Positions 1 through 64,000 are shown, numbered from the stretch's first letter. The stretch: DNA of 64,000 nt from Thermoleophilum album (GCF_900108055.1 NZ_FNWJ01000001.1:372001-436000); one strand, 5' to 3'. Program-made: numbers and translations. The notes: a model not told the origin generated them from the sequence alone.

Positions 1-1299
1 GGCGTGAGCGCGGCCGACGCGGTCGCCGATCGTGAGGAGTTCCGAAGCATCATCGCCGACGTCCAGGAGCTCCCCGAAACGCAGCGCACGGCGTTGCTTT
101 TGCGAGAGATCGACTCGCTCTCCTACGAGCAGATCGCAGAGGCGATGGACACCACCGTCCCGAGCGTCAAGTCGTTGCTCGTACGCGCGCGGATATCGCT
201 CGCCGAGGCAGCTGAAGCGCGCCTTTTGACCTGCGACGAAGTGCGTGTCGCACTCGCGCGAGACGCTGAGGGAATCGCACCGATCCCCGCACCGGTACGC
301 CGGCACCTGCGCCGCTGCGAGCGCTGCCGGGCTTTCCGCGAGCACTTGAAGGAAACGAGCCGCGCGCTCGCGATGTTGTTCCCGAGCGGCCCGATCTTTG
401 CGCTCAAGCACTTGCTCGCCAGCAAGTTGGGGTTGGGCGGTGGAGCGGCAGCAAGCGGGGGCGCGGCGATTGGCGGCGGTAGCGGTGCCTGCGCGACCGC
501 CGGTGGCTGCGCCGCCGGTTCGCTCGCGAGCGCCGCCGGCAGTGGTGTGGTTGCCGGCGCGACCAGCGGGGCGGTTGCAGCGGGTGCCGCCGGCGCAGCG
601 GGTGGCGTCGCGGGGGGTGCGCTGTCAGCGGGACTCTCGACCTTCGCGACCAAGGCAGCGGCGGCTACGGCGGCCGCCGCGGTAGTCGCGGCGGGCGCTA
701 TCGAAGTAAGGCAAGTGGCTGTCCCAGGACCGACGCGCGAGAGCGCCGCCGAGGTCCGGGAGCATCGGCCGAACGCTGAGCGCCCGCCGCAGCACCGCAC
801 AGAGCCGAATAGCGGCAGCGCCACCACCACCGACGCGAGCGCGGGCACTCCCCCGGCGTCACCGACCTCGCCAGCACCAGCCCCGCCAACGACCGCTCAG
901 GCGCAGACGCCGCCGGCCTCACCGACGCCGCCAGCGCCCGCGCCGCCACCTACCCAGCCAACCGCTGCTACGCCGCCAACGCCCACCGTCGAAACCATCC
1001 ACGAGGAGGTCACCCTGCCGAATCAGCAGCCGACTGGCGCTGTGACGATCGAGCAGCCACCGGTGGCGTCGGGTGGGCAGCGGCACGCCGGCGAGACGCA
1101 GTACGGGCCGCCTCCCCCGTCCGGCCCGGCGCCCGCAAGCGGGAGCAACGGCAACGCATCCGCCAGCAACGGGGCCGCCGCCACCCCCGCCAGCGCCGGC
1201 ACCGGCGCCACCGCTAGCGGCGGCAGCGCCGGCACCCCGCCCGCCAGCGACGCCGGCGGCGCGGCGGTCAGCCGACCGCAACCAGTCCGATCGCCTTGA
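1..1299 (+). CDS. ECF-type sigma factor fused to a zinc-finger domain and Pro-rich tail (5' truncated)
   Basis: The frame is open at the left edge, so the N-terminus with sigma region 2 lies outside the window. Visible residues 20-70 form sigma region 4, with an HTH that includes SYEQIAEAMDTTVPSVKSLL. It is followed by an H-x3-C-x2-C zinc motif (HLRRCERC) like that of anti-sigma (ZAS/zf-HC2) domains. Then come an Ala/Gly-rich segment with a possible membrane-spanning stretch (FATKAAAATAAAAVVAAGAI) and about 180 residues rich in Pro, Ala, Ser and Thr. Sigma factors fused to a zinc finger plus membrane and extracytoplasmic tail are known in actinobacteria; self-inhibition by the fused domain is inference. 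The last 32 bp overlap the convergent oxidase gene. Confidence 0.8.
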   Translation, partial: GVSAADAVADREEFRSIIADVQELPETQRTALLLREIDSLSYEQIAEAMDTTVPSVKSLLVRARISLAEAAEARLLTCDEVRVALARDAEGIAPIPAPVRRHLRRCERCRAFREHLKETSRALAMLFPSGPIFALKHLLASKLGLGGGAAASGGAAIGGGSGACATAGGCAAGSLASAAGSGVVAGATSGAVAAGAAGAAGGVAGGALSAGLSTFATKAAAATAAAAVVAAGAIEVRQVAVPGPTRESAAEVREHRPNAERPPQHRTEPNSGSATTTDASAGTPPASPTSPAPAPPTTAQAQTPPASPTPPAPAPPPTQPTAATPPTPTVETIHEEVTLPNQQPTGAVTIEQPPVASGGQRHAGETQYGPPPPSGPAPASGSNGNASASNGAAATPASAGTGATASGGSAGTPPASDAGGAAVSRPQPVRSP

Positions 1300-2182
1300 G
1301 GCGCCGCTCGAGCGCCTTCAGCGCAAAGGCCCGCACCTCGCTTATCGAGTAGCCGAACAGAGGCATGCCCTCCTCGTACCAGTGCGGCCGCAGGACGTCC
1401 TCAGCGATCGGCGCGACCAGCTCTAACGTGCGCGTGATCGCCGTCCGATAGCGCTCGTCGCGCTCGGCCATCTCGCGCAGGAAACGTGAACCGAAAGCGA
1501 CGTGGCGGTGCTCGTCACGGGCAACGTTGCTGAAGCCCTCGACGAAGCCCGGCAGCGTGCCCTGCTGCTCGTTGTACTCGATGATGAAGTGCTGGCCGGT
1601 GAGCGCCAGCATCCCCTCGAGCACCATGTGGTAGATCGTCACCGCCTCGACCATCGTTTCGAGGTCCTCGGGCTCGCGAGCTAGGCGGTCGACGCGCTCG
1701 TGCAGCATCTCGTCGAAGAGCTCGCGGAACTTCGGGTTCACGTGGTTCTCCGACTCCGCGAGCCGCTCCTGCAGGTCGTCCGCCTCGAGCACCCCGACCT
1801 CGTGGTAGAAGCGATCGAAAAAGGCCACGTGCCGGCCCTCGTCGGCGATCTGCGTAGACAGGAAGATGCGCATGTCTTCGCTCGGCGCCGCGCGCATGAT
1901 CGGCGCGAGCTCCGCGGTCACGCGCTGCTCGCCGAGGAAGAACGACGAGAGCCCGTACATCCGCTGGAACCGCTCCTCCGGGGAAATGCGCTCGTTCCAG
2001 TCGATCCGGTCTTGCGAGAAGTCGATGTCCTGGACGCTCCACTGCTGGCGCTCCCAGAGGTGGTACAGCTCGCGGTAGCTGAGCAGGTTGACATCACCGC
2101 GATCGGCCGCCTCCTGCAGCGCCGGATCGGACGAGGCCACGAAGTCCTCGCGCGTCGTGCGTCGAATCACTGGATCGCTCAC
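1268..2182 (-). CDS. R2-like ligand-binding oxidase (R2lox family)
   Basis: A 304-residue ferritin-fold di-metal carboxylate protein. The six expected metal ligands are E85, E115, H118, E189, E224 and H227, in the motifs FFLGEQRV, DEGRH, MVLEG and DEHRH. V88 lies three residues after E85 and Y184 five residues before E189. That is the spacing of the Val-Tyr pair that forms the ether crosslink in mycobacterial R2lox, so this is R2lox rather than a true ribonucleotide reductase R2 subunit. Family members hold a Mn/Fe centre and a long-chain fatty acid; the physiological substrate is not established. No nrdA-type gene is nearby. An 18-bp palindrome lies 113-130 bp upstream and matches the one in front of the TetR-MMPL operon. 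Automated annotation often calls such genes nrdB. Confidence 0.9.
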   Translation of the reverse strand: MSDPVIRRTTREDFVASSDPALQEAADRGDVNLLSYRELYHLWERQQWSVQDIDFSQDRIDWNERISPEERFQRMYGLSSFFLGEQRVTAELAPIMRAAPSEDMRIFLSTQIADEGRHVAFFDRFYHEVGVLEADDLQERLAESENHVNPKFRELFDEMLHERVDRLAREPEDLETMVEAVTIYHMVLEGMLALTGQHFIIEYNEQQGTLPGFVEGFSNVARDEHRHVAFGSRFLREMAERDERYRTAITRTLELVAPIAEDVLRPHWYEEGMPLFGYSISEVRAFALKALERRLKAIGLVAVG

Positions 2183-2294
2183 TCCGCTACTCCTTCCCTC
2201 TTTCGATTCCCGGTCGGGAACTGCCGAAGGGCGCGGGGCCCTGCTCGAACAGCTCGGCCGTCGCGTCTCGCGCTGTGTGAAGAGTAGCTAAGTC

Positions 2295-2312
2295 CTGGCT
2301 GGCTGGCCAGCT
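2295..2312. promoter_or_regulatory. Operator-like palindrome upstream of the R2lox gene
   Basis: The site reads CTGGCTGGCTGGCCAGCT. It contains the inverted repeat GCTGGC-N2-GCCAGC and lies in the gap between the R2lox start and the end of the upstream lipoprotein gene. It matches 17 of 18 positions of the palindrome at 46617-46634 in front of the TetR gene, and the A/T-rich right flank is also similar. Binding of that TetR protein is inference. Confidence 0.6.
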
Positions 2313-2341
2313 CAAAAGCCTGTCGGTTCGCCCAGGAGCGT

Positions 2342-2968
2342 TCAGGGGCCCTCCGACGCCTCCACGATCAGGCGCGCGCGACCGCCGTCGACGGTGCCGA
2401 TGAGACGTTGCGCGGGCCGCAGACCCGGCAGCTCGACCGCCTCCTCGCGCCGGGGCGCAACTCGGTAAGAGCGGCCGGCGATGTCCACCACATGCACCTG
2501 ACCGTCGCCGCTCGTGATGCGCAAGACCACGCGAAAGTACGGGGGCACTCCGACCACCGGTGGCTCGACCTGCGCATCCGCTATGCGCACGCGGTAGGTC
2601 GGCGAGCCCGCTTCGTCTCCCGCTCCGCCCGGACGCGACTCGGCACTCCCACGCGGCGCCGTCACGCCGTTTGGCCGAAGCTCCCCGCCCGAACCTCCCG
2701 CACTCGTGCGCACAGCACCGGTTGAGGTCGGCGGCGTGGAGACGGTCGGCGTCGTCGGCACAGTCGAGCGGGACGAGCCCGAGCGCTCACGATCGCCGCC
2801 GCAACCTGCCGCCAGCACGAGCGTCGCTGTCAGCACCCAAAGCGCCGCGCAGCGACGGCCGCTCAGCCCGGAGAGTTGTTGGCGAATACTCGCCCCGTTC
2901 AACCTGCGCGCCGCTCTGTCCGATCCGTCCAGTGGGGGATGAAACCGTGGCAAGGACACCTTGGACAC
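2342..2968 (-). CDS. Putative lipoprotein of unknown function
   Basis: The frame codes for up to 208 residues. A hydrophobic stretch ending in the lipobox LAAGC (Cys about residue 55) indicates lipidation and anchoring outside the cytoplasmic membrane. The 54 residues in front of that Cys are longer than a normal signal peptide, so the true start is probably downstream of the one given. After the Cys comes a Ser/Thr/Pro/Gly-rich linker to about residue 120. A compact C-terminal domain follows (YRVRIADAQVEPP onward) with an alternating beta-like pattern. I do not recognise the domain. It is on the same strand as the R2lox gene but separated from it by about 160 bp containing the operator-like palindrome, so joint transcription is uncertain. 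Confidence 0.6.
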   Translation of the reverse strand: MSKVSLPRFHPPLDGSDRAARRLNGASIRQQLSGLSGRRCAALWVLTATLVLAAGCGGDRERSGSSRSTVPTTPTVSTPPTSTGAVRTSAGGSGGELRPNGVTAPRGSAESRPGGAGDEAGSPTYRVRIADAQVEPPVVGVPPYFRVVLRITSGDGQVHVVDIAGRSYRVAPRREEAVELPGLRPAQRLIGTVDGGRARLIVEASEGP

Positions 2969-3138
2969 ACGGTAACCGGCTGCTCGGCTACGACCCCGAG
3001 CGCAGGCGCGTGTGGGTGCTCGGACGCAGGCTCCACCACGGACTAGCAGGGCTCGTGCTGGCGGCGGTCGGAACGGCGCTAATGGCTCACGACTGGCGCG
3101 ATCGCAGCGACTGGCTGCGTGTCCGGCCGGGCACGTGA
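2947..3138 (+). CDS. Small membrane protein, hypothetical
   Basis: A 63-residue frame starting at GTG, preceded by the purine-rich GGGGGAT about 8 bases upstream. It reads VARTPWTHGNRLLGYD and so on. The middle has one probable membrane helix (HHGLAGLVLAAVGTALMAH), with positive residues on the N-terminal side and a charged C-terminal end. It stops one base before the end of the convergent UPF0173 gene. I assign no function. The case rests on composition, ribosome-site spacing and the clean fit between neighbours. It could be spurious, since the larger frame it belongs to continues upstream antisense to the lipoprotein gene. Confidence 0.5.
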   Translation: MARTPWTHGNRLLGYDPERRRVWVLGRRLHHGLAGLVLAAVGTALMAHDWRDRSDWLRVRPGT

Positions 3139-3139
3139 G

Positions 3140-3817
3140 CTAAAGCGTCAGGGTTTGGCCGGGCTCGAGCACGGTCACCTGCGAGGACGTGCGCCCTTCG
3201 ACCTCCCTCTTGAACGCCTGAGCGTCGGTCTCGATCGGCGGGAAGGTGCCGTAGTGGCAGGGCACTACGTGGCGCGCACCAACCAGCTCGCAGGCCACCA
3301 CCGCGTCGTGGCGATCCATCGTGTAGTGGCCGCCGATACAGACCAGCATGAGATCGATCTGGTCTCGCTTGGCGACGAGCTGCATGTCTGAGAAGAGAGC
3401 CGTGTCGCCGGTGTGGTAGACGGTTTTGCCGCCGAGGTTGACGACGAGTCCGGCCGGCGTGTTGACGGTCCCTCCAGGCGTCGTCGAGGTGTGCCACGCG
3501 GGCACCAAGCGCACCCAGCCGCCGTCGAAGTGGACGGTACCGCCGAGGTTCGGGTCAGCGACGTTGGCGACGCCCTTCGCCTGAAGCTCCTGAGCAAGCT
3601 CGACGATTGCGACGCACTGGGCACCCGTGCGCTTGGCGATCTGCTCGACGTCGCCCCAATGGTCGGCGTGCCCGTGGGTGAGGAAGATGTGGGTCGGCTC
3701 GACCTCCTCGGCGCTTGCGGCTGCCTTCGGATTGCCGGTCAGGAACGGGTCGATGAGCACGCGCACGTCGCCCGCGCGCAGCTCGAAACAAGCGTGCCCT
3801 AGGAAACGAACCTCCAT
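3140..3817 (-). CDS. UPF0173-type metal-dependent hydrolase (metallo-beta-lactamase fold)
   Basis: A 225-residue protein of the small MBL-fold UPF0173 family. It begins MEVRFLGHACFEL and contains the metal motif HGHADHWGD (about residues 51-59), a second His region (YHTGDTALFSD) and the late GGHYTMD and CHYGTFPP motifs. These fit a two-metal hydrolase complete at both ends. The family's substrate is not firmly known. The ATG at 3817 is chosen over upstream frame extensions because GGAGGAGG precedes it at good spacing and the conserved fold starts there. The ribosome-binding site lies in the last codons of the 127-residue gene immediately upstream, so the two are probably co-translated. Confidence 0.88.
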   Translation of the reverse strand: MEVRFLGHACFELRAGDVRVLIDPFLTGNPKAAASAEEVEPTHIFLTHGHADHWGDVEQIAKRTGAQCVAIVELAQELQAKGVANVADPNLGGTVHFDGGWVRLVPAWHTSTTPGGTVNTPAGLVVNLGGKTVYHTGDTALFSDMQLVAKRDQIDLMLVCIGGHYTMDRHDAVVACELVGARHVVPCHYGTFPPIETDAQAFKREVEGRTSSQVTVLEPGQTLTL

Positions 3818-3818
3818 A

Positions 3819-4202
3819 TCAACCTCCTCCGTGTTCGTCGTCCCCGGACCCGGTGTGGTCGAGGGGATCACTGTCGCTGGCTTGGCCCGGCAACTCGAGC
3901 TCCCGTGCGAGCTCGAAGCCGACCGCCACACCTACCATCATCGCGATCCGCGTCTCCTCCTGCAGGAGCGTGGTCACCCGCCGCAAGCGCTCGTCCGGGT
4001 CGCTGGAGAACGCCGCCTTCTGAACCTCCGCCTGGTGGACTGTCCCGAACCAACCCCCCTCCTCCAGCGCCTGGCGCAAAATCCGTTCGAGCTGGGGTAC
4101 CCGCGCCGCGAGCTGCGCCTCGATCGCCCGAAAACGACCAGGCTCCGCGAGCGCTTCGAGGGCCCTCTCAAGTCGTGCGTCGGGAACTCGCTGGTGGGCC
4201 AC
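3819..4202 (-). CDS. Conserved-looking helical hypothetical protein
   Basis: A 127-residue protein that looks almost entirely helical. It has heptad-like Leu and Ala spacing (RLERALEALAEPGRFRAIEAQLAARVPQLERIL) and a hydrophobic segment (IAMMVGVAVGFELARELEL), and it ends in an acidic Gly/His tail. No cofactor or catalytic motif is visible. It ends one base before the UPF0173 hydrolase start and carries that gene's ribosome-binding site in its 3' end, so it is the first gene of a two-gene unit. Codon use matches its neighbours. I do not recognise the family. Confidence 0.65.
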   Translation of the reverse strand: MAHQRVPDARLERALEALAEPGRFRAIEAQLAARVPQLERILRQALEEGGWFGTVHQAEVQKAAFSSDPDERLRRVTTLLQEETRIAMMVGVAVGFELARELELPGQASDSDPLDHTGSGDDEHGGG

Positions 4203-4211
4203 GGCGTGCGC

Positions 4212-5012
4212 TCAGAGGCTCGGACCGGGAATCCGTTCGCCACGGCGCCGCCACGCCGCCAACACGAGTCCGCTCAAGCACCCCGCCACGGCGCCCCCAA
4301 TCGTCGCGCCGACGCTCGCCTCCGGCACCGCTAGCGGCAACAGCGCGAGCACCGCGATCGCGACCAGCAAGGCCAGCGGATCGATCTCTTCTTCAAGCGC
4401 GCCGCGGCCCGCCAACCGGCGTTCGACGACGAAGCAGAGCGTGACACCGAGCGCCGCCCCATTGGCTCCCGCCACCACGCCTGCCGCCGACCCCCCAGGC
4501 ACGACCTCGGCGAGCGCCAACGCGACGGCGCTGGCCGCGGCGGCGCAGGCGAGGTAGACGAGCGCCGCGACGACCGTGCCGAAGCGTCGCTCGAGCCCGT
4601 ACAGCGCGAGTCCCCCAATGCCGACCGCCACCGCCAGGTAGCCGACGCTGGTATGCAGGAAGGCAGCTGTGACCAGCCGCCAAGGCTGCTCAACGAACCC
4701 GGGCACGAGCGCTCCCAGGTCTTCGATCGGCACGCCCGCCTCGGCGGCCAAGGTCACCGCTGCCGACACGATCACGACCGCCAACGTCGCCAGCGGACGC
4801 CCCTGACGCGACCAGCGGGCCGGCCCTGCGAGGCGGCGTAAGCGGGGGCGGCGAGCAGCCTTCGAGCGCCCGCGCCGCCGCTCCTCGCCGCCGATCTCGA
4901 CGCGCGGCGCGCGTTTGCGCACCCGGCGCCCGCAGTACGGACACTCGGTCACGTACGGGCTGATCTCGGCGCCGCAGTTCTTACAGACGACGAAGAGGTC
5001 CGGGCGGCTCAA
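4212..5012 (-). CDS. Rhomboid-fold membrane protein lacking catalytic residues, with N-terminal zinc ribbon
   Basis: A 266-residue protein. An N-terminal zinc ribbon (C10, C13, C24, C27) is followed by a basic linker and six or so membrane segments of the rhomboid type. The rhomboid landmarks are WRLVTAAFLH (111-120) and GANGAALG (182-189). In active rhomboid proteases the second motif is GxSG; here the serine is Asn184 (codon AAT). The His of the last catalytic helix (usual pattern AHxxG) is also missing: the segment reads EASVGATIGGAVAG and there is no His between 220 and 250. It is therefore predicted to be a non-proteolytic rhomboid relative that binds or escorts membrane proteins. The gene is intact, with no sign of decay. 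Confidence 0.85.
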   Translation of the reverse strand: MSRPDLFVVCKNCGAEISPYVTECPYCGRRVRKRAPRVEIGGEERRRGRSKAARRPRLRRLAGPARWSRQGRPLATLAVVIVSAAVTLAAEAGVPIEDLGALVPGFVEQPWRLVTAAFLHTSVGYLAVAVGIGGLALYGLERRFGTVVAALVYLACAAAASAVALALAEVVPGGSAAGVVAGANGAALGVTLCFVVERRLAGRGALEEEIDPLALLVAIAVLALLPLAVPEASVGATIGGAVAGCLSGLVLAAWRRRGERIPGPSL

Positions 5013-5151
5013 AACAAGCCTCAGGGTACTCCCGCGCGTCGGCCGGGCGACCCAGCACGGTCAGCAGAGGTCGATCGATCGAGCCGCGCGCGGTTAGCCT
5101 TTCGAGGAGCGAGCTTCGCCCCCAACACAAAGCGACGAGAGGAGAGTGCCG

Positions 5152-6081
5152 ATGGCGCTTGGTTACGACGGCAAGCTGTACATCCTCGCTTTCGACCACC
5201 GTGGCTCGTTCCAGAAGAAGATGTTTGGGATCGAGGGCGAGCCGACGCCCGAGGAGACGCAACGGATCGCCGACGCCAAGCACCTGATCTTCGAGGGCTT
5301 GCTACGGGCGCTCGAGCTCGGCGCCGATCCGGCGGTCAGCGGTTGTCTGATCGACGAGCAGTTCGGCGGCGAGATCCCGCAACAAGCGAAGGAGCGTGGG
5401 TTGATCCTTGCGATGCCGGTCGAGAAGTCGGGCCAGAAGGAGTTCGACTTCGAGTACGGCGAGCAGTTCGGCGAGCACATCGAGAAGTTCGACCCGGACT
5501 TCGCGAAAGTGCTCGTCCGCTACAACCCCGAGGGTGACGCCGAGCTCAATCGGCGTCAGCGGGAGCGGCTGCGGCGCCTGTCGGACTGGTTGCACGAGCG
5601 CGATCGCAAGTTCCTGTTTGAGCTCCTCGTCCCGGCCGAGCCGCACCAACTCGAAAAGGTCGGTGGCGATGCCGAGCGCTACGACGCCGAGCTGCGTCCC
5701 GACTTGATGATTCAGGCGATCGCCGAGCTTCAGGACGCCGGAGTCGAACCCGACGTCTGGAAGATCGAAGGCATCGAGACGCGCGCCGACTGCGAGCGCA
5801 TCGCTGCGCAGACGCGCCGTGGTGGACGCGACGGCGTCGTCTGCGTGGTGCTCGGCCGGGGGGCGGACGCCGGCAAGGTCGAACACTGGCTACGCCAGGG
5901 CGCCCCAGTCGAGGGCTACGCGGGTTTCGCGATCGGACGGACGATCTGGTGGGACGCGGTCAAGGGCCACCTCGCGGGCACGGTCGACCGCACGACGGCT
6001 GCGGACCAGATCGCCCGCAACTACCTGCACTTCGTGTCCGTCTACCAGGAGGCCGAGCGCACCGCACCGGCACCTGCCTAG
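5152..6081 (+). CDS. DUF2090 / IolC C-terminal-like aldolase-family protein
   Basis: A 309-residue TIM-barrel-type protein. It opens with LYILAFDHRGSFQKKMFG, the hallmark of the DUF2090 family, which is also the C-terminal half of some IolC proteins and is linked to 5-dehydro-2-deoxyphosphogluconate aldolase chemistry. Other barrel-strand motifs are GCLIDEQFGG, AKVLVRYNPEGD, FLFELLVPAE, VWKIEGIE and YAGFAIGRTIWWD. The ATG at 5152 is preferred over GTG at 5146 because GAGAGGAG lies about 8 bases before it. No inositol genes are in the window, so a role in sugar-acid metabolism is only a family-level inference. Two GC-rich hairpins follow the stop codon. Confidence 0.8.
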   Translation: MALGYDGKLYILAFDHRGSFQKKMFGIEGEPTPEETQRIADAKHLIFEGLLRALELGADPAVSGCLIDEQFGGEIPQQAKERGLILAMPVEKSGQKEFDFEYGEQFGEHIEKFDPDFAKVLVRYNPEGDAELNRRQRERLRRLSDWLHERDRKFLFELLVPAEPHQLEKVGGDAERYDAELRPDLMIQAIAELQDAGVEPDVWKIEGIETRADCERIAAQTRRGGRDGVVCVVLGRGADAGKVEHWLRQGAPVEGYAGFAIGRTIWWDAVKGHLAGTVDRTTAADQIARNYLHFVSVYQEAERTAPAPA

Positions 6082-6112
6082 AGGACGCGACGGAGCCGAT
6101 AAGAGCGCGTCT

Positions 6113-6178
6113 GGCCGCGCACACCGGTCGGTGTGCGCGGCCGGCTGTCGGCGTGTCACCTTCGCGCCGACAGCCGGC
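6113..6178 (+). terminator. Two consecutive GC-rich hairpins sharing three bases
   Basis: Hairpin one pairs 6113-6125 with 6130-6142 (13 bp, loop GGTC). Hairpin two pairs 6140-6153 with 6165-6178 (14 bp, 11-base loop). The last three bases of the first stem are the first three of the second, so the complete stems cannot form together. There is no T-tract. They lie 30 bp after the DUF2090 gene stop and 54 bp before the next gene, so termination or 3'-end protection is most likely; an alternative-fold switch is possible. Confidence 0.6.
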
Positions 6179-6231
6179 CTCGGGCGCGGGCGCTCGGCAG
6201 CGATTCGGCGCCTTCGTTACCCTGCGCAGCC

Positions 6232-6471
6232 ATGCGAATGCAGCGCTCGCTCGCCTACTACGAGCAGGCGTTCCAACATCGCGCCCGCGAAGAGAGCGTC
6301 CGCCGAGAGCTACTGCGCCGGCGCGCAGTGGAGCGTGCGCGCGCGCGTCGCTTGGAGCATCAGCGCCGGCAGGGAAAAATCCGGTTCGTGCTGCTGGTGC
6401 TGCTGCTTACCGCGACGGCGCTCGCGGTGACGGTGGCGATGTTCCAAGCGCTCCAGCTAGTCGCAGGGTGA
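6232..6471 (+). CDS. Small single-pass membrane protein
   Basis: A 79-residue protein. The first 46 residues are highly charged and helical (many Arg, Glu and Gln, likely coiled coil, for example REESVRRELLRRRAVERARA). One membrane helix follows (IRFVLLVLLLTATALAVTVAMF) and the tail is short. ATG codons lie at 6232 and 6238 in the same frame; the first is used here. A cytoplasmic coiled coil joined to a membrane anchor fits an adaptor or cell-division-type small protein, but no family is recognised. It is convergent with csrA, 25 bp away. Confidence 0.6.
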   Translation: MRMQRSLAYYEQAFQHRAREESVRRELLRRRAVERARARRLEHQRRQGKIRFVLLVLLLTATALAVTVAMFQALQLVAG

Positions 6472-6496
6472 CGAGCGAGCTAACCGCCAGCCGCTG

Positions 6497-6742
6497 CTAG
6501 CTAGGCGGCGACTTCAGGCGGTCGAGCTCTGCCTCCACCGCAGCCCGTTCGGAACCCGACGCATCCTTGCCCTCGCCGGCCGACGAGCGCATGTCGAGGT
6601 AGACCTCCTTGCGGAAAACGGGAACGGAGCGCGGTGCCGCGATGCCGATGCGCACCTTCTCCCCCATCACTGAGAGCACCGACACCTCGATGTCGTCACC
6701 GATCATGATGCTCTGGTTGGGCTTTCGGGTCAGTACGAGCAA
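6497..6742 (-). CDS. csrA: Carbon storage regulator CsrA
   Basis: An 81-residue protein. Residues 1-52 match CsrA, an RNA-binding dimer that controls translation by binding GGA motifs in mRNA leaders. Visible features are [28 protein letters not shown] and FRKEVY, with L4 and R44 (key RNA contacts in the family) conserved. The C-terminal extension of about 29 residues is acidic and helical, longer than in the 61-residue enterobacterial protein. The usual antagonist gene fliW and flagellar genes are not in this window. It is divergent from the charged protein at 6906, sharing a 163-bp upstream region. Confidence 0.93.
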
Positions 6743-6905
6743 GAGCCAGCGCCTCCTTGCGGGCGGACCTGTACGCGTCCACTAAAGCAGCCAGCCCCCC
6801 GAACTTCAACCGCTTCCGGAAGAGGATGAGTCGACATCGTGGCGCCCTCGAGGGGGCTTTGCGCACCTCTCGACGAACCGCAGCCCTTGGTAGGCTGCGC
6901 CGCCG

Positions 6906-7787
6906 TTGGCACGGAGGTCGCTGAAAGCCGAGCTAAACCAGATCCGGGCGTGGGTCCGCGAAGGGCGCACCGACGCGTGGATCGCTCACCAGCTGGAGGT
7001 GTCGGTCAGCGAGCTTCGCGCCTTCAAGCGCGAGCACGGCCTCACCGGCCCCGAGCGATCGCCGCTCGGTGGCGACCTCCCATATCCGGACGAGGACGAC
7101 TTGCGGGCCCGCGACGAGGAGCTTGTCGCCGAGCGCTTACGGCGCGAGGAGGAGCGCTTGCGGCGCGAAGAAGAGGAGCGGATGCGCAAGGAAGCCGAGC
7201 AGACGGCGTCCGTCGAACAGTCACAAGAGTCGGCGGACAGTGAGGCTCAGAAGCGTCGGCGCAAGCGTCGCGGGCGCCGCGGTGGGCGGCGCCGGCGGGG
7301 GCAGCGACACGTTTTCGAGGCGACCTTCGATCACGGCGAGGAGGGTTACGGGATCTGGCTGGATCCGGCCGTCCAGGACGACCCTCTATACGCCGAGCAC
7401 TGGGCGGGACACCGGCCGGTGAAGGTGACGATCGAAGCTGACCGCCTGATCGTGACGCGGCTCGCACCCGGCGAGTTGATCATCCACGACGACGAGGCCG
7501 ACGGCGAGAGCGCTGAGAGCGCTCACGAGCAGGCGCCGGAAGTCGATGGATCGTCGCCCGAAGCGGTGGCGGAGTTGGGCGCCGCGGATGCGCCTGCGAC
7601 CGAGACGGGCGAGGAAGGCGCTCCCGCAGCGGAGTCGCGCGGCGAAGAAGCGCCTTCGGCCCCGGCGGGTAGCGACTACGCGGCCGCGGCCGAGACGCGC
7701 GGCGACGAGGCGCCCGCGGCCCCCGCGGGTAGCGACGAACATGCGCACCCGCTCGACAACGCCGACGAGCAAGCCGAACCGAGCTGA
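6906..7787 (+). CDS. Charged multi-segment protein with HTH-like N-terminus and Arg/Gly-rich core
   Basis: A 293-residue protein of unknown function. Residues 1-50 look like a small helix-turn-helix (IRAWVREGRTDAWIAHQLEVSV). Residues 65-100 are an Arg/Glu coiled coil, and 117-134 are a very basic Arg/Gly/Lys stretch. Residues 136-195 form a compact beta-rich domain (HVFEATFDHGEEGYGIWLD; VKVTIEADRLIVTRL). The rest is an acidic Ala/Glu-rich tail holding two 20-residue repeats (241-260 and 261-280). The start is TTG at 6906 with only a weak ribosome site, chosen because the ordered domain begins there. The layout suggests a nucleic-acid-binding protein; this is inference. Confidence 0.7.
   Translation: MARRSLKAELNQIRAWVREGRTDAWIAHQLEVSVSELRAFKREHGLTGPERSPLGGDLPYPDEDDLRARDEELVAERLRREEERLRREEEERMRKEAEQTASVEQSQESADSEAQKRRRKRRGRRGGRRRRGQRHVFEATFDHGEEGYGIWLDPAVQDDPLYAEHWAGHRPVKVTIEADRLIVTRLAPGELIIHDDEADGESAESAHEQAPEVDGSSPEAVAELGAADAPATETGEEGAPAAESRGEEAPSAPAGSDYAAAAETRGDEAPAAPAGSDEHAHPLDNADEQAEPS
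7626..7745 (+). repeat. Two tandem 60-bp coding repeats
   Basis: Two adjacent 60-bp units (7626-7685 and 7686-7745) encode AAESRGEEAPSAPAGSDYAA and AAETRGDEAPAAPAGSDEHA. They lie in the acidic tail of the preceding gene and look like in-frame duplication of low-complexity sequence. Confidence 0.75.
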
Positions 7788-7952
7788 GGCACACGGCACG
7801 CGTCTTTCAGCGCGTCCGCGCGAGCAGGGTCCCCGCGTGAGCAGAGCCCCCGCGTGAGCCGCGCACCGACGTTGGCAACCACGTCGCTGCGCGTCACCGC
7901 CGCTCCTCGCGACACCTACGCGGGACCGCGGCACTGACCTGCTGCAGGCCGC

Positions 7953-8264
7953 TCAGAGTCTGTGCGCCGGGCGCACCACGCCACCGCCGAAGTCGCTCGC
8001 CTCGCGGGCGTAGCGGGCGAAGCCGACATCGACGACCAGGGTCGCTCGCGTCGGACCGACCCGCTCAAGCGCAAACTGCCCCGCCCACTCGCCGCGCGCA
8101 TAGAGCGATGCGAGCTCGTCGAGTCGGAAAGCGCCACCGAGGCGTCGGCGAAGCTCGTCGACTAGCTCCCACGCGGCGTCGTCGACCAGCGGGTCAGGCT
8201 CCGCTAGGAGCCTCCGCTCACCATCGCGCCACTGGTAGAGAGCGCTCTCTAGCTGTGGGTCCAT
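7953..8264 (-). CDS. Hypothetical protein downstream of ftsB
   Basis: A 103-residue soluble protein: a helical N-terminal half (LESALYQWRDGERRLL; AAWELVDELRRRLG) and a beta-rich C-terminal half (QFALERVGPTRATLVVDVGFARYAREA). It has no signal peptide, membrane segment or catalytic motif. It lies 98 bp after ftsB on the same strand and may be the last gene of the mfd-eno-ftsB series. I do not recognise the family. Starting ATG at 8264 places the ordered region at the very N-terminus. Confidence 0.6.
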   Translation of the reverse strand: MDPQLESALYQWRDGERRLLAEPDPLVDDAAWELVDELRRRLGGAFRLDELASLYARGEWAGQFALERVGPTRATLVVDVGFARYAREASDFGGGVVRPAHRL

Positions 8265-8362
8265 GCGCCCCGACCTTAGCCAGACCGGACGTTTGCCCCT
8301 CGGCGTCCGGGGCTGCGCTGTCCGGCGGCGGGGCTTCCTTGGTCAACGTGCCAACTTCGGCC

Positions 8363-8689
8363 TTAGCGTCCCGGCAAGACCACGTAGGGACGCTCGCCGA
8401 CCTTCACCATCCCGAGCCCACGAGCCTCAGTCTCGACCGCCGCACCGGTCCGTAGCTCACGCACGCGCGTACGCAAGCGCGCGTTGGTGCGCTCGAGTGC
8501 GTCGAGCTCGCGTTGCTCGCGCGACAGCTCGCCCCGCTGGCGCCACCACTCGCGAGCAGGAGCCACATACAGCGCGAGGATTGTGAACAAGGCGATCAGC
8601 AAGGCACGCCGAGCCAAACGCTCCCAATCGACGCGCACGGCGGCGACGCCGCTCGGACCGAGCTTGCCGTGGGCTCGTGAACTAGTCAC
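8363..8689 (-). CDS. Septum formation initiator, FtsB/DivIC family
   Basis: A 108-residue single-pass membrane protein: short cytoplasmic N-terminus, membrane helix (LLIALFTILALYVAPA, about 30-45), then a coiled coil (RGELSREQRELDALERTNARLRTRVREL) and a short conserved end (ARGLGMVKVGERPYVV). This is the FtsB/DivIC layout; family members join FtsQ and FtsL in the divisome. Its position directly after eno is the usual one in actinobacteria and supports the call. The start is GTG at 8689; an internal start nearer the helix is possible. Confidence 0.85.
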   Translation of the reverse strand: MTSSRAHGKLGPSGVAAVRVDWERLARRALLIALFTILALYVAPAREWWRQRGELSREQRELDALERTNARLRTRVRELRTGAAVETEARGLGMVKVGERPYVVLPGR

Positions 8690-8728
8690 GAACGCGAGCT
8701 TCGCTCCGCAGCGGCGCGATCCTGCCTG

Positions 8729-10834
<2,106 letters not shown>

Positions 10835-10838
<4 letters not shown>

Positions 10839-12091
10839 TGGGGAGGTGGCGCCCCGCCCAGGCCACCAAGACCGGGCCCCAACCCGCCGCCGGCGGCCGG
10901 TCGCGGTTGAGCAGCCGCGCCCTGACCCTGCGGGTTGCCGCCGGACGCTGGCAGTCGCCGCCCGCCGGGAGTCGCGAGCGGAGGACCGTTCCGGCACTCC
11001 GAGACGACGTAGCCGCGCGCACAGATTGTCTCTGTGCGCGAGCGCTCCGTGAACTCCTGGACGAACAAGGTCAGCGCCCGCTGCTGCCGGTCGCTCTCGA
11101 TCGCGCTGCGGATCTGTGCCCGCACACTGGCGAGCGGCGTGGTTTTCGCCGGCTCAATACGAGTGACCCGGAAGATGTAGAAGCCGAGCGCAGTCCGCAC
11201 CGGACCCACCAAAGCGTTGCGTCGGGCACCGAAGATCGCGTCGTCGAGCGCGCGCTCTTGGCTGCCGCGCGTCACACCGGTGAGCCGGCCACCCTGTTGC
11301 TTGGAGATCTCGTCGGTCGAGTAACGCTTCGCGACCTCGCTGAACCTGCGGCCGCTCTCGATCTCCTGCTTGGCGCGCAGGGCCTGCTGACGCGTGTCGG
11401 TCAGCACGAGTTCGACGTCACGCCGCTCCGGCTGCGAAAACTGGCTTTTGTTGCGCTCGTAGTAGGAGACGATGTCGTTTTCGTCGATCGCCGACGTGCG
11501 GTCTTGCACCCGTTGCTGGATGCGCTGCTGGATCAAGCTCAGCTCGATCCGTTCGAGCACGTCCCCCTCGGTCATGCCGGTACGTCGCAGGAACGCGCGG
11601 TAGCGAGCGGGACCCTTTTTGCCCGGGAAGGCGGCGCGCAACTGCTCCTCGAAGGTTCGCCGCACTTCCGCGGGCGACACGCGAATCCCGGAACGCCGAG
11701 CCTCCGCGCGTAGCCACTCGGCCTGGATCAGAAAGCGCATGACGTCGTCGCGGACCTGCCGGTACTGCTGACGACAAAGCTTCAAGAGGTCGGCATCGCT
11801 CGGTGGCTTGGCGCCTCGCGCCGGTCGGTTGGCAGCCCGCTTGGCGGCAACACAGCGGCGAAAGCTCGGGGGATCGAGCACGACGTCACCCTCACCCACT
11901 GTCGCTGCCGTACTGCGCGCCGCGATCGGGAACCAATGGTCGAAGCGCTGCTTGGTGATGACGGTGTCACCGACCTTCGCGACCGCCCCCTTCGGAAGCG
12001 AATCGCCGCAGCCGGCGCTAACCAGCGCGGCGGCAGCCGCGACGGCAAGCAGCGGGCGCAGACGTCTTGTCGGTGCGGTGTTGGCGATCAT
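10835..12091 (-). CDS. SurA/PrsA-like peptidyl-prolyl isomerase lipoprotein
   Basis: A 418-residue exported foldase. A signal peptide ends in the lipobox VSAGC (Cys28). Next is a SurA_N-like helical domain of about 30-200 with long inserts, then a parvulin-type rotamase domain at about 215-320 (RRDVELVLTDTRQQALRAKQEIESGRRFSEVAKRYSTD; GGRLTGVTRG; ALGFYIFRVTRIEPA). The last 60 residues are a Gly/Pro/Ala-rich tail. It probably helps exported proteins fold outside the membrane. In many actinobacteria an unrelated lipoprotein gene occupies this place between mfd/mazG and eno. Translationally coupled to mazG by a 4-bp overlap. Confidence 0.87.
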
Positions 12092-12165
12092 GCAAAGGGC
12101 GCGGCTGGCAGATAGCCGGAACGCCGATCGGCGGCTGATGCTAGCGGAGCCGGTTCGCGGGCCCT

Positions 12166-15525
<3,360 letters not shown>

Positions 15526-15539
15526 TGCCGGCGCCGACT

Positions 15540-16127
15540 CTAGGCGGACTGGGAAACGAGTCCGACGAGCGCGTCCGTCGCCTGCTCGAACAGCGCCTCA
15601 ACCGCGTCGCGAGGCTCGTCGAAGCGCCCGAGTACCCAGCGCGAAACGACCTCGGGATCGGTCGTGTCAGGACGACCGACACCGATCCGCAAGCGCCAGA
15701 AGTCGGGGCTTCCAAGCGCCGCGCGTACCGACTTGAGCCCGCGGTGACCGGCGGTTCCGCCGCCGAGCTTGGTGCGGACGACACCGAAGGGCAGGTCGAT
15801 CTCGTCGTGGCAGACGATGATCTGCTGGGGCTCGAGCCGCAGCGCTCCGCGCGCCGCGGAGACGCTGCGCCCAGAGTCGTTCATGTAGGTCATCGGCAAC
15901 AGCAGCGCCACGCGCGGACCGGCGGGACCGGCGCGACCCTCGCTGTAGAGGCCCGCGTAGCGATCGACGAAGCGTCCCAGTTGCCAGCGCTGCGCAGCTC
16001 GCCGCACGACCTCGAAACCGGCGTTGTGGCGTGTGCCCTCGTAGCGCCGGCCGGGGTTCCCGAGCCCGACGACCAGGAAATCGACCCGGGGCGATGGCGC
16101 GCGGCCGCCGCCGACCGCGGGGTTCAG
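15540..16127 (-). CDS. pth: Peptidyl-tRNA hydrolase with a non-canonical (probably CTG) start
   Basis: The product matches Pth, which cleaves peptidyl-tRNA to recycle tRNA: FLVVGLGNPGRRYEGTRHNAGFEVV with the catalytic His, PMTYMNDSG, CHDEIDLPFG, LGGGTAGHRGLKS and RIGVGRP. The first ATG/GTG/TTG in frame is GTG at 16007, which would delete the active-site His and the GLGNPG motif. Between that codon and the in-frame stop at 16143-16145 no canonical start exists. CTG at 16127 overlaps the rplY stop (CTGA), with GGAGGG about ten bases upstream, and gives 195 residues, close to the family length. CTG at 16076, which would begin directly at the conserved VVGLGNPG motif, is the other option. A sequence error is possible but would need a change in the first codons only. 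Confidence 0.85.
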   Translation of the reverse strand: MNPAVGGGRAPSPRVDFLVVGLGNPGRRYEGTRHNAGFEVVRRAAQRWQLGRFVDRYAGLYSEGRAGPAGPRVALLLPMTYMNDSGRSVSAARGALRLEPQQIIVCHDEIDLPFGVVRTKLGGGTAGHRGLKSVRAALGSPDFWRLRIGVGRPDTTDPEVVSRWVLGRFDEPRDAVEALFEQATDALVGLVSQSA

Positions 16128-16771
16128 GAGCCCTGGCCCTCCTCAGCGCCCTCGGCGCCGCCGACCTCCGGCTCCTCCTCGACCGTTTCAGCAGCCTCCT
16201 CGGCGCGGGTCGGCGGGACGATCGTCGCAACCACCGCGTCGGGGTCGCCGACCAGTGTTACGCCCTCGGGCGGCTCGACTTCGCCAAGCGTCAGCGTGCC
16301 CCCCAGCTCGAGCCGCGAGACGTCAGCGACCACGCGCTCCGGTAGCTCGCCCGCGAGCGCTTCGATCTCGACCTCCCAGAGCACGTGCTCGAGTACTCCG
16401 CCCTGTCGCACCCCGGGCGCCTCCTCACCGCCGACGAGTTCGAGCGGAACGGTGGCAGTTACGCGCTCGTCGAGTCGCACCTGCTGGAGATCGACATGTA
16501 CGACGAGGTCGCGGACCGGGTCGTGCTGCTGCTCCTTGATGACGGCCGGCATGGGTTTGCCGCCCCCAACCTTGACGTCGATGATCGTGGCTCCCTGCGC
16601 GAGCACTTGCCGCAGCCGAGTGGCGGGCACCTTGAAAGGCACCGGCTCGCGCTCGGCCCCGTAGATGATCCCGGGGATCAAACCGGCACGACGAAGCCGC
16701 CGGGACGCACGCGAGCCAAGCTCGCTGCGCTCCTCGACCTCGAGCAGTGGTCTCTTCGCCACGGGCGCCAC
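16124..16771 (-). CDS. rplY: 50S ribosomal protein bL25, CTC (long) form
   Basis: A 215-residue protein that binds 5S rRNA in the large ribosomal subunit. The N-terminal L25 domain (about 1-95) has LEVEERSELGSRASRRLRRAGLIPGIIYG and the conserved HVDLQQV. A beta-rich C-terminal TL5/CTC domain follows (about 100-190; VTATVPLELVGGEEAPGV, ELPERVVADVS). The tail is an acidic Glu-rich stretch. The gene order with pth and mfd directly after it is typical. Its stop overlaps the proposed CTG start of pth, so pth translation probably depends on rplY translation. Confidence 0.95.
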   Translation of the reverse strand: MAPVAKRPLLEVEERSELGSRASRRLRRAGLIPGIIYGAEREPVPFKVPATRLRQVLAQGATIIDVKVGGGKPMPAVIKEQQHDPVRDLVVHVDLQQVRLDERVTATVPLELVGGEEAPGVRQGGVLEHVLWEVEIEALAGELPERVVADVSRLELGGTLTLGEVEPPEGVTLVGDPDAVVATIVPPTRAEEAAETVEEEPEVGGAEGAEEGQGS

Positions 16772-16822
16772 GAGCGCGCCAGTGTAGCGACGGGCGTGGG
16801 CGGGCGGGCGGCCGCTCTCCCG

Positions 16823-18382
16823 CTAGGCACCCTGGCTGACCGCGGCGACGCGCGCCGAGTGGGGCTTGTGGGTCGCGCGGACGATCTCTACAAAGCGTAG
16901 GAGCTCGCTCTTACCGATCACTGGCAGCGACGCGCAGCACGCATGCTCGGGACGCTCCAAAAAACAGCCGTGCACGGCAGCTACCAGCGACCGCCAGCCG
17001 GCGTCGTCGCTCGGCTCCGTGAGTGCCAGGAGATCCGGTGCTTGAGGGCCGTCGAGAGCCGCTTCGGCGACGGCGCGTTTTAATCGCTCGATTTGGCCAT
17101 GCTGACCGGAGCGGAGGAGCACTACTAGCGTCAAGGGATCGTCCGCTCCCACCAGCTCGCCGTAGTCGGACAGTAGGGAGGGGTCGGCGAGAAGCACATC
17201 GCAAGGCACCAGGAGCGCGTTCGCTCGCAGTTCGAACGGCAGCCCCGCGCCCGGCGGATGCGGCCCCGCGCCCGGCGGATGCGGCTCCGCGCCCGGCGGG
17301 TGCGGCCCGGTGCGCGCGTCCCGTTCCGCGGATGCCGGCTGCTGGAGCCAGCGCGGTGCGACAGGATCAATGCCGATCCTCACACAAAGCGTCCGAAACA
17401 GCTCAAACTCGGACGCCCCGAAGGGGTTGGCGGCGATCGCGCGCGCCGCCAGCCGCATCGCCGGTTCGATAGCTCCGGCGGCGAGCGCCGAGCGGCCGCG
17501 GTCGAGCGCCAGCGCTGCCCGCCGCCGGGCAGCGCCGTCGACCGTTAAGAGCTCCTCGACGGGAAGCTGCGCGCGCTCGCCCACCAGCTCGAGCGAGCGC
17601 AGGAACGCGATCACCCCGGCGGCGATGTCGCTCGCCTGGGCTGACGAGAGATCGAACTCGCCCAGCAGCTTGCGCCGGAAGGGCAACTCTCGACGCAGCA
17701 ACTCGATGGCCCGCTCACCGCTGGCCCCGAGGTTCATGTTGCGGCCGTGCCAGCGGTAGCGGTAGCCACGGGTCGGCAGGTAGTCGATCTCGGCGACCTC
17801 GGCAATCCGCGCCGCTATCCACCAATCCTCCCAGGCACAGTCGGCCGGTAACGGCGCGAAGCGTTCGCGAAACGTCATGCGGACGCTCAGTGCGCCGCCC
17901 GAGATGAAGTTGCCCCGCAACAGCGGTCCAAGCACGCGGCCGCGTCGCGGCCGGTGGCCCGTCGCCGCCCAAAACGAGGGCTCGATCACCCGGCCGTCGG
18001 CGTCGATCACCTCCATGTCGGAGTAGACCAGCGCGACTTGCGGTCGCTGGATGAGCGCCTCGACGTGCGTGCGAACCCGATCGGGGGGCCACTCGTCGTC
18101 ACCCGAGAGCAACATCAGGATTTCCCCGTCGACCTCCGCAAGGCCCCGGTTGAAGGCGCTGACCAGGCCGCCGTGCGGCTGGCGTACGTAGACGAGACGG
18201 TCGCGGTAGGGGGCGACGAGCGCGGGCGTGCGATCCGGCGATCCGTCGTCAACGACTACGACCTGCAGCAGCTCGCGGGGATAATCCTGGGCTAGCGCGC
18301 TCTCGATTGCCCGCACGATGAAGCGCTCGAAGCGGTAGCTCACGATCAGGCAGCTAACGCGGGGCAGGCCGGCAGCGCTCAC
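16823..18382 (-). CDS. Family 2 glycosyltransferase with extra C-terminal domain
   Basis: A 519-residue cytoplasmic or membrane-associated glycosyltransferase. Residues 1-230 form a GT-A fold: VSCLIVSYRFERFIVRAIES, VVVVDDGSPDRT, HGGLVSAFNRGL, LLSGDDEW (DxD-type metal and sugar-nucleotide site) and CAWEDWWIA (acceptor-site ED). A helical region is followed by a linker of three PHPPGA-type repeats near residue 360-380, then a Rossmann-like C-terminal module (FELRANALLVPCDVLL; LTLVVLLRSGQ). GTG at 18382 overlaps the HAD gene stop (GTGA). It is the last gene of a five-gene coupled cassette; donor and acceptor are unknown. Confidence 0.83.
   Translation of the reverse strand: MSAAGLPRVSCLIVSYRFERFIVRAIESALAQDYPRELLQVVVVDDGSPDRTPALVAPYRDRLVYVRQPHGGLVSAFNRGLAEVDGEILMLLSGDDEWPPDRVRTHVEALIQRPQVALVYSDMEVIDADGRVIEPSFWAATGHRPRRGRVLGPLLRGNFISGGALSVRMTFRERFAPLPADCAWEDWWIAARIAEVAEIDYLPTRGYRYRWHGRNMNLGASGERAIELLRRELPFRRKLLGEFDLSSAQASDIAAGVIAFLRSLELVGERAQLPVEELLTVDGAARRRAALALDRGRSALAAGAIEPAMRLAARAIAANPFGASEFELFRTLCVRIGIDPVAPRWLQQPASAERDARTGPHPPGAEPHPPGAGPHPPGAGLPFELRANALLVPCDVLLADPSLLSDYGELVGADDPLTLVVLLRSGQHGQIERLKRAVAEAALDGPQAPDLLALTEPSDDAGWRSLVAAVHGCFLERPEHACCASLPVIGKSELLRFVEIVRATHKPHSARVAAVSQGA
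17244..17306 (-). repeat. Three tandem 21-bp coding repeats
   Basis: Three units (17244-17264, 17265-17285, 17286-17306) of a 21-bp sequence. The first two are identical; the third has two substitutions. They encode the PHPPGA-type linker between the two halves of the glycosyltransferase and keep the frame. Confidence 0.85.
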
Positions 18383-18960
18383 CGGTCCCACCCCTCCCAG
18401 CGCACGCCGACGGCGTCCACGGGCAGGAAGGGCACACCCGCCGAACGCGCACAGGCGGCGTCGACGGCCGAGTCGCCCACCAACAGCGCGCGGTCAGGTG
18501 TGCAGTCGCTGCTAGCCAGGATGCGCCAGAGGCCGTGCGCTGCCGGCTTCGCCGGCGCCTCGCCGCGAGCGACGATGATCGCGACCCGCCCGGCCAGTCC
18601 CGCGCGGGCGAGCGCGGTGCGTGCGGCGGCGCGTCCGTTGAGGGTCAACACCGCGAGACCGGCTTGCGGTTGCCGTTTGCGAAGCCATTCGAGGAGCGCC
18701 GCGTTGAGCTGGCAACGCGCCGCCGCCTCGCGCTCGTGGAGGGCGACCAGCGCGTCGAGCCGGCTCGCGGCAGCCGCTGCTAGCGGCTGCCCGGCTGCTC
18801 GCAGCGCGTCGATTGTCGACAACACACCGGGACGCGCAACAGCGACGCCAGCGGCGCGCGCCCAGGCGCGCGCGATCGCACGCAGCGAGACCCAGTCGAC
18901 GTCGAGCCGCGCGAGCGTCCCATCGAGATCGAGGACGACGAGCTCCGGGGGCACCCTCAT
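18379..18960 (-). CDS. HAD-superfamily phosphatase
   Basis: A 193-residue HAD hydrolase. Motif I is VVLDLDGTLA with nucleophile D11 and acid/base D13. Motif II is LTLNG, motif III the Lys in APAKPAAHGL, and motif IV VGDSAVDAACA. A helical cap lies between motifs I and II (about 18-90). This is the phosphoglycolate-phosphatase-like (subfamily I) layout, so it is a small-molecule phosphatase, probably acting on a sugar phosphate given its neighbours. It overlaps the upstream ATP-grasp gene (ATGA) and the downstream glycosyltransferase (GTGA), so all three are translated in a coupled manner. Confidence 0.85.
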   Translation of the reverse strand: MRVPPELVVLDLDGTLARLDVDWVSLRAIARAWARAAGVAVARPGVLSTIDALRAAGQPLAAAAASRLDALVALHEREAAARCQLNAALLEWLRKRQPQAGLAVLTLNGRAAARTALARAGLAGRVAIIVARGEAPAKPAAHGLWRILASSDCTPDRALLVGDSAVDAACARSAGVPFLPVDAVGVRWEGWDR

Positions 18961-20009
18961 GCGTAGACGTGGGCGCGCGCTCGCAGCTCGCTCGCACGGC
19001 GCAGGAGCGCGGGACAGTCGATGTGACGGATCCAGTACAGACCTTCGGGGAGCCGTGCCAGATCCGCCGGCGAGGGGCGCTCGCCGAAAGCCATGCGCAC
19101 GTAGAGGTGCGGGATGTTCAAGCCGGCGGCGGTGAAGAAGTAGCTGGTCGTGAAGAAGCGCCCGCAGTTGATCTCCGTCGGCCGCGGCACACCCTCCGCG
19201 TCCTCCTTCAAGTCGACGCAGAAGATCCCGGTGGCACGCGGGTCGATGGCGCGTACGGCGCGCACCGCGAGCTGCTCGACATCCGGTCGGTCGCGGGTCA
19301 CGGCGATCGACGGCGTCCCCGTCACGCCCGACGGAGCGAGGTGCGGATAGATGTATTCGAGGCGCTCACGCACCTGTGCGCAGACCAGCTCGCCCTCGCA
19401 CCAAAGCGAGGTGAATGCGAGGTTGGCGCCCGGCAAGAGCTCCTGCGCTACGAACTCAATCGCCGGACGCGATATCTGCCAGTAGCGCAGCCAGTGCCAA
19501 CCGGCCTCTAGGTCGTGCACCGGTGTGGCCGCCAGTCCCCCAGCGCCGGCGCTCGCGCGCAGCCAGAAGGGCACTCCCAACAGTTCGGCAGCGCGCTCGA
19601 GATCCGCACGATCGCGCACCGCAAGGGAGGGAGCGCGAAGCACACCAGCGCGCTGCCAGAGTTCGCCGGAGCGGCGTTTGTCCTGGCAGATGCGGACGGT
19701 CTCCACGCTCGGCAGAAAGGTCTTCGCCGGCAACCGTTCGCGCAGCTCCGAAATCGCTCGCACCTCCGCGTCCGGCTGGGGATGGACGAAGTCGATCCGT
19801 TCTCGCTCAATCACGTCCAGCAGGAAATCGAGATAGCGCGGGTCGTCGCAGGGCGGCGCCTCGTACGCAGCGTCCAGTGGCGGCCACTCCAGATGAAAGC
19901 GGTTGGTGTCGGTGCCGACGATGTAGAACGGCTCCGGCGCGGCGCGCAGCGACCGCACGAAGTTGACTCCCGCAGGTCCCCCGGCACCCGTGACTAGCAC
20001 ACGGATCAC
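18957..20009 (-). CDS. ATP-grasp ligase, carbamoyl-phosphate-synthase-like
   Basis: A 350-residue ATP-grasp enzyme. It has a Rossmann-like pre-ATP domain (VIRVLVTGAGGPAGVNFVRSLR), the substrate segment (HPQPDAEVRAI), a Lys-rich nucleotide stretch (ICQDKRRSGELWQRAGV), and a C-terminal metal and ATP site (ATGIFCVDLKED; PTEINCGRFFTTS). Such enzymes ligate a carboxylate to an amine through an acyl phosphate. Single-domain versions often occur in surface-polysaccharide loci, where they add amino groups or amino acids. GTG at 20009 overlaps the Gfo/Idh stop (GTGA), so upstream frame extension is rejected. Confidence 0.82.
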   Translation of the reverse strand: MIRVLVTGAGGPAGVNFVRSLRAAPEPFYIVGTDTNRFHLEWPPLDAAYEAPPCDDPRYLDFLLDVIERERIDFVHPQPDAEVRAISELRERLPAKTFLPSVETVRICQDKRRSGELWQRAGVLRAPSLAVRDRADLERAAELLGVPFWLRASAGAGGLAATPVHDLEAGWHWLRYWQISRPAIEFVAQELLPGANLAFTSLWCEGELVCAQVRERLEYIYPHLAPSGVTGTPSIAVTRDRPDVEQLAVRAVRAIDPRATGIFCVDLKEDAEGVPRPTEINCGRFFTTSYFFTAAGLNIPHLYVRMAFGERPSPADLARLPEGLYWIRHIDCPALLRRASELRARAHVYA

Positions 20010-21019
20010 GCGGCGAGGGCCTCCCCGTCGACGGCAGCGATAGCGGCGCGCGCCGACCGCTGGAGCCGCTCGACCACTTCCAAACAGCGGATGCCCTCGG
20101 CGATGCCGACCTCCGGGCTGCGCCGCTCGCGCACACACTCGAGGAACGAGGCGAGTTGCGCGACGAGCGGTTCTTCTGGTGGCACGAACACGCGCTCGAC
20201 GATGCTCTCTTGGCGGTAGGTGCGGGAGTCGCGCCGGTCACTGCGCAGGCTGGTCGAGCGGCAGATCTCGATCGTGCGCCGCACGTAGTCGAGCGTGACG
20301 TAGGAGTCGTCGGTGGTAACGGCCAATCGGCGCACCTTCTCCTCGGTCACGCGGCTCGCGCAGAGCGCTGCGATCAACCCGTCAGCGAACGCGAAGGTGG
20401 CGACAGCGTGGTCGGCGCGACTCGCGCTGCGCACCGAGCGGGCGACCGCGGCAGCGTGCACCAACGGCGCGCGTGCCAACGACAGCAGCACGTGGATGTC
20501 GTGGAGCATCAGGTCCTGGATAACGTCGCTGTCACCGATCCGACCGTCCCAGGGACTCAAGCGCTGCATTTCGAGGGCCACCAGGGCGCGATCGCCGACC
20601 AGCTTGCGCAGTTCCCGCACCGCGGGGTTGAAATGCTCGATGTGACCGACCTGGACGATCGCACGAGGACCGCACGCCGCTGCTGCTTGCTCGACGAGGC
20701 GCGCCTGCGCGACGCCGAGGGCGAGCGGTTTCTCGACCAGCACATCGCAGCCGCGCTCGAGCGCCCTTACCGTGTGTTCCACGTGCAGAGCGCTGGGCGA
20801 GGCGATCGAGACGGCGTCTACGCGGTCCAGCAACTCGTCCAGGGAGGCACAAACGAAGGCACCGGTGCGCGCTGCTACCGCGCGCGCCCGCATCGAGTTG
20901 GGGTCGTGCACCGCGACGAGCTCGCAAAGGTGCGGCAGCGACGCATAGGCGCGCGCGTGGTGGGCGCCCATGTTGCCGGCGCCGACCACGCCGACGCGGA
21001 TGCGCCGCGCGCCTCCCAT
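20006..21019 (-). CDS. Gfo/Idh/MocA-family NAD(P)-dependent oxidoreductase
   Basis: A 337-residue sugar-type dehydrogenase. The N-terminal Rossmann domain has VGVVGAGNMGAHHARAY. The family motif EKPLA is in CDVLVEKPLALG. The C-terminal alpha/beta domain has GHIEHFNPAVRELR and a catalytic-region His (LMLHDIHVLLSLA). Relatives oxidise or reduce NDP-sugars or free sugars; the HxEHFNPA pattern is seen in sugar-nucleotide 3-dehydrogenase-like members. ATG at 21019 shares one base with the stop of the methyltransferase gene. The much longer upstream frame is out of phase with that gene and rejected. Confidence 0.86.
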   Translation of the reverse strand: MGGARRIRVGVVGAGNMGAHHARAYASLPHLCELVAVHDPNSMRARAVAARTGAFVCASLDELLDRVDAVSIASPSALHVEHTVRALERGCDVLVEKPLALGVAQARLVEQAAAACGPRAIVQVGHIEHFNPAVRELRKLVGDRALVALEMQRLSPWDGRIGDSDVIQDLMLHDIHVLLSLARAPLVHAAAVARSVRSASRADHAVATFAFADGLIAALCASRVTEEKVRRLAVTTDDSYVTLDYVRRTIEICRSTSLRSDRRDSRTYRQESIVERVFVPPEEPLVAQLASFLECVRERRSPEVGIAEGIRCLEVVERLQRSARAAIAAVDGEALAA

Positions 21020-21750
21020 CAGCTGCCCCCTAGCGGGCTCTGCACGCCACTGGCGGGCACCTGCGCGATCGCCACGATCTCGGCCGCGATCTGCGGATAG
21101 CGACGACCAAGCTCGAAATAGGCGCGGATCAACGCCTCGCCCCACTGGCGTTCGATCTGGTCGTTCGGCAGCGGCTTGAGGAAGACACCGTCGAGGTGGT
21201 CGACGACCAGCCCGGCCGTCTGGAGGTCGCGCAACAACGTCGTCCGCGTGTAGACGCGGCGGTGTCCGATCCGTAGATCCTGCTCGTCGAGCGCCGTGAC
21301 GTCTTCGATCAGGCCGAGCTCGACCCCCGCTTGACGGTGTAGCGAGTCGGCGTTGGGCACCGTCACCACGAGCCGCCCGCCCGGGCGCGCACAGGCGGCT
21401 GCCCGCGCTAGCAGCGCCACCGGATCGGCGACATGCTCGAGCACATGCGCCAACACCACGACGTCGTACGTTGCATCCGCCTGGTACTGCTCGAAAAGCG
21501 CGTGCACGACCTCGACGTCGGGGCAACGTCGACGCGTCCGCCGCACCTGCTCGAGTGAACCGTCGACCGCCGTCAGACGCTTGACGACGCGGCGCAAGCG
21601 CTCGGTCATGCGACCGTCGGCACAACCGAGCTCGAGACAGCGCTCAGCGCCACGCACCCACGGAGCGATCACCTCGAAGCGGAAGTCGACGAGGCGGGCG
21701 TTGAAGCCGTGGTCGGTGGAGAAGTCGCGAGCTACCCGCTCAAGGCGCAT
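21019..21750 (-). CDS. SAM-dependent class I methyltransferase
   Basis: A 243-residue class I methyltransferase. Motif I is CLELGCADGRMTERL (about 38-52), the acidic SAM-ribose residue is in LTAVDGS, motif II is YDVVVLAHVLEHV and motif III PGGRLVVTVPN. The rest (HRQAGVELGLIEDVTALDEQDLRIGHRRVYT) resembles sugar- or small-molecule methyltransferases in polysaccharide loci. The ATG at 21750 is the first gene of the cassette, facing the AarF kinase gene across 229 bp of upstream DNA. The ribosome site is weak, so the start is uncertain by a few codons. Confidence 0.84.
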   Translation of the reverse strand: MRLERVARDFSTDHGFNARLVDFRFEVIAPWVRGAERCLELGCADGRMTERLRRVVKRLTAVDGSLEQVRRTRRRCPDVEVVHALFEQYQADATYDVVVLAHVLEHVADPVALLARAAACARPGGRLVVTVPNADSLHRQAGVELGLIEDVTALDEQDLRIGHRRVYTRTTLLRDLQTAGLVVDHLDGVFLKPLPNDQIERQWGEALIRAYFELGRRYPQIAAEIVAIAQVPASGVQSPLGGS

Positions 21751-21979
21751 GGTCTCGTCTTCGCCGCAGCTTTGGCGGCGACCGTCCCTGACCGTCGCGC
21801 TGTTCGCCCGCGCAACACTCCTCATTGCACTGATTGCTGATCTCCCCATCAGGCCGCTCCCGCGAGCGCGGCGCGCAAGCGTGCGCCCGGGTGCCCACGT
21901 AGTCGGAGCAGGCGCAGCGAGCTTGAAGCTGCGAGCGCCCCTCCGCCGCGGCCGGGTGAGACGGCCTACGCTTGAGCGA

Positions 21980-23386
21980 GTGGCGAAGGACGAGCTCCCG
22001 CGTGGGCGGCTGCGACGCACCGTCGCTGTCGGCTCGGTGCTCGGGCGCGAGGGCGCGCGCTACGCGACGACGCGTGCGCGCAACCTGGCGCGCTCCGAGG
22101 AAGAGGCGCGTCGCGCGCTCGAGAACGTTCACCTCGAGACCGCCGAGCGAATGGTGGAGACGCTCGGCCGCATGAAGGGTGCGGCGCTCAAGCTTGGCCA
22201 GCTCGCCTCGTTCGTCGACACCGAGTTCTTGCCGCCCGAGTACGCCGAGCTCTATCAGCGCAAGCTGGCGAAGCTACGCGCCCACGCTCCGGCGATGCCG
22301 TGGCGGAAGGTTCGCAAGGTGCTCGAGCAGGAGCTTGAGATGCCACTCTCCGAAGCCTTCGCCGCGATCGACGAGGAGGCTGCAGCAGCGGCTTCGATCG
22401 GCCAGGTCCACCGCGCGCGCCTGCACGACGGTCGCGAGGTGGCGGTCAAGGTGCAGTACCCGGGGATCGCCGAGGCGCTACGTGCCGACCTTCAGAACGC
22501 GGGCGTGGTGTTGCGTTTCGCGAAAGCGATCGCGCCCGGCCTCGACGCGCGAGCGGTCGCCCGCGAGCTGCGCGAACGTTTCGAAGAGGAGCTCGACTAC
22601 GAGCTCGAGGCGCAGCGCCAGCGCACGTTCGCGCGCGCCTACCGCGGGCATCCGTTCATCTACATCCCGGACGTCATAACGCGCCTGTCGCGACGGTTGG
22701 TGCTCGTCACGGAGTGGGTCGAGGGCCACGACTTCGAGCACGTGCTCCGCCTCCCGCAAGCGCAGCGCGACCGCTTCGGGGAGATCGTGTTCCGCTACCA
22801 CTACGGCTCGATCTATCACCTGCAGCAGTTCAACGCCGACGCTCATCCCGGCAACTACCTGCTGATGAACGATGGGCGCGTCGCCTTTCTCGATTTCGGG
22901 ATGACCAAGCAGCTCGACCACGAGCAGATCCAGCTCGAGGTGGCGGCGCTCGAAGCCGTGATCGCGGGCGATCCCGAGCGAGCGCGGCGAGCCCTGCACG
23001 AACTTGGCTTTCTGCCGAACCCCAGCAAAGTCGACGCGGAGCGCCTGATGGAGCACGTGCGAGCGGTCGCCGGCTGGTACCTCGAGGATCGTGAGGTGAC
23101 GATCGACCCACCGCTCGTAATGCGCGTGATCGCGGCGATGTCGGACCCGCGCTCGGGCTTCTACGACTTGCTGCGGCGCGAGAGCTTGCCCGCCAACGAA
23201 CTCCTCGGTCGGCGCATGGAGACCGGCGTCTTGGCGGTGCTCGGCAAGCTCCGGGCTACCCGCAACTGGCATCGGATCGGCCGCGAGTGGTGGTTCGGCG
23301 AGGAGCCCGCGACCGAGCTCGGTGAAGCGGAGTGGGAGTTCTTCGAGCAGCGCGGTACGCGACGCGAACCGCTGGTGCGCCGCTGA
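21980..23386 (+). CDS. AarF/UbiB (ABC1) family atypical kinase
   Basis: A 468-residue ADCK/UbiB-like protein. The family-specific KxGQ motif is in MKGAALKLGQLASF, and the Ala-rich loop that replaces the glycine loop is AAAAASIGQVHRA. Also present are the ATP-binding Lys (VAVKVQYPG), the catalytic loop QFNADAHPGNYLL and the metal motif FLDFGMTKQ. Bacterial relatives support quinone or isoprenoid-lipid metabolism. GTG at 21980 is used; longer frames upstream overlap the divergent methyltransferase. It is the only plus-strand gene between the two halves of the glmU-mfd cluster. Confidence 0.9.
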   Translation: MAKDELPRGRLRRTVAVGSVLGREGARYATTRARNLARSEEEARRALENVHLETAERMVETLGRMKGAALKLGQLASFVDTEFLPPEYAELYQRKLAKLRAHAPAMPWRKVRKVLEQELEMPLSEAFAAIDEEAAAAASIGQVHRARLHDGREVAVKVQYPGIAEALRADLQNAGVVLRFAKAIAPGLDARAVARELRERFEEELDYELEAQRQRTFARAYRGHPFIYIPDVITRLSRRLVLVTEWVEGHDFEHVLRLPQAQRDRFGEIVFRYHYGSIYHLQQFNADAHPGNYLLMNDGRVAFLDFGMTKQLDHEQIQLEVAALEAVIAGDPERARRALHELGFLPNPSKVDAERLMEHVRAVAGWYLEDREVTIDPPLVMRVIAAMSDPRSGFYDLLRRESLPANELLGRRMETGVLAVLGKLRATRNWHRIGREWWFGEEPATELGEAEWEFFEQRGTRREPLVRR

Positions 23387-23436
23387 GGGCTCGCTGCCCC
23401 TGCCGCAGCAGCAAGGTCCCGAGCGGCGGGGTCGGA

Positions 23437-24477
23437 TCAGAACAGCTGGTTCTCGCCAGCAAAGATTTCGGACACCGAGTCGTCGGTGAAGATCCGACGG
23501 ATCGTGTCGGTCAGGATGTCGGCGCAGGTCAGCTGTTTGATCAGCGGTGGAGCGCCTGCGCGCAGCGGCACGGTGTCCGTCACAACGATCCCGGAAAGCG
23601 GGGACTGGCCGAGGATCTCATAGGCGCGGCCCGAGAAAATCCCGTGCGTCGCGACCGCGTAGACCTCGCGAGCGCCCTCGTCGAGCACGGTTTCGGCCGC
23701 CACCGCCAGGGTGCCACCGGTGTCGATGATGTCGTCGACAATCACCGCCACCTTGTCCTTGACGTCACCGATGACGTGGCCGATCTCCGCCACCTGCTGG
23801 GCCGGTCGTTCCTTCTCGAGCAACGCGTAGGGCGCGCCGACTTTCTGCGCGAACTTCCGCACCAGCTTCACCCGACCGGCATCCGGAGCGACGATCACGA
23901 GCTCGCCGTGACGCGGCAGCAGTTGGTCTTGCACGTACTGGACGAGGATCGGCATCGCCGTCATGTGGTCGACGGGTCGCGAGAAGAAGCCCTGCATCTG
24001 GCCGGCGTGGAGGTCCATCGTGACCATGCGGTCGATGCCCGCCACCTCCAACGTCTCGGCGACCAGCCGCGCCGAGATCGGTTCGCGGGGCGCCGACTTC
24101 TTGTCTTGCCGGGAGTAGCCGTACCAGGGGCAGACCGCGACGATGCGGTGTGCGGAAGCGTGCTTGGCGGCGTGAATCATCAGCAGGAGCTCGACGAGCG
24201 CGTCGTTCACCGTCAGCCCCTCGCGCTCCGAACCACATATCGACTGCACGATGAAGAGGTCAGCGCCGCGAATCGACTCCTGGTAGCGGCAGTACACCTC
24301 GCCGTCAGAGAAGGTCTTGAGTCCGGCATCGGTCAGCCGCACACCGAGCCGATCGGCGATCTTCGCACCGAGGTCGAGGCTTGCCCGCCCCGCGGTGACC
24401 ATCAGGCGCTTCTCGTGCCCGGCGGGAATGAAAGTCTCCGGCAGCGCCGCCGGCACAGCGTCGATCGGACGGCTCAT
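23437..24477 (-). CDS. prs: Ribose-phosphate pyrophosphokinase
   Basis: A 346-residue PRPP synthetase; it makes 5-phosphoribosyl-1-pyrophosphate for nucleotide, His and Trp synthesis. Motifs are GEVYCRYQESIRGADLFIVQS, PWYGYSRQDKKS (ATP loop), MDLHAGQMQGFF, VIVAPDAGRVK and the PRPP loop VDDIIDTGGTL. ATG at 24477 overlaps the glmU stop (ATGA), so the two genes are coupled, as is usual in actinobacteria and Firmicutes. Confidence 0.96.
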   Translation of the reverse strand: MSRPIDAVPAALPETFIPAGHEKRLMVTAGRASLDLGAKIADRLGVRLTDAGLKTFSDGEVYCRYQESIRGADLFIVQSICGSEREGLTVNDALVELLLMIHAAKHASAHRIVAVCPWYGYSRQDKKSAPREPISARLVAETLEVAGIDRMVTMDLHAGQMQGFFSRPVDHMTAMPILVQYVQDQLLPRHGELVIVAPDAGRVKLVRKFAQKVGAPYALLEKERPAQQVAEIGHVIGDVKDKVAVIVDDIIDTGGTLAVAAETVLDEGAREVYAVATHGIFSGRAYEILGQSPLSGIVVTDTVPLRAGAPPLIKQLTCADILTDTIRRIFTDDSVSEIFAGENQLF

Positions 24478-25862
24478 CGCTCGCTCTCGTCTTTCCCCTG
24501 GAAGCGCTCGACCCAACCCTCGACGTTCCGCTGACGCGCCCTGGCGATGGCCAGCGCGCCGGGCGGTACGTCCTTGGTTATGACCGACCCGGCCCCAGTG
24601 TACGCGCCCTCGCCGATGGTCACGGGCGCCACGAAGGCGGTGTCGACACCCGTTCGAACGCGCGGTCCGATGACCGTGCGATGCTTGCGACGACCGTCGT
24701 AGTTGGCGGTGATGTTCCCCGCCGCGACGTTGGCCTCGGCGCCCACCTCGGCGTCGCCGAGGTAACTCAAGTGCGGGACCTTCGCGCCGGCCCCGACGTC
24801 GGCGTTCTTGAGTTCGACGAACGTTCCGATCTTCGCTCCCCGCCGAACGACCGTTCCGGGGCGAAGGTAGGCGAAGGGCCCGATCGTCGCGCCGTTCTCG
24901 ACGCGACAGTCGACGAGCCGCGCGTGCTCGATCCGAACGTCGTCGCCGACGACCGCACGCTCCAGCGTGGCACACGGACCGACCAGGCAACGAGAACCGA
25001 TGCGCGTACCCCGCCGCAACGTGCAGCCAACCCCGATCACGGTGTCCGGAGCGATCTCGACGTCGACCTCGACGACCGTCGCCTCCGGGCACTCGAAGCT
25101 GACGCCCGCCAGTGCGTGCTGCTCGATGAGGCGCCGGCGCGCAGTCGCCTCGGCACGCATCAGGTCGACGCGCGTGTTGACCCCGAAGGCCGCGGCATCG
25201 TCGGGCGTGCGCACCGCCGCGACGGTCGCGCCGCGCGCTCGTAGAAGCGGGAAGACGGCGGTGAGGTAGCGCTCGCCGCGCTCCTCCGGTACCTGCGCGA
25301 GCGCCTCAAGCAGGGCGTCGACCGCAAACGCGTAGAGGCCGATGTTGACCTCGCGGATCGCCAGCACCTCGTGCGGCACGTCTTCGCTGTGTTTGGTCTC
25401 GACGATCCTTTCGACCGTGCCGTCGGGGGCGCGCAACACCCGCCCGTAGCCGGCGGGGTCGATGCCGTCGCTGGTGAGGATCGTCGCGGCAGCGCGCGCG
25501 TGTGTGTGTGCTTCGACGAGGGTCTGCACGACAGCGGCGGTGACCAGCGGATGGTCCCCGGAGAGTACGACCAGTGGCCGCTTCGCCGAAAGCCAGTCCG
25601 CCGCCGCGAGGACGGCCGCGCCGGTGCCCTCGCCGACCGCCTGTTCGAGCACCGCGACGTCGCCGGGCAGCGCCTCGGCGACCGGACTCCCCGGCCGCAC
25701 GACACAACCGACACGGGCGGCCCCCGCTTCCTGAGCCGCAGCAATCACCCACTCGACCATCGGGCGGCCGCAGATCGGGTGCAACACCTTCGGGAGTTGC
25801 GAGCGCATCCGTGTGCCGCGGCCTGCGGCCAACACCAAGCAGTCGAAGGCGGTCGGGGACAC
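24474..25862 (-). CDS. glmU: Bifunctional UDP-GlcNAc pyrophosphorylase / GlcN-1-P acetyltransferase
   Basis: A 462-residue GlmU. It acetylates glucosamine-1-phosphate and couples it to UTP to make UDP-GlcNAc for peptidoglycan. The N-terminal uridylyltransferase domain has LVLAAGRGTRMRSQLPKVLH and LSGDHPLV. The C-terminal left-handed beta helix (about 250-440) has hexapeptide repeats and the acetyltransferase motif HLSYLGDAEVG ... NITANYDG. GTG at 25862 is used because the conserved domain begins six residues later; longer frames are out of context. Confidence 0.96.
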   Translation of the reverse strand: MSPTAFDCLVLAAGRGTRMRSQLPKVLHPICGRPMVEWVIAAAQEAGAARVGCVVRPGSPVAEALPGDVAVLEQAVGEGTGAAVLAAADWLSAKRPLVVLSGDHPLVTAAVVQTLVEAHTHARAAATILTSDGIDPAGYGRVLRAPDGTVERIVETKHSEDVPHEVLAIREVNIGLYAFAVDALLEALAQVPEERGERYLTAVFPLLRARGATVAAVRTPDDAAAFGVNTRVDLMRAEATARRRLIEQHALAGVSFECPEATVVEVDVEIAPDTVIGVGCTLRRGTRIGSRCLVGPCATLERAVVGDDVRIEHARLVDCRVENGATIGPFAYLRPGTVVRRGAKIGTFVELKNADVGAGAKVPHLSYLGDAEVGAEANVAAGNITANYDGRRKHRTVIGPRVRTGVDTAFVAPVTIGEGAYTGAGSVITKDVPPGALAIARARQRNVEGWVERFQGKDESER

Positions 25863-25891
25863 GGCGAGGGAGCGTAGCGCCAGTGGTCGCC

Positions 25892-26530
25892 TCAGGGGAC
25901 CGAGTCGATCGTGCGGTAACGCAGCAGCTGGGTCTCGTGGCGGCGCAACCATTGGTGCCCGGCCCGCCACTCGGGAAGCGCCTGCTCAAGGGCGTCCCAA
26001 AAAGCGCGCGAGTGGTTGGGAACACGCAAGTGACAGAGCTCGTGGACGACCACGTAACGGGCAACGGCAACCGGCGCCAAGAGCAGTCGCCAGTTGAGGG
26101 AGACGGTGCCGGAGGTCGAGCAAGAGCCCCAGCGTGTGCGCTGAGCACGGATCGTGAGCCGCGCCGGACGAACCCCGAGCCGCTCGGCCTCGGTTGCCAG
26201 CAGGGCGCCCAGGCGAGCTCGGGCGGCCCGCCGATACCAGCGCTCCAGAGCCGCGGCGCGACGCAGCCGCGTTGGGCCGCAAACGACGATCGCCGAGCCG
26301 CGGTCGCGTGCCACAGCCGTGCTGCCCGGCCGCGCCTCGACCGGACGGGCGACGCCAGCGACATACGCCCATCCGAGCACGCCAAGCGACGCCGGACGCG
26401 GTCCGTCGGGATCCGCGGAGAGCGCTGGCGGCGCATGCGTCGACGGCGAGTGCACTGCCGGTACTTGCGCGAGCGGCGCGTGAGCGGGAAAACGCGGGGC
26501 GGCTGTGGGTCGATCAGGAGGAGACGACAC
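25892..26530 (-). CDS. YgjP-like zinc metallopeptidase-fold protein
   Basis: Up to 212 residues. The family domain runs from about residue 50 and contains TRWGSCSTSGTVSLNWRL, VVVHELCHLRVPNHSRAFW and a C-terminal Trp/Arg-rich helix. The HExxH zinc motif is H163-E-L-C-H167. The family (YgjP/SprT-like, DUF45) has a zincin fold; the substrate is not established. The first 45 residues are Pro/Ala-rich low complexity, so a later start is possible. It lies between tRNA-Gln and glmU, 30 bp from each side. Confidence 0.8.
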   Translation of the reverse strand: MSSPPDRPTAAPRFPAHAPLAQVPAVHSPSTHAPPALSADPDGPRPASLGVLGWAYVAGVARPVEARPGSTAVARDRGSAIVVCGPTRLRRAAALERWYRRAARARLGALLATEAERLGVRPARLTIRAQRTRWGSCSTSGTVSLNWRLLLAPVAVARYVVVHELCHLRVPNHSRAFWDALEQALPEWRAGHQWLRRHETQLLRYRTIDSVP

Positions 26531-26536
26531 GGCGAG

Positions 26537-26608
26537 CTGGGGAGCCCGGATTCGAACCGGGATCTCAGGGCTCCAAAGGCCCGCGTCTTGCCGTTAGACC
26601 ACTCCCCA
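26537..26608 (-). tRNA. tRNA-Gln (anticodon UUG)
   Basis: The minus strand folds into a full cloverleaf of 72 bases. The 7-bp acceptor stem pairs TGGGGAG with CTCCCCA, the D stem GTCT with AGAC, and the T stem CCCGG with CCGGG around TTCGAAT. The anticodon loop is CTTTGGA with anticodon TTG (Gln). The first anticodon-stem pair is a C-T mismatch. The discriminator base is G and the CCA end is not encoded. It is convergent with no gene and sits between the YgjP-like and CopC-CopD genes. Confidence 0.95.
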
Positions 26609-26669
26609 AGTGCGGCAGCCGCAGTCTAGGTGCGCAGGACGCCGCTCGGCGACCGACCTCCCACCGGGC

Positions 26670-28907
26670 TCAAGGGGTGGGAGGCGGCGGCACGATCCTG
26701 GTCGGCTGGTCGAAGGCATAGAAAGTTTGGGTCATGTAGTGGCCGGGAGCGATCATCCGTACTGCTCGTACGAGACCGCGCCGACGCTCGATCGCAAGGC
26801 GATACCAGATCGGCGTGCCCGGGTCGAACAGCGCGATGCGCAGGTAGCGACGATCGCCGCGCAACAGCCAGGCGTAGCGGGCGTACGCGGTCCAGCGGAA
26901 CCAGGAGGCACTGCGGAACCGTCCGACGTAGGGCGAGCTCTCGACGCGTCCGTCGGGCAGCACCCGCCACTGCCGCGCCCCGATCACGACGCCACCGCCT
27001 CCCTGCGAGAAACGGAAGGCGAGGCGGTCGGGAGCGACCAAGGCATAACGGGTCACGACCGGTCGGCCAACGCCGCTAGTCAGCGTTTCATCCTCACGTA
27101 CCGCTGCCAGCTTCCGCATCCGCCGTTCGGCGCGTGTCAGTAGTCTGCGCGCACGGTCCGCCGAATGCGGCGCTACTGCGAGCGGTAGACGCGCCACACC
27201 GACGCGTTGGCCGCGGCGCGCGAGGGTCACCTCGAGCTCTTCGGACGGCGCCGTCAGCAGCCCCTGCCAGCAGCCGGGGCCGCAGCTGCGCAGCCGCTCA
27301 GCGCCCGGTACGCGCGGTCGCGGTGCGAACGCCTCGCCACGCAACTGCCGCAGACGCAACTCGAAGGCCGCGCGCCCGCCGCGTTCGGGGCGCACCCACG
27401 CGGCGACCAAGACCGGACCGGCGTGGTCGGCAACCGCGAGTTCGCCCGGCAGCGGCGCCCGCGGCGGGCAACCGCGGCAGCCGAAGGGATCGGCACTCGC
27501 GAGCGTCGCCGCTACTTGCCGCGGCGGCAAGGCGAAACCGGTGAGCAGCGCACTGGCTACGAGTACCGGCGGAACCAGCCACGGCTGTGCGCGCACCACG
27601 CGCCAGTGGCGCCGCACGAGCCGCGCGGGGGCGCCCGCTCCGGCGATGCGCCGGCGCCAGCGCAGCGCGTGCAGCGCGCTTAGCAACGCGACGAACCCGA
27701 CGAACTCGATCTTGAGCAGCAACACCCGGCCCCACGCGGTGTCGAGGAGGTCTTTCGGCGATCCCAGCGCGATCACGGCGTTGACGGTGCCGGCCGCGAC
27801 CACGAGCACGAAGGCGGGTAGCGCTACCAGCCCGAAGGGCTCGAGCACCGCTGGCAGTAGGCGGGTACGGTGATCGCCCGCACGCCGGAGAAGTGACCAC
27901 CAGGTGAGCGCGATCGCGAGGATCCCCCCTAACCATGCGCAGCCGGCGGCGACGTGCAGCGATAGCGCGGTGATCGCAAGCGCCTGCGGTTGGGCAGAGG
28001 CAGCGTGCCCGGCTGCAGCCAGCGCAACGATGGCGACGAGCGCCGCTCCCGCCCGCAGGCCCTGCCTGCGGGCGGGAGCAAGCACCGCCAAAGCGAGCGC
28101 CAGGGCCGCCGCGAAACGCCCCAGCCCAGCGCGATTGGCGAGCAGAAAATCGAAGATTGCGGCCGGGTCGAAGGTGCCCGCGGCACGCGTGGCGTCGGCC
28201 AGCGCAACGGCGAGAGCGCCGGCGACCGCAGCCAGCCCGAAGAGCGCGTGCACGCCATCAAAGGCAGCTCTTCTGCGCGCGAGCGTGCGACCGTCGAACG
28301 TACCGTCGGCACCGAGCACATCGGGAACAAGCCACTGCGAAGGCTTCCGCGCACCGAGCAAAACGGCGACGAACAGAGGGCCTGCGAAGCCGACTAGCCC
28401 GACGTAGAGCAGGACACGACCGAGGAGCCCGGCCAGACCGCCGAGGTCGAACGGCCCGCCGACCGCGAGGGCGCCGCTCGAGCCGAGTGGCGGTGCGCGC
28501 ACCCCGAAGCCCACGCTGCCGGCGAGCGTGTGACCATCGACGGTCGAGACCGTCGACCAGTCCAGTCGGTAGCCGCCCCGGGGCATCGGGGAGCGTGGCT
28601 CGACGACGATCCGCCGGCCTTCGACGAACATGCTCGTCGCCAGCGGACGACCGCTTGCGTCGACGAGCTGCGCCCGTGACAAGCGCGCGGCGAGCGGCTC
28701 TGAGAACCGCAACTCAAGACGGGTGGGGGCGCTCTCGAGGCGGGCGCCCGGACTCGGGTCGCTCGCCACGAGCGAGGCGTGCGCGGAAGCTCGCGGCGCT
28801 GACAGAAGCGAGGCGAGCAGCACCACCAGGCCCACCGCGAGCGTGCTCGCGATCCGCGGCGGGCGCCCGACCGCCGCGCCGTCAGCGCGTCCCACGACGG
28901 TCGCCAC
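26670..28907 (-). CDS. CopC-CopD fusion copper-handling membrane protein
   Basis: A 745-residue protein. A signal peptide ends at ASA-H43, so His43 becomes the free N-terminal His of the CopC domain (43-137). With D124 and H126 in TVDGH this gives the CopC Cu(II) site. About eight membrane helices of a CopD domain follow (150-480). A final outside domain of about 250 residues is unique to this type of protein (PLPGELAVADHAGPVLVAAW and TRYALVAPDRLAFRFSQGG). CopC-CopD fusions take up copper in several actinobacteria. The start overlaps 26 bp of the TlpA gene, giving a two-gene unit that links copper to thiol chemistry. Confidence 0.87.
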   Translation of the reverse strand: MATVVGRADGAAVGRPPRIASTLAVGLVVLLASLLSAPRASAHASLVASDPSPGARLESAPTRLELRFSEPLAARLSRAQLVDASGRPLATSMFVEGRRIVVEPRSPMPRGGYRLDWSTVSTVDGHTLAGSVGFGVRAPPLGSSGALAVGGPFDLGGLAGLLGRVLLYVGLVGFAGPLFVAVLLGARKPSQWLVPDVLGADGTFDGRTLARRRAAFDGVHALFGLAAVAGALAVALADATRAAGTFDPAAIFDFLLANRAGLGRFAAALALALAVLAPARRQGLRAGAALVAIVALAAAGHAASAQPQALAITALSLHVAAGCAWLGGILAIALTWWSLLRRAGDHRTRLLPAVLEPFGLVALPAFVLVVAAGTVNAVIALGSPKDLLDTAWGRVLLLKIEFVGFVALLSALHALRWRRRIAGAGAPARLVRRHWRVVRAQPWLVPPVLVASALLTGFALPPRQVAATLASADPFGCRGCPPRAPLPGELAVADHAGPVLVAAWVRPERGGRAAFELRLRQLRGEAFAPRPRVPGAERLRSCGPGCWQGLLTAPSEELEVTLARRGQRVGVARLPLAVAPHSADRARRLLTRAERRMRKLAAVREDETLTSGVGRPVVTRYALVAPDRLAFRFSQGGGGVVIGARQWRVLPDGRVESSPYVGRFRSASWFRWTAYARYAWLLRGDRRYLRIALFDPGTPIWYRLAIERRRGLVRAVRMIAPGHYMTQTFYAFDQPTRIVPPPPTP

Positions 28908-29565
28908 CGCGGCGACTCCCGAGCGGCCTACCGGTCCGTGCGGCCGCTACGCCGCGTCGCAACTGCGACTCCGAGATCGCGCCGATTACGTGGCCTACGA
29001 CGCGGCCGCGGGCATCGATGAAGAAGGTCTCAGGCAACCCTGTGACGCCGTAGCGACGCGCGATCTCGTTGTCCGGCTCGCGCACGCTCGGGTAGCTGAG
29101 GCGCAGCTCACCCACGAACGCGCGCGCGTCGTCACGCACGTCTTGCATGTTGAGACCGAGGAAGACAACACCGGCCGGCGCTGCTGCGCGCCAGCCCCGC
29201 TCAAGCGTCGGTGCCTCGGCGCGGCACGGTGGACACCAGGAGGCCCAGAAGTTGAGTACGACCGGCGTGCCCCGCAGCTCGCGGAGCGCTAGACGGTCGT
29301 CGGCGAGCGCTCGTCGTGCGGCCACCGGCAGGAGGCGTTGGTCGCCGCGCACCAGGACCGGCAGCGTGAACTGGGGCGCGGCCGGTGTGCGCCCGCGGGC
29401 GAGCTCGGAGTCGAGGCTGCCGCCCCCGGACCGCGCGACGAGCCCGTAGACGAGGAGCGCCAGGAACGCGCCGACCAGCAGCGCCGCCGCCAAGCGCACG
29501 CCCGGACGGCCGCTGCCGATGGCGGCGTCCGGAGAGTCGTGGTGCGCACTGGTCGCCCCCGCCAT
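28882..29565 (-). CDS. Membrane-anchored TlpA/ResA-type thioredoxin
   Basis: A 227-residue protein: one N-terminal membrane helix (VRLAAALLVGAFLALLVYGLV), then an extracytoplasmic thioredoxin fold. The redox motif is FWASWCPPC with Cys111 and Cys114, and the cis-Pro region is YGVTGLPETFFID. Such proteins reduce cysteines on exported proteins, for example apocytochrome c or copper-site proteins. The 26-bp overlap with the CopC-CopD gene supports a joint role in copper delivery or cytochrome-oxidase maturation, but this is inference. No cytochrome biogenesis genes lie nearby. Confidence 0.88.
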   Translation of the reverse strand: MAGATSAHHDSPDAAIGSGRPGVRLAAALLVGAFLALLVYGLVARSGGGSLDSELARGRTPAAPQFTLPVLVRGDQRLLPVAARRALADDRLALRELRGTPVVLNFWASWCPPCRAEAPTLERGWRAAAPAGVVFLGLNMQDVRDDARAFVGELRLSYPSVREPDNEIARRYGVTGLPETFFIDARGRVVGHVIGAISESQLRRGVAAARTGRPLGSRRGGDRRGTR

Positions 29566-29654
29566 GCCTCACAGTCTGACGGGTCGCCAGCCGGGGACCG
29601 GCGGTTTCGAGATCGGTGCGCGAGCGCCCGCACGCCAATCGCGGCGTCGCGCGG

Positions 29655-30899
29655 TCAGTCGCGGGTTCGTATGTCGCCGCGAGGGACGCGCCCGGCGCCG
29701 GCGCCGGGCTCTTGGGCGGGGCCCCCTGGTGGCACGATGCCGAGCACACGCATCGCCTTCAGTCCCAGCGAGAGGCGCTCCCGCCCTTCGCTGGAAGAGA
29801 CGTCGAGACCGGTCAGCTCGCGGACTCGCTCAAGCCGGTAGCGAATCGTGTGGCGGTGCGTGTAGAGCCGTTCGGCGGTGCGCGCAAAGCTCGCGTCGAG
29901 TTCCAGGAAGGTCTCGAGCGTACGTACTAGCTCGGTCTCGTACTGCTCGTCGTAGGCCGCGATCGGGGCGATCGTCTCGCGGTAGAAGCGTTCGAGCTCC
30001 TCGGCGTCTTCGCTGAGCGCCGGCAGCAACAAACGGTAAGAGCCCGTTTGGTCGAACGTCAGCTGGCGCTCGCCGTGCGCTTCGCCAACGTTGGCAGCGA
30101 GCTGCGCCTCGCGCAAAGCGCGTGCGAGGGCCCGGGCCTCGCTTGCCGGGCGGCTGATGCCGAGCGTGTGCGGGTACCCGGGGAAGGAGCTTTCGACCTC
30201 GGCTAGCAGGGCTTTTCGCACGCGCTCCGCTGCCTTCGGCGCAGCCGCCGCCGGGACGATCACGGCCAGCTGCTCGCTTATGCGATCGCGGGCGCGCTCG
30301 GGCTCGAGCGGAGCGACCACCGCACCGCGAACGACCGCGCGCACGCAGCGCGCCAGCGCGCTGCGCAAGCGGTCACGCCAGTCGCCGGTTTCCGCGGCCG
30401 GCGGTCGCGCCCGTAGCAACATCACCGTCGCGCCGGCGGAGAGATCGGTCCCCAGCGCATCCAGCGCTTTCGCAACTTCGCCGTCTTCGACATGGCCCGC
30501 GGCGAGCTGGGCAACCAGCTTGCGAGCGGCTTGCTCGGCGGCGCGGTCCGGCAGGCGGGCACGATCCACCTCGAGCGCGATGAGGGCAGCGATCGCCCGC
30601 ACCACCTCCGGTTGTGCCGGCTCCGCACGGTAGCGCAGCCGCAGCTCGCCGACGCCGCGCTCAGCGACCTTGAGGGGCACGCGCTCCACTCCCCGCCCGC
30701 CTTCCAGGAGCTCGCGCTCATCGGCGCTGGAGGCAGAGGCGACGACCAGCGCCGTACCGCGCTCGTCGAGCAGCAGCAGGCCCGCTCCCAGTGCGCGGGC
30801 AGCGGCGCGCGCGACCGCCGGCAGCCCGGCCCCGGACTCGATCAGCTCGGAAATAGCGGCAAGCCCGGCGAGGCCGCCACTTTGCGCGCTCGTGCTCAC
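29655..30899 (-). CDS. PucR/CdaR-type transcriptional regulator
   Basis: A 414-residue regulator. The C-terminal PucR helix-turn-helix is at about 350-400 (FLELDASFARTAERLYTHRHTIRYRLERVRELTG), followed by a Pro-rich tail. In the middle is a GGDEF-like domain typical of the CdaR/PucR family, without its catalytic motif; the N-terminal 130 residues resemble a GAF-type sensor. GTG at 30899 is chosen because it starts just after the stop of the upstream small membrane protein gene; a longer frame would overlap it. The ligand and target genes are unknown. Confidence 0.8.
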   Translation of the reverse strand: MSTSAQSGGLAGLAAISELIESGAGLPAVARAAARALGAGLLLLDERGTALVVASASSADERELLEGGRGVERVPLKVAERGVGELRLRYRAEPAQPEVVRAIAALIALEVDRARLPDRAAEQAARKLVAQLAAGHVEDGEVAKALDALGTDLSAGATVMLLRARPPAAETGDWRDRLRSALARCVRAVVRGAVVAPLEPERARDRISEQLAVIVPAAAAPKAAERVRKALLAEVESSFPGYPHTLGISRPASEARALARALREAQLAANVGEAHGERQLTFDQTGSYRLLLPALSEDAEELERFYRETIAPIAAYDEQYETELVRTLETFLELDASFARTAERLYTHRHTIRYRLERVRELTGLDVSSSEGRERLSLGLKAMRVLGIVPPGGPAQEPGAGAGRVPRGDIRTRD

Positions 30900-30906
30900 C
30901 AGTCGG

Positions 30907-31155
30907 TCACGCCCAGCGGTCGTAGAACCACACGACGACGAGGCCCAGTGCGGCACCGATCGCGAGCAGACTCACGAGCATGTAGAGCGTGAGCACGGCA
31001 GCCACCAGCCGCTCCCAGAGGCGCTCGTAGCTCGCCCACGCCGGCACCAGGATGTAGGAGGCGTATGCGGCCAAGACCACGCCGACGGCGAGCGCCAGTG
31101 CAAGCTCTACCTTGCTCAGCCCGAAGCCGCCGAGGGCCAGCGCAAGCCAGGTCAC
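30907..31155 (-). CDS. Small two-helix membrane protein
   Basis: An 82-residue protein with two membrane segments (LALALAVGVVLAAYASYILV and VAAVLTLYMLVSLLAIGAALGLVVVWF) joined by a short polar loop. The ATG at 31155 overlaps the stop of the DedA-PAP2 gene (ATGA), so it is translated with it. Its stop lies 8 bp before the PucR-type regulator. I recognise no family; it may be an accessory to the DedA-PAP2 protein. Confidence 0.7.
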   Translation of the reverse strand: MTWLALALGGFGLSKVELALALAVGVVLAAYASYILVPAWASYERLWERLVAAVLTLYMLVSLLAIGAALGLVVVWFYDRWA

Positions 31156-32891
31156 TGAGAGTCCCCCCGCGTCGCGCTGGCCCCGCTGCCCTGACCGGCG
31201 GGCGCGCTCGCAACGCTGCTCGGGCCGGCAGGCGCGTTGGTGCGCGCAGCGCGGCCGCTGCCGCTGGCGCCGTCGGAGTGCACCGACGCGTCGTCGAGGA
31301 TCGTCGCCGAGCCGGTGAGCGACCGGCCCTCGCCCCCCCTACGCCGGCGGTGCGCGAGCACCACGAACACTGCTGCCGCGACGCTGAAAGCGAAAGCTCC
31401 CAAGGCCCAGCCTGCGACTACGTCGGAGAAGTAGTGCACCCCGAGGTAGATGCGCGTCACGCCGACGATCGCCGTCAGCGCCACCGCTGTCGCAAGTAGC
31501 GTCGCGCCACGCGTGATTCCCGGCAAGGCCCGTGCGAAGGCGACAGCCACGGCGATCCACGCGGTCGCGTAGGACGCGTGGCCGCTAGGGAAGGACGGAC
31601 CCTCGGCGGCCACGAGTGCACCGTTCGGCCGCGGCCGATCGATACCGTACTTGAGCGCTTGCACCGAGACGAAGAGCAGGAGCGCTCCGAAGAGGATCGC
31701 CCCTGCATCGTAGAAGCGTCGCGCCGCGACCAGCACGACCAGCGCGAACACCAGTAAGCCCAGGATCACGGGCGTGGAGCCAAGCTCCGTGAGGTAGCGG
31801 GCGACGTCGAGCAGCGTGCCGTCCCGCAGGCGCTCCGCCACGTCGGCGGCAGCCCGATCGAGCGTCGTGGGACCAGGGTTGCGGGCAACCGTGACGCTTT
31901 CCAGCGTCAGCACATAGGCCGCCGCCCCCGCTACGGCGACCGGCGTCGTCAGTTCGAGACCGAGCGCCCCTGGCGTCAGCCGATCGACGAGGAACCGTAG
32001 CTGCGGTGCAAGCCACCGCGCGAACGGCACGAGCAGGCGCTCCCAGAAGCGCCGCAGCAGTCGCACAGCCCAGCCAAAGCCGCGCTTTCGCTCGGCACGC
32101 TCGAGCGCTTTCACGACGCGCGCCCGACGCTCGACGTCACGCAAAAGCCGCCATGAGACGACCACGGCCACGACCATCGCTGCGACGAATCCGAAGGCCG
32201 CGGTGGCGCGGCTTGCGAGCGCCGCGACCTGATCGAAGGAGTGCCAGAAGATGAAGCCGAGCACACAGAAGGTGGTCGACCAAAGGCCAGTACCGATGAT
32301 GCTGTAAGGCAGGAAGCGGCTGTAGGGAACTCCCGACGAGCCCGCGACGAACGGCGCCAGTGCCCGTACCAACCCGATCCAGCGCCCGATCAGGATCGTC
32401 TTGCCGCCGTGGCGAGCGAAGTAGCGCTCGACTTGATACAGCCGGTCGGGCGTGATGCGCAAGCGCTCACCGTGGCGCAAAACGAAGGTGCGGCCGAGCC
32501 GTCGACCAATGAAAAACGAAGAGGTGTCGCCGAGCGCCGCGCACAACCAGACGACGCCGATCAACAGCAGCAGGTCGATCTCCCCCTGACCAGCGATCAC
32601 TCCGCCGACGATCACCACCGTCTCGCCCGGCACGACGAGCCCCACAAAGGCGCCCGTCTCGAGAAAGGCGAGGGCGCCCACCAACAAGTAGCTCCACGGG
32701 CCGAGAGCCTGAGCCGTGTCCTTGATCGCTCGCTTCGGGTCAGGGAAGCTCGGCAGCAGACCGCTCGCGAGCAGCCCACCGAGGGCTGCGAGCAGCAGCG
32801 CAGCTATCGCTCCGGCCCAACCGAAGCGCCGCCGTAGCGGCCAGAGCAGTCCGGCACCGGCGGCGACCGCGATCCATCCGACTACGCGCAC
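31152..32891 (-). CDS. DedA-PAP2 fusion membrane protein
   Basis: A 579-residue multi-pass membrane protein. The N-terminal half is a DedA domain (SYLLVGALAFLETGAFVGLVVPGETVV; FIGRWIGLVRALAPFVAG), thought to flip lipids. The C-terminal half is a PAP2 lipid phosphatase with all three catalytic motifs: KYGIDRPRP, PSFPSGHAS and RIYLGVHYFSDVVAG. Undecaprenyl-phosphate recycling is the expected job for such a fusion. The tail is Ser/Ala/Gly-rich. GTG at 32891 is chosen for its AAGGAAGGGG site; it overlaps the ispE end by 10 bp. Confidence 0.87.
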   Translation of the reverse strand: MRVVGWIAVAAGAGLLWPLRRRFGWAGAIAALLLAALGGLLASGLLPSFPDPKRAIKDTAQALGPWSYLLVGALAFLETGAFVGLVVPGETVVIVGGVIAGQGEIDLLLLIGVVWLCAALGDTSSFFIGRRLGRTFVLRHGERLRITPDRLYQVERYFARHGGKTILIGRWIGLVRALAPFVAGSSGVPYSRFLPYSIIGTGLWSTTFCVLGFIFWHSFDQVAALASRATAAFGFVAAMVVAVVVSWRLLRDVERRARVVKALERAERKRGFGWAVRLLRRFWERLLVPFARWLAPQLRFLVDRLTPGALGLELTTPVAVAGAAAYVLTLESVTVARNPGPTTLDRAAADVAERLRDGTLLDVARYLTELGSTPVILGLLVFALVVLVAARRFYDAGAILFGALLLFVSVQALKYGIDRPRPNGALVAAEGPSFPSGHASYATAWIAVAVAFARALPGITRGATLLATAVALTAIVGVTRIYLGVHYFSDVVAGWALGAFAFSVAAAVFVVLAHRRRRGGEGRSLTGSATILDDASVHSDGASGSGRAARTNAPAGPSSVASAPAGQGSGASATRGDSQ

Positions 32892-33922
32892 GCGCAACCC
32901 CTTCCTTTGCTCGCGCTTCGCTGTATAGCGGTTACGATCGGCGCTTCGAAACCGCCTCCGAGCGATCGCGCGAGCTCCCGCGCAGCCGCTCGCGCCGCGG
33001 CCGGCGAGGAGAACAGACCAAAGACCGTCGGGCCCGATCCCGCGACGCCAGCAACGAGCGCTCCCAACGAGCGCAAGCGCGCCAGCGGCTCTGCGAGTTC
33101 GGGGCGCAGGGCGAGTGCCGCGACCTCGAGGTCGTTTTGAAAGAGCGCGGCGAGCGCCCCCGCGTCGACAGTGTCGAGCAACGCGGCGAGCGCGTCTGGG
33201 TCGGGCAAGCTCGCAGGCGTGCCTTGCGCCTTCGCGGCCCTGGCGGTGCCCGCCAGCTTCGGCGGCGAATGCGTACTTCGCAGTTCGTCGAGCTTGCGGT
33301 AGACCGCAGCCGTCGCGAGCCCTTCGCGGTGGGGCACGAGCACGACCGGCAAGGGCGGCAGCGACACTTCGCGAAAGCGCTCGCCGATGCCCCAGACGAC
33401 GCGATTTCCCGGCCGCAGTTGACTGGGCACGTCGGAGCCGAGGCGCAGCGCGAGGTCTCGCAGTTCGTCGAGGTCGAGGCTGCGGCCGCGCGTCTCGGGC
33501 CATCGATCCCGGCGCGCTTCGAGCAGGCGCAGCGCACCCCGCAAAGCCGCCGCAGCGTCGGCTGAACCACCACCGAGCCCGGCGGCGACCGGTATCCGCT
33601 TGCGAACCCGCACCTGTAGCGGTGGCAAGTGGGGGAGCACTTGCCGCAGTGCCGAGAGAGCGCGAGTAATCAGGTTTTCGCCGTCGACTCCTGGGCACTC
33701 GACGTGATCACGCTCGAGGCCGTCTGGAGCGGCGATCTCGAGCTCGTCGCACAGGGCGAGGCGCGCGAAGACCGACACCAGCGGATGCATGCCGTCCGCG
33801 CGAGGCTGCCCCACGCGCAGCAGCAAGTTGAGCTTCGCCGGCGCGAGCTCGCGGACCTCCGGCGTTGTGCTGGCGACGCGGTGCGTCGCGCTGCGCTCGG
33901 CGGGGCTCATCGTGCGGTTCAT
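32882..33922 (-). CDS. ispE: 4-diphosphocytidyl-2-C-methyl-D-erythritol kinase (IspE)
   Basis: A 346-residue GHMP kinase of the MEP isoprenoid pathway; it phosphorylates CDP-methylerythritol. It opens with APAKLNLLLRVG after about 25 variable residues. The ATP-binding motif is PVAAGLGGGSADAAAAL and the C-terminal motif GVAGSGPTVFGLF. ATG at 33922 starts one base after the rsmA stop; ATG at 33910 is the alternative. Its position after rsmA is standard in actinobacteria. It feeds undecaprenyl and quinone chains, which fits the lipid-recycling neighbour. Confidence 0.94.
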   Translation of the reverse strand: MNRTMSPAERSATHRVASTTPEVRELAPAKLNLLLRVGQPRADGMHPLVSVFARLALCDELEIAAPDGLERDHVECPGVDGENLITRALSALRQVLPHLPPLQVRVRKRIPVAAGLGGGSADAAAALRGALRLLEARRDRWPETRGRSLDLDELRDLALRLGSDVPSQLRPGNRVVWGIGERFREVSLPPLPVVLVPHREGLATAAVYRKLDELRSTHSPPKLAGTARAAKAQGTPASLPDPDALAALLDTVDAGALAALFQNDLEVAALALRPELAEPLARLRSLGALVAGVAGSGPTVFGLFSSPAAARAAARELARSLGGGFEAPIVTAIQRSASKGRGCACA

Positions 33923-33923
33923 C

Positions 33924-34856
33924 TCACGGTCGGGGCTGCGCTCGTCGCAAGACGCCGCGCTCGGCCAGCACCGCCGGAAGCTTGCGCCAGGCGTCGGGAG
34001 ATAACTGCTCCGCGCGCGCGTCGGGCGGATAGCCGAGCGCCTCGAGCACGCTGCGGACGATCGGGCGCTCGTCTGCGGCCACCAGCCCCGCTCGCGCGAG
34101 CGAGCTCGCCAGCGGCTTGCGGCGATGAGCGAAGCCGGCGCGCACCAGCTGCACGCTCGCGCTCGACAGCGCGTCGCGAACGCGCCGTAAGCGCACGATC
34201 GCCGACCACACACGCGGCCGCGGAACGAACACTTCGGGCGGCACTCGCCGTTCGATCCTCACCTCACACGCCGCTTGGACGAGCACCGTAGCGAGACCCC
34301 AGGTGCGCGTACCAGGCGTCGCTGCGAGCCGCTCCGCGACCTCGAGTTGGACCATCGCGATCCAGTCTTGCAGGGTGGGCAACGCGGTTATCGAGTGCAC
34401 CAGGAAGCTCTGCGCGATCGAGTAAGGGAGGTTCGCGACCAGCCGATCGGGCGGCGGCTCGAGCGAGCGCTCGTGCAACGCGAGCGCGTCGCCGTGGTGC
34501 ACGCTCGCCGGCAGGTCCGCCAAGCGTTCGCGTAGCCAGGGGACGAGCCGCTCATCGAGCTCGACGACGTGCAGGTAGCGGGCGCGTTGCGCGAGTTCGA
34601 CGCTCAGCACACCAAGGCCGCCGCCGACCTCGAGCACGACCTGGTCGGACCGTACGGCTGCAAGCGCGAGCAGCGCGTCGCGCAGGTTGCGATCGACCAG
34701 AAAGTTTTGGCCGCGGCGGCGACGTGGCGAGAGGTTGAGCCGCGCGAGCGCCTCGCGCGTCTCCGCGGCTAGCGAGGGCGAGCGCCCGGCAGTGTGGCGC
34801 TGCTCAGCGGATCGCTGCCTCATGAGCGCGAGGGCGAGGTCACGGGACGAGGTCAC
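33924..34856 (-). CDS. rsmA: 16S rRNA A1518/A1519 dimethyltransferase (RsmA/KsgA)
   Basis: A 310-residue SAM methyltransferase that dimethylates two adenines near the 3' end of 16S rRNA. Motifs are RGQNFLVDRNLRDALL, VLEVGGGLGVLSVEL, VVELDERL, LVANLPYSI and VPRPRVWSAIVRL. GTG at 34856 overlaps the tatD stop (GTGA), which favours it over ATG at 34823. The order tatD-rsmA-ispE is typical, but the resuscitation-factor gene often found between tatD and rsmA in actinobacteria is absent. Confidence 0.94.
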   Translation of the reverse strand: MTSSRDLALALMRQRSAEQRHTAGRSPSLAAETREALARLNLSPRRRRGQNFLVDRNLRDALLALAAVRSDQVVLEVGGGLGVLSVELAQRARYLHVVELDERLVPWLRERLADLPASVHHGDALALHERSLEPPPDRLVANLPYSIAQSFLVHSITALPTLQDWIAMVQLEVAERLAATPGTRTWGLATVLVQAACEVRIERRVPPEVFVPRPRVWSAIVRLRRVRDALSSASVQLVRAGFAHRRKPLASSLARAGLVAADERPIVRSVLEALGYPPDARAEQLSPDAWRKLPAVLAERGVLRRAQPRP

Positions 34857-35647
34857 CACCCAAATACGCGCCGGGCGTTGCGCTCGACGGTACCGGCGAG
34901 CTCGGCAGCCGACACCCCGCGAAGCTCGGCCAGGGCCGCCAGGGTGTGCCGCACGTTCGACGGCTCGTTGGGACGGCCGCGAACCGGCTGCGGACTCAGG
35001 AACGGCGCGTCGGTCTCGACGAGGAGTAGCTCGTCGGGCACCACCCGCGCTGCTTCGCGCAACCGTTGAGCGGCGGGATAGGTGACGTTGCCGGCGAACG
35101 AGCAGTAGTAGCCGCGCTCGACACACTCCGCGATCCGCTCAGGCATCCCGAAACAGTGCAGGACGACGGGCGTGCGCCGGTCGTAATCGGCGAGCACTGC
35201 GAGCGTGTCGTCAGCCGCCTCGCGGGAGTGCACGACGACGGGCAGCGAGAGCTCCGCCGCCAGTTCGAGCTGCCGGCGAAAGGCATTGACCTGCGTCTCG
35301 CGCGGCGCCCCAGCACGGTAGTAGTCGAGCCCCGTCTCGCCGATCGCGACAACTAAGCCAGGCGCCGCTCGGACCGCTTCGCGCAGCGCTCGCAGCCCAT
35401 CGTCGTCGAGCAGTTGGGCGCTGTTCGGGTGGCAACCAACGATCGCGAATACTTCGTCGTGCCGCCGGGCAAGGGTGACGGCGTCGACAGCTTGCCGCGG
35501 CTCGAGCGCGACGTTCGCGATGCGCTGCACTCCGCCCGCCCGCGCCCGCGCAACGATCTCGTCGACCGGAGCTGCGCATAGCTCGAGGTGACAGTGGGTA
35601 TCGACGACCGCTGGTGCGCAGGCATCGGCGGTCGCGCCAGCTGGCAT
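34853..35647 (-). CDS. tatD: TatD-family metal-dependent hydrolase / DNase
   Basis: A 264-residue amidohydrolase-fold protein with VVDTHCHLEL (first metal ligands), IVGCHPNSAQ, AIGETGLDYYR, PVVVHSREAADDT, VLHCFG and LLVETDAPFLSP. TatD enzymes are Mg-dependent nucleases and also clean D-aminoacyl or other ester bonds in some members. It starts 11 bp after metG on the same strand and overlaps rsmA by 4 bp, so it belongs to the metG-tatD-rsmA-ispE unit. Confidence 0.93.
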   Translation of the reverse strand: MPAGATADACAPAVVDTHCHLELCAAPVDEIVARARAGGVQRIANVALEPRQAVDAVTLARRHDEVFAIVGCHPNSAQLLDDDGLRALREAVRAAPGLVVAIGETGLDYYRAGAPRETQVNAFRRQLELAAELSLPVVVHSREAADDTLAVLADYDRRTPVVLHCFGMPERIAECVERGYYCSFAGNVTYPAAQRLREAARVVPDELLLVETDAPFLSPQPVRGRPNEPSNVRHTLAALAELRGVSAAELAGTVERNARRVFGW

Positions 35648-35658
35648 CGGCGAGCGGG

Positions 35659-37173
35659 TCAGGAGGCCGTAGCGCGCTCGACCCGTGGGAAGAGCTGGCC
35701 GACCGAAGCGACCTCGCGGCCGCCGCCCCGTGCTCCGATCACGGCAGCCTCGAGTGGCTCCTGGGGACAGCCGAGCGCGCCAAGCAGCCGAGCTGTGGCA
35801 GTGGGCAGGTATGGGCTGGCGAGCACCGACACGACACGCAGACCCTCGATTAGCCCATAAAGGACGTCGTCGAGCGCAGCGTGTGCGCCGTCGCGCGCGA
35901 GCTCCCAGGGTTTGCGCTCCTGGACGTAGCGATTGAGCAACTTAACGCGGCGCCAGATCTCGTCGAGGGCGCCGCTCAGGTCGACCTCGTCGAGCCGCCC
36001 CCGCACCCGCTCGTCAAGGCCCGCGAAGCCTTCTGCGAGCGCTCGCTCGACGGTCCCCTCGGGCACGCGGCGTTCGCGGTAGCGCTCGACCATCGCGATC
36101 GTGCGGCTCGCGAGGTTGCCGTATTCGTTGGCGAGCTCGCTGGTGTAGCGCGTTTCGAAGCCTTCGGGCGAGATCGAGCCGTCTTGACCGAAGGTCACTT
36201 CACGGAGGAGGTAGAAGCGCAAGGCGTCGGCACCGAACGTTTCGATTACCTGGAACGGGTCGATGACGTTGCCGAGCGACTTCGACATCTTGTGTTCGTC
36301 CATGAGCAGGTAGCCGTGGATGAAGATCCGCTCCGGCAGTTCAAGCCCCGCCGCCATCAACAGAGCGGGCCAGATGACTGCGTGGAACTTGAGAATGTCT
36401 TTCGCGATCAGGTGGACCGAGGGTGGCCAGAAGCGAGCTGTCAGGTCCTCCCCGGGGCGCGCGTAGGTGAGCGCCGTGTAGTAGTTGAAGAGCGCGTCGA
36501 CCCAGACGTAGATGACCTGATCAGGATCCCACGGCACCGGTACGCCCCAGCGCAGGCGCGCACGTGAGAGCGAGAGGTCGTTGAGGCCCTGCTCGATAAA
36601 GCTTCGCGCTTCGTTGAACTTGGGCTCGGGCCTTACGAAAGTGGGGCGCTCGCTGAACAGTCTCTCTAGCGGCTGCTGAAAGGCCGAGAGCCGGAAGAAC
36701 CAGTTCTCCTCGCGCTCTCGCTCGAGCTCGATGAGGTGAATCGGACAGCGGTTGCCCTCGGCCAGTTCGGACGGTGTCTTGAAGTCAGCGCAGCGGGGGC
36801 AGTACCAGCCTTCGTAGACGCCCTTGTATACGTAGCCGTTGTCGTAGATGCGCTGCACGAGCTCTTGGACTTTGCGCTCGTGCTCGGGATCGGTGGTGCG
36901 GATGAAGAAGTCGTTGGTCGCCCCGATCGTCTCGGCGAGCTCTCGAAAGCGCCGAGCGTTGCGGTCGGCAAGCTCCCGCGGCGACACTCCCTGTCGTTCG
37001 GCTGCCTGCGCTACCGGCTCACCGTGCTCATCGGTGCCGGTGAGGAAGAAAACCTCCTCGCCGCGTTGGCGCATGTGTCGGGCGAGCACGTCGGCGGCGA
37101 TGGTCGTGTAGGCGTGCCCCAGGTGCGGCTCCGCGTTGACGTAGTAGATCGGGGTCGTGACGTAGTACGCCAT
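35659..37173 (-). CDS. metG: Methionyl-tRNA synthetase
   Basis: A 504-residue class I synthetase that charges initiator and elongator tRNA-Met. Features are [21 protein letters not shown] (HIGH-type motif), the zinc-knuckle region [24 protein letters not shown], and [12 protein letters not shown] (KMSKS). The additional C-terminal tRNA-binding domain is absent, giving a short form. ATG at 37173 is fixed by the conserved N-terminus. The first 146 bp of the gene are also inside the out-of-phase frame of the upstream M23 peptidase gene, and there is no clear ribosome site near the start. Confidence 0.97.
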
Positions 37174-38380
37174 TCGCGTCGATGCTATCCGCCCCTGGCC
37201 GACCAACCGCCGGCGACGAGCCGCCCCAGCGCGCACTCCCGGCTGCCGCGACCAGCAACAAAAGGCCGAGGGCGATCGCTGAAAGCCGCAGCTGGTGAGA
37301 GTGCGATCGGGAGCTGCGCGCCCGCTGGTCGCTTCCTTGGCCGACCGTTACGAGACCCGCGCGTGGTTGCTCGCCGCTGTCAGGGAGCCGCGCGCTCACG
37401 GGCTCTCGCTCATGCCGGGACCCTCGGACACTCCCGACGCTGCCCCGCCGAACACTCGCTCGCCGCGAGCGCGCGCTCTGATGTGCAGGGCGACGGGGCG
37501 CCACCGACGCGCGAACGCCCGGGGCGCCGGTCACGCCCCGCACTCGATCGGTCAAGCGGCTGACCGGTGAAGCCGAGAGGCCAAGCTGGTGACCGTCAGT
37601 GGCGCCCTGTCGAGTACTCACCGCTCGCCGCCCATCGTCCACCTTTACCGCAACCGGTGGCGGCGATTCGTTGCGTGGGGCGAGCGCGCCAACCGGCGTC
37701 GGCAGCGGTGGCGCCGGCGCCGCCTCGCTTGCCCCGGCGCTCGCCGGCGGCTGCGCCTGCCGGCTCCCGACTACACGCTCGACACCGCTTTCTGGCGGTA
37801 CGGACGGAGGATCCGCCGCCCGACGCGGCAGGAAAGCAAGCGGATCGAAGTAGCGCCGTCGGTCGCCAGCGTCGCGGACTCCGAAGTGCAAATGCGGACC
37901 AAGCGGCTCTCGCTCAGCCGCGCCGACCCGACCAAGCAAGCCGCCCACGGGCACTGCCTGGCCCCGCGCTACCGACAACTCACCGAGGTGTAGGTACGTG
38001 GTCTCGAGCGGTCGATCGGGCAGCGCGATCGTCACTACATAGCCTTGCTCGGCGACCCGCCCAGCGAAGGTGACGGTGCCACCAACCGCGGCTCTGACCT
38101 CGGTACCCAGCGGCGCCGCGATGTCGATGCCGCGATGCTGGCCGGCGGAGTACGGCGACCCGGAGACCGCGAAACCCCGGATCACGGGGCCTTCGAGCGG
38201 CCAGCGCCAGCCATCATCGGCGCGCGCAGGGCCGGCGACCAGCAGCGCTCCGAGGGCCAACATCAGAGCACACAAGCGAGGAGCGGCCCGCGTTCTGGCG
38301 GCGCGATGGCGCCGCGCACGAGGCCATCGACTGCGCGCTTTCCAGAGGCTGTTTTCGCGGTGCTGTAGGTCTCCGAGCAC
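37028..38380 (-). CDS. M23 family peptidoglycan metallo-endopeptidase with C-terminal membrane helix
   Basis: About 450 residues. A secretion signal ([19 protein letters not shown]) is followed by the peptidase domain: [14 protein letters not shown] and [10 protein letters not shown] give the HxxxD and HxH zinc ligands, with [11 protein letters not shown] at the start. Then comes a long Pro/Ser/Arg-rich linker and a membrane helix ([17 protein letters not shown]). The frame ends about 60 residues later, 146 bp inside metG; those last residues look like out-of-phase translation. The start is uncertain: GTG at 38380 is used, but longer frames exist. The enzyme probably cuts peptide crosslinks of the wall. 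Confidence 0.75.
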
Positions 38381-38525
38381 GCGGGGACCGTAAGGCGTCC
38401 ACGCGCCGCCACCGCCCCGAAGCGCTGAACCGTCGCTTACGCGTAGCGGGCACGTGGTATCCGTCTCGCAAGCGTTACGCAAACGCGCCGCGCCCGAGCG
38501 CAGCTTGCCGCTCAACCCGCTCGGC

Positions 38526-39350
38526 TTATTCGGTCCCCTGGGTGACCGCGCGGTACAGATCGTTTGCGCTCTGACCGGTCAGGTCGGCAACGACGGAAGC
38601 CGCCGTGCGGGGCTTCGCTCCCGCGGCCATTAGCCGCTTGACCGCTTGCACCGCCGCCGCGTCCGGCTCGCTGGCCGGGCGCGGTCCACCCGGTCCCAAC
38701 ACCAGCGCGATCTCGCCCTTCGGTGGGGCGTCGCGGTAGCGCTCAGCGAGCTCGGCAGCGGTGCCCCTCACAACCTCTTCATGGATCTTGGTCAGCTCAC
38801 GGCAGACCGCAACCTGGCGCTCCGGCTCGACTTCCGCCAAGGCCGCCAAGGTGGCGGGTAGCCGCCGCGGCGACTCGAACGCGACCACCGTCTCCCGGTG
38901 CTCGGCGAGCAGTCTCCGCAGGGCGGAAGCCTTGCGCGGCAAAAAGCCGGCGAAGTGCCACTCGTCGGCCGGAAATCCAGACGCCACGAGCGCGGTCGTA
39001 GCGGCCGACGGTCCCGGTAACACCTCGACCGGCAGGCCCGCGGCGACGCAGGCGCGCACGAGCAGGTAGCCGGGGTCTGAGATTAAGGGCATCCCGGCAT
39101 CGGAGACGAGGGCAACCGTCGCGCCCTTTTGCATGCGTGCGACCAGTTCGTGCGCCCGCTCGCGCTCGTTGTGCTCGTGATACGAGACGAGCTCCGCACG
39201 CACGCCGTAGCGGTCCAGCAACTGCCGCGTGCGGCGCGTGTCCTCGCAGGCGATGACGTCCGCTGAACGCAACGCCGAGAGCACGCGAAGCGTCACGTCT
39301 TCGAGGTTCCCGATCGGCGTCGGACAGACGATTAGGCGCCCCTCAGCCAC
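38526..39350 (-). CDS. rsmI: 16S rRNA C1402 2'-O-methyltransferase (RsmI)
   Basis: A 274-residue tetrapyrrole-methylase-fold enzyme that methylates the ribose of C1402 in 16S rRNA. Motifs are LIVCPTPIGNLEDVTLR, IACEDTRRTRQLLDRYG, SDAGMPLISDPGYLLVRA, EVLPGPSAATTALVASG and the C-terminal FAGFLPRK. The GTG start at 39350 places the family N-terminus at residue 6. Its location near metG is common in actinobacteria and Firmicutes; here the M23 gene lies between them. Confidence 0.95.
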   Translation of the reverse strand: MAEGRLIVCPTPIGNLEDVTLRVLSALRSADVIACEDTRRTRQLLDRYGVRAELVSYHEHNERERAHELVARMQKGATVALVSDAGMPLISDPGYLLVRACVAAGLPVEVLPGPSAATTALVASGFPADEWHFAGFLPRKASALRRLLAEHRETVVAFESPRRLPATLAALAEVEPERQVAVCRELTKIHEEVVRGTAAELAERYRDAPPKGEIALVLGPGGPRPASEPDAAAVQAVKRLMAAGAKPRTAASVVADLTGQSANDLYRAVTQGTE

Positions 39351-39366
39351 CGCCAGCTGCTGCCTC

Positions 39367-40314
39367 TCACTCTTCCCGTGCGCACAGTTCCGCCGCCATG
39401 ATCGCAGCGCCGATTGCTCCGGCGCGTTCCCCCAGACCCGCTAGCTCGACCTGTACCTGCTCGCGAATCGCCGGCAACGCCCGTTGCTCGAGGACGCGCC
39501 GGGCGGGTCCCAAGAGCAGCTCGCCGGCGCGGGCGAGACCGCCGCCGATGAGGATCAGTTCGGGGTCGAAAGCGTTTGCGAACGCAGCCAGGCCGACACC
39601 GAGGTGTTCGCCGACCGTGGCGATCAACGCCTGCGCCTGCCGGTCGCCAGCGAGTGCCAGATCGGTCACCAGTGCGCCGTCGATCTCTGCACCGGCAAGC
39701 AGCGCCTGACCAAGCGTGCTCTCGGGATCACGCTCCGCTAGTTCCCGAGCGGCGCGCCCGAGCGCCCCTCCGGAGGCGAGCGCCTCGAGACAGCCGCGGC
39801 CAGGGCACTTGCCCTGGCAGGGCGGGCCGTCCTTGGCGATCGGAATGTGCCCCAGCTCGGCGGCGAACCCCCGCGCCCCGCGATACAGCTGGCCGTCGAG
39901 CAGCAGCGCCCCGCCGATGCCGGTTCCAAGCGTCAGCATCACGACGTTCTGGCGGTCGACCGCGGCCCCCATGGCGACTTCTCCACGAAGTGCGCAGTTG
40001 ACGTCGTTGTCGACCGCCACCGGGCGCCCCAGGGCCTGGGCGGCGCGCACGCGGAAGTCGACGCCCTCGAGTGGCAGGTGCGTCGAATACGGGATGGCGC
40101 CGCGAGCGCTTGGAACCAACGCGGGCAGGCCAAAGCCGAAGGCTTGAACCTCGCCGACCGCCTTTTCCAGCTCGCGGCAAAACTCGATCAGAAGTTCGAC
40201 GGTCGCGTCGGTCGTACGTTCCCGCCAGGTCGTGCGGAGCTCGTGTTCGACTGCCCGATTGGGGTCGAGAACAACGCCGAGGATCTTGGTCCCACCGGCG
40301 TCGATGCCGATCAC
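39367..40314 (-). CDS. ROK-family glucokinase
   Basis: A 315-residue ROK sugar kinase, most likely a glucokinase. It begins VIGIDAGGTKILGVVLD (phosphate loop), and has VAVDNDVNCALRGE (catalytic Asp region), LTLGTGIGGALLLDG and the zinc-binding ROK signature CQGKCPGRGCLEALAS. The substrate-binding ELGH is present as AAELGHIPI. GTG at 40314 is the only start that fits the family N-terminus. It is divergent from the LCP gene, sharing 95 bp of upstream DNA. Confidence 0.88.
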   Translation of the reverse strand: MIGIDAGGTKILGVVLDPNRAVEHELRTTWRERTTDATVELLIEFCRELEKAVGEVQAFGFGLPALVPSARGAIPYSTHLPLEGVDFRVRAAQALGRPVAVDNDVNCALRGEVAMGAAVDRQNVVMLTLGTGIGGALLLDGQLYRGARGFAAELGHIPIAKDGPPCQGKCPGRGCLEALASGGALGRAARELAERDPESTLGQALLAGAEIDGALVTDLALAGDRQAQALIATVGEHLGVGLAAFANAFDPELILIGGGLARAGELLLGPARRVLEQRALPAIREQVQVELAGLGERAGAIGAAIMAAELCAREE

Positions 40315-40409
40315 ACGAGCCCCGCGCCGCGCGCCGTTGTCGCGACGAAGTCCGGCAGTTTGCGTTGTCGGCGGCAGTTCGGGCAAGGCGACTCTGTATA
40401 CAGGCAGCA

Positions 40410-41462
40410 ATGGCGTCCGAGTCGCCGCCTCCCTACCGCATCTATCGCGCCCGCCGCCTGCGCTCCCGGCACAGCGTGGAAGCTGGGCTGGAGGCGCTGC
40501 GCCGGCGCCGCCGCAACCCACTCCGGCTGCGCCCCCGTGGCCCCCTGACGGTCGGGAGGGCAGTCCGTTGGGCGTTCGCCGCCGCCGTCGCTTGGCTGCT
40601 CCTGTCGCTGGTCCTGTTCCTGGTCAGCGCACAGCTCGAGCCGGGTCTGGGGCCGGCCACCGAACAAGTTTTGGGGGGCGCAAGCCCGCTCGCCGGCAGC
40701 ACGATCCTGGTGCTCGGTACCGACGCACGGGTCGGTGCCTCGATCGACCGCTCACAAACAGGGCCGCCACGCGCCGACACGATCATGCTGCTGCGGGTCG
40801 GGCTCAGCGGCGTGCGCAAGCTCTCGATTCCTCGCGACACCTACACCGAGATCCCAGGCCACCCAGCACAGAAGATCAACGCCGCTTACGCACTCGGCGG
40901 CGCACCGCTGATGGTGCAAACGGTGGAGAACTTCTTTGGCGGGCGGCTGCGTGTCGACCACCTCGTGGAGCTCGATTTCGCTGACTTCCCGAAGCTGATC
41001 GACGCGCTGGGGGGCATAACCGTGTACTCCAAGTCGCGTATCTGCTCGCCGCCCTTCGACAACTTTTGGCGCGGCTTGCGTTTCCCGGCGGGCGAACTGC
41101 ACCTAAACGGCCAGCAGGCCCTCGGGTTCGCACGCGTGCGCAAAAACCGCTGCGCGCCTAACGAGACCGACCTCGACCGGGCGCAGCGCCAACAACAGGT
41201 GGTCGACGCGATCCGTCGGCGTCTGCTCGCGCCGGCAACCTTCGTGCGTCTGCCGCTCGTGGCCTGGCGAGCGCCGAAGGCTCTCCGTACCGACATGCGC
41301 GGGCCGACGCTGCTCGCGCTGTTCGCAGCGATGGCGATCGGCGGCTCCGGGGGCCAAGCTCACGTGCTCGAACCGTCCTGCCTCTCCTGCGGCCCCGGCA
41401 GCAGCATCTTGGTGTCCGAGGGAGCGAAACGCGATGCCCTCGGCTACCTCATCGGCGGCTAG
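40410..41462 (+). CDS. LytR-CpsA-Psr (LCP) family glycopolymer transferase
   Basis: A 350-residue type II membrane protein. The N-terminus is very basic, followed by one helix (AFAAAVAWLLLSLVLFLVSA), then an extracellular LCP domain: STILVLGTDARVGA, RADTIMLLRVGLSG, KLSIPRDTYTEIPG, KINAAYALGGAPLMVQTVE, LDFADFPKLIDALGGI and QALGFARVRKN. LCP enzymes move lipid-linked glycopolymers onto peptidoglycan. ATG at 40410 is used. It could attach a polymer made by the cassette at 16.8-21.8 kb, though there is no genomic link. Confidence 0.92.
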   Translation: MASESPPPYRIYRARRLRSRHSVEAGLEALRRRRRNPLRLRPRGPLTVGRAVRWAFAAAVAWLLLSLVLFLVSAQLEPGLGPATEQVLGGASPLAGSTILVLGTDARVGASIDRSQTGPPRADTIMLLRVGLSGVRKLSIPRDTYTEIPGHPAQKINAAYALGGAPLMVQTVENFFGGRLRVDHLVELDFADFPKLIDALGGITVYSKSRICSPPFDNFWRGLRFPAGELHLNGQQALGFARVRKNRCAPNETDLDRAQRQQQVVDAIRRRLLAPATFVRLPLVAWRAPKALRTDMRGPTLLALFAAMAIGGSGGQAHVLEPSCLSCGPGSSILVSEGAKRDALGYLIGG

Positions 41463-41501
41463 CCAGCCGGCATCGGTGGCCAGGCAGCCGACGAACGGCG
41501 G

Positions 41502-41771
41502 CTAGTCGTCGGAGCTCGAACTGCCCTCCCCCGACGAGGAGGAGCTGTCCGTGCTGTCGGACTCCGGCGCCTCACCGCCGATCCGCTTCGTCTTGTTGCG
41601 ACCGTAATCGGTCGTGTAGAAGCCGCTGCCCTTGAAGTGAACGGCCACAGGATGCAGGACCCGCCGAGCCGGGGCCTCGCAAGTCGAGCAGCTCGTAAGC
41701 GGCTCGTCGGTCATGCGCTGCATGACCTCGAAGGTATGTCCGCGCTCGCAGCGGTACTCATAGATCGGCAT
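41502..41771 (-). CDS. FmdB-type zinc-ribbon protein
   Basis: An 89-residue protein with the FmdB family N-terminus MPIYEYRCERGHTFEVMQRM, a second knuckle CSTC, and KGSGFYTTDY. The first knuckle has one Cys plus His (C8-x-x-G-H) instead of two Cys, a variant also seen in relatives. The C-terminal 25 residues are Ser/Asp-rich. The role of these small regulatory-type zinc ribbons is not settled. The ATG at 41771 is chosen because the family starts there. It is divergent from the glycyl-tRNA synthetase gene. Confidence 0.85.
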   Translation of the reverse strand: MPIYEYRCERGHTFEVMQRMTDEPLTSCSTCEAPARRVLHPVAVHFKGSGFYTTDYGRNKTKRIGGEAPESDSTDSSSSSGEGSSSSDD

Positions 41772-41838
41772 GGCACTCTCAGTATAGGAGTGCCAAGCGG
41801 TTGGCGACGACCGCCAGCGGCTATACCTTCCCGCCGAC

Positions 41839-43221
41839 ATGGCCGAAGCCCCGATCCGCGCGGTGACGATGGACAAGGTCGTAGCGCTCTGCAAGCGCCG
41901 CGGCTTCGTTTTCCAATCGTCGGAGATCTACGGTGGACTGGCGTCCACCTACGACTACGCCCACTACGGCGTGCTGCTGAAGCAGAACGTCAAGCAGGAG
42001 TGGTGGCGAGCGGTGCTGCAGGAGCGCGACGACATGGTCGCGCTGGACGCGGCGATCCTCATGCACCCGCGTGTCTGGGAAGCATCCGGCCACCTCGAGG
42101 GCTTCACCGACCCGCTCGTGCAGTGCCTGGGCAAGTGCAAGAAGCGCTGGCGCGAGGACGAGCTGCGGGCGCAACAGCTCGGCTCCGAGCACGCGGAGGG
42201 CGAGATCGTGTGCCCGGAGTGCGGCGGCAAGCTCACCGAGCCGCGTCAGTTCAACCTGATGTTCAAAACCCACATGGGTCCCGTCGAGGAGGAGGCCGCC
42301 GTCGTCTACCTGCGTCCGGAGACCGCGCAGGGCATCTTCGTCAACTTCCGCAACGTCCTCCAGTTCGCGCGCCGCAAGCCGCCGTTCGGGATCGCCCAGG
42401 TGGGCAAGGCGTTCCGCAACGAGATCACGCCCGGCAACTTCATCTTCCGAACACGCGAGTTCGAGCAGATGGAGATCGAGTTCTTCGTCCCGCCGGCCGA
42501 GGCCGAACAGTGGCACCGCTACTGGATGGACGAACGGCTTGCCTGGTACCAGCGCCTCGGTATCCGTCCCCAGCACCTACGCTTGCGCGCGCACGGCCCG
42601 GACGAGCTTTCGCACTACTCGAGCGCGACGTCCGACATCGAGTACTTGTTCCCGATGGGTTGGGCAGAGCTCGAGGGGATCGCCAACCGCGGTGACTACG
42701 ACCTCCGCCGCCACGCCGAGTTCTCGGGCGAGAAGCTCGAATACGTGGACACCGCGACCGGCGAGCGCTACATCCCGCACGTCATCGAGCCGTCGGCGGG
42801 CGCCGACCGGGCATTGCTCGCTTTCCTGGTCGACGCCTACGACGAGGAGGAGGTCGAGGGGCGCAAGCGCACGGTCTTGCGCCTCCACCCGCGACTAGCG
42901 CCGATCAAGTTGGCGGTGCTGCCACTGGTCTCCCGCGAGGGTATGCCCGAGCGAGCACGCCGGATCTACGAGGAGTTGCGCTCCGCCTTCTTCTGCGAGT
43001 ACGACGAGGGTGGATCGATCGGCCGCCGCTACCGCCGCCAGGACGAGATCGGGACCCCCTGGTGCGCGACCGTCGACGGCCAGACGCTCGAGGACGACAC
43101 GGTCACGCTACGTGACCGCGACTCGCTTGAGCAGGTTCGGATCCCGGCAAGCCGCCTGCGCGCCGAAATCGAGCGTCGCCTAGCAGAGCCGTGGGCGCCA
43201 CCGGCGGCGCCACGAAGCTAA
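41839..43221 (+). CDS. glyQS: Glycyl-tRNA synthetase, dimeric type
   Basis: A 460-residue class II synthetase of the alpha2 type, charging tRNA-Gly. Motif 1 region is KQEWWRAVLQERDDMVALDAAI, motif 2 region VGKAFRNEITPGNFIFRTREFEQMEIEFF, and motif 3 EPSAGADRALLAFLVDAY. A four-Cys knuckle is formed by C113/C117 and C183/C186 (CLGKCKK and CPECGG; positions approximate). The C-terminal anticodon-binding domain is LAPIKLAVLPLVSREGMPE. This form is usual in actinobacteria and differs from the bacterial alpha2-beta2 enzyme. Confidence 0.97.
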   Translation: MAEAPIRAVTMDKVVALCKRRGFVFQSSEIYGGLASTYDYAHYGVLLKQNVKQEWWRAVLQERDDMVALDAAILMHPRVWEASGHLEGFTDPLVQCLGKCKKRWREDELRAQQLGSEHAEGEIVCPECGGKLTEPRQFNLMFKTHMGPVEEEAAVVYLRPETAQGIFVNFRNVLQFARRKPPFGIAQVGKAFRNEITPGNFIFRTREFEQMEIEFFVPPAEAEQWHRYWMDERLAWYQRLGIRPQHLRLRAHGPDELSHYSSATSDIEYLFPMGWAELEGIANRGDYDLRRHAEFSGEKLEYVDTATGERYIPHVIEPSAGADRALLAFLVDAYDEEEVEGRKRTVLRLHPRLAPIKLAVLPLVSREGMPERARRIYEELRSAFFCEYDEGGSIGRRYRRQDEIGTPWCATVDGQTLEDDTVTLRDRDSLEQVRIPASRLRAEIERRLAEPWAPPAAPRS

Positions 43222-43430
43222 GTCCCTGCGACTGCGATTTTTGCCGACCGGCGCTGTGCGATCGCCGCGGTCGTTGGCGGCCGCTGGGCGTCCCGGGCGA
43301 TCCTGGGCTGCAATTTCGCTTGCAGCGACCGCGCGCTTGAACGGTGGTTGCACGGGATCCGCCCTCGGAAGCGCTACCGGCCTTTACCGATGCGGGTTTG
43401 CGGGCAGTTTCCCTTGTACGCTCAGTCGCC

Positions 43431-43730
43431 GTGACCCCTCGCCGAATGCGTGCAACTACGGTTCGCTTTAGCGCCGATCTTTGGGAACTGCTCGAGCGTG
43501 AAGCGGCTCGCAGCGGCGTCAGCGTCGCGCAGTACGTGCGCGAGGCCGCCCTGGCACGCATCGCCTATACCGCCGGCTTGCGCGGCGAGGGGCTTTTCCA
43601 GCCGCCGCCGGAGCACGAAGAGGGCGCTGACAAGGGGCGTGGTCGCGGCTCGGGACGGGGGCGACGCCGCAGCGGTGGTGGTGGTGGCCGCTCGGAGCTG
43701 CTTGCGCTCAGCAGCTCCGAGTTCGCCTGA
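43431..43730 (+). CDS. Ribbon-helix-helix DNA-binding protein with Arg/Gly-rich tail
   Basis: A 99-residue protein. Residues 6-45 form a ribbon-helix-helix fold (MRATTVRFSADLWELLEREA ... SVAQYVREAALARI), whose beta strand inserts in the DNA major groove. The tail (66-88) is rich in Gly and Arg, ending in Leu/Ser. GTG at 43431 or ATG at 43446 are both possible starts; the first is used. It has no partner gene, so it is not an obvious antitoxin; it may be a DNA-binding regulator or a nucleoid protein. Confidence 0.78.
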   Translation: MTPRRMRATTVRFSADLWELLEREAARSGVSVAQYVREAALARIAYTAGLRGEGLFQPPPEHEEGADKGRGRGSGRGRRRSGGGGGRSELLALSSSEFA

Positions 43731-43742
43731 AGGCGATCCCCG

Positions 43743-45959
43743 TCACACGAGCGCGCGGGGTTCTTTGAGCGCCGCTCGTGACGCATCGTCAGCGAGCGAC
43801 GACTGCGGTCCCTCAAGAACCGGCAAACGCTGCTCCAGCCAGTTCGGCAACCACCAGTTCCAGCGACCGAACAGCACCATCATCGCGGGCACAAGGACGA
43901 GCCTGACGAGCGTCGCGTCGAGCGCAATCGCCACCGCCAAACCCACGCCCATCTCGCGGATGGTCGGTACACCGACGAATGCAAACACCGCGAATACCGC
44001 GACCATGATCGCCGCAGCGCTCGAGATCGTGCGAGCGCTCGCTGCAAGCCCCTCGGCTACCGCGCGGGCGGTGTCGCCGTGCAGCCGATAGCGCTCCCGT
44101 ATCCGGGTCAGCAGGAAAACCTCGTAGTCCATCGACAGCCCGAAGGTGATAGCCAGAAGGAGGGTCGGCGTGACGCTGTGGATGTAGCCGTGTCGCTCGA
44201 CTCCGAGCGGCTCGAGCAAACCGTGTTGAAACACGGCCGTGAGCACGCCGTAGGCAGCGGCCGTGGAGAGCAGGTTCATGAGCGCGGCCTTGAGCGGCAG
44301 GATCAGGGAACGCAGCAGCACGACCAACACAACGCACGACAACGCCGCGACGAAGATCAACACTCGCCACAGCGAAGAAGCCACCAGTGCCCGGAAGTCC
44401 TCTATAGCCGCGGTCACACCCCCGACCGAGACGGTCGCGAGCGGAGCAACGCGCTGGGGACCGTCGTCCCTCAGACGGTCGAGCAGCGCGCGCGCTTCGC
44501 GGCTCTCCGCCCCGCGCGCGGCGTACACGGCGACGAGCACTGCACTACGGTCGCGAGCGATCAGTGGTCGCTCGACCAACGCCGCGTTTGGCAAGCCCCG
44601 CACCCACCGGCGCCAGCGCTCAACCGCGGCGAGCAGGCGCCGGTCAACCGTGCGGCCGCTCCGTGGCTCGAAGGCAACGAGCAGTGGGCCGGATGCGCGG
44701 GGCCCGAGGGCTAGCTCGGCGAGGCGCTGGCCACGAAGGTCGGCACTGTCCCGCGGCAGCTGCCCGCCGATGCTGTCGTCGAGTCTCATCGAAAGCGCCG
44801 GCGCCGCGAGCGCGAGCATCACCGCTGCGCTCAACAGCGCGGCGGTGATGGGGCGTCGCAAAACCGCACGCGTCCAGCGCAGCCATAGCTCGCTGCTGCC
44901 CGGCGTTTCGGACCGGACGCGACCCCGCCGGAGGCGCTTGCCGAGCGCGAGCGCCAAGGCCGGTAGCAGCGTCAAGGCTCCCAGTACGGACACGATCACG
45001 ACGATCACGGCACCAACCGCCATCGAGCGAATCAGCCGCGCATCGACCAGGAACAGCGCTCCCAGAGCGAGGACAACGGTCACGCCAGCGAAGGCCACCG
45101 CGGTCCCCGAGGTAGCGAGCGCTGTCCGTAGCGCCGCCGTCGCCGTCGCGCCCTTGCCCAGTTCCTCCCGGTAGCGAGCGAGCACGAACAGGGAGTAGTC
45201 GACGGCCACGCCGAGGCCGATCATCGACGCCATGTTGGTCACGAACACCGACATCGAGAACCACTGCGAGAGCAACCAGATCGCCGCACCAGTGATCGAG
45301 ATCGCGCAGAAACCAAGAGCTAGCGGCAAGCCGGAAGCGGCGAACGACCCGAACACCCAGATCAGCACTGCGGCGATCAGTGGGAAGCCGAAGAGCTCGG
45401 CCTCTCGGAGGTCGTGGCGAGACTGCGCCTGGACCGCCGCAGAAAGCCCCCCTTCGCCCGCCAAGTACACCCGGAGGCCATTGCCCCGGTGTCCGACGCC
45501 GAGGCGTTCTCGCAATGTCGCGGCATCGGCGCTGGCGTCACGCTCGCCGATCCCGAGCTGCACCGGCAGGGCGATGATTCGGGGGGAACGGACGCCCGGC
45601 TCACGGGTCGAAGCGCGCAAAGAGGAGCCGCCGGGCAAGGCACCAGCGATGCGTGCCCCGGGTACCGAGGCGACGACCTTCTCGATGCGACGGAGCTCGC
45701 GTGTCAGGGCACTCTTGGGCGTCCGCGGCGCCGCTTCAAGCACCACCACTGCCGCACCCCCGGGCACGTTCGGGAAGCGCTCAAGCAGGTCGTCTACGCG
45801 CTGCGACTGCGAGCCTGGCACCGAGAAGCCGCCAGCCGTGAGGCGCTCGGTCTGACGGGCGGCAAAGGGGAGCGAAACAGCTACCAGCAGCGCCCACGCT
45901 GCCAGCACCAGAAGGCGGCGGCGCACGACGAAATCGTCAAAACGCGGAAGCCGGCCCAC
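43743..45959 (-). CDS. MMPL-family RND transporter
   Basis: A 738-residue membrane protein with the MMPL layout: a first helix, a large extracytoplasmic loop, a block of helices including MASMIGLGVAVDYSLFVLARYREEL, a second loop, and a second block with LLLAITFGLSMDYEVFLLTRIRERYRLH. The Asp residues in DYSLF and DYEVF are the proton-relay candidates. MMPL proteins export lipids and hydrophobic compounds. It follows the TetR gene by 19 bp, so both are likely in one transcript governed by the palindrome at 46617-46634. Confidence 0.93.
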   Translation of the reverse strand: MGRLPRFDDFVVRRRLLVLAAWALLVAVSLPFAARQTERLTAGGFSVPGSQSQRVDDLLERFPNVPGGAAVVVLEAAPRTPKSALTRELRRIEKVVASVPGARIAGALPGGSSLRASTREPGVRSPRIIALPVQLGIGERDASADAATLRERLGVGHRGNGLRVYLAGEGGLSAAVQAQSRHDLREAELFGFPLIAAVLIWVFGSFAASGLPLALGFCAISITGAAIWLLSQWFSMSVFVTNMASMIGLGVAVDYSLFVLARYREELGKGATATAALRTALATSGTAVAFAGVTVVLALGALFLVDARLIRSMAVGAVIVVIVSVLGALTLLPALALALGKRLRRGRVRSETPGSSELWLRWTRAVLRRPITAALLSAAVMLALAAPALSMRLDDSIGGQLPRDSADLRGQRLAELALGPRASGPLLVAFEPRSGRTVDRRLLAAVERWRRWVRGLPNAALVERPLIARDRSAVLVAVYAARGAESREARALLDRLRDDGPQRVAPLATVSVGGVTAAIEDFRALVASSLWRVLIFVAALSCVVLVVLLRSLILPLKAALMNLLSTAAAYGVLTAVFQHGLLEPLGVERHGYIHSVTPTLLLAITFGLSMDYEVFLLTRIRERYRLHGDTARAVAEGLAASARTISSAAAIMVAVFAVFAFVGVPTIREMGVGLAVAIALDATLVRLVLVPAMMVLFGRWNWWLPNWLEQRLPVLEGPQSSLADDASRAALKEPRALV

Positions 45960-45978
45960 GGTGGGAGCTACGACGAAG

Positions 45979-46605
45979 TCACGCCGATGAGGGTGCTGCT
46001 AGCAGCTCGCGCAGAAGCTCCATCCCGAACTCGAAGACGGGCCGCGAGTCCCAGTCCGGGTCGGCGAGTAGCTGAATGCCCATGCCGTCCGCAAGCGCGT
46101 AGAGCACCGAGGCCACCGCCTCGGGCTCGCCAGCGAGCTGCAGCACACCCTCTTCCTGCTTCTCACGCAGCGCGTTCGCCAGGTGCTCGCGCCAGCGCCG
46201 GTAGAGCTCCGCGAGCTCGGCCCGTATTTCTGGGCTGCGCCGCGACGCGCTGAGCATCTCGTAGATGACGGCCTGATTCTCGGGGTCCTCCCCGAGGAAA
46301 ACCTCAAGCTGCGCGACCAGCGCCGCCACCACGTCATCCACTGTGCGCGCCTCGGCCAGCCGGCGGTCGAGCTGTTCAAGCCGGAGCTCGCAGTCGTGGC
46401 GCACGACCCCCGCCAGCAGCCGTTCCTTCGATCCGAAGTAGTAATGCAGGAGTCCCCGTGAGACACCGGCCTCACGGGCAACGCGGTCGAAAGTGGAAGC
46501 GGCGGCACCCCGCCGCCCAACGCTGCGCCGCATCGCTTCGATGATGCGGCGCGCCTTGTCGCCATCTAGGCGTCGATCGCCAGTTTGGATCGGAGAAGCT
46601 TCCAC
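45979..46605 (-). CDS. TetR-family transcriptional repressor
   Basis: A 208-residue repressor. The N-terminal HTH is at about 22-65 (ASTFDRVAREAGVSRGLLHYYFGSKERLLAGVV). The C-terminal ligand domain is of the BetI-like type (YEMLSASRRSPEIRAELAELYRRWREHL; LYALADGMGIQLL). It is encoded directly upstream of the MMPL transporter. GTG at 46605 is used; a 14-bp perfect palindrome starts 13 bp upstream. Autorepression is the expected mode. A near-identical site is in front of the R2lox gene, so it may control that gene as well; the ligand is unknown. Confidence 0.9.
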   Translation of the reverse strand: MEASPIQTGDRRLDGDKARRIIEAMRRSVGRRGAAASTFDRVAREAGVSRGLLHYYFGSKERLLAGVVRHDCELRLEQLDRRLAEARTVDDVVAALVAQLEVFLGEDPENQAVIYEMLSASRRSPEIRAELAELYRRWREHLANALREKQEEGVLQLAGEPEAVASVLYALADGMGIQLLADPDWDSRPVFEFGMELLRELLAAPSSA

Positions 46606-46616
46606 GCGGTCAATTT

Positions 46617-46634
46617 AGCTGGCCGGCCAGCCAG
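46617..46634. promoter_or_regulatory. Operator-like palindrome upstream of tetR-MMPL
   Basis: The minus strand reads CTGGCTGGCCGGCCAGCT; its core GCTGGCCGGCCAGC is a perfect 14-bp palindrome (46618-46631). It lies 12-29 bp upstream of the TetR start, the usual place for an autoregulatory operator. The site upstream of the R2lox gene (2295-2312) differs at one position. Confidence 0.68.
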
Positions 46635-46686
46635 ATCGCAACTCGGGGGCGAAAAGTCCGTGCGAGGAAGATACCGCCGGAGACGA

Positions 46687-46711
46687 CGAGGGGGCGCGTC
46701 GCGCCCCCTCG
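46687..46711. terminator. GC-rich hairpin, probable terminator
   Basis: A perfect inverted repeat pairs 46687-46696 with 46702-46711 around a five-base loop (CGTCG; two more base pairs are possible inside). It lies about 60 bp after the stop of the 166-residue gene at 46770-47270, and before the TetR operator. There is no T-tract. Termination of that gene's transcript ahead of the tetR promoter is the simplest role. Confidence 0.5.
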
Positions 46712-46769
46712 TACACATCGGAGATAACCGCAGCCCTTGCGGGCCGCGGCGATGCGCAGCCGCTGGCTG

Positions 46770-47270
46770 CTACTCGCCGCCGGAAACCGTCGACTGCGCG
46801 CTGGTCCCAGCTTCCGTCGACGAAGCCGCGCCAGCGCCGTTGGTCGACGCGCCGGGCGTCGTCGTGCCCTTGTACTCGAACTCCTCCTCCGCCCCGAAAA
46901 CCAGGTCGAGAACCTTCTTGCGGGCGCCTTCGCTCAGTGCCAGCGCAAGTCCGGCACCGACCACCAGAAGCCCCAGCGTGCGCACGCCACGGCGCCGCCG
47001 ACGCTTCCCGCGCAAGCCCTCGCCAGCCTGCTGAAGCGCGTTAGCCGCTTCCCGAAGCTGGCGCTGCAGCTTGCGATCCTCGAGCAGCGCTCTTGCTGGA
47101 GCGCGCCCGTTCTGGAGGCGTTTGTACGCCTTGCGGGCCGCCGCCAGGGCGGCCGCCAGGTTGTTGCGGAGCTCGGGGTCCTCGACCAGGCGTTGGACGT
47201 ACTGATTCGAGCGGGCCGCCTTGCCTGCGGCGACCAGCCCCCCGAGCCGACCGGCGCTTCTTCGTGCCAT
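46770..47270 (-). CDS. Hypothetical protein with one membrane helix
   Basis: A 166-residue protein: a helical basic first part (MARRSAGRLGGLVAAG; YVQRLVEDPELRNNLAAALAAARKAYKRLQ), a basic stretch (GLRGKRRRRRGVRT), one membrane helix (LGLLVVGAGLALALSEGA) and an acidic Gly/Ser/Thr-rich tail. Such a layout is common in actinobacteria, but I assign no function. ATG at 47270 has GGGGAGAG upstream. It follows lon after about 55 bp and is co-directional, but the gap and the hairpin suggest a separate end. Confidence 0.68.
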   Translation of the reverse strand: MARRSAGRLGGLVAAGKAARSNQYVQRLVEDPELRNNLAAALAAARKAYKRLQNGRAPARALLEDRKLQRQLREAANALQQAGEGLRGKRRRRRGVRTLGLLVVGAGLALALSEGARKKVLDLVFGAEEEFEYKGTTTPGASTNGAGAASSTEAGTSAQSTVSGGE

Positions 47271-47325
47271 TGGCTCTCCCCTCGTCAGTCCGGATTGACC
47301 AGCTTCGCGAACCTTAGCCGCGCGT

Positions 47326-49809
47326 TCAAGCTCCGCCCGAACGGGCAGCCACCGATTCCGGCCGCGCGCTCCGCGGCCGCCTCGCCCGCCGCGCCCGACC
47401 GGGGGACGTGCGCACGCGACGACTGCCCTCGAGCGCCTCGGCGAGGACTTCCTCGACCGATTCGACCAACACGAACTCCAGCTCTTTGCGCAGGTGCTCG
47501 GGTACATCGGCGAGATCCTGCTCGTTGCGCGCCGGCAGGATCACGCGCTTGATGCCCGCCCGCTGCGCTGCCAGCACCTTTTCCTTGATCCCGCCGACCG
47601 GCAGCACCTGCCCGGTCAAGGTCAACTCGCCGGTCATTGCCGTATCGCCGCGCACCGGGCGTCCCGAGATCAAGGAAGCGAGCGCTGCCGCCATCGTGAC
47701 GCCAGCACTGGGCCCGTCCTTCGGGATCGCTCCCGCCGGTACGTGCAGATGGATGTCGTGGCGGCGAAACCAGTCTTCCGGCAGGTCTGGGGCGATCTCT
47801 TGTGCCCGCCGCCGGACATAGGAGAGCGCTGCCTGGGCCGACTCGCGCATCACATCGCCAAGCTGGCCGGTGAGGTGCAGGCGGCCTTCGCCCGGGAAAG
47901 CGGTGGCCTCCACGAACAGCACGTCGCCGCCGGTCGGCGTCCAGGCGAGCCCAGTCGCGACCCCTGGTTCGCTGGTCCTGCGCGCCGTCTCCGGTCGGTA
48001 GCGGCGCGGACCGAGCAGCTGCTCGACCTGGCGAGCCCTAATCACCCGCTTGGACTTGCGCCGGCCCTCGGCGAACTCGCGCGCCACCTTGCGACAGATG
48101 GCACCGATCTGGCGCTCTAGCTCGCGTACACCGGCCTCTCTGGTGTAGCCGTCGATGATCGCGTCGATCGCGTCGTCGGTGAACTCGATCTGCGAAGGGC
48201 GCAACCCGTTGCGCTCGATCTGTCGTGGCACGAGGTAGCGGCGGGCGATCTCTCGCTTCTCCTCGTGCGTGTAGCCGGCAAGCTCGATCACCTCCATCCG
48301 GTCGCGCAGCGGCGCAGGGATCGTTTCGAGCGTGTTCGCCGTGCAGATGAAGAGGACGTTGGAGAGGTCGAAGGGCAGATCGAGATAGTGATCTCGAAAC
48401 GTCGTGTTCTGCTCGGGGTCGAGAACTTCGAGCATCGCGCTCGCCGGGTCGCCGCGAAAGTCTGCGCCCATCTTGTCGATCTCGTCGATCATCAAAACCG
48501 GGTTGTTGGCACCAGCGTCGCGCAAGGCCCGGATGATCACCCCTGGCATCGCACCGATGTAGGTGCGGCGGTGACCCCGGATCTCCGCCTCGTCGCGCAC
48601 CCCGCCAACGGAGATGCGCTCGAACTTCCGCCCCATCGCCCGAGCAATCGAGCGACCGAGTGAGGTCTTACCGACACCAGGGGGTCCGACGAAGCAGAGA
48701 ATCGCCGACCGCGCATCCGGCTTGAGCTTGCGAACGGCGAGGAACTCGAGGATCCGCTCCTTGATCTTCTCGATGTCGTAGTGATCCTCGTCGAGCACCC
48801 GTCGTGCGTGTTCAAGGTCGATGCGGTCCTCGGTCGACTTCGACCACGGCAACGAAGCCAGCCACTCCAGGTAGCTACGAATCACGCCGTGCTCGGCGGA
48901 CTGCGGGGGTAAGCGCTCGAACCGTCTGAGCTCCCGCTCGGCCTGCTTGCGAGCGTGCTCGGGCAGACCGGCTTCGTCGAGCATCCGGCGTAGCTCTTCG
49001 ACCTCGGCTTGTTCGTCCTCACCCTCGCCGAGCTCTTCGCGAATCGCTTTCAGTTGCTGGCGCAGGAAGTACTCGCGCTGGCCCCGTTCGAGCTCGGACT
49101 GCACTTGCGACTGGATGCGCGTGCCGATCGAGATCAGCTCGAGCTCGCGCGCCAAGATCTCGGCCAGGCGCCGGAGCCGAGCGCGCACATCGCGCAGTTC
49201 CAGGAGTTCCTGCTTCTCCTCGGTCTTGATGCGCAGGGCACCGGCGATCAGGTAGGAGAGCTCGGACGGGTCGTCGATGTTGTGCACGGCCACCTGCAGT
49301 TCTTGGGGCAGGTAAGGCGACTGCTCGACGATGCGCGCGAAGTTGTCGCGCACGGCGCGCTCCAGCGCCTCCAGCTCCGGCGAGGCCTCGACGATGTCTG
49401 GGAGCTCCTCGACGGTCGCGACCAGGTACGGCTCGGTGGCCACGAAACGTCCGAAGCGCACACGCTCGCCGCACTGCACCAGCACACGCAAAGTGCCGTC
49501 CGGCACGCGCAGCATGCGGGCGATCGTCGCGGCGACCCCGACCCGATAGATGTCGTCGGGCCCCGGACGCTCGTTAGCCGGATCTCGGGAGGCAACCAGC
49601 GCGAGCATCCGGGTCCCGCCAAGGACATCGTTGACGAGCTTGACCGAGCGCTCTTGCCCGACCACCAAGGGCATCACGGTGTGCGGGAACGCGACGGTGT
49701 CGCGCAGTGGCAACACCGGCAGCGCGTCCGGCAGCTTTGTGCGCAGGATCAGCGCTTGTTCACCCATCGGTCCTGGAATCTCGACCTGCGTTGGTTCGCG
49801 TTCGCTCAT
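47326..49809 (-). CDS. lon: ATP-dependent Lon protease
   Basis: An 827-residue LonA protease that degrades misfolded and regulatory proteins. The N-terminal LAN domain starts at LPDALPVLPLRDTVAFPHTVMPLVVG. The ATPase has Walker A VGPPGVGKTSLGRSIA and Walker B MIDEIDKMG. The C-terminal protease has the catalytic Ser701 (DGPSAGVTM) and Lys742 (GGIKEKVLAAQ). The last 35 residues form a basic low-complexity tail. It lies 30 bp after the Hsp20 gene on the same strand, which groups two stress-response proteins. Confidence 0.97.
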   Translation of the reverse strand: MSEREPTQVEIPGPMGEQALILRTKLPDALPVLPLRDTVAFPHTVMPLVVGQERSVKLVNDVLGGTRMLALVASRDPANERPGPDDIYRVGVAATIARMLRVPDGTLRVLVQCGERVRFGRFVATEPYLVATVEELPDIVEASPELEALERAVRDNFARIVEQSPYLPQELQVAVHNIDDPSELSYLIAGALRIKTEEKQELLELRDVRARLRRLAEILARELELISIGTRIQSQVQSELERGQREYFLRQQLKAIREELGEGEDEQAEVEELRRMLDEAGLPEHARKQAERELRRFERLPPQSAEHGVIRSYLEWLASLPWSKSTEDRIDLEHARRVLDEDHYDIEKIKERILEFLAVRKLKPDARSAILCFVGPPGVGKTSLGRSIARAMGRKFERISVGGVRDEAEIRGHRRTYIGAMPGVIIRALRDAGANNPVLMIDEIDKMGADFRGDPASAMLEVLDPEQNTTFRDHYLDLPFDLSNVLFICTANTLETIPAPLRDRMEVIELAGYTHEEKREIARRYLVPRQIERNGLRPSQIEFTDDAIDAIIDGYTREAGVRELERQIGAICRKVAREFAEGRRKSKRVIRARQVEQLLGPRRYRPETARRTSEPGVATGLAWTPTGGDVLFVEATAFPGEGRLHLTGQLGDVMRESAQAALSYVRRRAQEIAPDLPEDWFRRHDIHLHVPAGAIPKDGPSAGVTMAAALASLISGRPVRGDTAMTGELTLTGQVLPVGGIKEKVLAAQRAGIKRVILPARNEQDLADVPEHLRKELEFVLVESVEEVLAEALEGSRRVRTSPGRARRARRPRSARPESVAARSGGA

Positions 49810-49839
49810 TGCCCGCTTTGCGCCGCGCGGCCGGCGCTG

Positions 49840-50295
49840 TCAGCGCCCGCGCGCACCGGTCACCTTCACCTTCGTGCGTCCCTCTCGCGCCCGCTCGCGG
49901 GCGAGCGGCAGCTCAATCCGCAGGATGCCGTCAACATAGGTGGCACGCGCGCCTCGCGCTTCCACATCGGCACCGAGATGGATCAGCCGACGGAAGCGTC
50001 CGCGTTCGATCTCGACCTGCTGGTAGGAGCAGGAGGACGAGGACTCGCCGAGCGGCCGCTCGCCACTGATCACCAGCGCCCGCCCGTGCAGCTCGACGAC
50101 CACGCCGCGTAGGTCGACACCGGCCAGCTCGACCAGCACGACCACGCGACCCTGCGCCTCGTCGTGAAGGACGTCGACCGCTGGCAGAAAACCGAGCGAT
50201 CCGCTTCGCTCGCGCTCGCTGAGGCTTCCGAAGAGCTCCTCGATCTCTCGCTGCAAGCGTTCGAACTCGCGGAACACGCCGCCTGACCCGGGCAC
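49840..50295 (-). CDS. Small heat-shock protein, Hsp20/alpha-crystallin family
   Basis: About 151 residues. The alpha-crystallin domain spans about 35-135 (LPAVDVLHDEAQGRVVVLVELAGVD; HGRALVISGERPLG; FRRLIHLGADVEARGARATYVDGILRIELP). The N-terminal arm is short and rich in Glu. The Cys-rich patch SSSSCSYQQ is unusual. Several GTG starts are possible (50295, 50277); the longest sensible one is used. These chaperones hold unfolding proteins for refolding or, here with lon downstream, for degradation. Confidence 0.85.
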   Translation of the reverse strand: MPGSGGVFREFERLQREIEELFGSLSERERSGSLGFLPAVDVLHDEAQGRVVVLVELAGVDLRGVVVELHGRALVISGERPLGESSSSCSYQQVEIERGRFRRLIHLGADVEARGARATYVDGILRIELPLARERAREGRTKVKVTGARGR

Positions 50296-50358
50296 ACCGC
50301 GAGCATAGCCGCGGCCGCCCGGCGGCAACGATCGCCGGCACCCGACCGCTGCGACGGC

Positions 50359-51150
50359 TCAGTCGAGTTCGAGCACGAGACCTTCGTGAGCCACTACGAC
50401 TTCGCCGTCGAAGGCGGCTTGCGCCTCGCGCTGCGCCCACGCTGGGTCAACTTCGTCGCTGACGTGCGTGAGCACCAGCTTGCGCGCGCCCGCGCGCGCC
50501 GCATGTTCGCCTGCTTCGCGCGGCGTGAGGTGTCCCCGCCGACGCCCCGCAAGCGGTGGTTCGGGCGTGACGAGCGTCGCCTCGAGCATCAGTAGATCGG
50601 CTCCCTGGGCGAACTTCACGAGCTCTTCGGAGGGGCCACAGTCGGCCCCGAAGACCAGTCGGGACGGGCGCTCATCAGCCCTCCCGCCAGGTGGTTCGAC
50701 GGCGATCGCGAAGGTCTCGGTGAAGTGCGGAACGGGTGCTGTGCGGAAGGCGATGCCACCGACGGTGAAAGCGTCGCCGCCGCGGTACTCGACGACCTCA
50801 AAAGCCCGGTCGACGAGCTCCCGATCCTCGAAGACCGCTGCGATCGTTCGCAAACGCTCGCCGAACCGCGGCGGTCCGATCAACCGCGGCCGCGCCCCAA
50901 CCGCTCGCGGTCGTGGGCTGTAGGTGAGGGCGTAGGAGAAAGGGATCAGATCGAGCACGTGGTCGCCGTGGAAGTGCGACACGACGACCGCATCGATCTC
51001 CGCGTAGTCGCGGTACAGCCGCAGCTTCCCGAACACCCCGTTGCCGCACTCGAGCAGCACCGCGGTGGAACCTTCCTCGAGCAGGTATCCCGAGCAGGCA
51101 CCGCCGGCGTCCTCCCAGGAGGGTGACTTGCCGAGCACCGTAAGCCGCAC
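50359..51150 (-). CDS. Metallo-beta-lactamase-fold hydrolase (RNase Z-like)
   Basis: A 263-residue MBL-fold hydrolase. It begins VRLTVLGKSPSWEDAGGACSGYLLEEGSTAVLLECGNGVFGKL and has the metal motif SHFHGDHVLDL, VFGADCGPSEEL (third ligand), a late THVSDEVD and GHLTPREAGEHAARAG. The wide Gly/Asp pattern resembles RNase Z and phosphodiesterase-type members. The nucleic acid arm (exosite) of true tRNase Z is not visible, so the substrate is open. GTG at 51150 marks the family N-terminus. Confidence 0.85.
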   Translation of the reverse strand: MRLTVLGKSPSWEDAGGACSGYLLEEGSTAVLLECGNGVFGKLRLYRDYAEIDAVVVSHFHGDHVLDLIPFSYALTYSPRPRAVGARPRLIGPPRFGERLRTIAAVFEDRELVDRAFEVVEYRGGDAFTVGGIAFRTAPVPHFTETFAIAVEPPGGRADERPSRLVFGADCGPSEELVKFAQGADLLMLEATLVTPEPPLAGRRRGHLTPREAGEHAARAGARKLVLTHVSDEVDPAWAQREAQAAFDGEVVVAHEGLVLELD

Positions 51151-51198
51151 AGCGGCGCGACGATAGCGACGCCACACAGCTGTCGGCGCTGAGCGTGC

Positions 51199-51429
51199 TC
51201 AGGACGCCCTGCACGGCGAGAGCGCTACTTGTTGCTCGCCGGCGTTGCCCTCCGCGTCGAGGTCCTCCCAGCCGAACCGGAAGGCGAAGGTCAGCTGTGG
51301 GTCTGGGACCAACCCGCGCTCGGCCGGTCGGAAGGTTGGGCAAGGGCGTTTCTCGCGCAGCGCACACAGTCCCTTGCGTTCGAAGAAGCAGTCTTCACAG
51401 CTTGGAGCCTTCCGACGGTGGCGGGACAT
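51199..51429 (-). CDS. Small Cys-rich protein
   Basis: A 76-residue protein with cysteines in C-x2-C-x7-C-x7-C spacing (SCEDCFFERKGLCALREKRPCPTFRP), then an acidic, beta-like end (LTFAFRFGWEDLDAEG) and a final Cys. The pattern suggests one zinc or iron-sulfur site. The ATG at 51429 has GAAGGGA upstream. It lies 48 bp before the MBL hydrolase start on the same strand. I recognise no family; similar small proteins with a CxxC-FF signature would be worth searching for. Confidence 0.6.
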   Translation of the reverse strand: MSRHRRKAPSCEDCFFERKGLCALREKRPCPTFRPAERGLVPDPQLTFAFRFGWEDLDAEGNAGEQQVALSPCRAS

Positions 51430-51627
51430 CTCGTTCCCTTCGACCTCCTGATCGCACTTTCGTGATCGCCTTCTCGGCGCACCGATGTTGGCGCGGCTCG
51501 CCGTACGAGGTCGCAGCAATCCCCGCTCGTTACGGAAAATCGGGAAACGACGAATTTGCAGGAACGTTGCGTTCATCCCTGCAATTTGCGCATTGGTCGC
51601 GCTCGCACCTCGCCAGGATGCCGAGGC

Positions 51628-52542
51628 GTGGAGCTAGTGATCGGGGCAACCGGCTACGTCGGCGGCCGCCTGCTCGAGCGGCTGATCGCGGAGGGGCGAG
51701 AGGTCCGAGCGCTGGTGCGCGACCCCGCCGCCCTCGAGACGCAAGCGGCGGTCGAGGTGGTGCGCGGCGATCTCGCCAGCGGCGAGGGCCTGGAAGAGGC
51801 CGTGCGCGGGGTCAGCTTCGCCTACTACCTCGCGCACTCCATGGAACCCGGACGCGAGCGCGACTTCGAGCGCGTGGAACGCGACTGCGCTCGTCGCTTC
51901 GTCGCGGTCGCGCGCGCCGCCGGCCTGGAACGCTGCGTCTACCTCGGGGGGATCGCCCCCCGCGGCCGCCGCTCCCGGCACCTGGCGTCGCGCCTCGCCG
52001 TCGAGCGGATACTGCTGCGAGGCCTGCCGCGTTCGACGGCGCTGCGCGCCTCGATCATCGTGGGTGCCCGGAGTCCGTCATTCCGTGTGATCGTGCGCCT
52101 AGTCGAGCGCTTACCGGTCCTACCGCTTCCTGCCTGGCGCGACCGGCGCACGGCACCAGTCGACGAGCGAGACATCATTGAGTGCTTAGCGCGCACACCC
52201 GCGACTCGCTGCGCGGAAGGCCGCTCGATCGATGTGGCAAGCCCAGACGAAGTGACCTTCGGCGAGCTCGTCCTGCGCGTCGCCGAGCACCTCGGCGTCC
52301 CACGCCTCCCGCTACCGCTCCCCGGTCACCACACGCCCATCAGCGCCCCGATCGTGAGCCGTCTAACTGGTCTGCCGGTGGCACTCGTCCGCCCCCTGAT
52401 GGAGAGCCTGGAATCGGACATCGTGCCCCGCGATCGCCGCGCCGTCACGGAGATCTACGGAATCCGCACGCGACCCCTCGACCGCGCGATCGAGCATGCG
52501 CTCGCCTGCTGGGAAGCCGAGGAACCGCTGGCTGCCCGCTGA
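51628..52542 (+). CDS. NAD(P)-binding Rossmann protein, atypical SDR-like
   Basis: A 304-residue protein. The N-terminal dinucleotide motif is VIGATGYVGGRLLERLI, followed by LVRDPAAL, VVRGDLAS, YYLAHSMEPG and YLGGIAPRG. This is the atypical SDR (NmrA/YbjT-like) layout and lacks the usual YxxxK; the SRxAVE segment is in its place. It may bind NAD(P) without classical catalysis, or act on a quinone-type substrate. GTG at 51628 is the first start in frame that keeps the Rossmann motif at the N-terminus. It runs with the SRPBCC gene 44 bp downstream. Confidence 0.82.
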   Translation: MELVIGATGYVGGRLLERLIAEGREVRALVRDPAALETQAAVEVVRGDLASGEGLEEAVRGVSFAYYLAHSMEPGRERDFERVERDCARRFVAVARAAGLERCVYLGGIAPRGRRSRHLASRLAVERILLRGLPRSTALRASIIVGARSPSFRVIVRLVERLPVLPLPAWRDRRTAPVDERDIIECLARTPATRCAEGRSIDVASPDEVTFGELVLRVAEHLGVPRLPLPLPGHHTPISAPIVSRLTGLPVALVRPLMESLESDIVPRDRRAVTEIYGIRTRPLDRAIEHALACWEAEEPLAAR

Positions 52543-52586
52543 CACAGCGGCCGCAGCTGCAAACTGCGACGATCCTGACTAAGCAG

Positions 52587-53033
52587 ATGCGGGTAGCGGT
52601 CACCACCGATTTGCCGGCTCCGATCGAACGCTGTTACGAGTTCGTCACCGACCCTTCCCGTTTGCAGGAATGGGTGACGGTCCACGAGCGGGTACTCGAG
52701 GCGCCCCCGCGACCGCTGCGCGCAGGCGCAGAAATGGTGCAGCAGTTGCGCGTGGCTGGGCGACCGGTAGTGGTGCGCTGGCGAGCGACCAAAGTCGAGC
52801 CACCGACGCTCGTGGAATGGGAGGGCACGGGACCCCTCCACGCCCGCGCACGCGTCATTTATCGGTTTTCGCCGAACGCAAGCGGGGGCACGCACTTCGA
52901 CTACGTCAACGAGTACGAGCTTCCGGGGGGGCCGCTCGGACGCCTCGCCGGCAAAACCGTAGCGATGCTCGCCCGACGCGAAGCCGAGACTTCACTGGAG
53001 CGCTTGCGTCGTCTTTTGAAGACAGCTACCTAA
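52587..53033 (+). CDS. SRPBCC (START-like) family protein
   Basis: A 148-residue protein of the helix-grip fold: VAVTTDLPAPIERCYEFVTDPSRLQEWV at the start, VVVRWRATKVEPPTLVEWEGTG in the middle, HFDYVNEYELPGGPLG and an amphipathic final helix (AETSLERLRRLLK). Such proteins bind hydrophobic ligands; the ligand is unknown. ATG at 52587 is the first Met. It follows the Rossmann-type gene on the same strand and is probably co-transcribed with it. Confidence 0.82.
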   Translation: MRVAVTTDLPAPIERCYEFVTDPSRLQEWVTVHERVLEAPPRPLRAGAEMVQQLRVAGRPVVVRWRATKVEPPTLVEWEGTGPLHARARVIYRFSPNASGGTHFDYVNEYELPGGPLGRLAGKTVAMLARREAETSLERLRRLLKTAT

Positions 53034-53249
53034 CCGTTACGTGCGTAGGCGGTCGCCGTAGTAGCGACATCACTCGCTAGGCGTACACGCGGATCAGCGC
53101 CTGATTGACTGACAGCCAAATGCCGTCTCTTGCGCCGACCGTCAAGCATTCTCAAGCCTTCATTCAGAGTTTGTTACTCGGTTTCGTTAAAGTTTGAACC
53201 TGCGGCGTCGTAGTACTAACAGTCACTCGACCCATCGGGAGGTCAACGC

Positions 53250-53681
53250 ATGACTGATTTTTTGGATCAGAAGGTGAAAGAGATGGAGGCACGGCTTCGC
53301 GAGCTACGCCCCCTGGTCGACGAGTACGAACGGCTGCAGAAGGCGCTTAGCGCGTTGCGGGGTGCTGTCACACAAGCGACGCGCAGCGAAGGTGGGCGGC
53401 GAGCGCGGAGGCGGGGCGGCGGTCGTCGTGGCCCTCGGCGCCCGAGGGGCACGCGCGCTGCTGAGGCGCTCGAGTTGATCACCCAAAACCCGGGGATCAA
53501 GGTTCGGGAGCTAGCCGAGCGGATGGGCATCACGCCGAACTACGTCTACCAACTGGTGCCCAAACTGGAGAGCGAGGGCAAGGTCGAGCGCCGCGACGGC
53601 GGTCTCTACGCCAAGCAGGACACCGCTGCACCGGCGTTCGGAGGGTTCGCGGCAAGCAGCGAGCAGGCGGGCACGGTTTAA
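53250..53681 (+). CDS. Winged-helix protein with coiled coil and Arg/Gly-rich segment
   Basis: A 143-residue protein. Residues 3-40 form a coiled coil (DQKVKEMEARLRELRPLVDEYERLQKALSAL). Residues 49-69 are an Arg/Gly-rich basic stretch. Residues 70-120 form a winged helix (AAEALELITQNPGIKVRELAERMGITPNYVYQLVPKLESEGKVERRDG). The last part is disordered. ATG at 53250 has GGGAGG eight bases upstream. The 216-bp upstream gap is markedly AT-rich for this genome (about 53105-53205), so it probably holds a strong promoter. A nucleoid or general regulatory protein is my best guess. Confidence 0.75.
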   Translation: MTDFLDQKVKEMEARLRELRPLVDEYERLQKALSALRGAVTQATRSEGGRRARRRGGGRRGPRRPRGTRAAEALELITQNPGIKVRELAERMGITPNYVYQLVPKLESEGKVERRDGGLYAKQDTAAPAFGGFAASSEQAGTV

Positions 53682-53708
53682 GCGCCCAAACAGGTAAGCA
53701 GGACTTTG

Positions 53709-53757
53709 CGGGCCGCGTCCGCTGCGCGCTAGCGGCGTCTGCAGCGGGCGCGGCCCG
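53709..53757. terminator. Bidirectional terminator-like hairpin
   Basis: Positions 53709-53725 pair with 53741-53757 over 17 bp with a single G-T wobble and a 15-base loop. It lies between the convergent winged-helix gene and mdh, so it can end transcription from both sides. No T-tract is visible on either side. Confidence 0.65.
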
Positions 53758-53771
53758 ATGCTTGCTGGGCG

Positions 53772-54773
53772 CTAGGCGGGGACGAGGCCCAGCGAACGGA
53801 CGGCGTCGCGCTCTTCACGTAGCTCTGCGACGCTCGCTTCGATACGGGACCGCGAGAACTCGTCAATCTCGAGCCCTTGCACGATCTCCCAGTTGCCACC
53901 CGCGCAACGGCACGGGAAGGAAGAAACCAAGCCTTCATCGACGCCGTAGGACCCGTCTGACGGGACCGCCATCGAGACCCAATCGCCGTTCGCGGTGCCG
54001 AGCGCCCAGTCGCGCACGTGGTCGATCGCCGCGTTCGCGGCCGACGCCGCCGACGACGCGCCGCGGGCCTCGATCACCGCAGCACCGCGTTTTTGAACCG
54101 TCGGGATGAATTCGTTTTCAAGCCAGTTTCGATCGCGGCCAATCGCATCGAACGCCGGCCGGCCATCGACTAGCGCATGGAAGACGTCGGGGTACTGGGT
54201 GGTCGAGTGGTTACCCCAGATCGTCATCCGCGTGATCCGCGAGACCGGCACCCCAGTTTTGCGAGCCAGCTGCGCGAGCGCGCGGTTGTGGTCGAGACGC
54301 GTCATCGCGGTGAAGCGTTCGCGCGGAATGTCGGGCGCGTTCTCCATCGCAACGAGACAGTTGGTGTTCGCCGGGTTACCAACGACGAGCACACGGACGT
54401 CGTCGGGGGCGTTGTCGTTGAGGGCACGGCCCTGCTCGGTGAAGATCCGACCGTTCGCTTCGAGCAAGTCTTTACGCTCCATCCCCTTGGTGCGGGGACG
54501 AGCGCCGACCAGCAGCACGTAGCTTGCGCCCTCGAAGGCGCGCGCGGGATCATCGAACGTGTCCATTCCCGCAAGCAGCGGGAAAGCGCAGTCCTCGAGC
54601 TCCATGCAAACTCCCTCGAGCGCACCCAGCGCTTGCGGGATCTCCAACATGTTGAGATGCACCGGCTGCTCGTTGCCGAGCATGTCACCGTTGGCGATGC
54701 GAAACAGCAGGCTGTAGGCGATCTGACCGGCCGCTCCGGTTACTGCGACCTTGACTGGCTGCTTCTCGCTCAT
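53772..54773 (-). CDS. mdh: Malate dehydrogenase
   Basis: A 333-residue NAD-dependent malate dehydrogenase of the cytosolic type, interconverting malate and oxaloacetate. It has [60 protein letters not shown], the catalytic pair in [13 protein letters not shown] and [14 protein letters not shown]. The GARPR and GMERKDLL region gives the substrate-binding Arg residues and marks it as malate rather than lactate dehydrogenase. It starts about 94 bp after isocitrate dehydrogenase on the same strand and may be in one operon with it. Confidence 0.96.
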
Positions 54774-54867
54774 CTGCTAACCCCCGATGGTTTCTATCTT
54801 GCGCGTGGCCGTACCCGTTGCGGCACTTGCCGAGCGGGTGTAACGGTCGCCCCGGACCTCCGAACCG

Positions 54868-55965
54868 TCACCCCGAAGGGGCGATCGCAGCGAGTTCTTC
54901 GATTACCGCGTCCGCGAACTCGCTGGTACCGACGGCCGTCGGATCATCGCGCGTCGGCTTCAGGTCGTAGGTCACCTTCTCGCCCTTGCGAATCACTTCG
55001 GCGATGGCCCGCTCTAAACGATCCGCGGCCTCCATCTCACCTAGGTAGCGAAGCATCAGCACACCCGACAGCATCAGAGCTGTCGGGTTGACCTTGTTCA
55101 AGCCTTTGTACTTGGGAGCCGAACCATGCGTCGCCTCGAAGATCGCGTAGCCATCACCGATGTTCGCACCCGGAGCGAGCCCGAGGCCACCGATCATTCC
55201 GGCACCGAGGTCGGAAACGATGTCGCCGTAGAGGTTGGGGAGCACGATCACGTCGTACTCCTCCGGTCTCGTCACCAACTGATTGCAGAGGTTGTCGATG
55301 ATGCGGTCCTCAAACTCGATCGACGGATGGCGCTCGGCAACTTGCCTCGCCACTTCTAGAAAGAGCCCGTCGGTGAACTTCATGATGTTGGCCTTGTGCG
55401 CGGCGGTCACCTTGCGTCGACCGTTCTCCTCGGCGTAACGGAAGGCCGCTTCGACGATTCGCTGCGAACCAAAAACCGAGATCGGCTTGATCGAAATGCC
55501 CGCGTCTTCCCGTACCCGGGCGCCGAGCTCGTCAGCGAGGAAACGGCGTAGCCGTGCGCACTCGTCGCTCGTGCGCTCGAACTCGATACCGGCGTACAGG
55601 TCCTCGGTGTTCTCGCGCACAATCACGATGTCGGTCTCCGGGAAGCGCGTGCGCACACCCTCGTAGGCCTTGCACGGCCGGATACAGGCGTAGAGGTCGA
55701 AGGCCTGTCGCAGAGCGACGTTGATGGAGCGGTGGCCACTGCCCACAGGCGTGGTCGTGGGGCCTTTGATCGCGACCTTGTTGCGACGGATCGACTCCAG
55801 CGTGCGTTCGGGCAGCGGCGTGCCCTCCCGCTCGAAGACGTCGATACCCGCCTCCTGGAAGTCCCATTCGAACTCGACGCCGGTGGCCTCGAGGACGCGG
55901 CGAGTGGCCTCTGCGATCTCCGGCCCCGTGCCGTCCCCGGGAATGAACGTGACCCTGTGTGGCAA
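54868..55965 (-). CDS. Isocitrate dehydrogenase (IDH/IPMDH family)
   Basis: A 365-residue member of the decarboxylating dehydrogenase family. The substrate helix [19 protein letters not shown] has the Ser-x-Asn-x3-Arg pattern of isocitrate dehydrogenase and not of isopropylmalate dehydrogenase. Others are [30 protein letters not shown] and [20 protein letters not shown]. For the cofactor, GSAPKYKG has the Lys-Tyr pair and VTYDLKP the Tyr that E. coli uses for NADP, but the following Arg (E. coli R395) is replaced by Pro, so NAD versus NADP is unsettled. Short relative to E. coli IDH (416). It is divergent from the M50 gene. Confidence 0.92.
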
Positions 55966-56067
55966 AGCTCTCTTCCCTTCTCACGCCGGTTCCTTTGCGC
56001 GCGGATTATCGCGCGCCGTCCAACGATCCGTAGCGAGAGCCGAGCGCGTGTGTCACCATCGCGGCCG

Positions 56068-57246
56068 ATGCCGGGCGGCGGATCGATCGAGCTGGGGCGG
56101 ATCGCCGGGATCCGTGTCGGCGTCGATGCGAGCTGGTTCCTCGTTCTGTTCCTGATCACCTGGTCGCTCACCAGCTACTACGGGCAGCTCTTCCCCGGCC
56201 GTGACACGATCGCGTTCCTGCTGGCCTGCATTAGCGCTCTGCTGTTCTTCACCTCGGTGCTTTTGCACGAGCTCGGCCATGCGCTGCTCGCGCGCCGCAA
56301 CGGCATCGGCATCCTCGGCGTCGACCTCTGGCTGTTCGGGGGCATCGCGCGCTTCGATCGCGAGGCACCGTCAGCCGGGGTCGAGTTCCGCGTTTCGGCC
56401 GCCGGGCCGCTCGTCACGGCGTTGATCGCCGCCGCCTGTTTCGGCGCTGGCGCGCTGCTCACGACACCGGAGGAGATGCTCCACGCGACGTTTCTGGAGC
56501 GCGTCGACGTCTCCGAGCTGACGGCGGTGCTTGCATACCTCGCGTTCGTAAACGCGCTGCTCCTCGCCTTCAACCTGTTGCCGGCTTTCCCGCTCGACGG
56601 CGGTCGGATACTGCGCGCCGCCGTGTGGCGACTAACGGGAGATCGCGACCGCGCGACCCGCTTCGCCGCTGGACTCGGCCGCCTGGTCGGATTGGCCCTG
56701 GTGGCCTTCGGCATCGCGCGGCTCGTTGCCGGCTCGTTGATCGGCGGTGCCTGGCTGCTCTTTATTGGCTACTTCCTGTACCGCGCCGCACGCGATGAGG
56801 CACTGCGAGCGCGCTTCGGTGAACCCTTCGCGGGGCTGACGGTGCGTGACGTGATGGACCACGAGCCGGTCGCGATTCCCGAGCCGACGCCGCTCGATCG
56901 AGCGTTCGAAGACTTCTTCTTGCGCTACGGATGGCCCTGGTTTCCGGTAATCGACGCCGAGGGCCGCTTGACCGGACTGGTGCCCCGCAAAGCGATCGAC
57001 GACGTCGCGCACGAGCGCCGTCACGAGCTGCGCGTCGCCGAGGTCATGGCCAAGGGCGGGCGTGAAGCGATCGAAGCGATCAGCGTCCCCACGGATGCCC
57101 CGCTCGAGCGGCTGCTCGCGAGCTCCGCGCTAGTGCGCTTGGGCGCGGTGATGGCGGTCGACGAGGAGGGGCACTTGCGCGGCGTGGTAACGACTACTGC
57201 CTTGCGCAGGCTCCTGCGCCGCGACGGTGCGGCGCTAGCGACCTGA
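56068..57246 (+). CDS. Site-2-protease-like M50 membrane protease with CBS domains
   Basis: A 392-residue membrane protease. HELGH (67-71) and NLLPAFPLDGGR hold the zinc ligands, in membrane helices of the S2P type. Hydrophobic segments lie before and after (WFLVLFLITWSL; AFLLACISALLFFTSVLL; LVGLALVAFGIARLVAGSL). Two CBS domains follow in the C-terminal third (LTVRDVMDHEPVAIPEPTPLDRAF; EVMAKGGREAI ... VPTDAPLERLLASS), probably sensing adenine nucleotides. Such proteins cut anti-sigma factors or other membrane proteins. ATG at 56068 is used; longer frames overlap the divergent icd gene. Confidence 0.9.
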   Translation: MPGGGSIELGRIAGIRVGVDASWFLVLFLITWSLTSYYGQLFPGRDTIAFLLACISALLFFTSVLLHELGHALLARRNGIGILGVDLWLFGGIARFDREAPSAGVEFRVSAAGPLVTALIAAACFGAGALLTTPEEMLHATFLERVDVSELTAVLAYLAFVNALLLAFNLLPAFPLDGGRILRAAVWRLTGDRDRATRFAAGLGRLVGLALVAFGIARLVAGSLIGGAWLLFIGYFLYRAARDEALRARFGEPFAGLTVRDVMDHEPVAIPEPTPLDRAFEDFFLRYGWPWFPVIDAEGRLTGLVPRKAIDDVAHERRHELRVAEVMAKGGREAIEAISVPTDAPLERLLASSALVRLGAVMAVDEEGHLRGVVTTTALRRLLRRDGAALAT

Positions 57247-57339
57247 GCGTCGCGGCCGGCAGTCGCGTACTCAGGGTGAGCGGACCCGCCAAGGGCTCGC
57301 CAAAGAAGACGTCTGGTAAGAATCCGACCTGTTTCGCAG

Positions 57340-59022
57340 ATGCCTGAGCACGACGTTCTCGTAATCGGAGCCGGCCTGGCCGGCCAGAGTGCGGCCCTCG
57401 CTGCCGCCGAGCAAGGCGCATCGGTGGGGATCATCTCGAAGGTCCACCCGGTGCGCTCGCACTCGAACGCGGCGCAGGGCGGAATCAACGCGGCGCTCGA
57501 TCCGGAGGACTCCTGGGAGTCGCACGCCTTCGACACCGTCAAGGGCTCTGACTACCTCGGCGATCAGGACGCGATCGAGATCATGTGCCAGGAAGCGCCG
57601 CGCGAGATCGTCCGTCTCGAGCATCTCGGCGTGACCTTCCACCGCCGCCCCGACGGACGGCTCGGCAAGCGTGCGTTCGGTGGCGCCTCGGCCGCCCGCA
57701 CCTACTACGTCGCCGACATCACCGGGCAAGCGATCCTGCACGTCCTCTACGAGCAGCTGATGAAGCACGACGAGGTCGTGCGCTACGAGGAGTGGTTCTG
57801 CACGCGCCTCGTACAGGACGACGACGGCCGCATCGCCGGGGTCGTGACCCGCAACATCGTCGACGGCTCGATGGAGCTGTTCCGCGCGAAGTGCGTGATC
57901 CTCGCCACTGGTGGCAACGGCCAGGTCTACAAGCCCACGACCAACGCCCTGATCTGCACCGGCGACGGGATCGCGATGGCGTACCGCATCGGCGCGCCGT
58001 TGATGGACATGGAGATGGTCCAGTACCACCCGACGACGCTCGCCGGCACCGGTCTCTTGATCACCGAGGGCGCACGCGGCGAGGGGGCTCGCCTCTACAA
58101 CGCCAAAGGTGAGCGCTTCATGGAGAAGTACGCCCCCAACAAGCTCGAGCTCGCCTCCCGCGACGTTGTCTCCCGCGCCGAGGCCACAGAGATCCTCGAG
58201 GGGCGGGGCTTCCCCGACGGCACCGTCGCCCTCGACATCACCGTCGTCGGTCGCAAGCGGATTCACGAGGCGCTCCGCGAGATCGTCAACGTCGCGCGTG
58301 ACTTCGCCGGCGTCGACATAACCAAGGAGCCGATCCGCGTAAAGCCGGGCAACCACTACATCATGGGTGGCATCAAGACCGACTCGCTCGGTCGCACCCC
58401 GATCCCCGGCCTCTACGCGGCGGGCGAGTGCGCCTGCGTCTCGGTCCACGGCGGCAACCGGTTGGGCGCGAACTCGTTGCTCGACACCCTGGTCTTCGGC
58501 CGACGCGCCGGCACGCACGCTGGCGAGATCGCGCGGGAGCTGCCGCTGCCCGTCGCCTCAGAAGCCGCGCTCGCCGACGAGGAGCGGATGATCGAGGAGA
58601 TCATCCGCCGCGACCGGACCGGCCGCCGGGTCGCCGAGATCAAGGACGAGCTCGGCACCACGATGGACCGCTACGTAGGCGTCTTCCGCGACGAAGAGGG
58701 ACTGACCAAGGCGCTCGAGACGGTCAAGCGCCTCAAGGAGGAGGCGAAGACAGTGGCGGTCGACGACAAGGGCACCGTGTTCAACCAGGACGTGCTGGGA
58801 GTGCTCGAGCTGCAGTTCATGCTCGACAACGCCGAATGCATCGTCACCGCCGCGCTCGAGCGCAAGGAGAGTCGCGGCGCCCACTACCGCACCGACTACC
58901 CGCAACGCAACGACGAGGAGTGGCTGCGGCACATCCTGCTTTCACCCAACGGTGACGGCCCGGCGGTCGACTACGCACCCGTCACGATCACCCGTTGGCA
59001 GCCCCAGGAGAGGGTCTACTGA
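57340..59022 (+). CDS. sdhA: Succinate dehydrogenase flavoprotein subunit
   Basis: A 560-residue flavoprotein that oxidises succinate to fumarate. The FAD-binding motif is [21 protein letters not shown]. His41 in [10 protein letters not shown] sits at the site of covalent FAD linkage. The substrate region has [24 protein letters not shown], and the catalytic Arg region is [18 protein letters not shown]. Its stop (TGA) shares one base with the sdhB start. With SdhB and a CCG-type SdhE downstream and no SdhC/SdhD, it belongs to a type-E complex. A 93-bp leader precedes it. Confidence 0.96.
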
Positions 59023-60134
59023 TGCCCGAATACACGCTCCGCATCCGTCGCTTCGACCCCGAGTCGGGGAACCCGCCCTACTGGGCGGACTACCGCGTCG
59101 AGCTGGCGCCCGAGCGCTCCGTGCTCGAGGCGATCCTCACGGCCAAAGGGCAGGAGGACGGGTCGATTGCGATCCGCTGCTCTTGCCGGGCAGCGATCTG
59201 TGGCTCCTGCGGCGTGCGTATCAACGGGCGCTCGGCCCTCGCCTGCAACACCAAGCTCAGCGAGGCCCAGGAGACAGCTCGCGACGGCGCGATCGTCGTC
59301 GAGCCGATGGCCAACATGCCGGTGGTCAAGGATCTCGTGACCGACATGGAGTCGGTCCACTGGAAGAAGATCCGGCGCGTCACGCCGTGGTTGATTCCTG
59401 CCGAGGAGCCGCCGCCGGATCGCGAGTACACAGTGCCGCCTGAGGCGATGCTCGACGTGACGCAGACGATGGCCTGCATTCAGTGTGGTGTCTGCATGTC
59501 AGCGTGCCTCTCGCTCGAAGCGGATCCCGAGTTCATTGGGCCGGCACCGCTGGCGAAGGCTTACCGGTTCGTGGGCGATCCGCGTGACGGCATGACCGAG
59601 GAACGCCTGCGCGACTTGGCCGAAGATCCACACGGGCTCTACGACTGCACGCACTGCTTCTCGTGCGTCGAAGTGTGCCCCAAGGACGTCGCCCCGATGA
59701 ACCAGATCATGCGTCTGCGGCGGCGCGCCACCGAGGACTTCGGGATCAAGGACCGCAACAACGGCTACGGCCACGCGGTCGCCTTCACCAAGCTGATCGA
59801 AAAGTACGGAACGCTGCACGAAGCACAGCTTTTGCCGCGCACTTTCGGTGACGGGTCGCTGATCAAGGGTCAGCTCGAGCCGGGTGCGGTCAAGCAGCTC
59901 ATCGAGAACCTGCCCACCGCTTTGCGCGGCCTCGCCTCCGGCAAGGTCACTCCCAAGAAGGCTTTCTTCCACCCGCGGCTGCCCGACCAAAAGCAGGTCC
60001 GGCGGATCTTCCATGAGATCGAATCGCACGGTCAGCGCATCGAGCTCAACCTCTACATCGTTGGTGAAGGGGACGAGGAAGACGCGGCCGCTACCGCGGC
60101 GATCGCCGCCGCCGAAGGGAGGCAAGGAACGTGA
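59022..60134 (+). CDS. sdhB: Succinate dehydrogenase iron-sulfur subunit, type E
   Basis: A 370-residue protein, longer than the usual 240-250. The N-terminal [2Fe-2S] site has C55, C60, C63 and C75. A ferredoxin-like domain follows, with C152-x2-C155-x2-C158-x3-C162. The last motif C209-x2-C212-x2-C215-x3-C219 ([12 protein letters not shown]) has an additional Cys at the place where classical SdhB has a non-Cys and binds [3Fe-4S]; this one can bind [4Fe-4S]. This is known from archaeal and cyanobacterial type-E enzymes. A C-terminal extension of about 130 residues has no known motif. GTGA couples it to sdhE. Confidence 0.95.
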
Positions 60135-61045
60135 TCAAGGTCGCTTACTGGCCAGGTTGCGTCGCCCGGGGGTTTGCCCCCGAGCTGCACGGTGCGGTCG
60201 CCAAAGTCGCGCCGCTGCTCGATATCGAGCTAGTCGAGCTCGATCGCGCTAACTGCTGCGGGGCGGGCGTGATTGCCGAACACAATCAGGAACTCGCGGA
60301 CACCCTCAACGCCCGCACGTTCGCCCTCGCCCAACGCGTCGACGGCGCCGCCGGCATGATGAACATCTGCTCGACCTGCCAAGGGGCGCAGAGCGAGTGC
60401 CAAGAGCGACTTGACGCATCGGCGTCCTACCGCGAACACATCAACAAGCACTTGGCGCCCGAGGGCTTGAGCTACCGCAAGGACGACGAGTGGTGGAACA
60501 AGAACCTGCTGTGGCTCGTCGTCGAAGAGATCGGGCTCGAAACCCTGCGCTCGAAAGTCGTTCGACCTTTGAGCGGTCTCAAGGTGGCGCCCTTCTACGG
60601 CTGCTACATCGTGCGGCCGACGCGTCGCCTTGGCTTTGATCGGTATCCCGATCGCGACAAGTACCTGTCGATGGTGATCGAAGCGCTTGGTGCCGAACCG
60701 GTCGAGTACGCCGGCTCACACAAGTGCTGTGGCTTCCCGATCATCACGATGAACCGGCGCACTTCGCTGCGCCAAGCGGGCCGCCACCTGGCCGACGCGA
60801 TCGAGGCGGGTGCTGACTGTCTCGTCACACCCTGCCCGCTGTGCCACCTCAACCTCGATATGCAACAGCCGGAGGCCGCGAAGTTTGTGGGTCGCGACCT
60901 CGGCGTGCCGGTTCTCCACTTCCCGCAGCTACTGGGACTCGCGCTGGGCCTATCTCCCAAGGATCTGGGAATGGGCAAGCACGTGGTCTCGACCCGCGAG
61001 ATCGCGCGCCGCGTCGAGGCGTTGCCGGTGGCCGCCGCCGCCTGA
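60131..61045 (+). CDS. sdhE: CCG-domain subunit of type-E succinate:quinone reductase (HdrB-like)
   Basis: A 304-residue protein with two CCG-type cysteine domains, like HdrB and archaeal SdhE/SdhC. The first includes YWPGC, ANCCGAG (C42-C43) and CSTC (80-83). The second includes FYGCYI, HKCCGFP and [11 protein letters not shown]. It probably forms non-cubane iron-sulfur centres and binds the membrane with amphipathic helices, replacing SdhC/SdhD; the electron acceptor is a quinone. Its GTG start overlaps the sdhB stop. Do not confuse with the unrelated FAD-assembly factor SdhE of E. coli. Confidence 0.9.
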
Positions 61046-61075
61046 CCGCGGCTACCGCCGTCAAAGCGGGTAACT

Positions 61076-62107
61076 TCAGCGGCCTGCCGCGGCGGCCCGT
61101 AACAGACCGCGCTCGACCAAGAGCTCGGCAAGCTGAACGGCGTTGGTCGCCGCACCCTTGCGCAGGTTGTCGGCGACGATCCACATGTTGAGACACCGCT
61201 CGTGCGAGGGGTCACGCCGAATGCGCCCAACAAACACCTCGTCGCGCCCCGCTGCTTCGATCGGTAGCGGGTAGCGCGCGGCGTGGGGTTCATCGACGAC
61301 CACCACACCGGGCGCTTGCGCGAGCAGTCGTCGGCACTCCTCCGGCGACAGCGGCTCGACGGTCTGCACGTTCACTGACTCCGAATGACCGCTGAACACC
61401 GGCACCCGCGCACATGTAGCGGACACCCCGATGTCGTCGCGACCGAGGATCTTGCGTGTCTCGAACATCATCTTGCGCTCCTCGGTCGTGTAGTCATCAC
61501 CGTCCTTGAAGGTCTCCACCTGAGGCAAGACGTTGAAGGCGATGCGGTGCGGATAAACGCGCGGCGGCGGTAGTTCCTCGGCTTCGATCAAGGCCTCGCT
61601 CTGGCGGTGCAGCTCCTCAATCGCGCGCTGCCCGGTTCCCGAAACGGCCTGGTAGGTCGAAACAACCACGCGCTCGATCCCCACTGCGTCGAGGATCGGC
61701 TTCAGCACTACGACCATCTGCATCGTCGAGCAGTTCGGGTTGGCAACGATGCCCCGATGTGCGTCGAGTGCCTCTGGATTGACCTCGGCGACGACCAGTG
61801 GCACGTCGGGCTCCATGCGCCACTGCGAAGAGTTGTCGACGACCACGGCACCGGCCTCCACGAACCTCGGTGCCCACTCGCGCGAAACCTTCGAACCGGC
61901 GGAGAACAGCGCGAGGTCGAAGCCTCTCTCCGCACCTTCCACGAGCGGCTCCACCCGCACGCTGCTTCCGCGCCACTCGATCTCCCTACCTGCTGAGCGT
62001 TGCGACGCGAAGGGCACGAGCTCCTCGAGCTCAAACCCGCGCTCCTCCATCACGCGCAGGATCGTCTGGCCGACAGCGCCGGTAGCGCCGACTACCGCAA
62101 CCCTCAT
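61076..62107 (-). CDS. asd: Aspartate-semialdehyde dehydrogenase
   Basis: A 343-residue NADPH-dependent enzyme that reduces aspartyl phosphate to aspartate semialdehyde, feeding Lys, Thr, Met and diaminopimelate. It has VAVVGATGAVGQTILRVM, the active-site Cys126 in NPNCSTMQM, VSTYQAVSGTG, RVPVFSGHSESV and the C-terminal DPSHERCLNMWIVADNLRKGAA. It starts two bases after the lysC stop on the same strand, giving the lysC-asd operon typical of actinobacteria. It is convergent with the sdhE gene across 30 bp. Confidence 0.96.
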   Translation of the reverse strand: MRVAVVGATGAVGQTILRVMEERGFELEELVPFASQRSAGREIEWRGSSVRVEPLVEGAERGFDLALFSAGSKVSREWAPRFVEAGAVVVDNSSQWRMEPDVPLVVAEVNPEALDAHRGIVANPNCSTMQMVVVLKPILDAVGIERVVVSTYQAVSGTGQRAIEELHRQSEALIEAEELPPPRVYPHRIAFNVLPQVETFKDGDDYTTEERKMMFETRKILGRDDIGVSATCARVPVFSGHSESVNVQTVEPLSPEECRRLLAQAPGVVVVDEPHAARYPLPIEAAGRDEVFVGRIRRDPSHERCLNMWIVADNLRKGAATNAVQLAELLVERGLLRAAAAGR

Positions 62108-62109
62108 CG

Positions 62110-63399
62110 CTAGCCGCTCTCCTCGCGCGCCTGGGCGGCCCGACCGGAAGCGATCAGTGTCTCCTCGTCGGGTGGCCCCTCGCCCAAACCAAAAGCATCG
62201 TGCAGCGCCCTCACTGCGCGCGGAACATCCTCTTCCCGAATCACGCAGGAGATCTTGATCGGTGAGGTCGAGATCATCTCGATGTTGATGCCTGCGTCAC
62301 CGAGCACGCTGAAGGCCTTGGCGGCTACACCGGGATGGCTCTTCATTCCCGCGCCGATCAGCGAAACCGTGCCCATCCGCTCGTCGGTCGCGATCTCGCC
62401 GAAACCGAGCTCCTCCCGAAGTGGCTCCAACGTCGCCCGCGCCAACTCGAGATCGGAACGGGGAACGGTGAACGACATGTCGGCCCGATGCCCCTCCGAG
62501 GCCGGCTCGTTCTGAATGATCATGTCGACGTTGATCGCCCGTTCGGCCAGAGCGGTCATCACGCGACCAGCGATGCCCGGCCGATCGGGGAGACCGGTGA
62601 GCGTGATCCGTGCCTCATCGGTGGAGTGCGTAACTGCGGTTACAAGCGGTCGTTCCATCGTCGTCGCCTCGTCGACAACGAAGGTACCGGGTCCGTCCTC
62701 GAAGCTTGACCGACAGTGAATCGTCACGCCGTGGTTGCGCGCGTACTCGACCGAACGCAGCTGCAGTACGCGCGCCCCAGAAGCGGCCATCTCGAGCATC
62801 TCTTCGAACGTCAATAGAGGCAGTTTGCGAGCGTCCGGCACGATCCGTGGATCGGCGCTGAAGACTCCGGGCACGTCGGTGAAGATCTCGCAGACCTCCG
62901 CACCGAGCGCTGCAGCCAGCGCCACCGCCGTCGTGTCGGAGCCGCCGCGCCCGAGCGTGGTGACATCGAGGGAATCCTGCGACACCCCCTGGAAACCGGC
63001 CACCAGCACGATCTTGCCCTCGTCGAGGGCGCGACGAATGCGGTCCGCGCGAACGTCGATGATGCGGGCCTTCGTGTGCGTGCTGTCGGTGACGATCCCC
63101 GCCTGCGAGCCAGACAACGAGATCGCTTCGTAGCCGAGGTCGTTAATCGCCATCGCAGCCAGCGCGCACGAGATGCGCTCACCGGTGGAGAGCAGCATGT
63201 CCATCTCGCGCGGGTGCGGGCGCGACGAGACCTCGTGAGCGAGCGCGATCAGCTCGTCCGTGTGCTTGCCGCGCGCCGAGAGCACCGCGACGACCCGATT
63301 ACCCTGCGCCCGCCGCTCGGCGATGCGACGCGCGGCACGCTTGATGCGCTCAGCGTCGGCCACCGAAGTGCCGCCGAACTTCATGACGACGATCGGCAC
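62110..63399 (-). CDS. lysC: Aspartate kinase
   Basis: A 429-residue aspartokinase, the first step from aspartate to Lys, Thr and Met. The kinase domain starts at VVMKFGGTSV and includes SGSQAGIVTDSTH and TLGRGGSDTTAVALAAALGA. Two ACT domains follow (VTHSTDEARITLTGLPDRPGIAGRV; VSLIGAGMKSHPGVAAKAF) for feedback control by Lys and/or Thr. This is the actinobacterial alpha-type length. GTG at 63399 is chosen because the kinase motif begins five residues later; the longer upstream frame is low-complexity and antisense to the next gene. Confidence 0.95.
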   Translation of the reverse strand: MPIVVMKFGGTSVADAERIKRAARRIAERRAQGNRVVAVLSARGKHTDELIALAHEVSSRPHPREMDMLLSTGERISCALAAMAINDLGYEAISLSGSQAGIVTDSTHTKARIIDVRADRIRRALDEGKIVLVAGFQGVSQDSLDVTTLGRGGSDTTAVALAAALGAEVCEIFTDVPGVFSADPRIVPDARKLPLLTFEEMLEMAASGARVLQLRSVEYARNHGVTIHCRSSFEDGPGTFVVDEATTMERPLVTAVTHSTDEARITLTGLPDRPGIAGRVMTALAERAINVDMIIQNEPASEGHRADMSFTVPRSDLELARATLEPLREELGFGEIATDERMGTVSLIGAGMKSHPGVAAKAFSVLGDAGINIEMISTSPIKISCVIREEDVPRAVRALHDAFGLGEGPPDEETLIASGRAAQAREESG

Positions 63400-63493
63400 G
63401 TCGTCACTCCGCCGCGGCGGACGGTGGTCGCTTAGGTGCGAGCGCTCCTCGGGTCCGCCGGTCGACACGCGGCCGAAAGATACCCTGCCGACG

Positions 63494-64000
63494 GTGCCCA
63501 CAGACGGTGTTGGACGTGCGCGGCGGCGACTCGTAACCAGGCGCGGACGTCTCGCGCTTGCCGCTACCGGCATCCTTGCCACGGCGGCGCTCGCGGCAGG
63601 GCTGTTCGTCGGCTCGCGCCACCAGGAGCGCCCCCCATCGCCGCGCCCGCTCTCACAGGAGCGCCCGCTGGTGTCGTTCCTGGCGCGCATCATCCCGCCG
63701 CTGCCGTCGCCCGCCGAGGAACGCGTCGCGGCCCTGCCACGAACGCTCGCCGAGCTGGTACGCGGACTGCCCCCGGAGGCGGCAGCAGCGCAGGTGCTCG
63801 CGGTCTCCCCGCGCGCCACCGCTGACCCCTCGGAGGTCGAGCGGCTGGCCCGCGGCGGCTTCGGCGCAGTGATCCTCCGCAGGGACGACTGGCGGGGAGC
63901 GCGTGCGGTTCGTGACTTCGTCGTACGGCTGCGCGCGGCGGTCGCCCGCGCCCGCACGATCCAGCCGCTGGTGCTCGTGGTCCAACCCGGGGGATCGGCC
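63494..64000 (+). CDS. Signal-anchored secreted protein, possible glycoside hydrolase family 3 relative (3' truncated)
   Basis: The frame begins at GTG 63494 and remains open to the window end (169 codons). An Arg-rich N-terminus (RARRRLVTRRGR) is followed by a hydrophobic helix (LALAATGILATAALAAGLFVG), giving a signal peptide or anchor, and a Pro-rich linker. Later, EVERLARGGFGAVILRRDD and TIQPLVLVVQPGG resemble the first strands of a family 3 glycoside hydrolase TIM barrel (beta-N-acetylhexosaminidase type), but the usual Asp-Gln-Glu-Gly-Gly stretch is not matched well. Most of the protein lies outside. It is divergent from lysC. Confidence 0.55.
   Translation, partial: MPTDGVGRARRRLVTRRGRLALAATGILATAALAAGLFVGSRHQERPPSPRPLSQERPLVSFLARIIPPLPSPAEERVAALPRTLAELVRGLPPEAAAAQVLAVSPRATADPSEVERLARGGFGAVILRRDDWRGARAVRDFVVRLRAAVARARTIQPLVLVVQPGGSA

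Follow-up and report, generated by a model that had tools for sequence, protein, structure and literature searches.

Five consecutive genes on the minus strand of Thermoleophilum album (positions 21750-16823 of the window, i.e. the whole 64,000-nt stretch NZ_FNWJ01000001.1:372001-436000 of assembly GCF_900108055.1) form a mobile, genus-specific operon which is most likely devoted to glycans. They encode, in this order, a SAM-dependent methyltransferase, a Gfo/Idh dehydrogenase, an ATP-grasp ligase, a HAD hydrolase and a GT2 glycosyltransferase. With about even confidence, we regard the operon as a horizontally spread set of genes for surface-glycan decoration that the ancestor of the genus acquired by a single insertion between aarF and rplY, and whose chemistry would comprise oxidation, amide formation, dephosphorylation, methylation and transfer. 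This explanation is supported by the conserved gene order, the insertion, the predicted fold and residues of the ligase, the HAD motifs and the recurrence of the ligase-HAD pair; against it stands the dehydrogenase, which scores far below the equivalog cut-off of its nearest family. The first-pass annotation had read the genes as a cassette for an unusual sugar, and this reading held in that they constitute one conserved operon with parts typical of surface-glycan clusters.

Coordinates of the operon genes and of the neighbouring features in the window.
Feature	Position	Strand	Basis
SAM-dependent methyltransferase, 243 aa, operon gene 1	21019..21750	-	Pfam Methyltransf_23
Gfo/Idh/MocA dehydrogenase, 337 aa	20006..21019	-	PF01408
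ATP-grasp ligase, 350 aa, GTG start	18957..20009	-	NF009402, fold model, Foldseek
HAD hydrolase, 193 aa	18379..18960	-	HAD_2, four catalytic motifs
GT2 glycosyltransferase with C-terminal extension, 519 aa, GTG start	16823..18382	-	PF00535
Divergent intergenic region operon/aarF, 229 bp, presumed promoter region	21751..21979	.	Sequence
aarF-like kinase gene, upstream border of the insertion	21980..23386	+	Gene order in relatives
rplY, downstream border of the insertion, 51 nt past the operon	16124..16771	-	Same strand as operon

All five open reading frames and the four previously described overlaps (TGATG, GTGA, ATGA and GTGA, in this order) were present in the window sequence. The five family names were borne out by HMM searches and, in the case of the ATP-grasp protein, also by a fold model and Foldseek. 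Overlaps of 1 or 4 nt at four of four junctions are well above the local rate, as they occurred in about 5 of 32-34 other same-strand gene pairs of the window (a background taken from a rough gene call). Such overlaps are expected of any tight operon and are uninformative on protein ratios. They were preserved with changed letters in three other genomes; in G001, the sister species, a small gap replaces one of the overlaps. As the junctions vary in this way, the earlier proposal that the overlaps fix the ratio of the five proteins was rejected. Between the operon and rplY, on the same strand, lie only 51 nt (16772-16822), and the inserted operon may therefore contribute to transcription of rplY-pth-mfd.

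In the sister species, glmU-prs, aarF on the opposite strand, the five genes and rplY-pth-mfd were all kept (55-96% identity). The five cassette proteins of the two species are about 55-77% identical, and both flanks are syntenic. Twelve relatives of the same family were read at this site, and all lacked the cassette. In eight of them aarF adjoins rplY in the same orientation, with about 95-165 nt between the matched ends; the start of AarF in the window was set at 21980 from its likeness to start sites in relatives. No aarF match was found at the site in the remaining four (G004, G007, G009 and G020). What lies between prs and rplY differs within the family: prs directly precedes rplY in G009, and other genes are inserted in G004 and G020. 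Since aarF adjoins rplY in most same-family relatives checked, it is the ancestral neighbour and only the five genes are new. Hence, of the earlier statement that the cassette together with AarF separates the two clusters, the insertion of the cassette stood, and AarF as a part of the insertion was rejected. The block is cleanly inserted between these two genes, aarF and rplY, only in this genus, which answers the previously raised question of whether it is clade-specific. The GC content of the cassette (0.697) matches that of the flanks (0.694-0.704); thus, the insertion does not look recent, and the idea of a recent, compositionally foreign island was discarded.

A search for close orthologues of the ligase gave hits in the three genomes from this genus and none in the 58 other members of the family or order that it covered. 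Among 399 sampled Thermoleophilia genomes, four contained a ligase scoring above the threshold of 500 bits; more distant ligases of the G372 type (108-124 bits) were left out of this orthologue count. In one genome (G002) the block is located on a short contig, where it runs from the last part of the Gfo gene to a point within the GT2 gene. Co-occurrence of the five families in the same order, which the first-pass annotation had suggested looking for, was seen in two further lineages of the class: HOG38 possesses all five genes in identical order at a different locus, and Prado031 the first four (methyltransferase to HAD) up to the contig end. On its upstream side the HOG38 cassette borders on the end of a GGDEF gene and not on aarF. 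For this reason the closeness to glmU, to which meaning had previously been assigned, is probably incidental. The occurrence of the five genes as one unit at different places argues both against chance and against a need for the glmU neighbourhood. Scattering of the same families in relatives had been named as a possible objection. For the methyltransferase, dehydrogenase and ligase no close counterparts were found in the relatives searched, and the objection applies to the GT2 family alone, which has relatives (37-45% identical) at other loci in same-family genomes.

The methyltransferase matched Pfam Methyltransf_23 (1.1e-25), and its best solved relative was 2p7h (132 bits). It is 69% identical to the copy of the sister species, 56-58% to those of Prado031 and HOG38, 47% to that of a groundwater bacterium (L074) and 40% to an Aenigmatarchaeota copy. 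Its relatives are found in aminosugar or glycan clusters with DegT, FdtA and glycosyltransferase genes. The dehydrogenase matched PF01408 (GFO_IDH_MocA; 4.5e-29). Its best-scoring NCBIfam model was the UDP-GlcNAc 3-dehydrogenase equivalog NF040723 (188 bits, cut-off 450), and it reached 135 bits with 7bvj, which we take to be GnnA of Acidithiobacillus. The catalytic lysine of the EKP motif and the D...HD motif are present (EKPLA and DLMLHDIH, aligned with D-L-M-x-H-D of 7bvj). By these scores, the enzyme is nearest the UDP-GlcNAc 3-dehydrogenase family, yet below the equivalog cut-off, and 3-oxidation of a UDP-HexNAc is our best guess of its reaction.

The ligase was best matched by PRK12767-type models (NCBIfam NF009402, 9.7e-27). 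With 94 bits it stayed below the curated PRK12767 cut-off of 218, and in Pfam it gave only a sub-threshold match to PylC-like_N. Its AlphaFold model (mean pLDDT 92.8) had among its best Foldseek matches 2pn1, the L-amino-acid ligases RizA, 3vot and YwfE, and GAR synthetase; a B. licheniformis enzyme is among the matched L-amino-acid ligases. These matches are carboxylate-amine ligases. The carbamoyl-phosphate-synthase-like protein 2pn1 is the closest fold match, and we know of no function for it. Residues R214, R216, D266, E279 and N281 were invariant in an alignment of 28 sequences, and D266, E279 and N281 are expected to bind Mg-ATP. An ATP-grasp fold with Mg-binding acidic residues and an asparagine is thus supported by the predicted structure. 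A link to the pseudomurein ATP-grasp group was not found for the cassette ligase.

Beyond these Thermoleophilia, the closest relatives of the ligase are that of the groundwater bacterium (57% identical) and those of archaea (46-59%), namely Methanomethylicota, Jordarchaeia, Aenigmatarchaeota, Micrarchaeota, Bathyarchaeota, Baldrarchaeum and Lokiarchaeota. In a tree of the 28 sequences, Thermoleophilia and the groundwater bacterium formed a group (99/96) inside an otherwise archaeal group (98/97). Because the relatives were gathered via two conserved peptide patterns, which biases the sampling so that unsampled bacteria could alter the tree, an archaeal source of the ligase is rated only as likely. 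A search for relatives of the groundwater bacterium (a group of three genomes) was unproductive. A close archaeal link seems visible only for the ligase and perhaps the methyltransferase, as the Gfo copies of archaea share just about 28-30% identity with the dehydrogenase of the window.

Inspection of 21 archaeal ligase loci revealed a GalE/TviC-like epimerase in 14, a GPT-type transferase (PF00953) in 13, DUF354 in 11 and the oligosaccharyltransferase STT3/AglB in six. A HAD gene was adjacent or near in ten, mostly directly after the ligase gene, and an adjacent one was absent from several. In Bathyarchaeota and Micrarchaeota the ligase gene lies beside genes for AglB and PF00953 transferases; in Lokiarchaeota its neighbours include PF00953-transferase genes. 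Genes for DegT and a UDP-GlcNAc 3-dehydrogenase-like protein are contiguous with it in Micrarchaeota and flank it in Aenigmatarchaeota. In four of four Bathyarchaeota loci (L079, L081, L084 and L088), the genes for AglB, the PF00953-type transferase and the ligase are immediately preceded by a gcvT-like gene. Distant ligase relatives followed by HAD were also detected within polysaccharide clusters on Roseibium and Haloarcula plasmids; at 25-30% identity they were used for gene neighbourhood only. The wide recurrence of the ligase-HAD pair in glycan clusters, though not at every locus, supports a role in glycans. Elsewhere in an Aenigmatarchaeota genome that also harbours a ligase locus (L072), a second cluster (L131, 1116-7460) encodes FdtA, a second ATP-grasp protein, an epimerase, a methyltransferase of the cassette type (40% identical), HAD, DegT and GT2, i.e. 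nearly the family set of the cassette with a different ligase.

The HAD protein (Pfam HAD_2, 2.3e-10) contains all four catalytic motifs in a motif alignment (DLDGT, T106, K138 and GDS..D) and is expected to remove phosphate. The GT2 protein matched PF00535 (Glycos_transf_2; 1.1e-23, residues 10-119), and nearest to it are the polysaccharide-type enzymes TuaG and chondroitin synthase. Its C-terminal part includes a short tandem repeat (17243-17310) that encodes about three copies of HPPGAG/E; in the sister species, low-complexity repeats of another kind (GAGAGAG) are found at the N-terminus of GT2.

In the proposed pathway, the dehydrogenase would oxidize C3 of UDP-GlcNAc or a near relative. 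At the expense of ATP, the ligase might then link a sugar amine or carboxylate through an amide bond to a small and probably phosphorylated partner. HAD would strip the phosphate from this product, the methyltransferase would methylate it, and GT2 might pass the completed sugar on to an acceptor, which could be a lipid, a polysaccharide or a protein. Here we infer all substrates, the order of the steps, any amino-group source and the acceptor. UDP-GlcNAc, previously suggested as the starting compound supplied by GlmU, is a reasonable substrate given the nearest family of the dehydrogenase; the proximity to glmU is probably without weight, given the different locus in HOG38. Either amination or amidation had been envisaged. 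The latter is retained as the proposed reaction of the ATP-grasp enzyme, and the former finds no aminotransferase within the cassette, though related clusters have one; any amino group would come from an aminotransferase encoded elsewhere. The window's assembly (95.6% complete) had no PF02516 match for an STT3 oligosaccharyltransferase, so the protein-glycosylation context of the archaeal loci is not directly transferable.

The nearest working precedent is the Cj1438/Cj1435 pair of the Campylobacter HS:2 capsule. In C. jejuni, serinol-phosphate or ethanolamine-phosphate is coupled to a glucuronic acid by the ATP-grasp domain of Cj1438, the HAD protein Cj1435 takes the phosphate off the amide product, and Cj1438 attaches the following sugar with its GT2 domain (PMC11800379). 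The chemistry proposed for the cassette is alike in that ATP-grasp, HAD and GT2 would act together on a glycan, with an amide made from a phosphorylated amine and then dephosphorylated, and in the cassette HAD and GT2 are paired with the ligase as adjacent overlapping genes, as a Cj1438C-type system requires. The Campylobacter set differs in that ligase and GT2 are one protein, Gfo/Idh and methyltransferase are lacking, and Cj1438C is TupA-like. The cassette ligase had no Pfam match to the TupA-like ATP-grasp domain at E 0.001, and membership in the Cj1438C family was rejected. Similarly, the GnnA/GnnB system for UDP-GlcNAc3N (lipid A diaminosugar) shares with the cassette the nearest family of gene 2, the NAD-dependent UDP-GlcNAc 3-dehydrogenases. 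However, a GnnB-type aminotransferase is missing from the cassette, which adds ligase, HAD and methyltransferase, and membership was rejected on 188 of 450 bits and on strong DegT genes located only at C1:641877 and C2:537946. Pathways with UDP-GlcNAcA 3-dehydrogenases of the WlbA/WbpB type resemble the cassette in having, within a surface-polysaccharide cluster, a Gfo/Idh enzyme for a UDP-sugar. The lookalike in this genome is a separate cluster (C1:699k-703k) with WecB-like, WecC-like and Gfo/Idh genes in a row, whose Gfo/Idh paralogue is 32% identical to the cassette enzyme; this cluster is a possible source of uronate for the cassette. The archaeal ATP-grasp-HAD pairs have in common with the cassette the ligase subfamily, a HAD often placed directly after it and the glycan setting; they differ in being accompanied by an epimerase and DUF354 where the cassette has methyltransferase and GT2, and in the oligosaccharyltransferase that the window genome lacks.

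As the cassette has no aminotransferase, two versions of the chemistry are conceivable: a 3-amino sugar may be acylated, or a uronate may be amidated. The first is a more specific version of our preferred explanation, and we consider it rather unlikely in this exact form: a DegT enzyme encoded elsewhere would aminate the 3-keto sugar, the ligase would add an amino or hydroxy acid to the 3-amino group, and HAD would dephosphorylate the acid part. It follows GnnA/GnnB chemistry (PMC5644692), and DegT and Gfo/Idh genes flank the ligase in three loci (L072, L090 and L106), with DegT also present in clusters L108 and L161. The window genome itself has two strong DegT genes, but these are found next to a WbpM-like gene and within a cluster of amino-acid genes and may serve other purposes, and no Thermoleophilia cassette has DegT in the operon (the contigs of Prado031, HOG38 and G002 being short). 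The second version, in which the ligase equips the carboxylate of a uronic acid such as ManNAcA with an amino acid or an amino alcohol phosphate and Gfo/Idh acts on a UDP-uronate, we hold to be unlikely. The Cj1438C/Cj1435 precedent (PMC11800379) speaks for it, as do the WecB-WecC-Gfo cluster, which should yield UDP-ManNAcA-type sugars, and the Haloarcula ligase-HAD pair, which is accompanied by WecB and a nucleotide-sugar dehydrogenase. Yet the ligase falls outside the TupA-like family in Pfam, a UDP-sugar 6-dehydrogenase is absent from the cassette, and on UDP-GlcNAc 3-dehydrogenase models the cassette Gfo scores 188 bits versus 160 for the WecC-linked paralogue.

Natural-product clusters contain ATP-grasp, Gfo/Idh, methyltransferase and HAD enzymes, and the operon product might thus be a small secreted metabolite or compatible solute instead of a surface glycan. 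This is improbable in view of the polysaccharide-type relatives of GT2, the location of ligase relatives in glycan clusters and a cassette free of transporter and carrier-protein genes. A chance neighbourhood of five genes from families common in bacteria, without a shared pathway and with GT2 relatives at other loci, is strongly disfavoured and hardly credible because gene order and overlaps are kept in divergent genomes at no fewer than two loci, with nearly all intervening relatives lacking the cassette.

No pathway with these five enzymes was found in the open-licence literature searched, in line with the earlier remark that the combination is not a named pathway, nor was a description of the archaeal ligase-HAD pair. 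The five-gene combination is undescribed in the open literature searched. As a tentative extension of the preferred surface-glycan explanation, ATP-grasp and HAD might be the core of a so far undescribed glycan-amidation module that is widely shared and serves in archaeal glycosylation; this module would have passed from archaea to a few Thermoleophilia and been joined there with methyltransferase, dehydrogenase and GT2 in a self-contained operon for an undescribed sugar.

If the explanation is correct, the operon would be a documented case in which glycan genes have probably moved between archaea and bacteria. Of greatest interest is the tie that it would make between a compact five-gene bacterial operon and an uncharacterised ligase subfamily found beside the glycosylation genes of uncultured archaea. 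As the bacterial operon could be expressed and assayed as a unit, the glycan chemistry of these archaea would become partly testable via bacterial enzymes.
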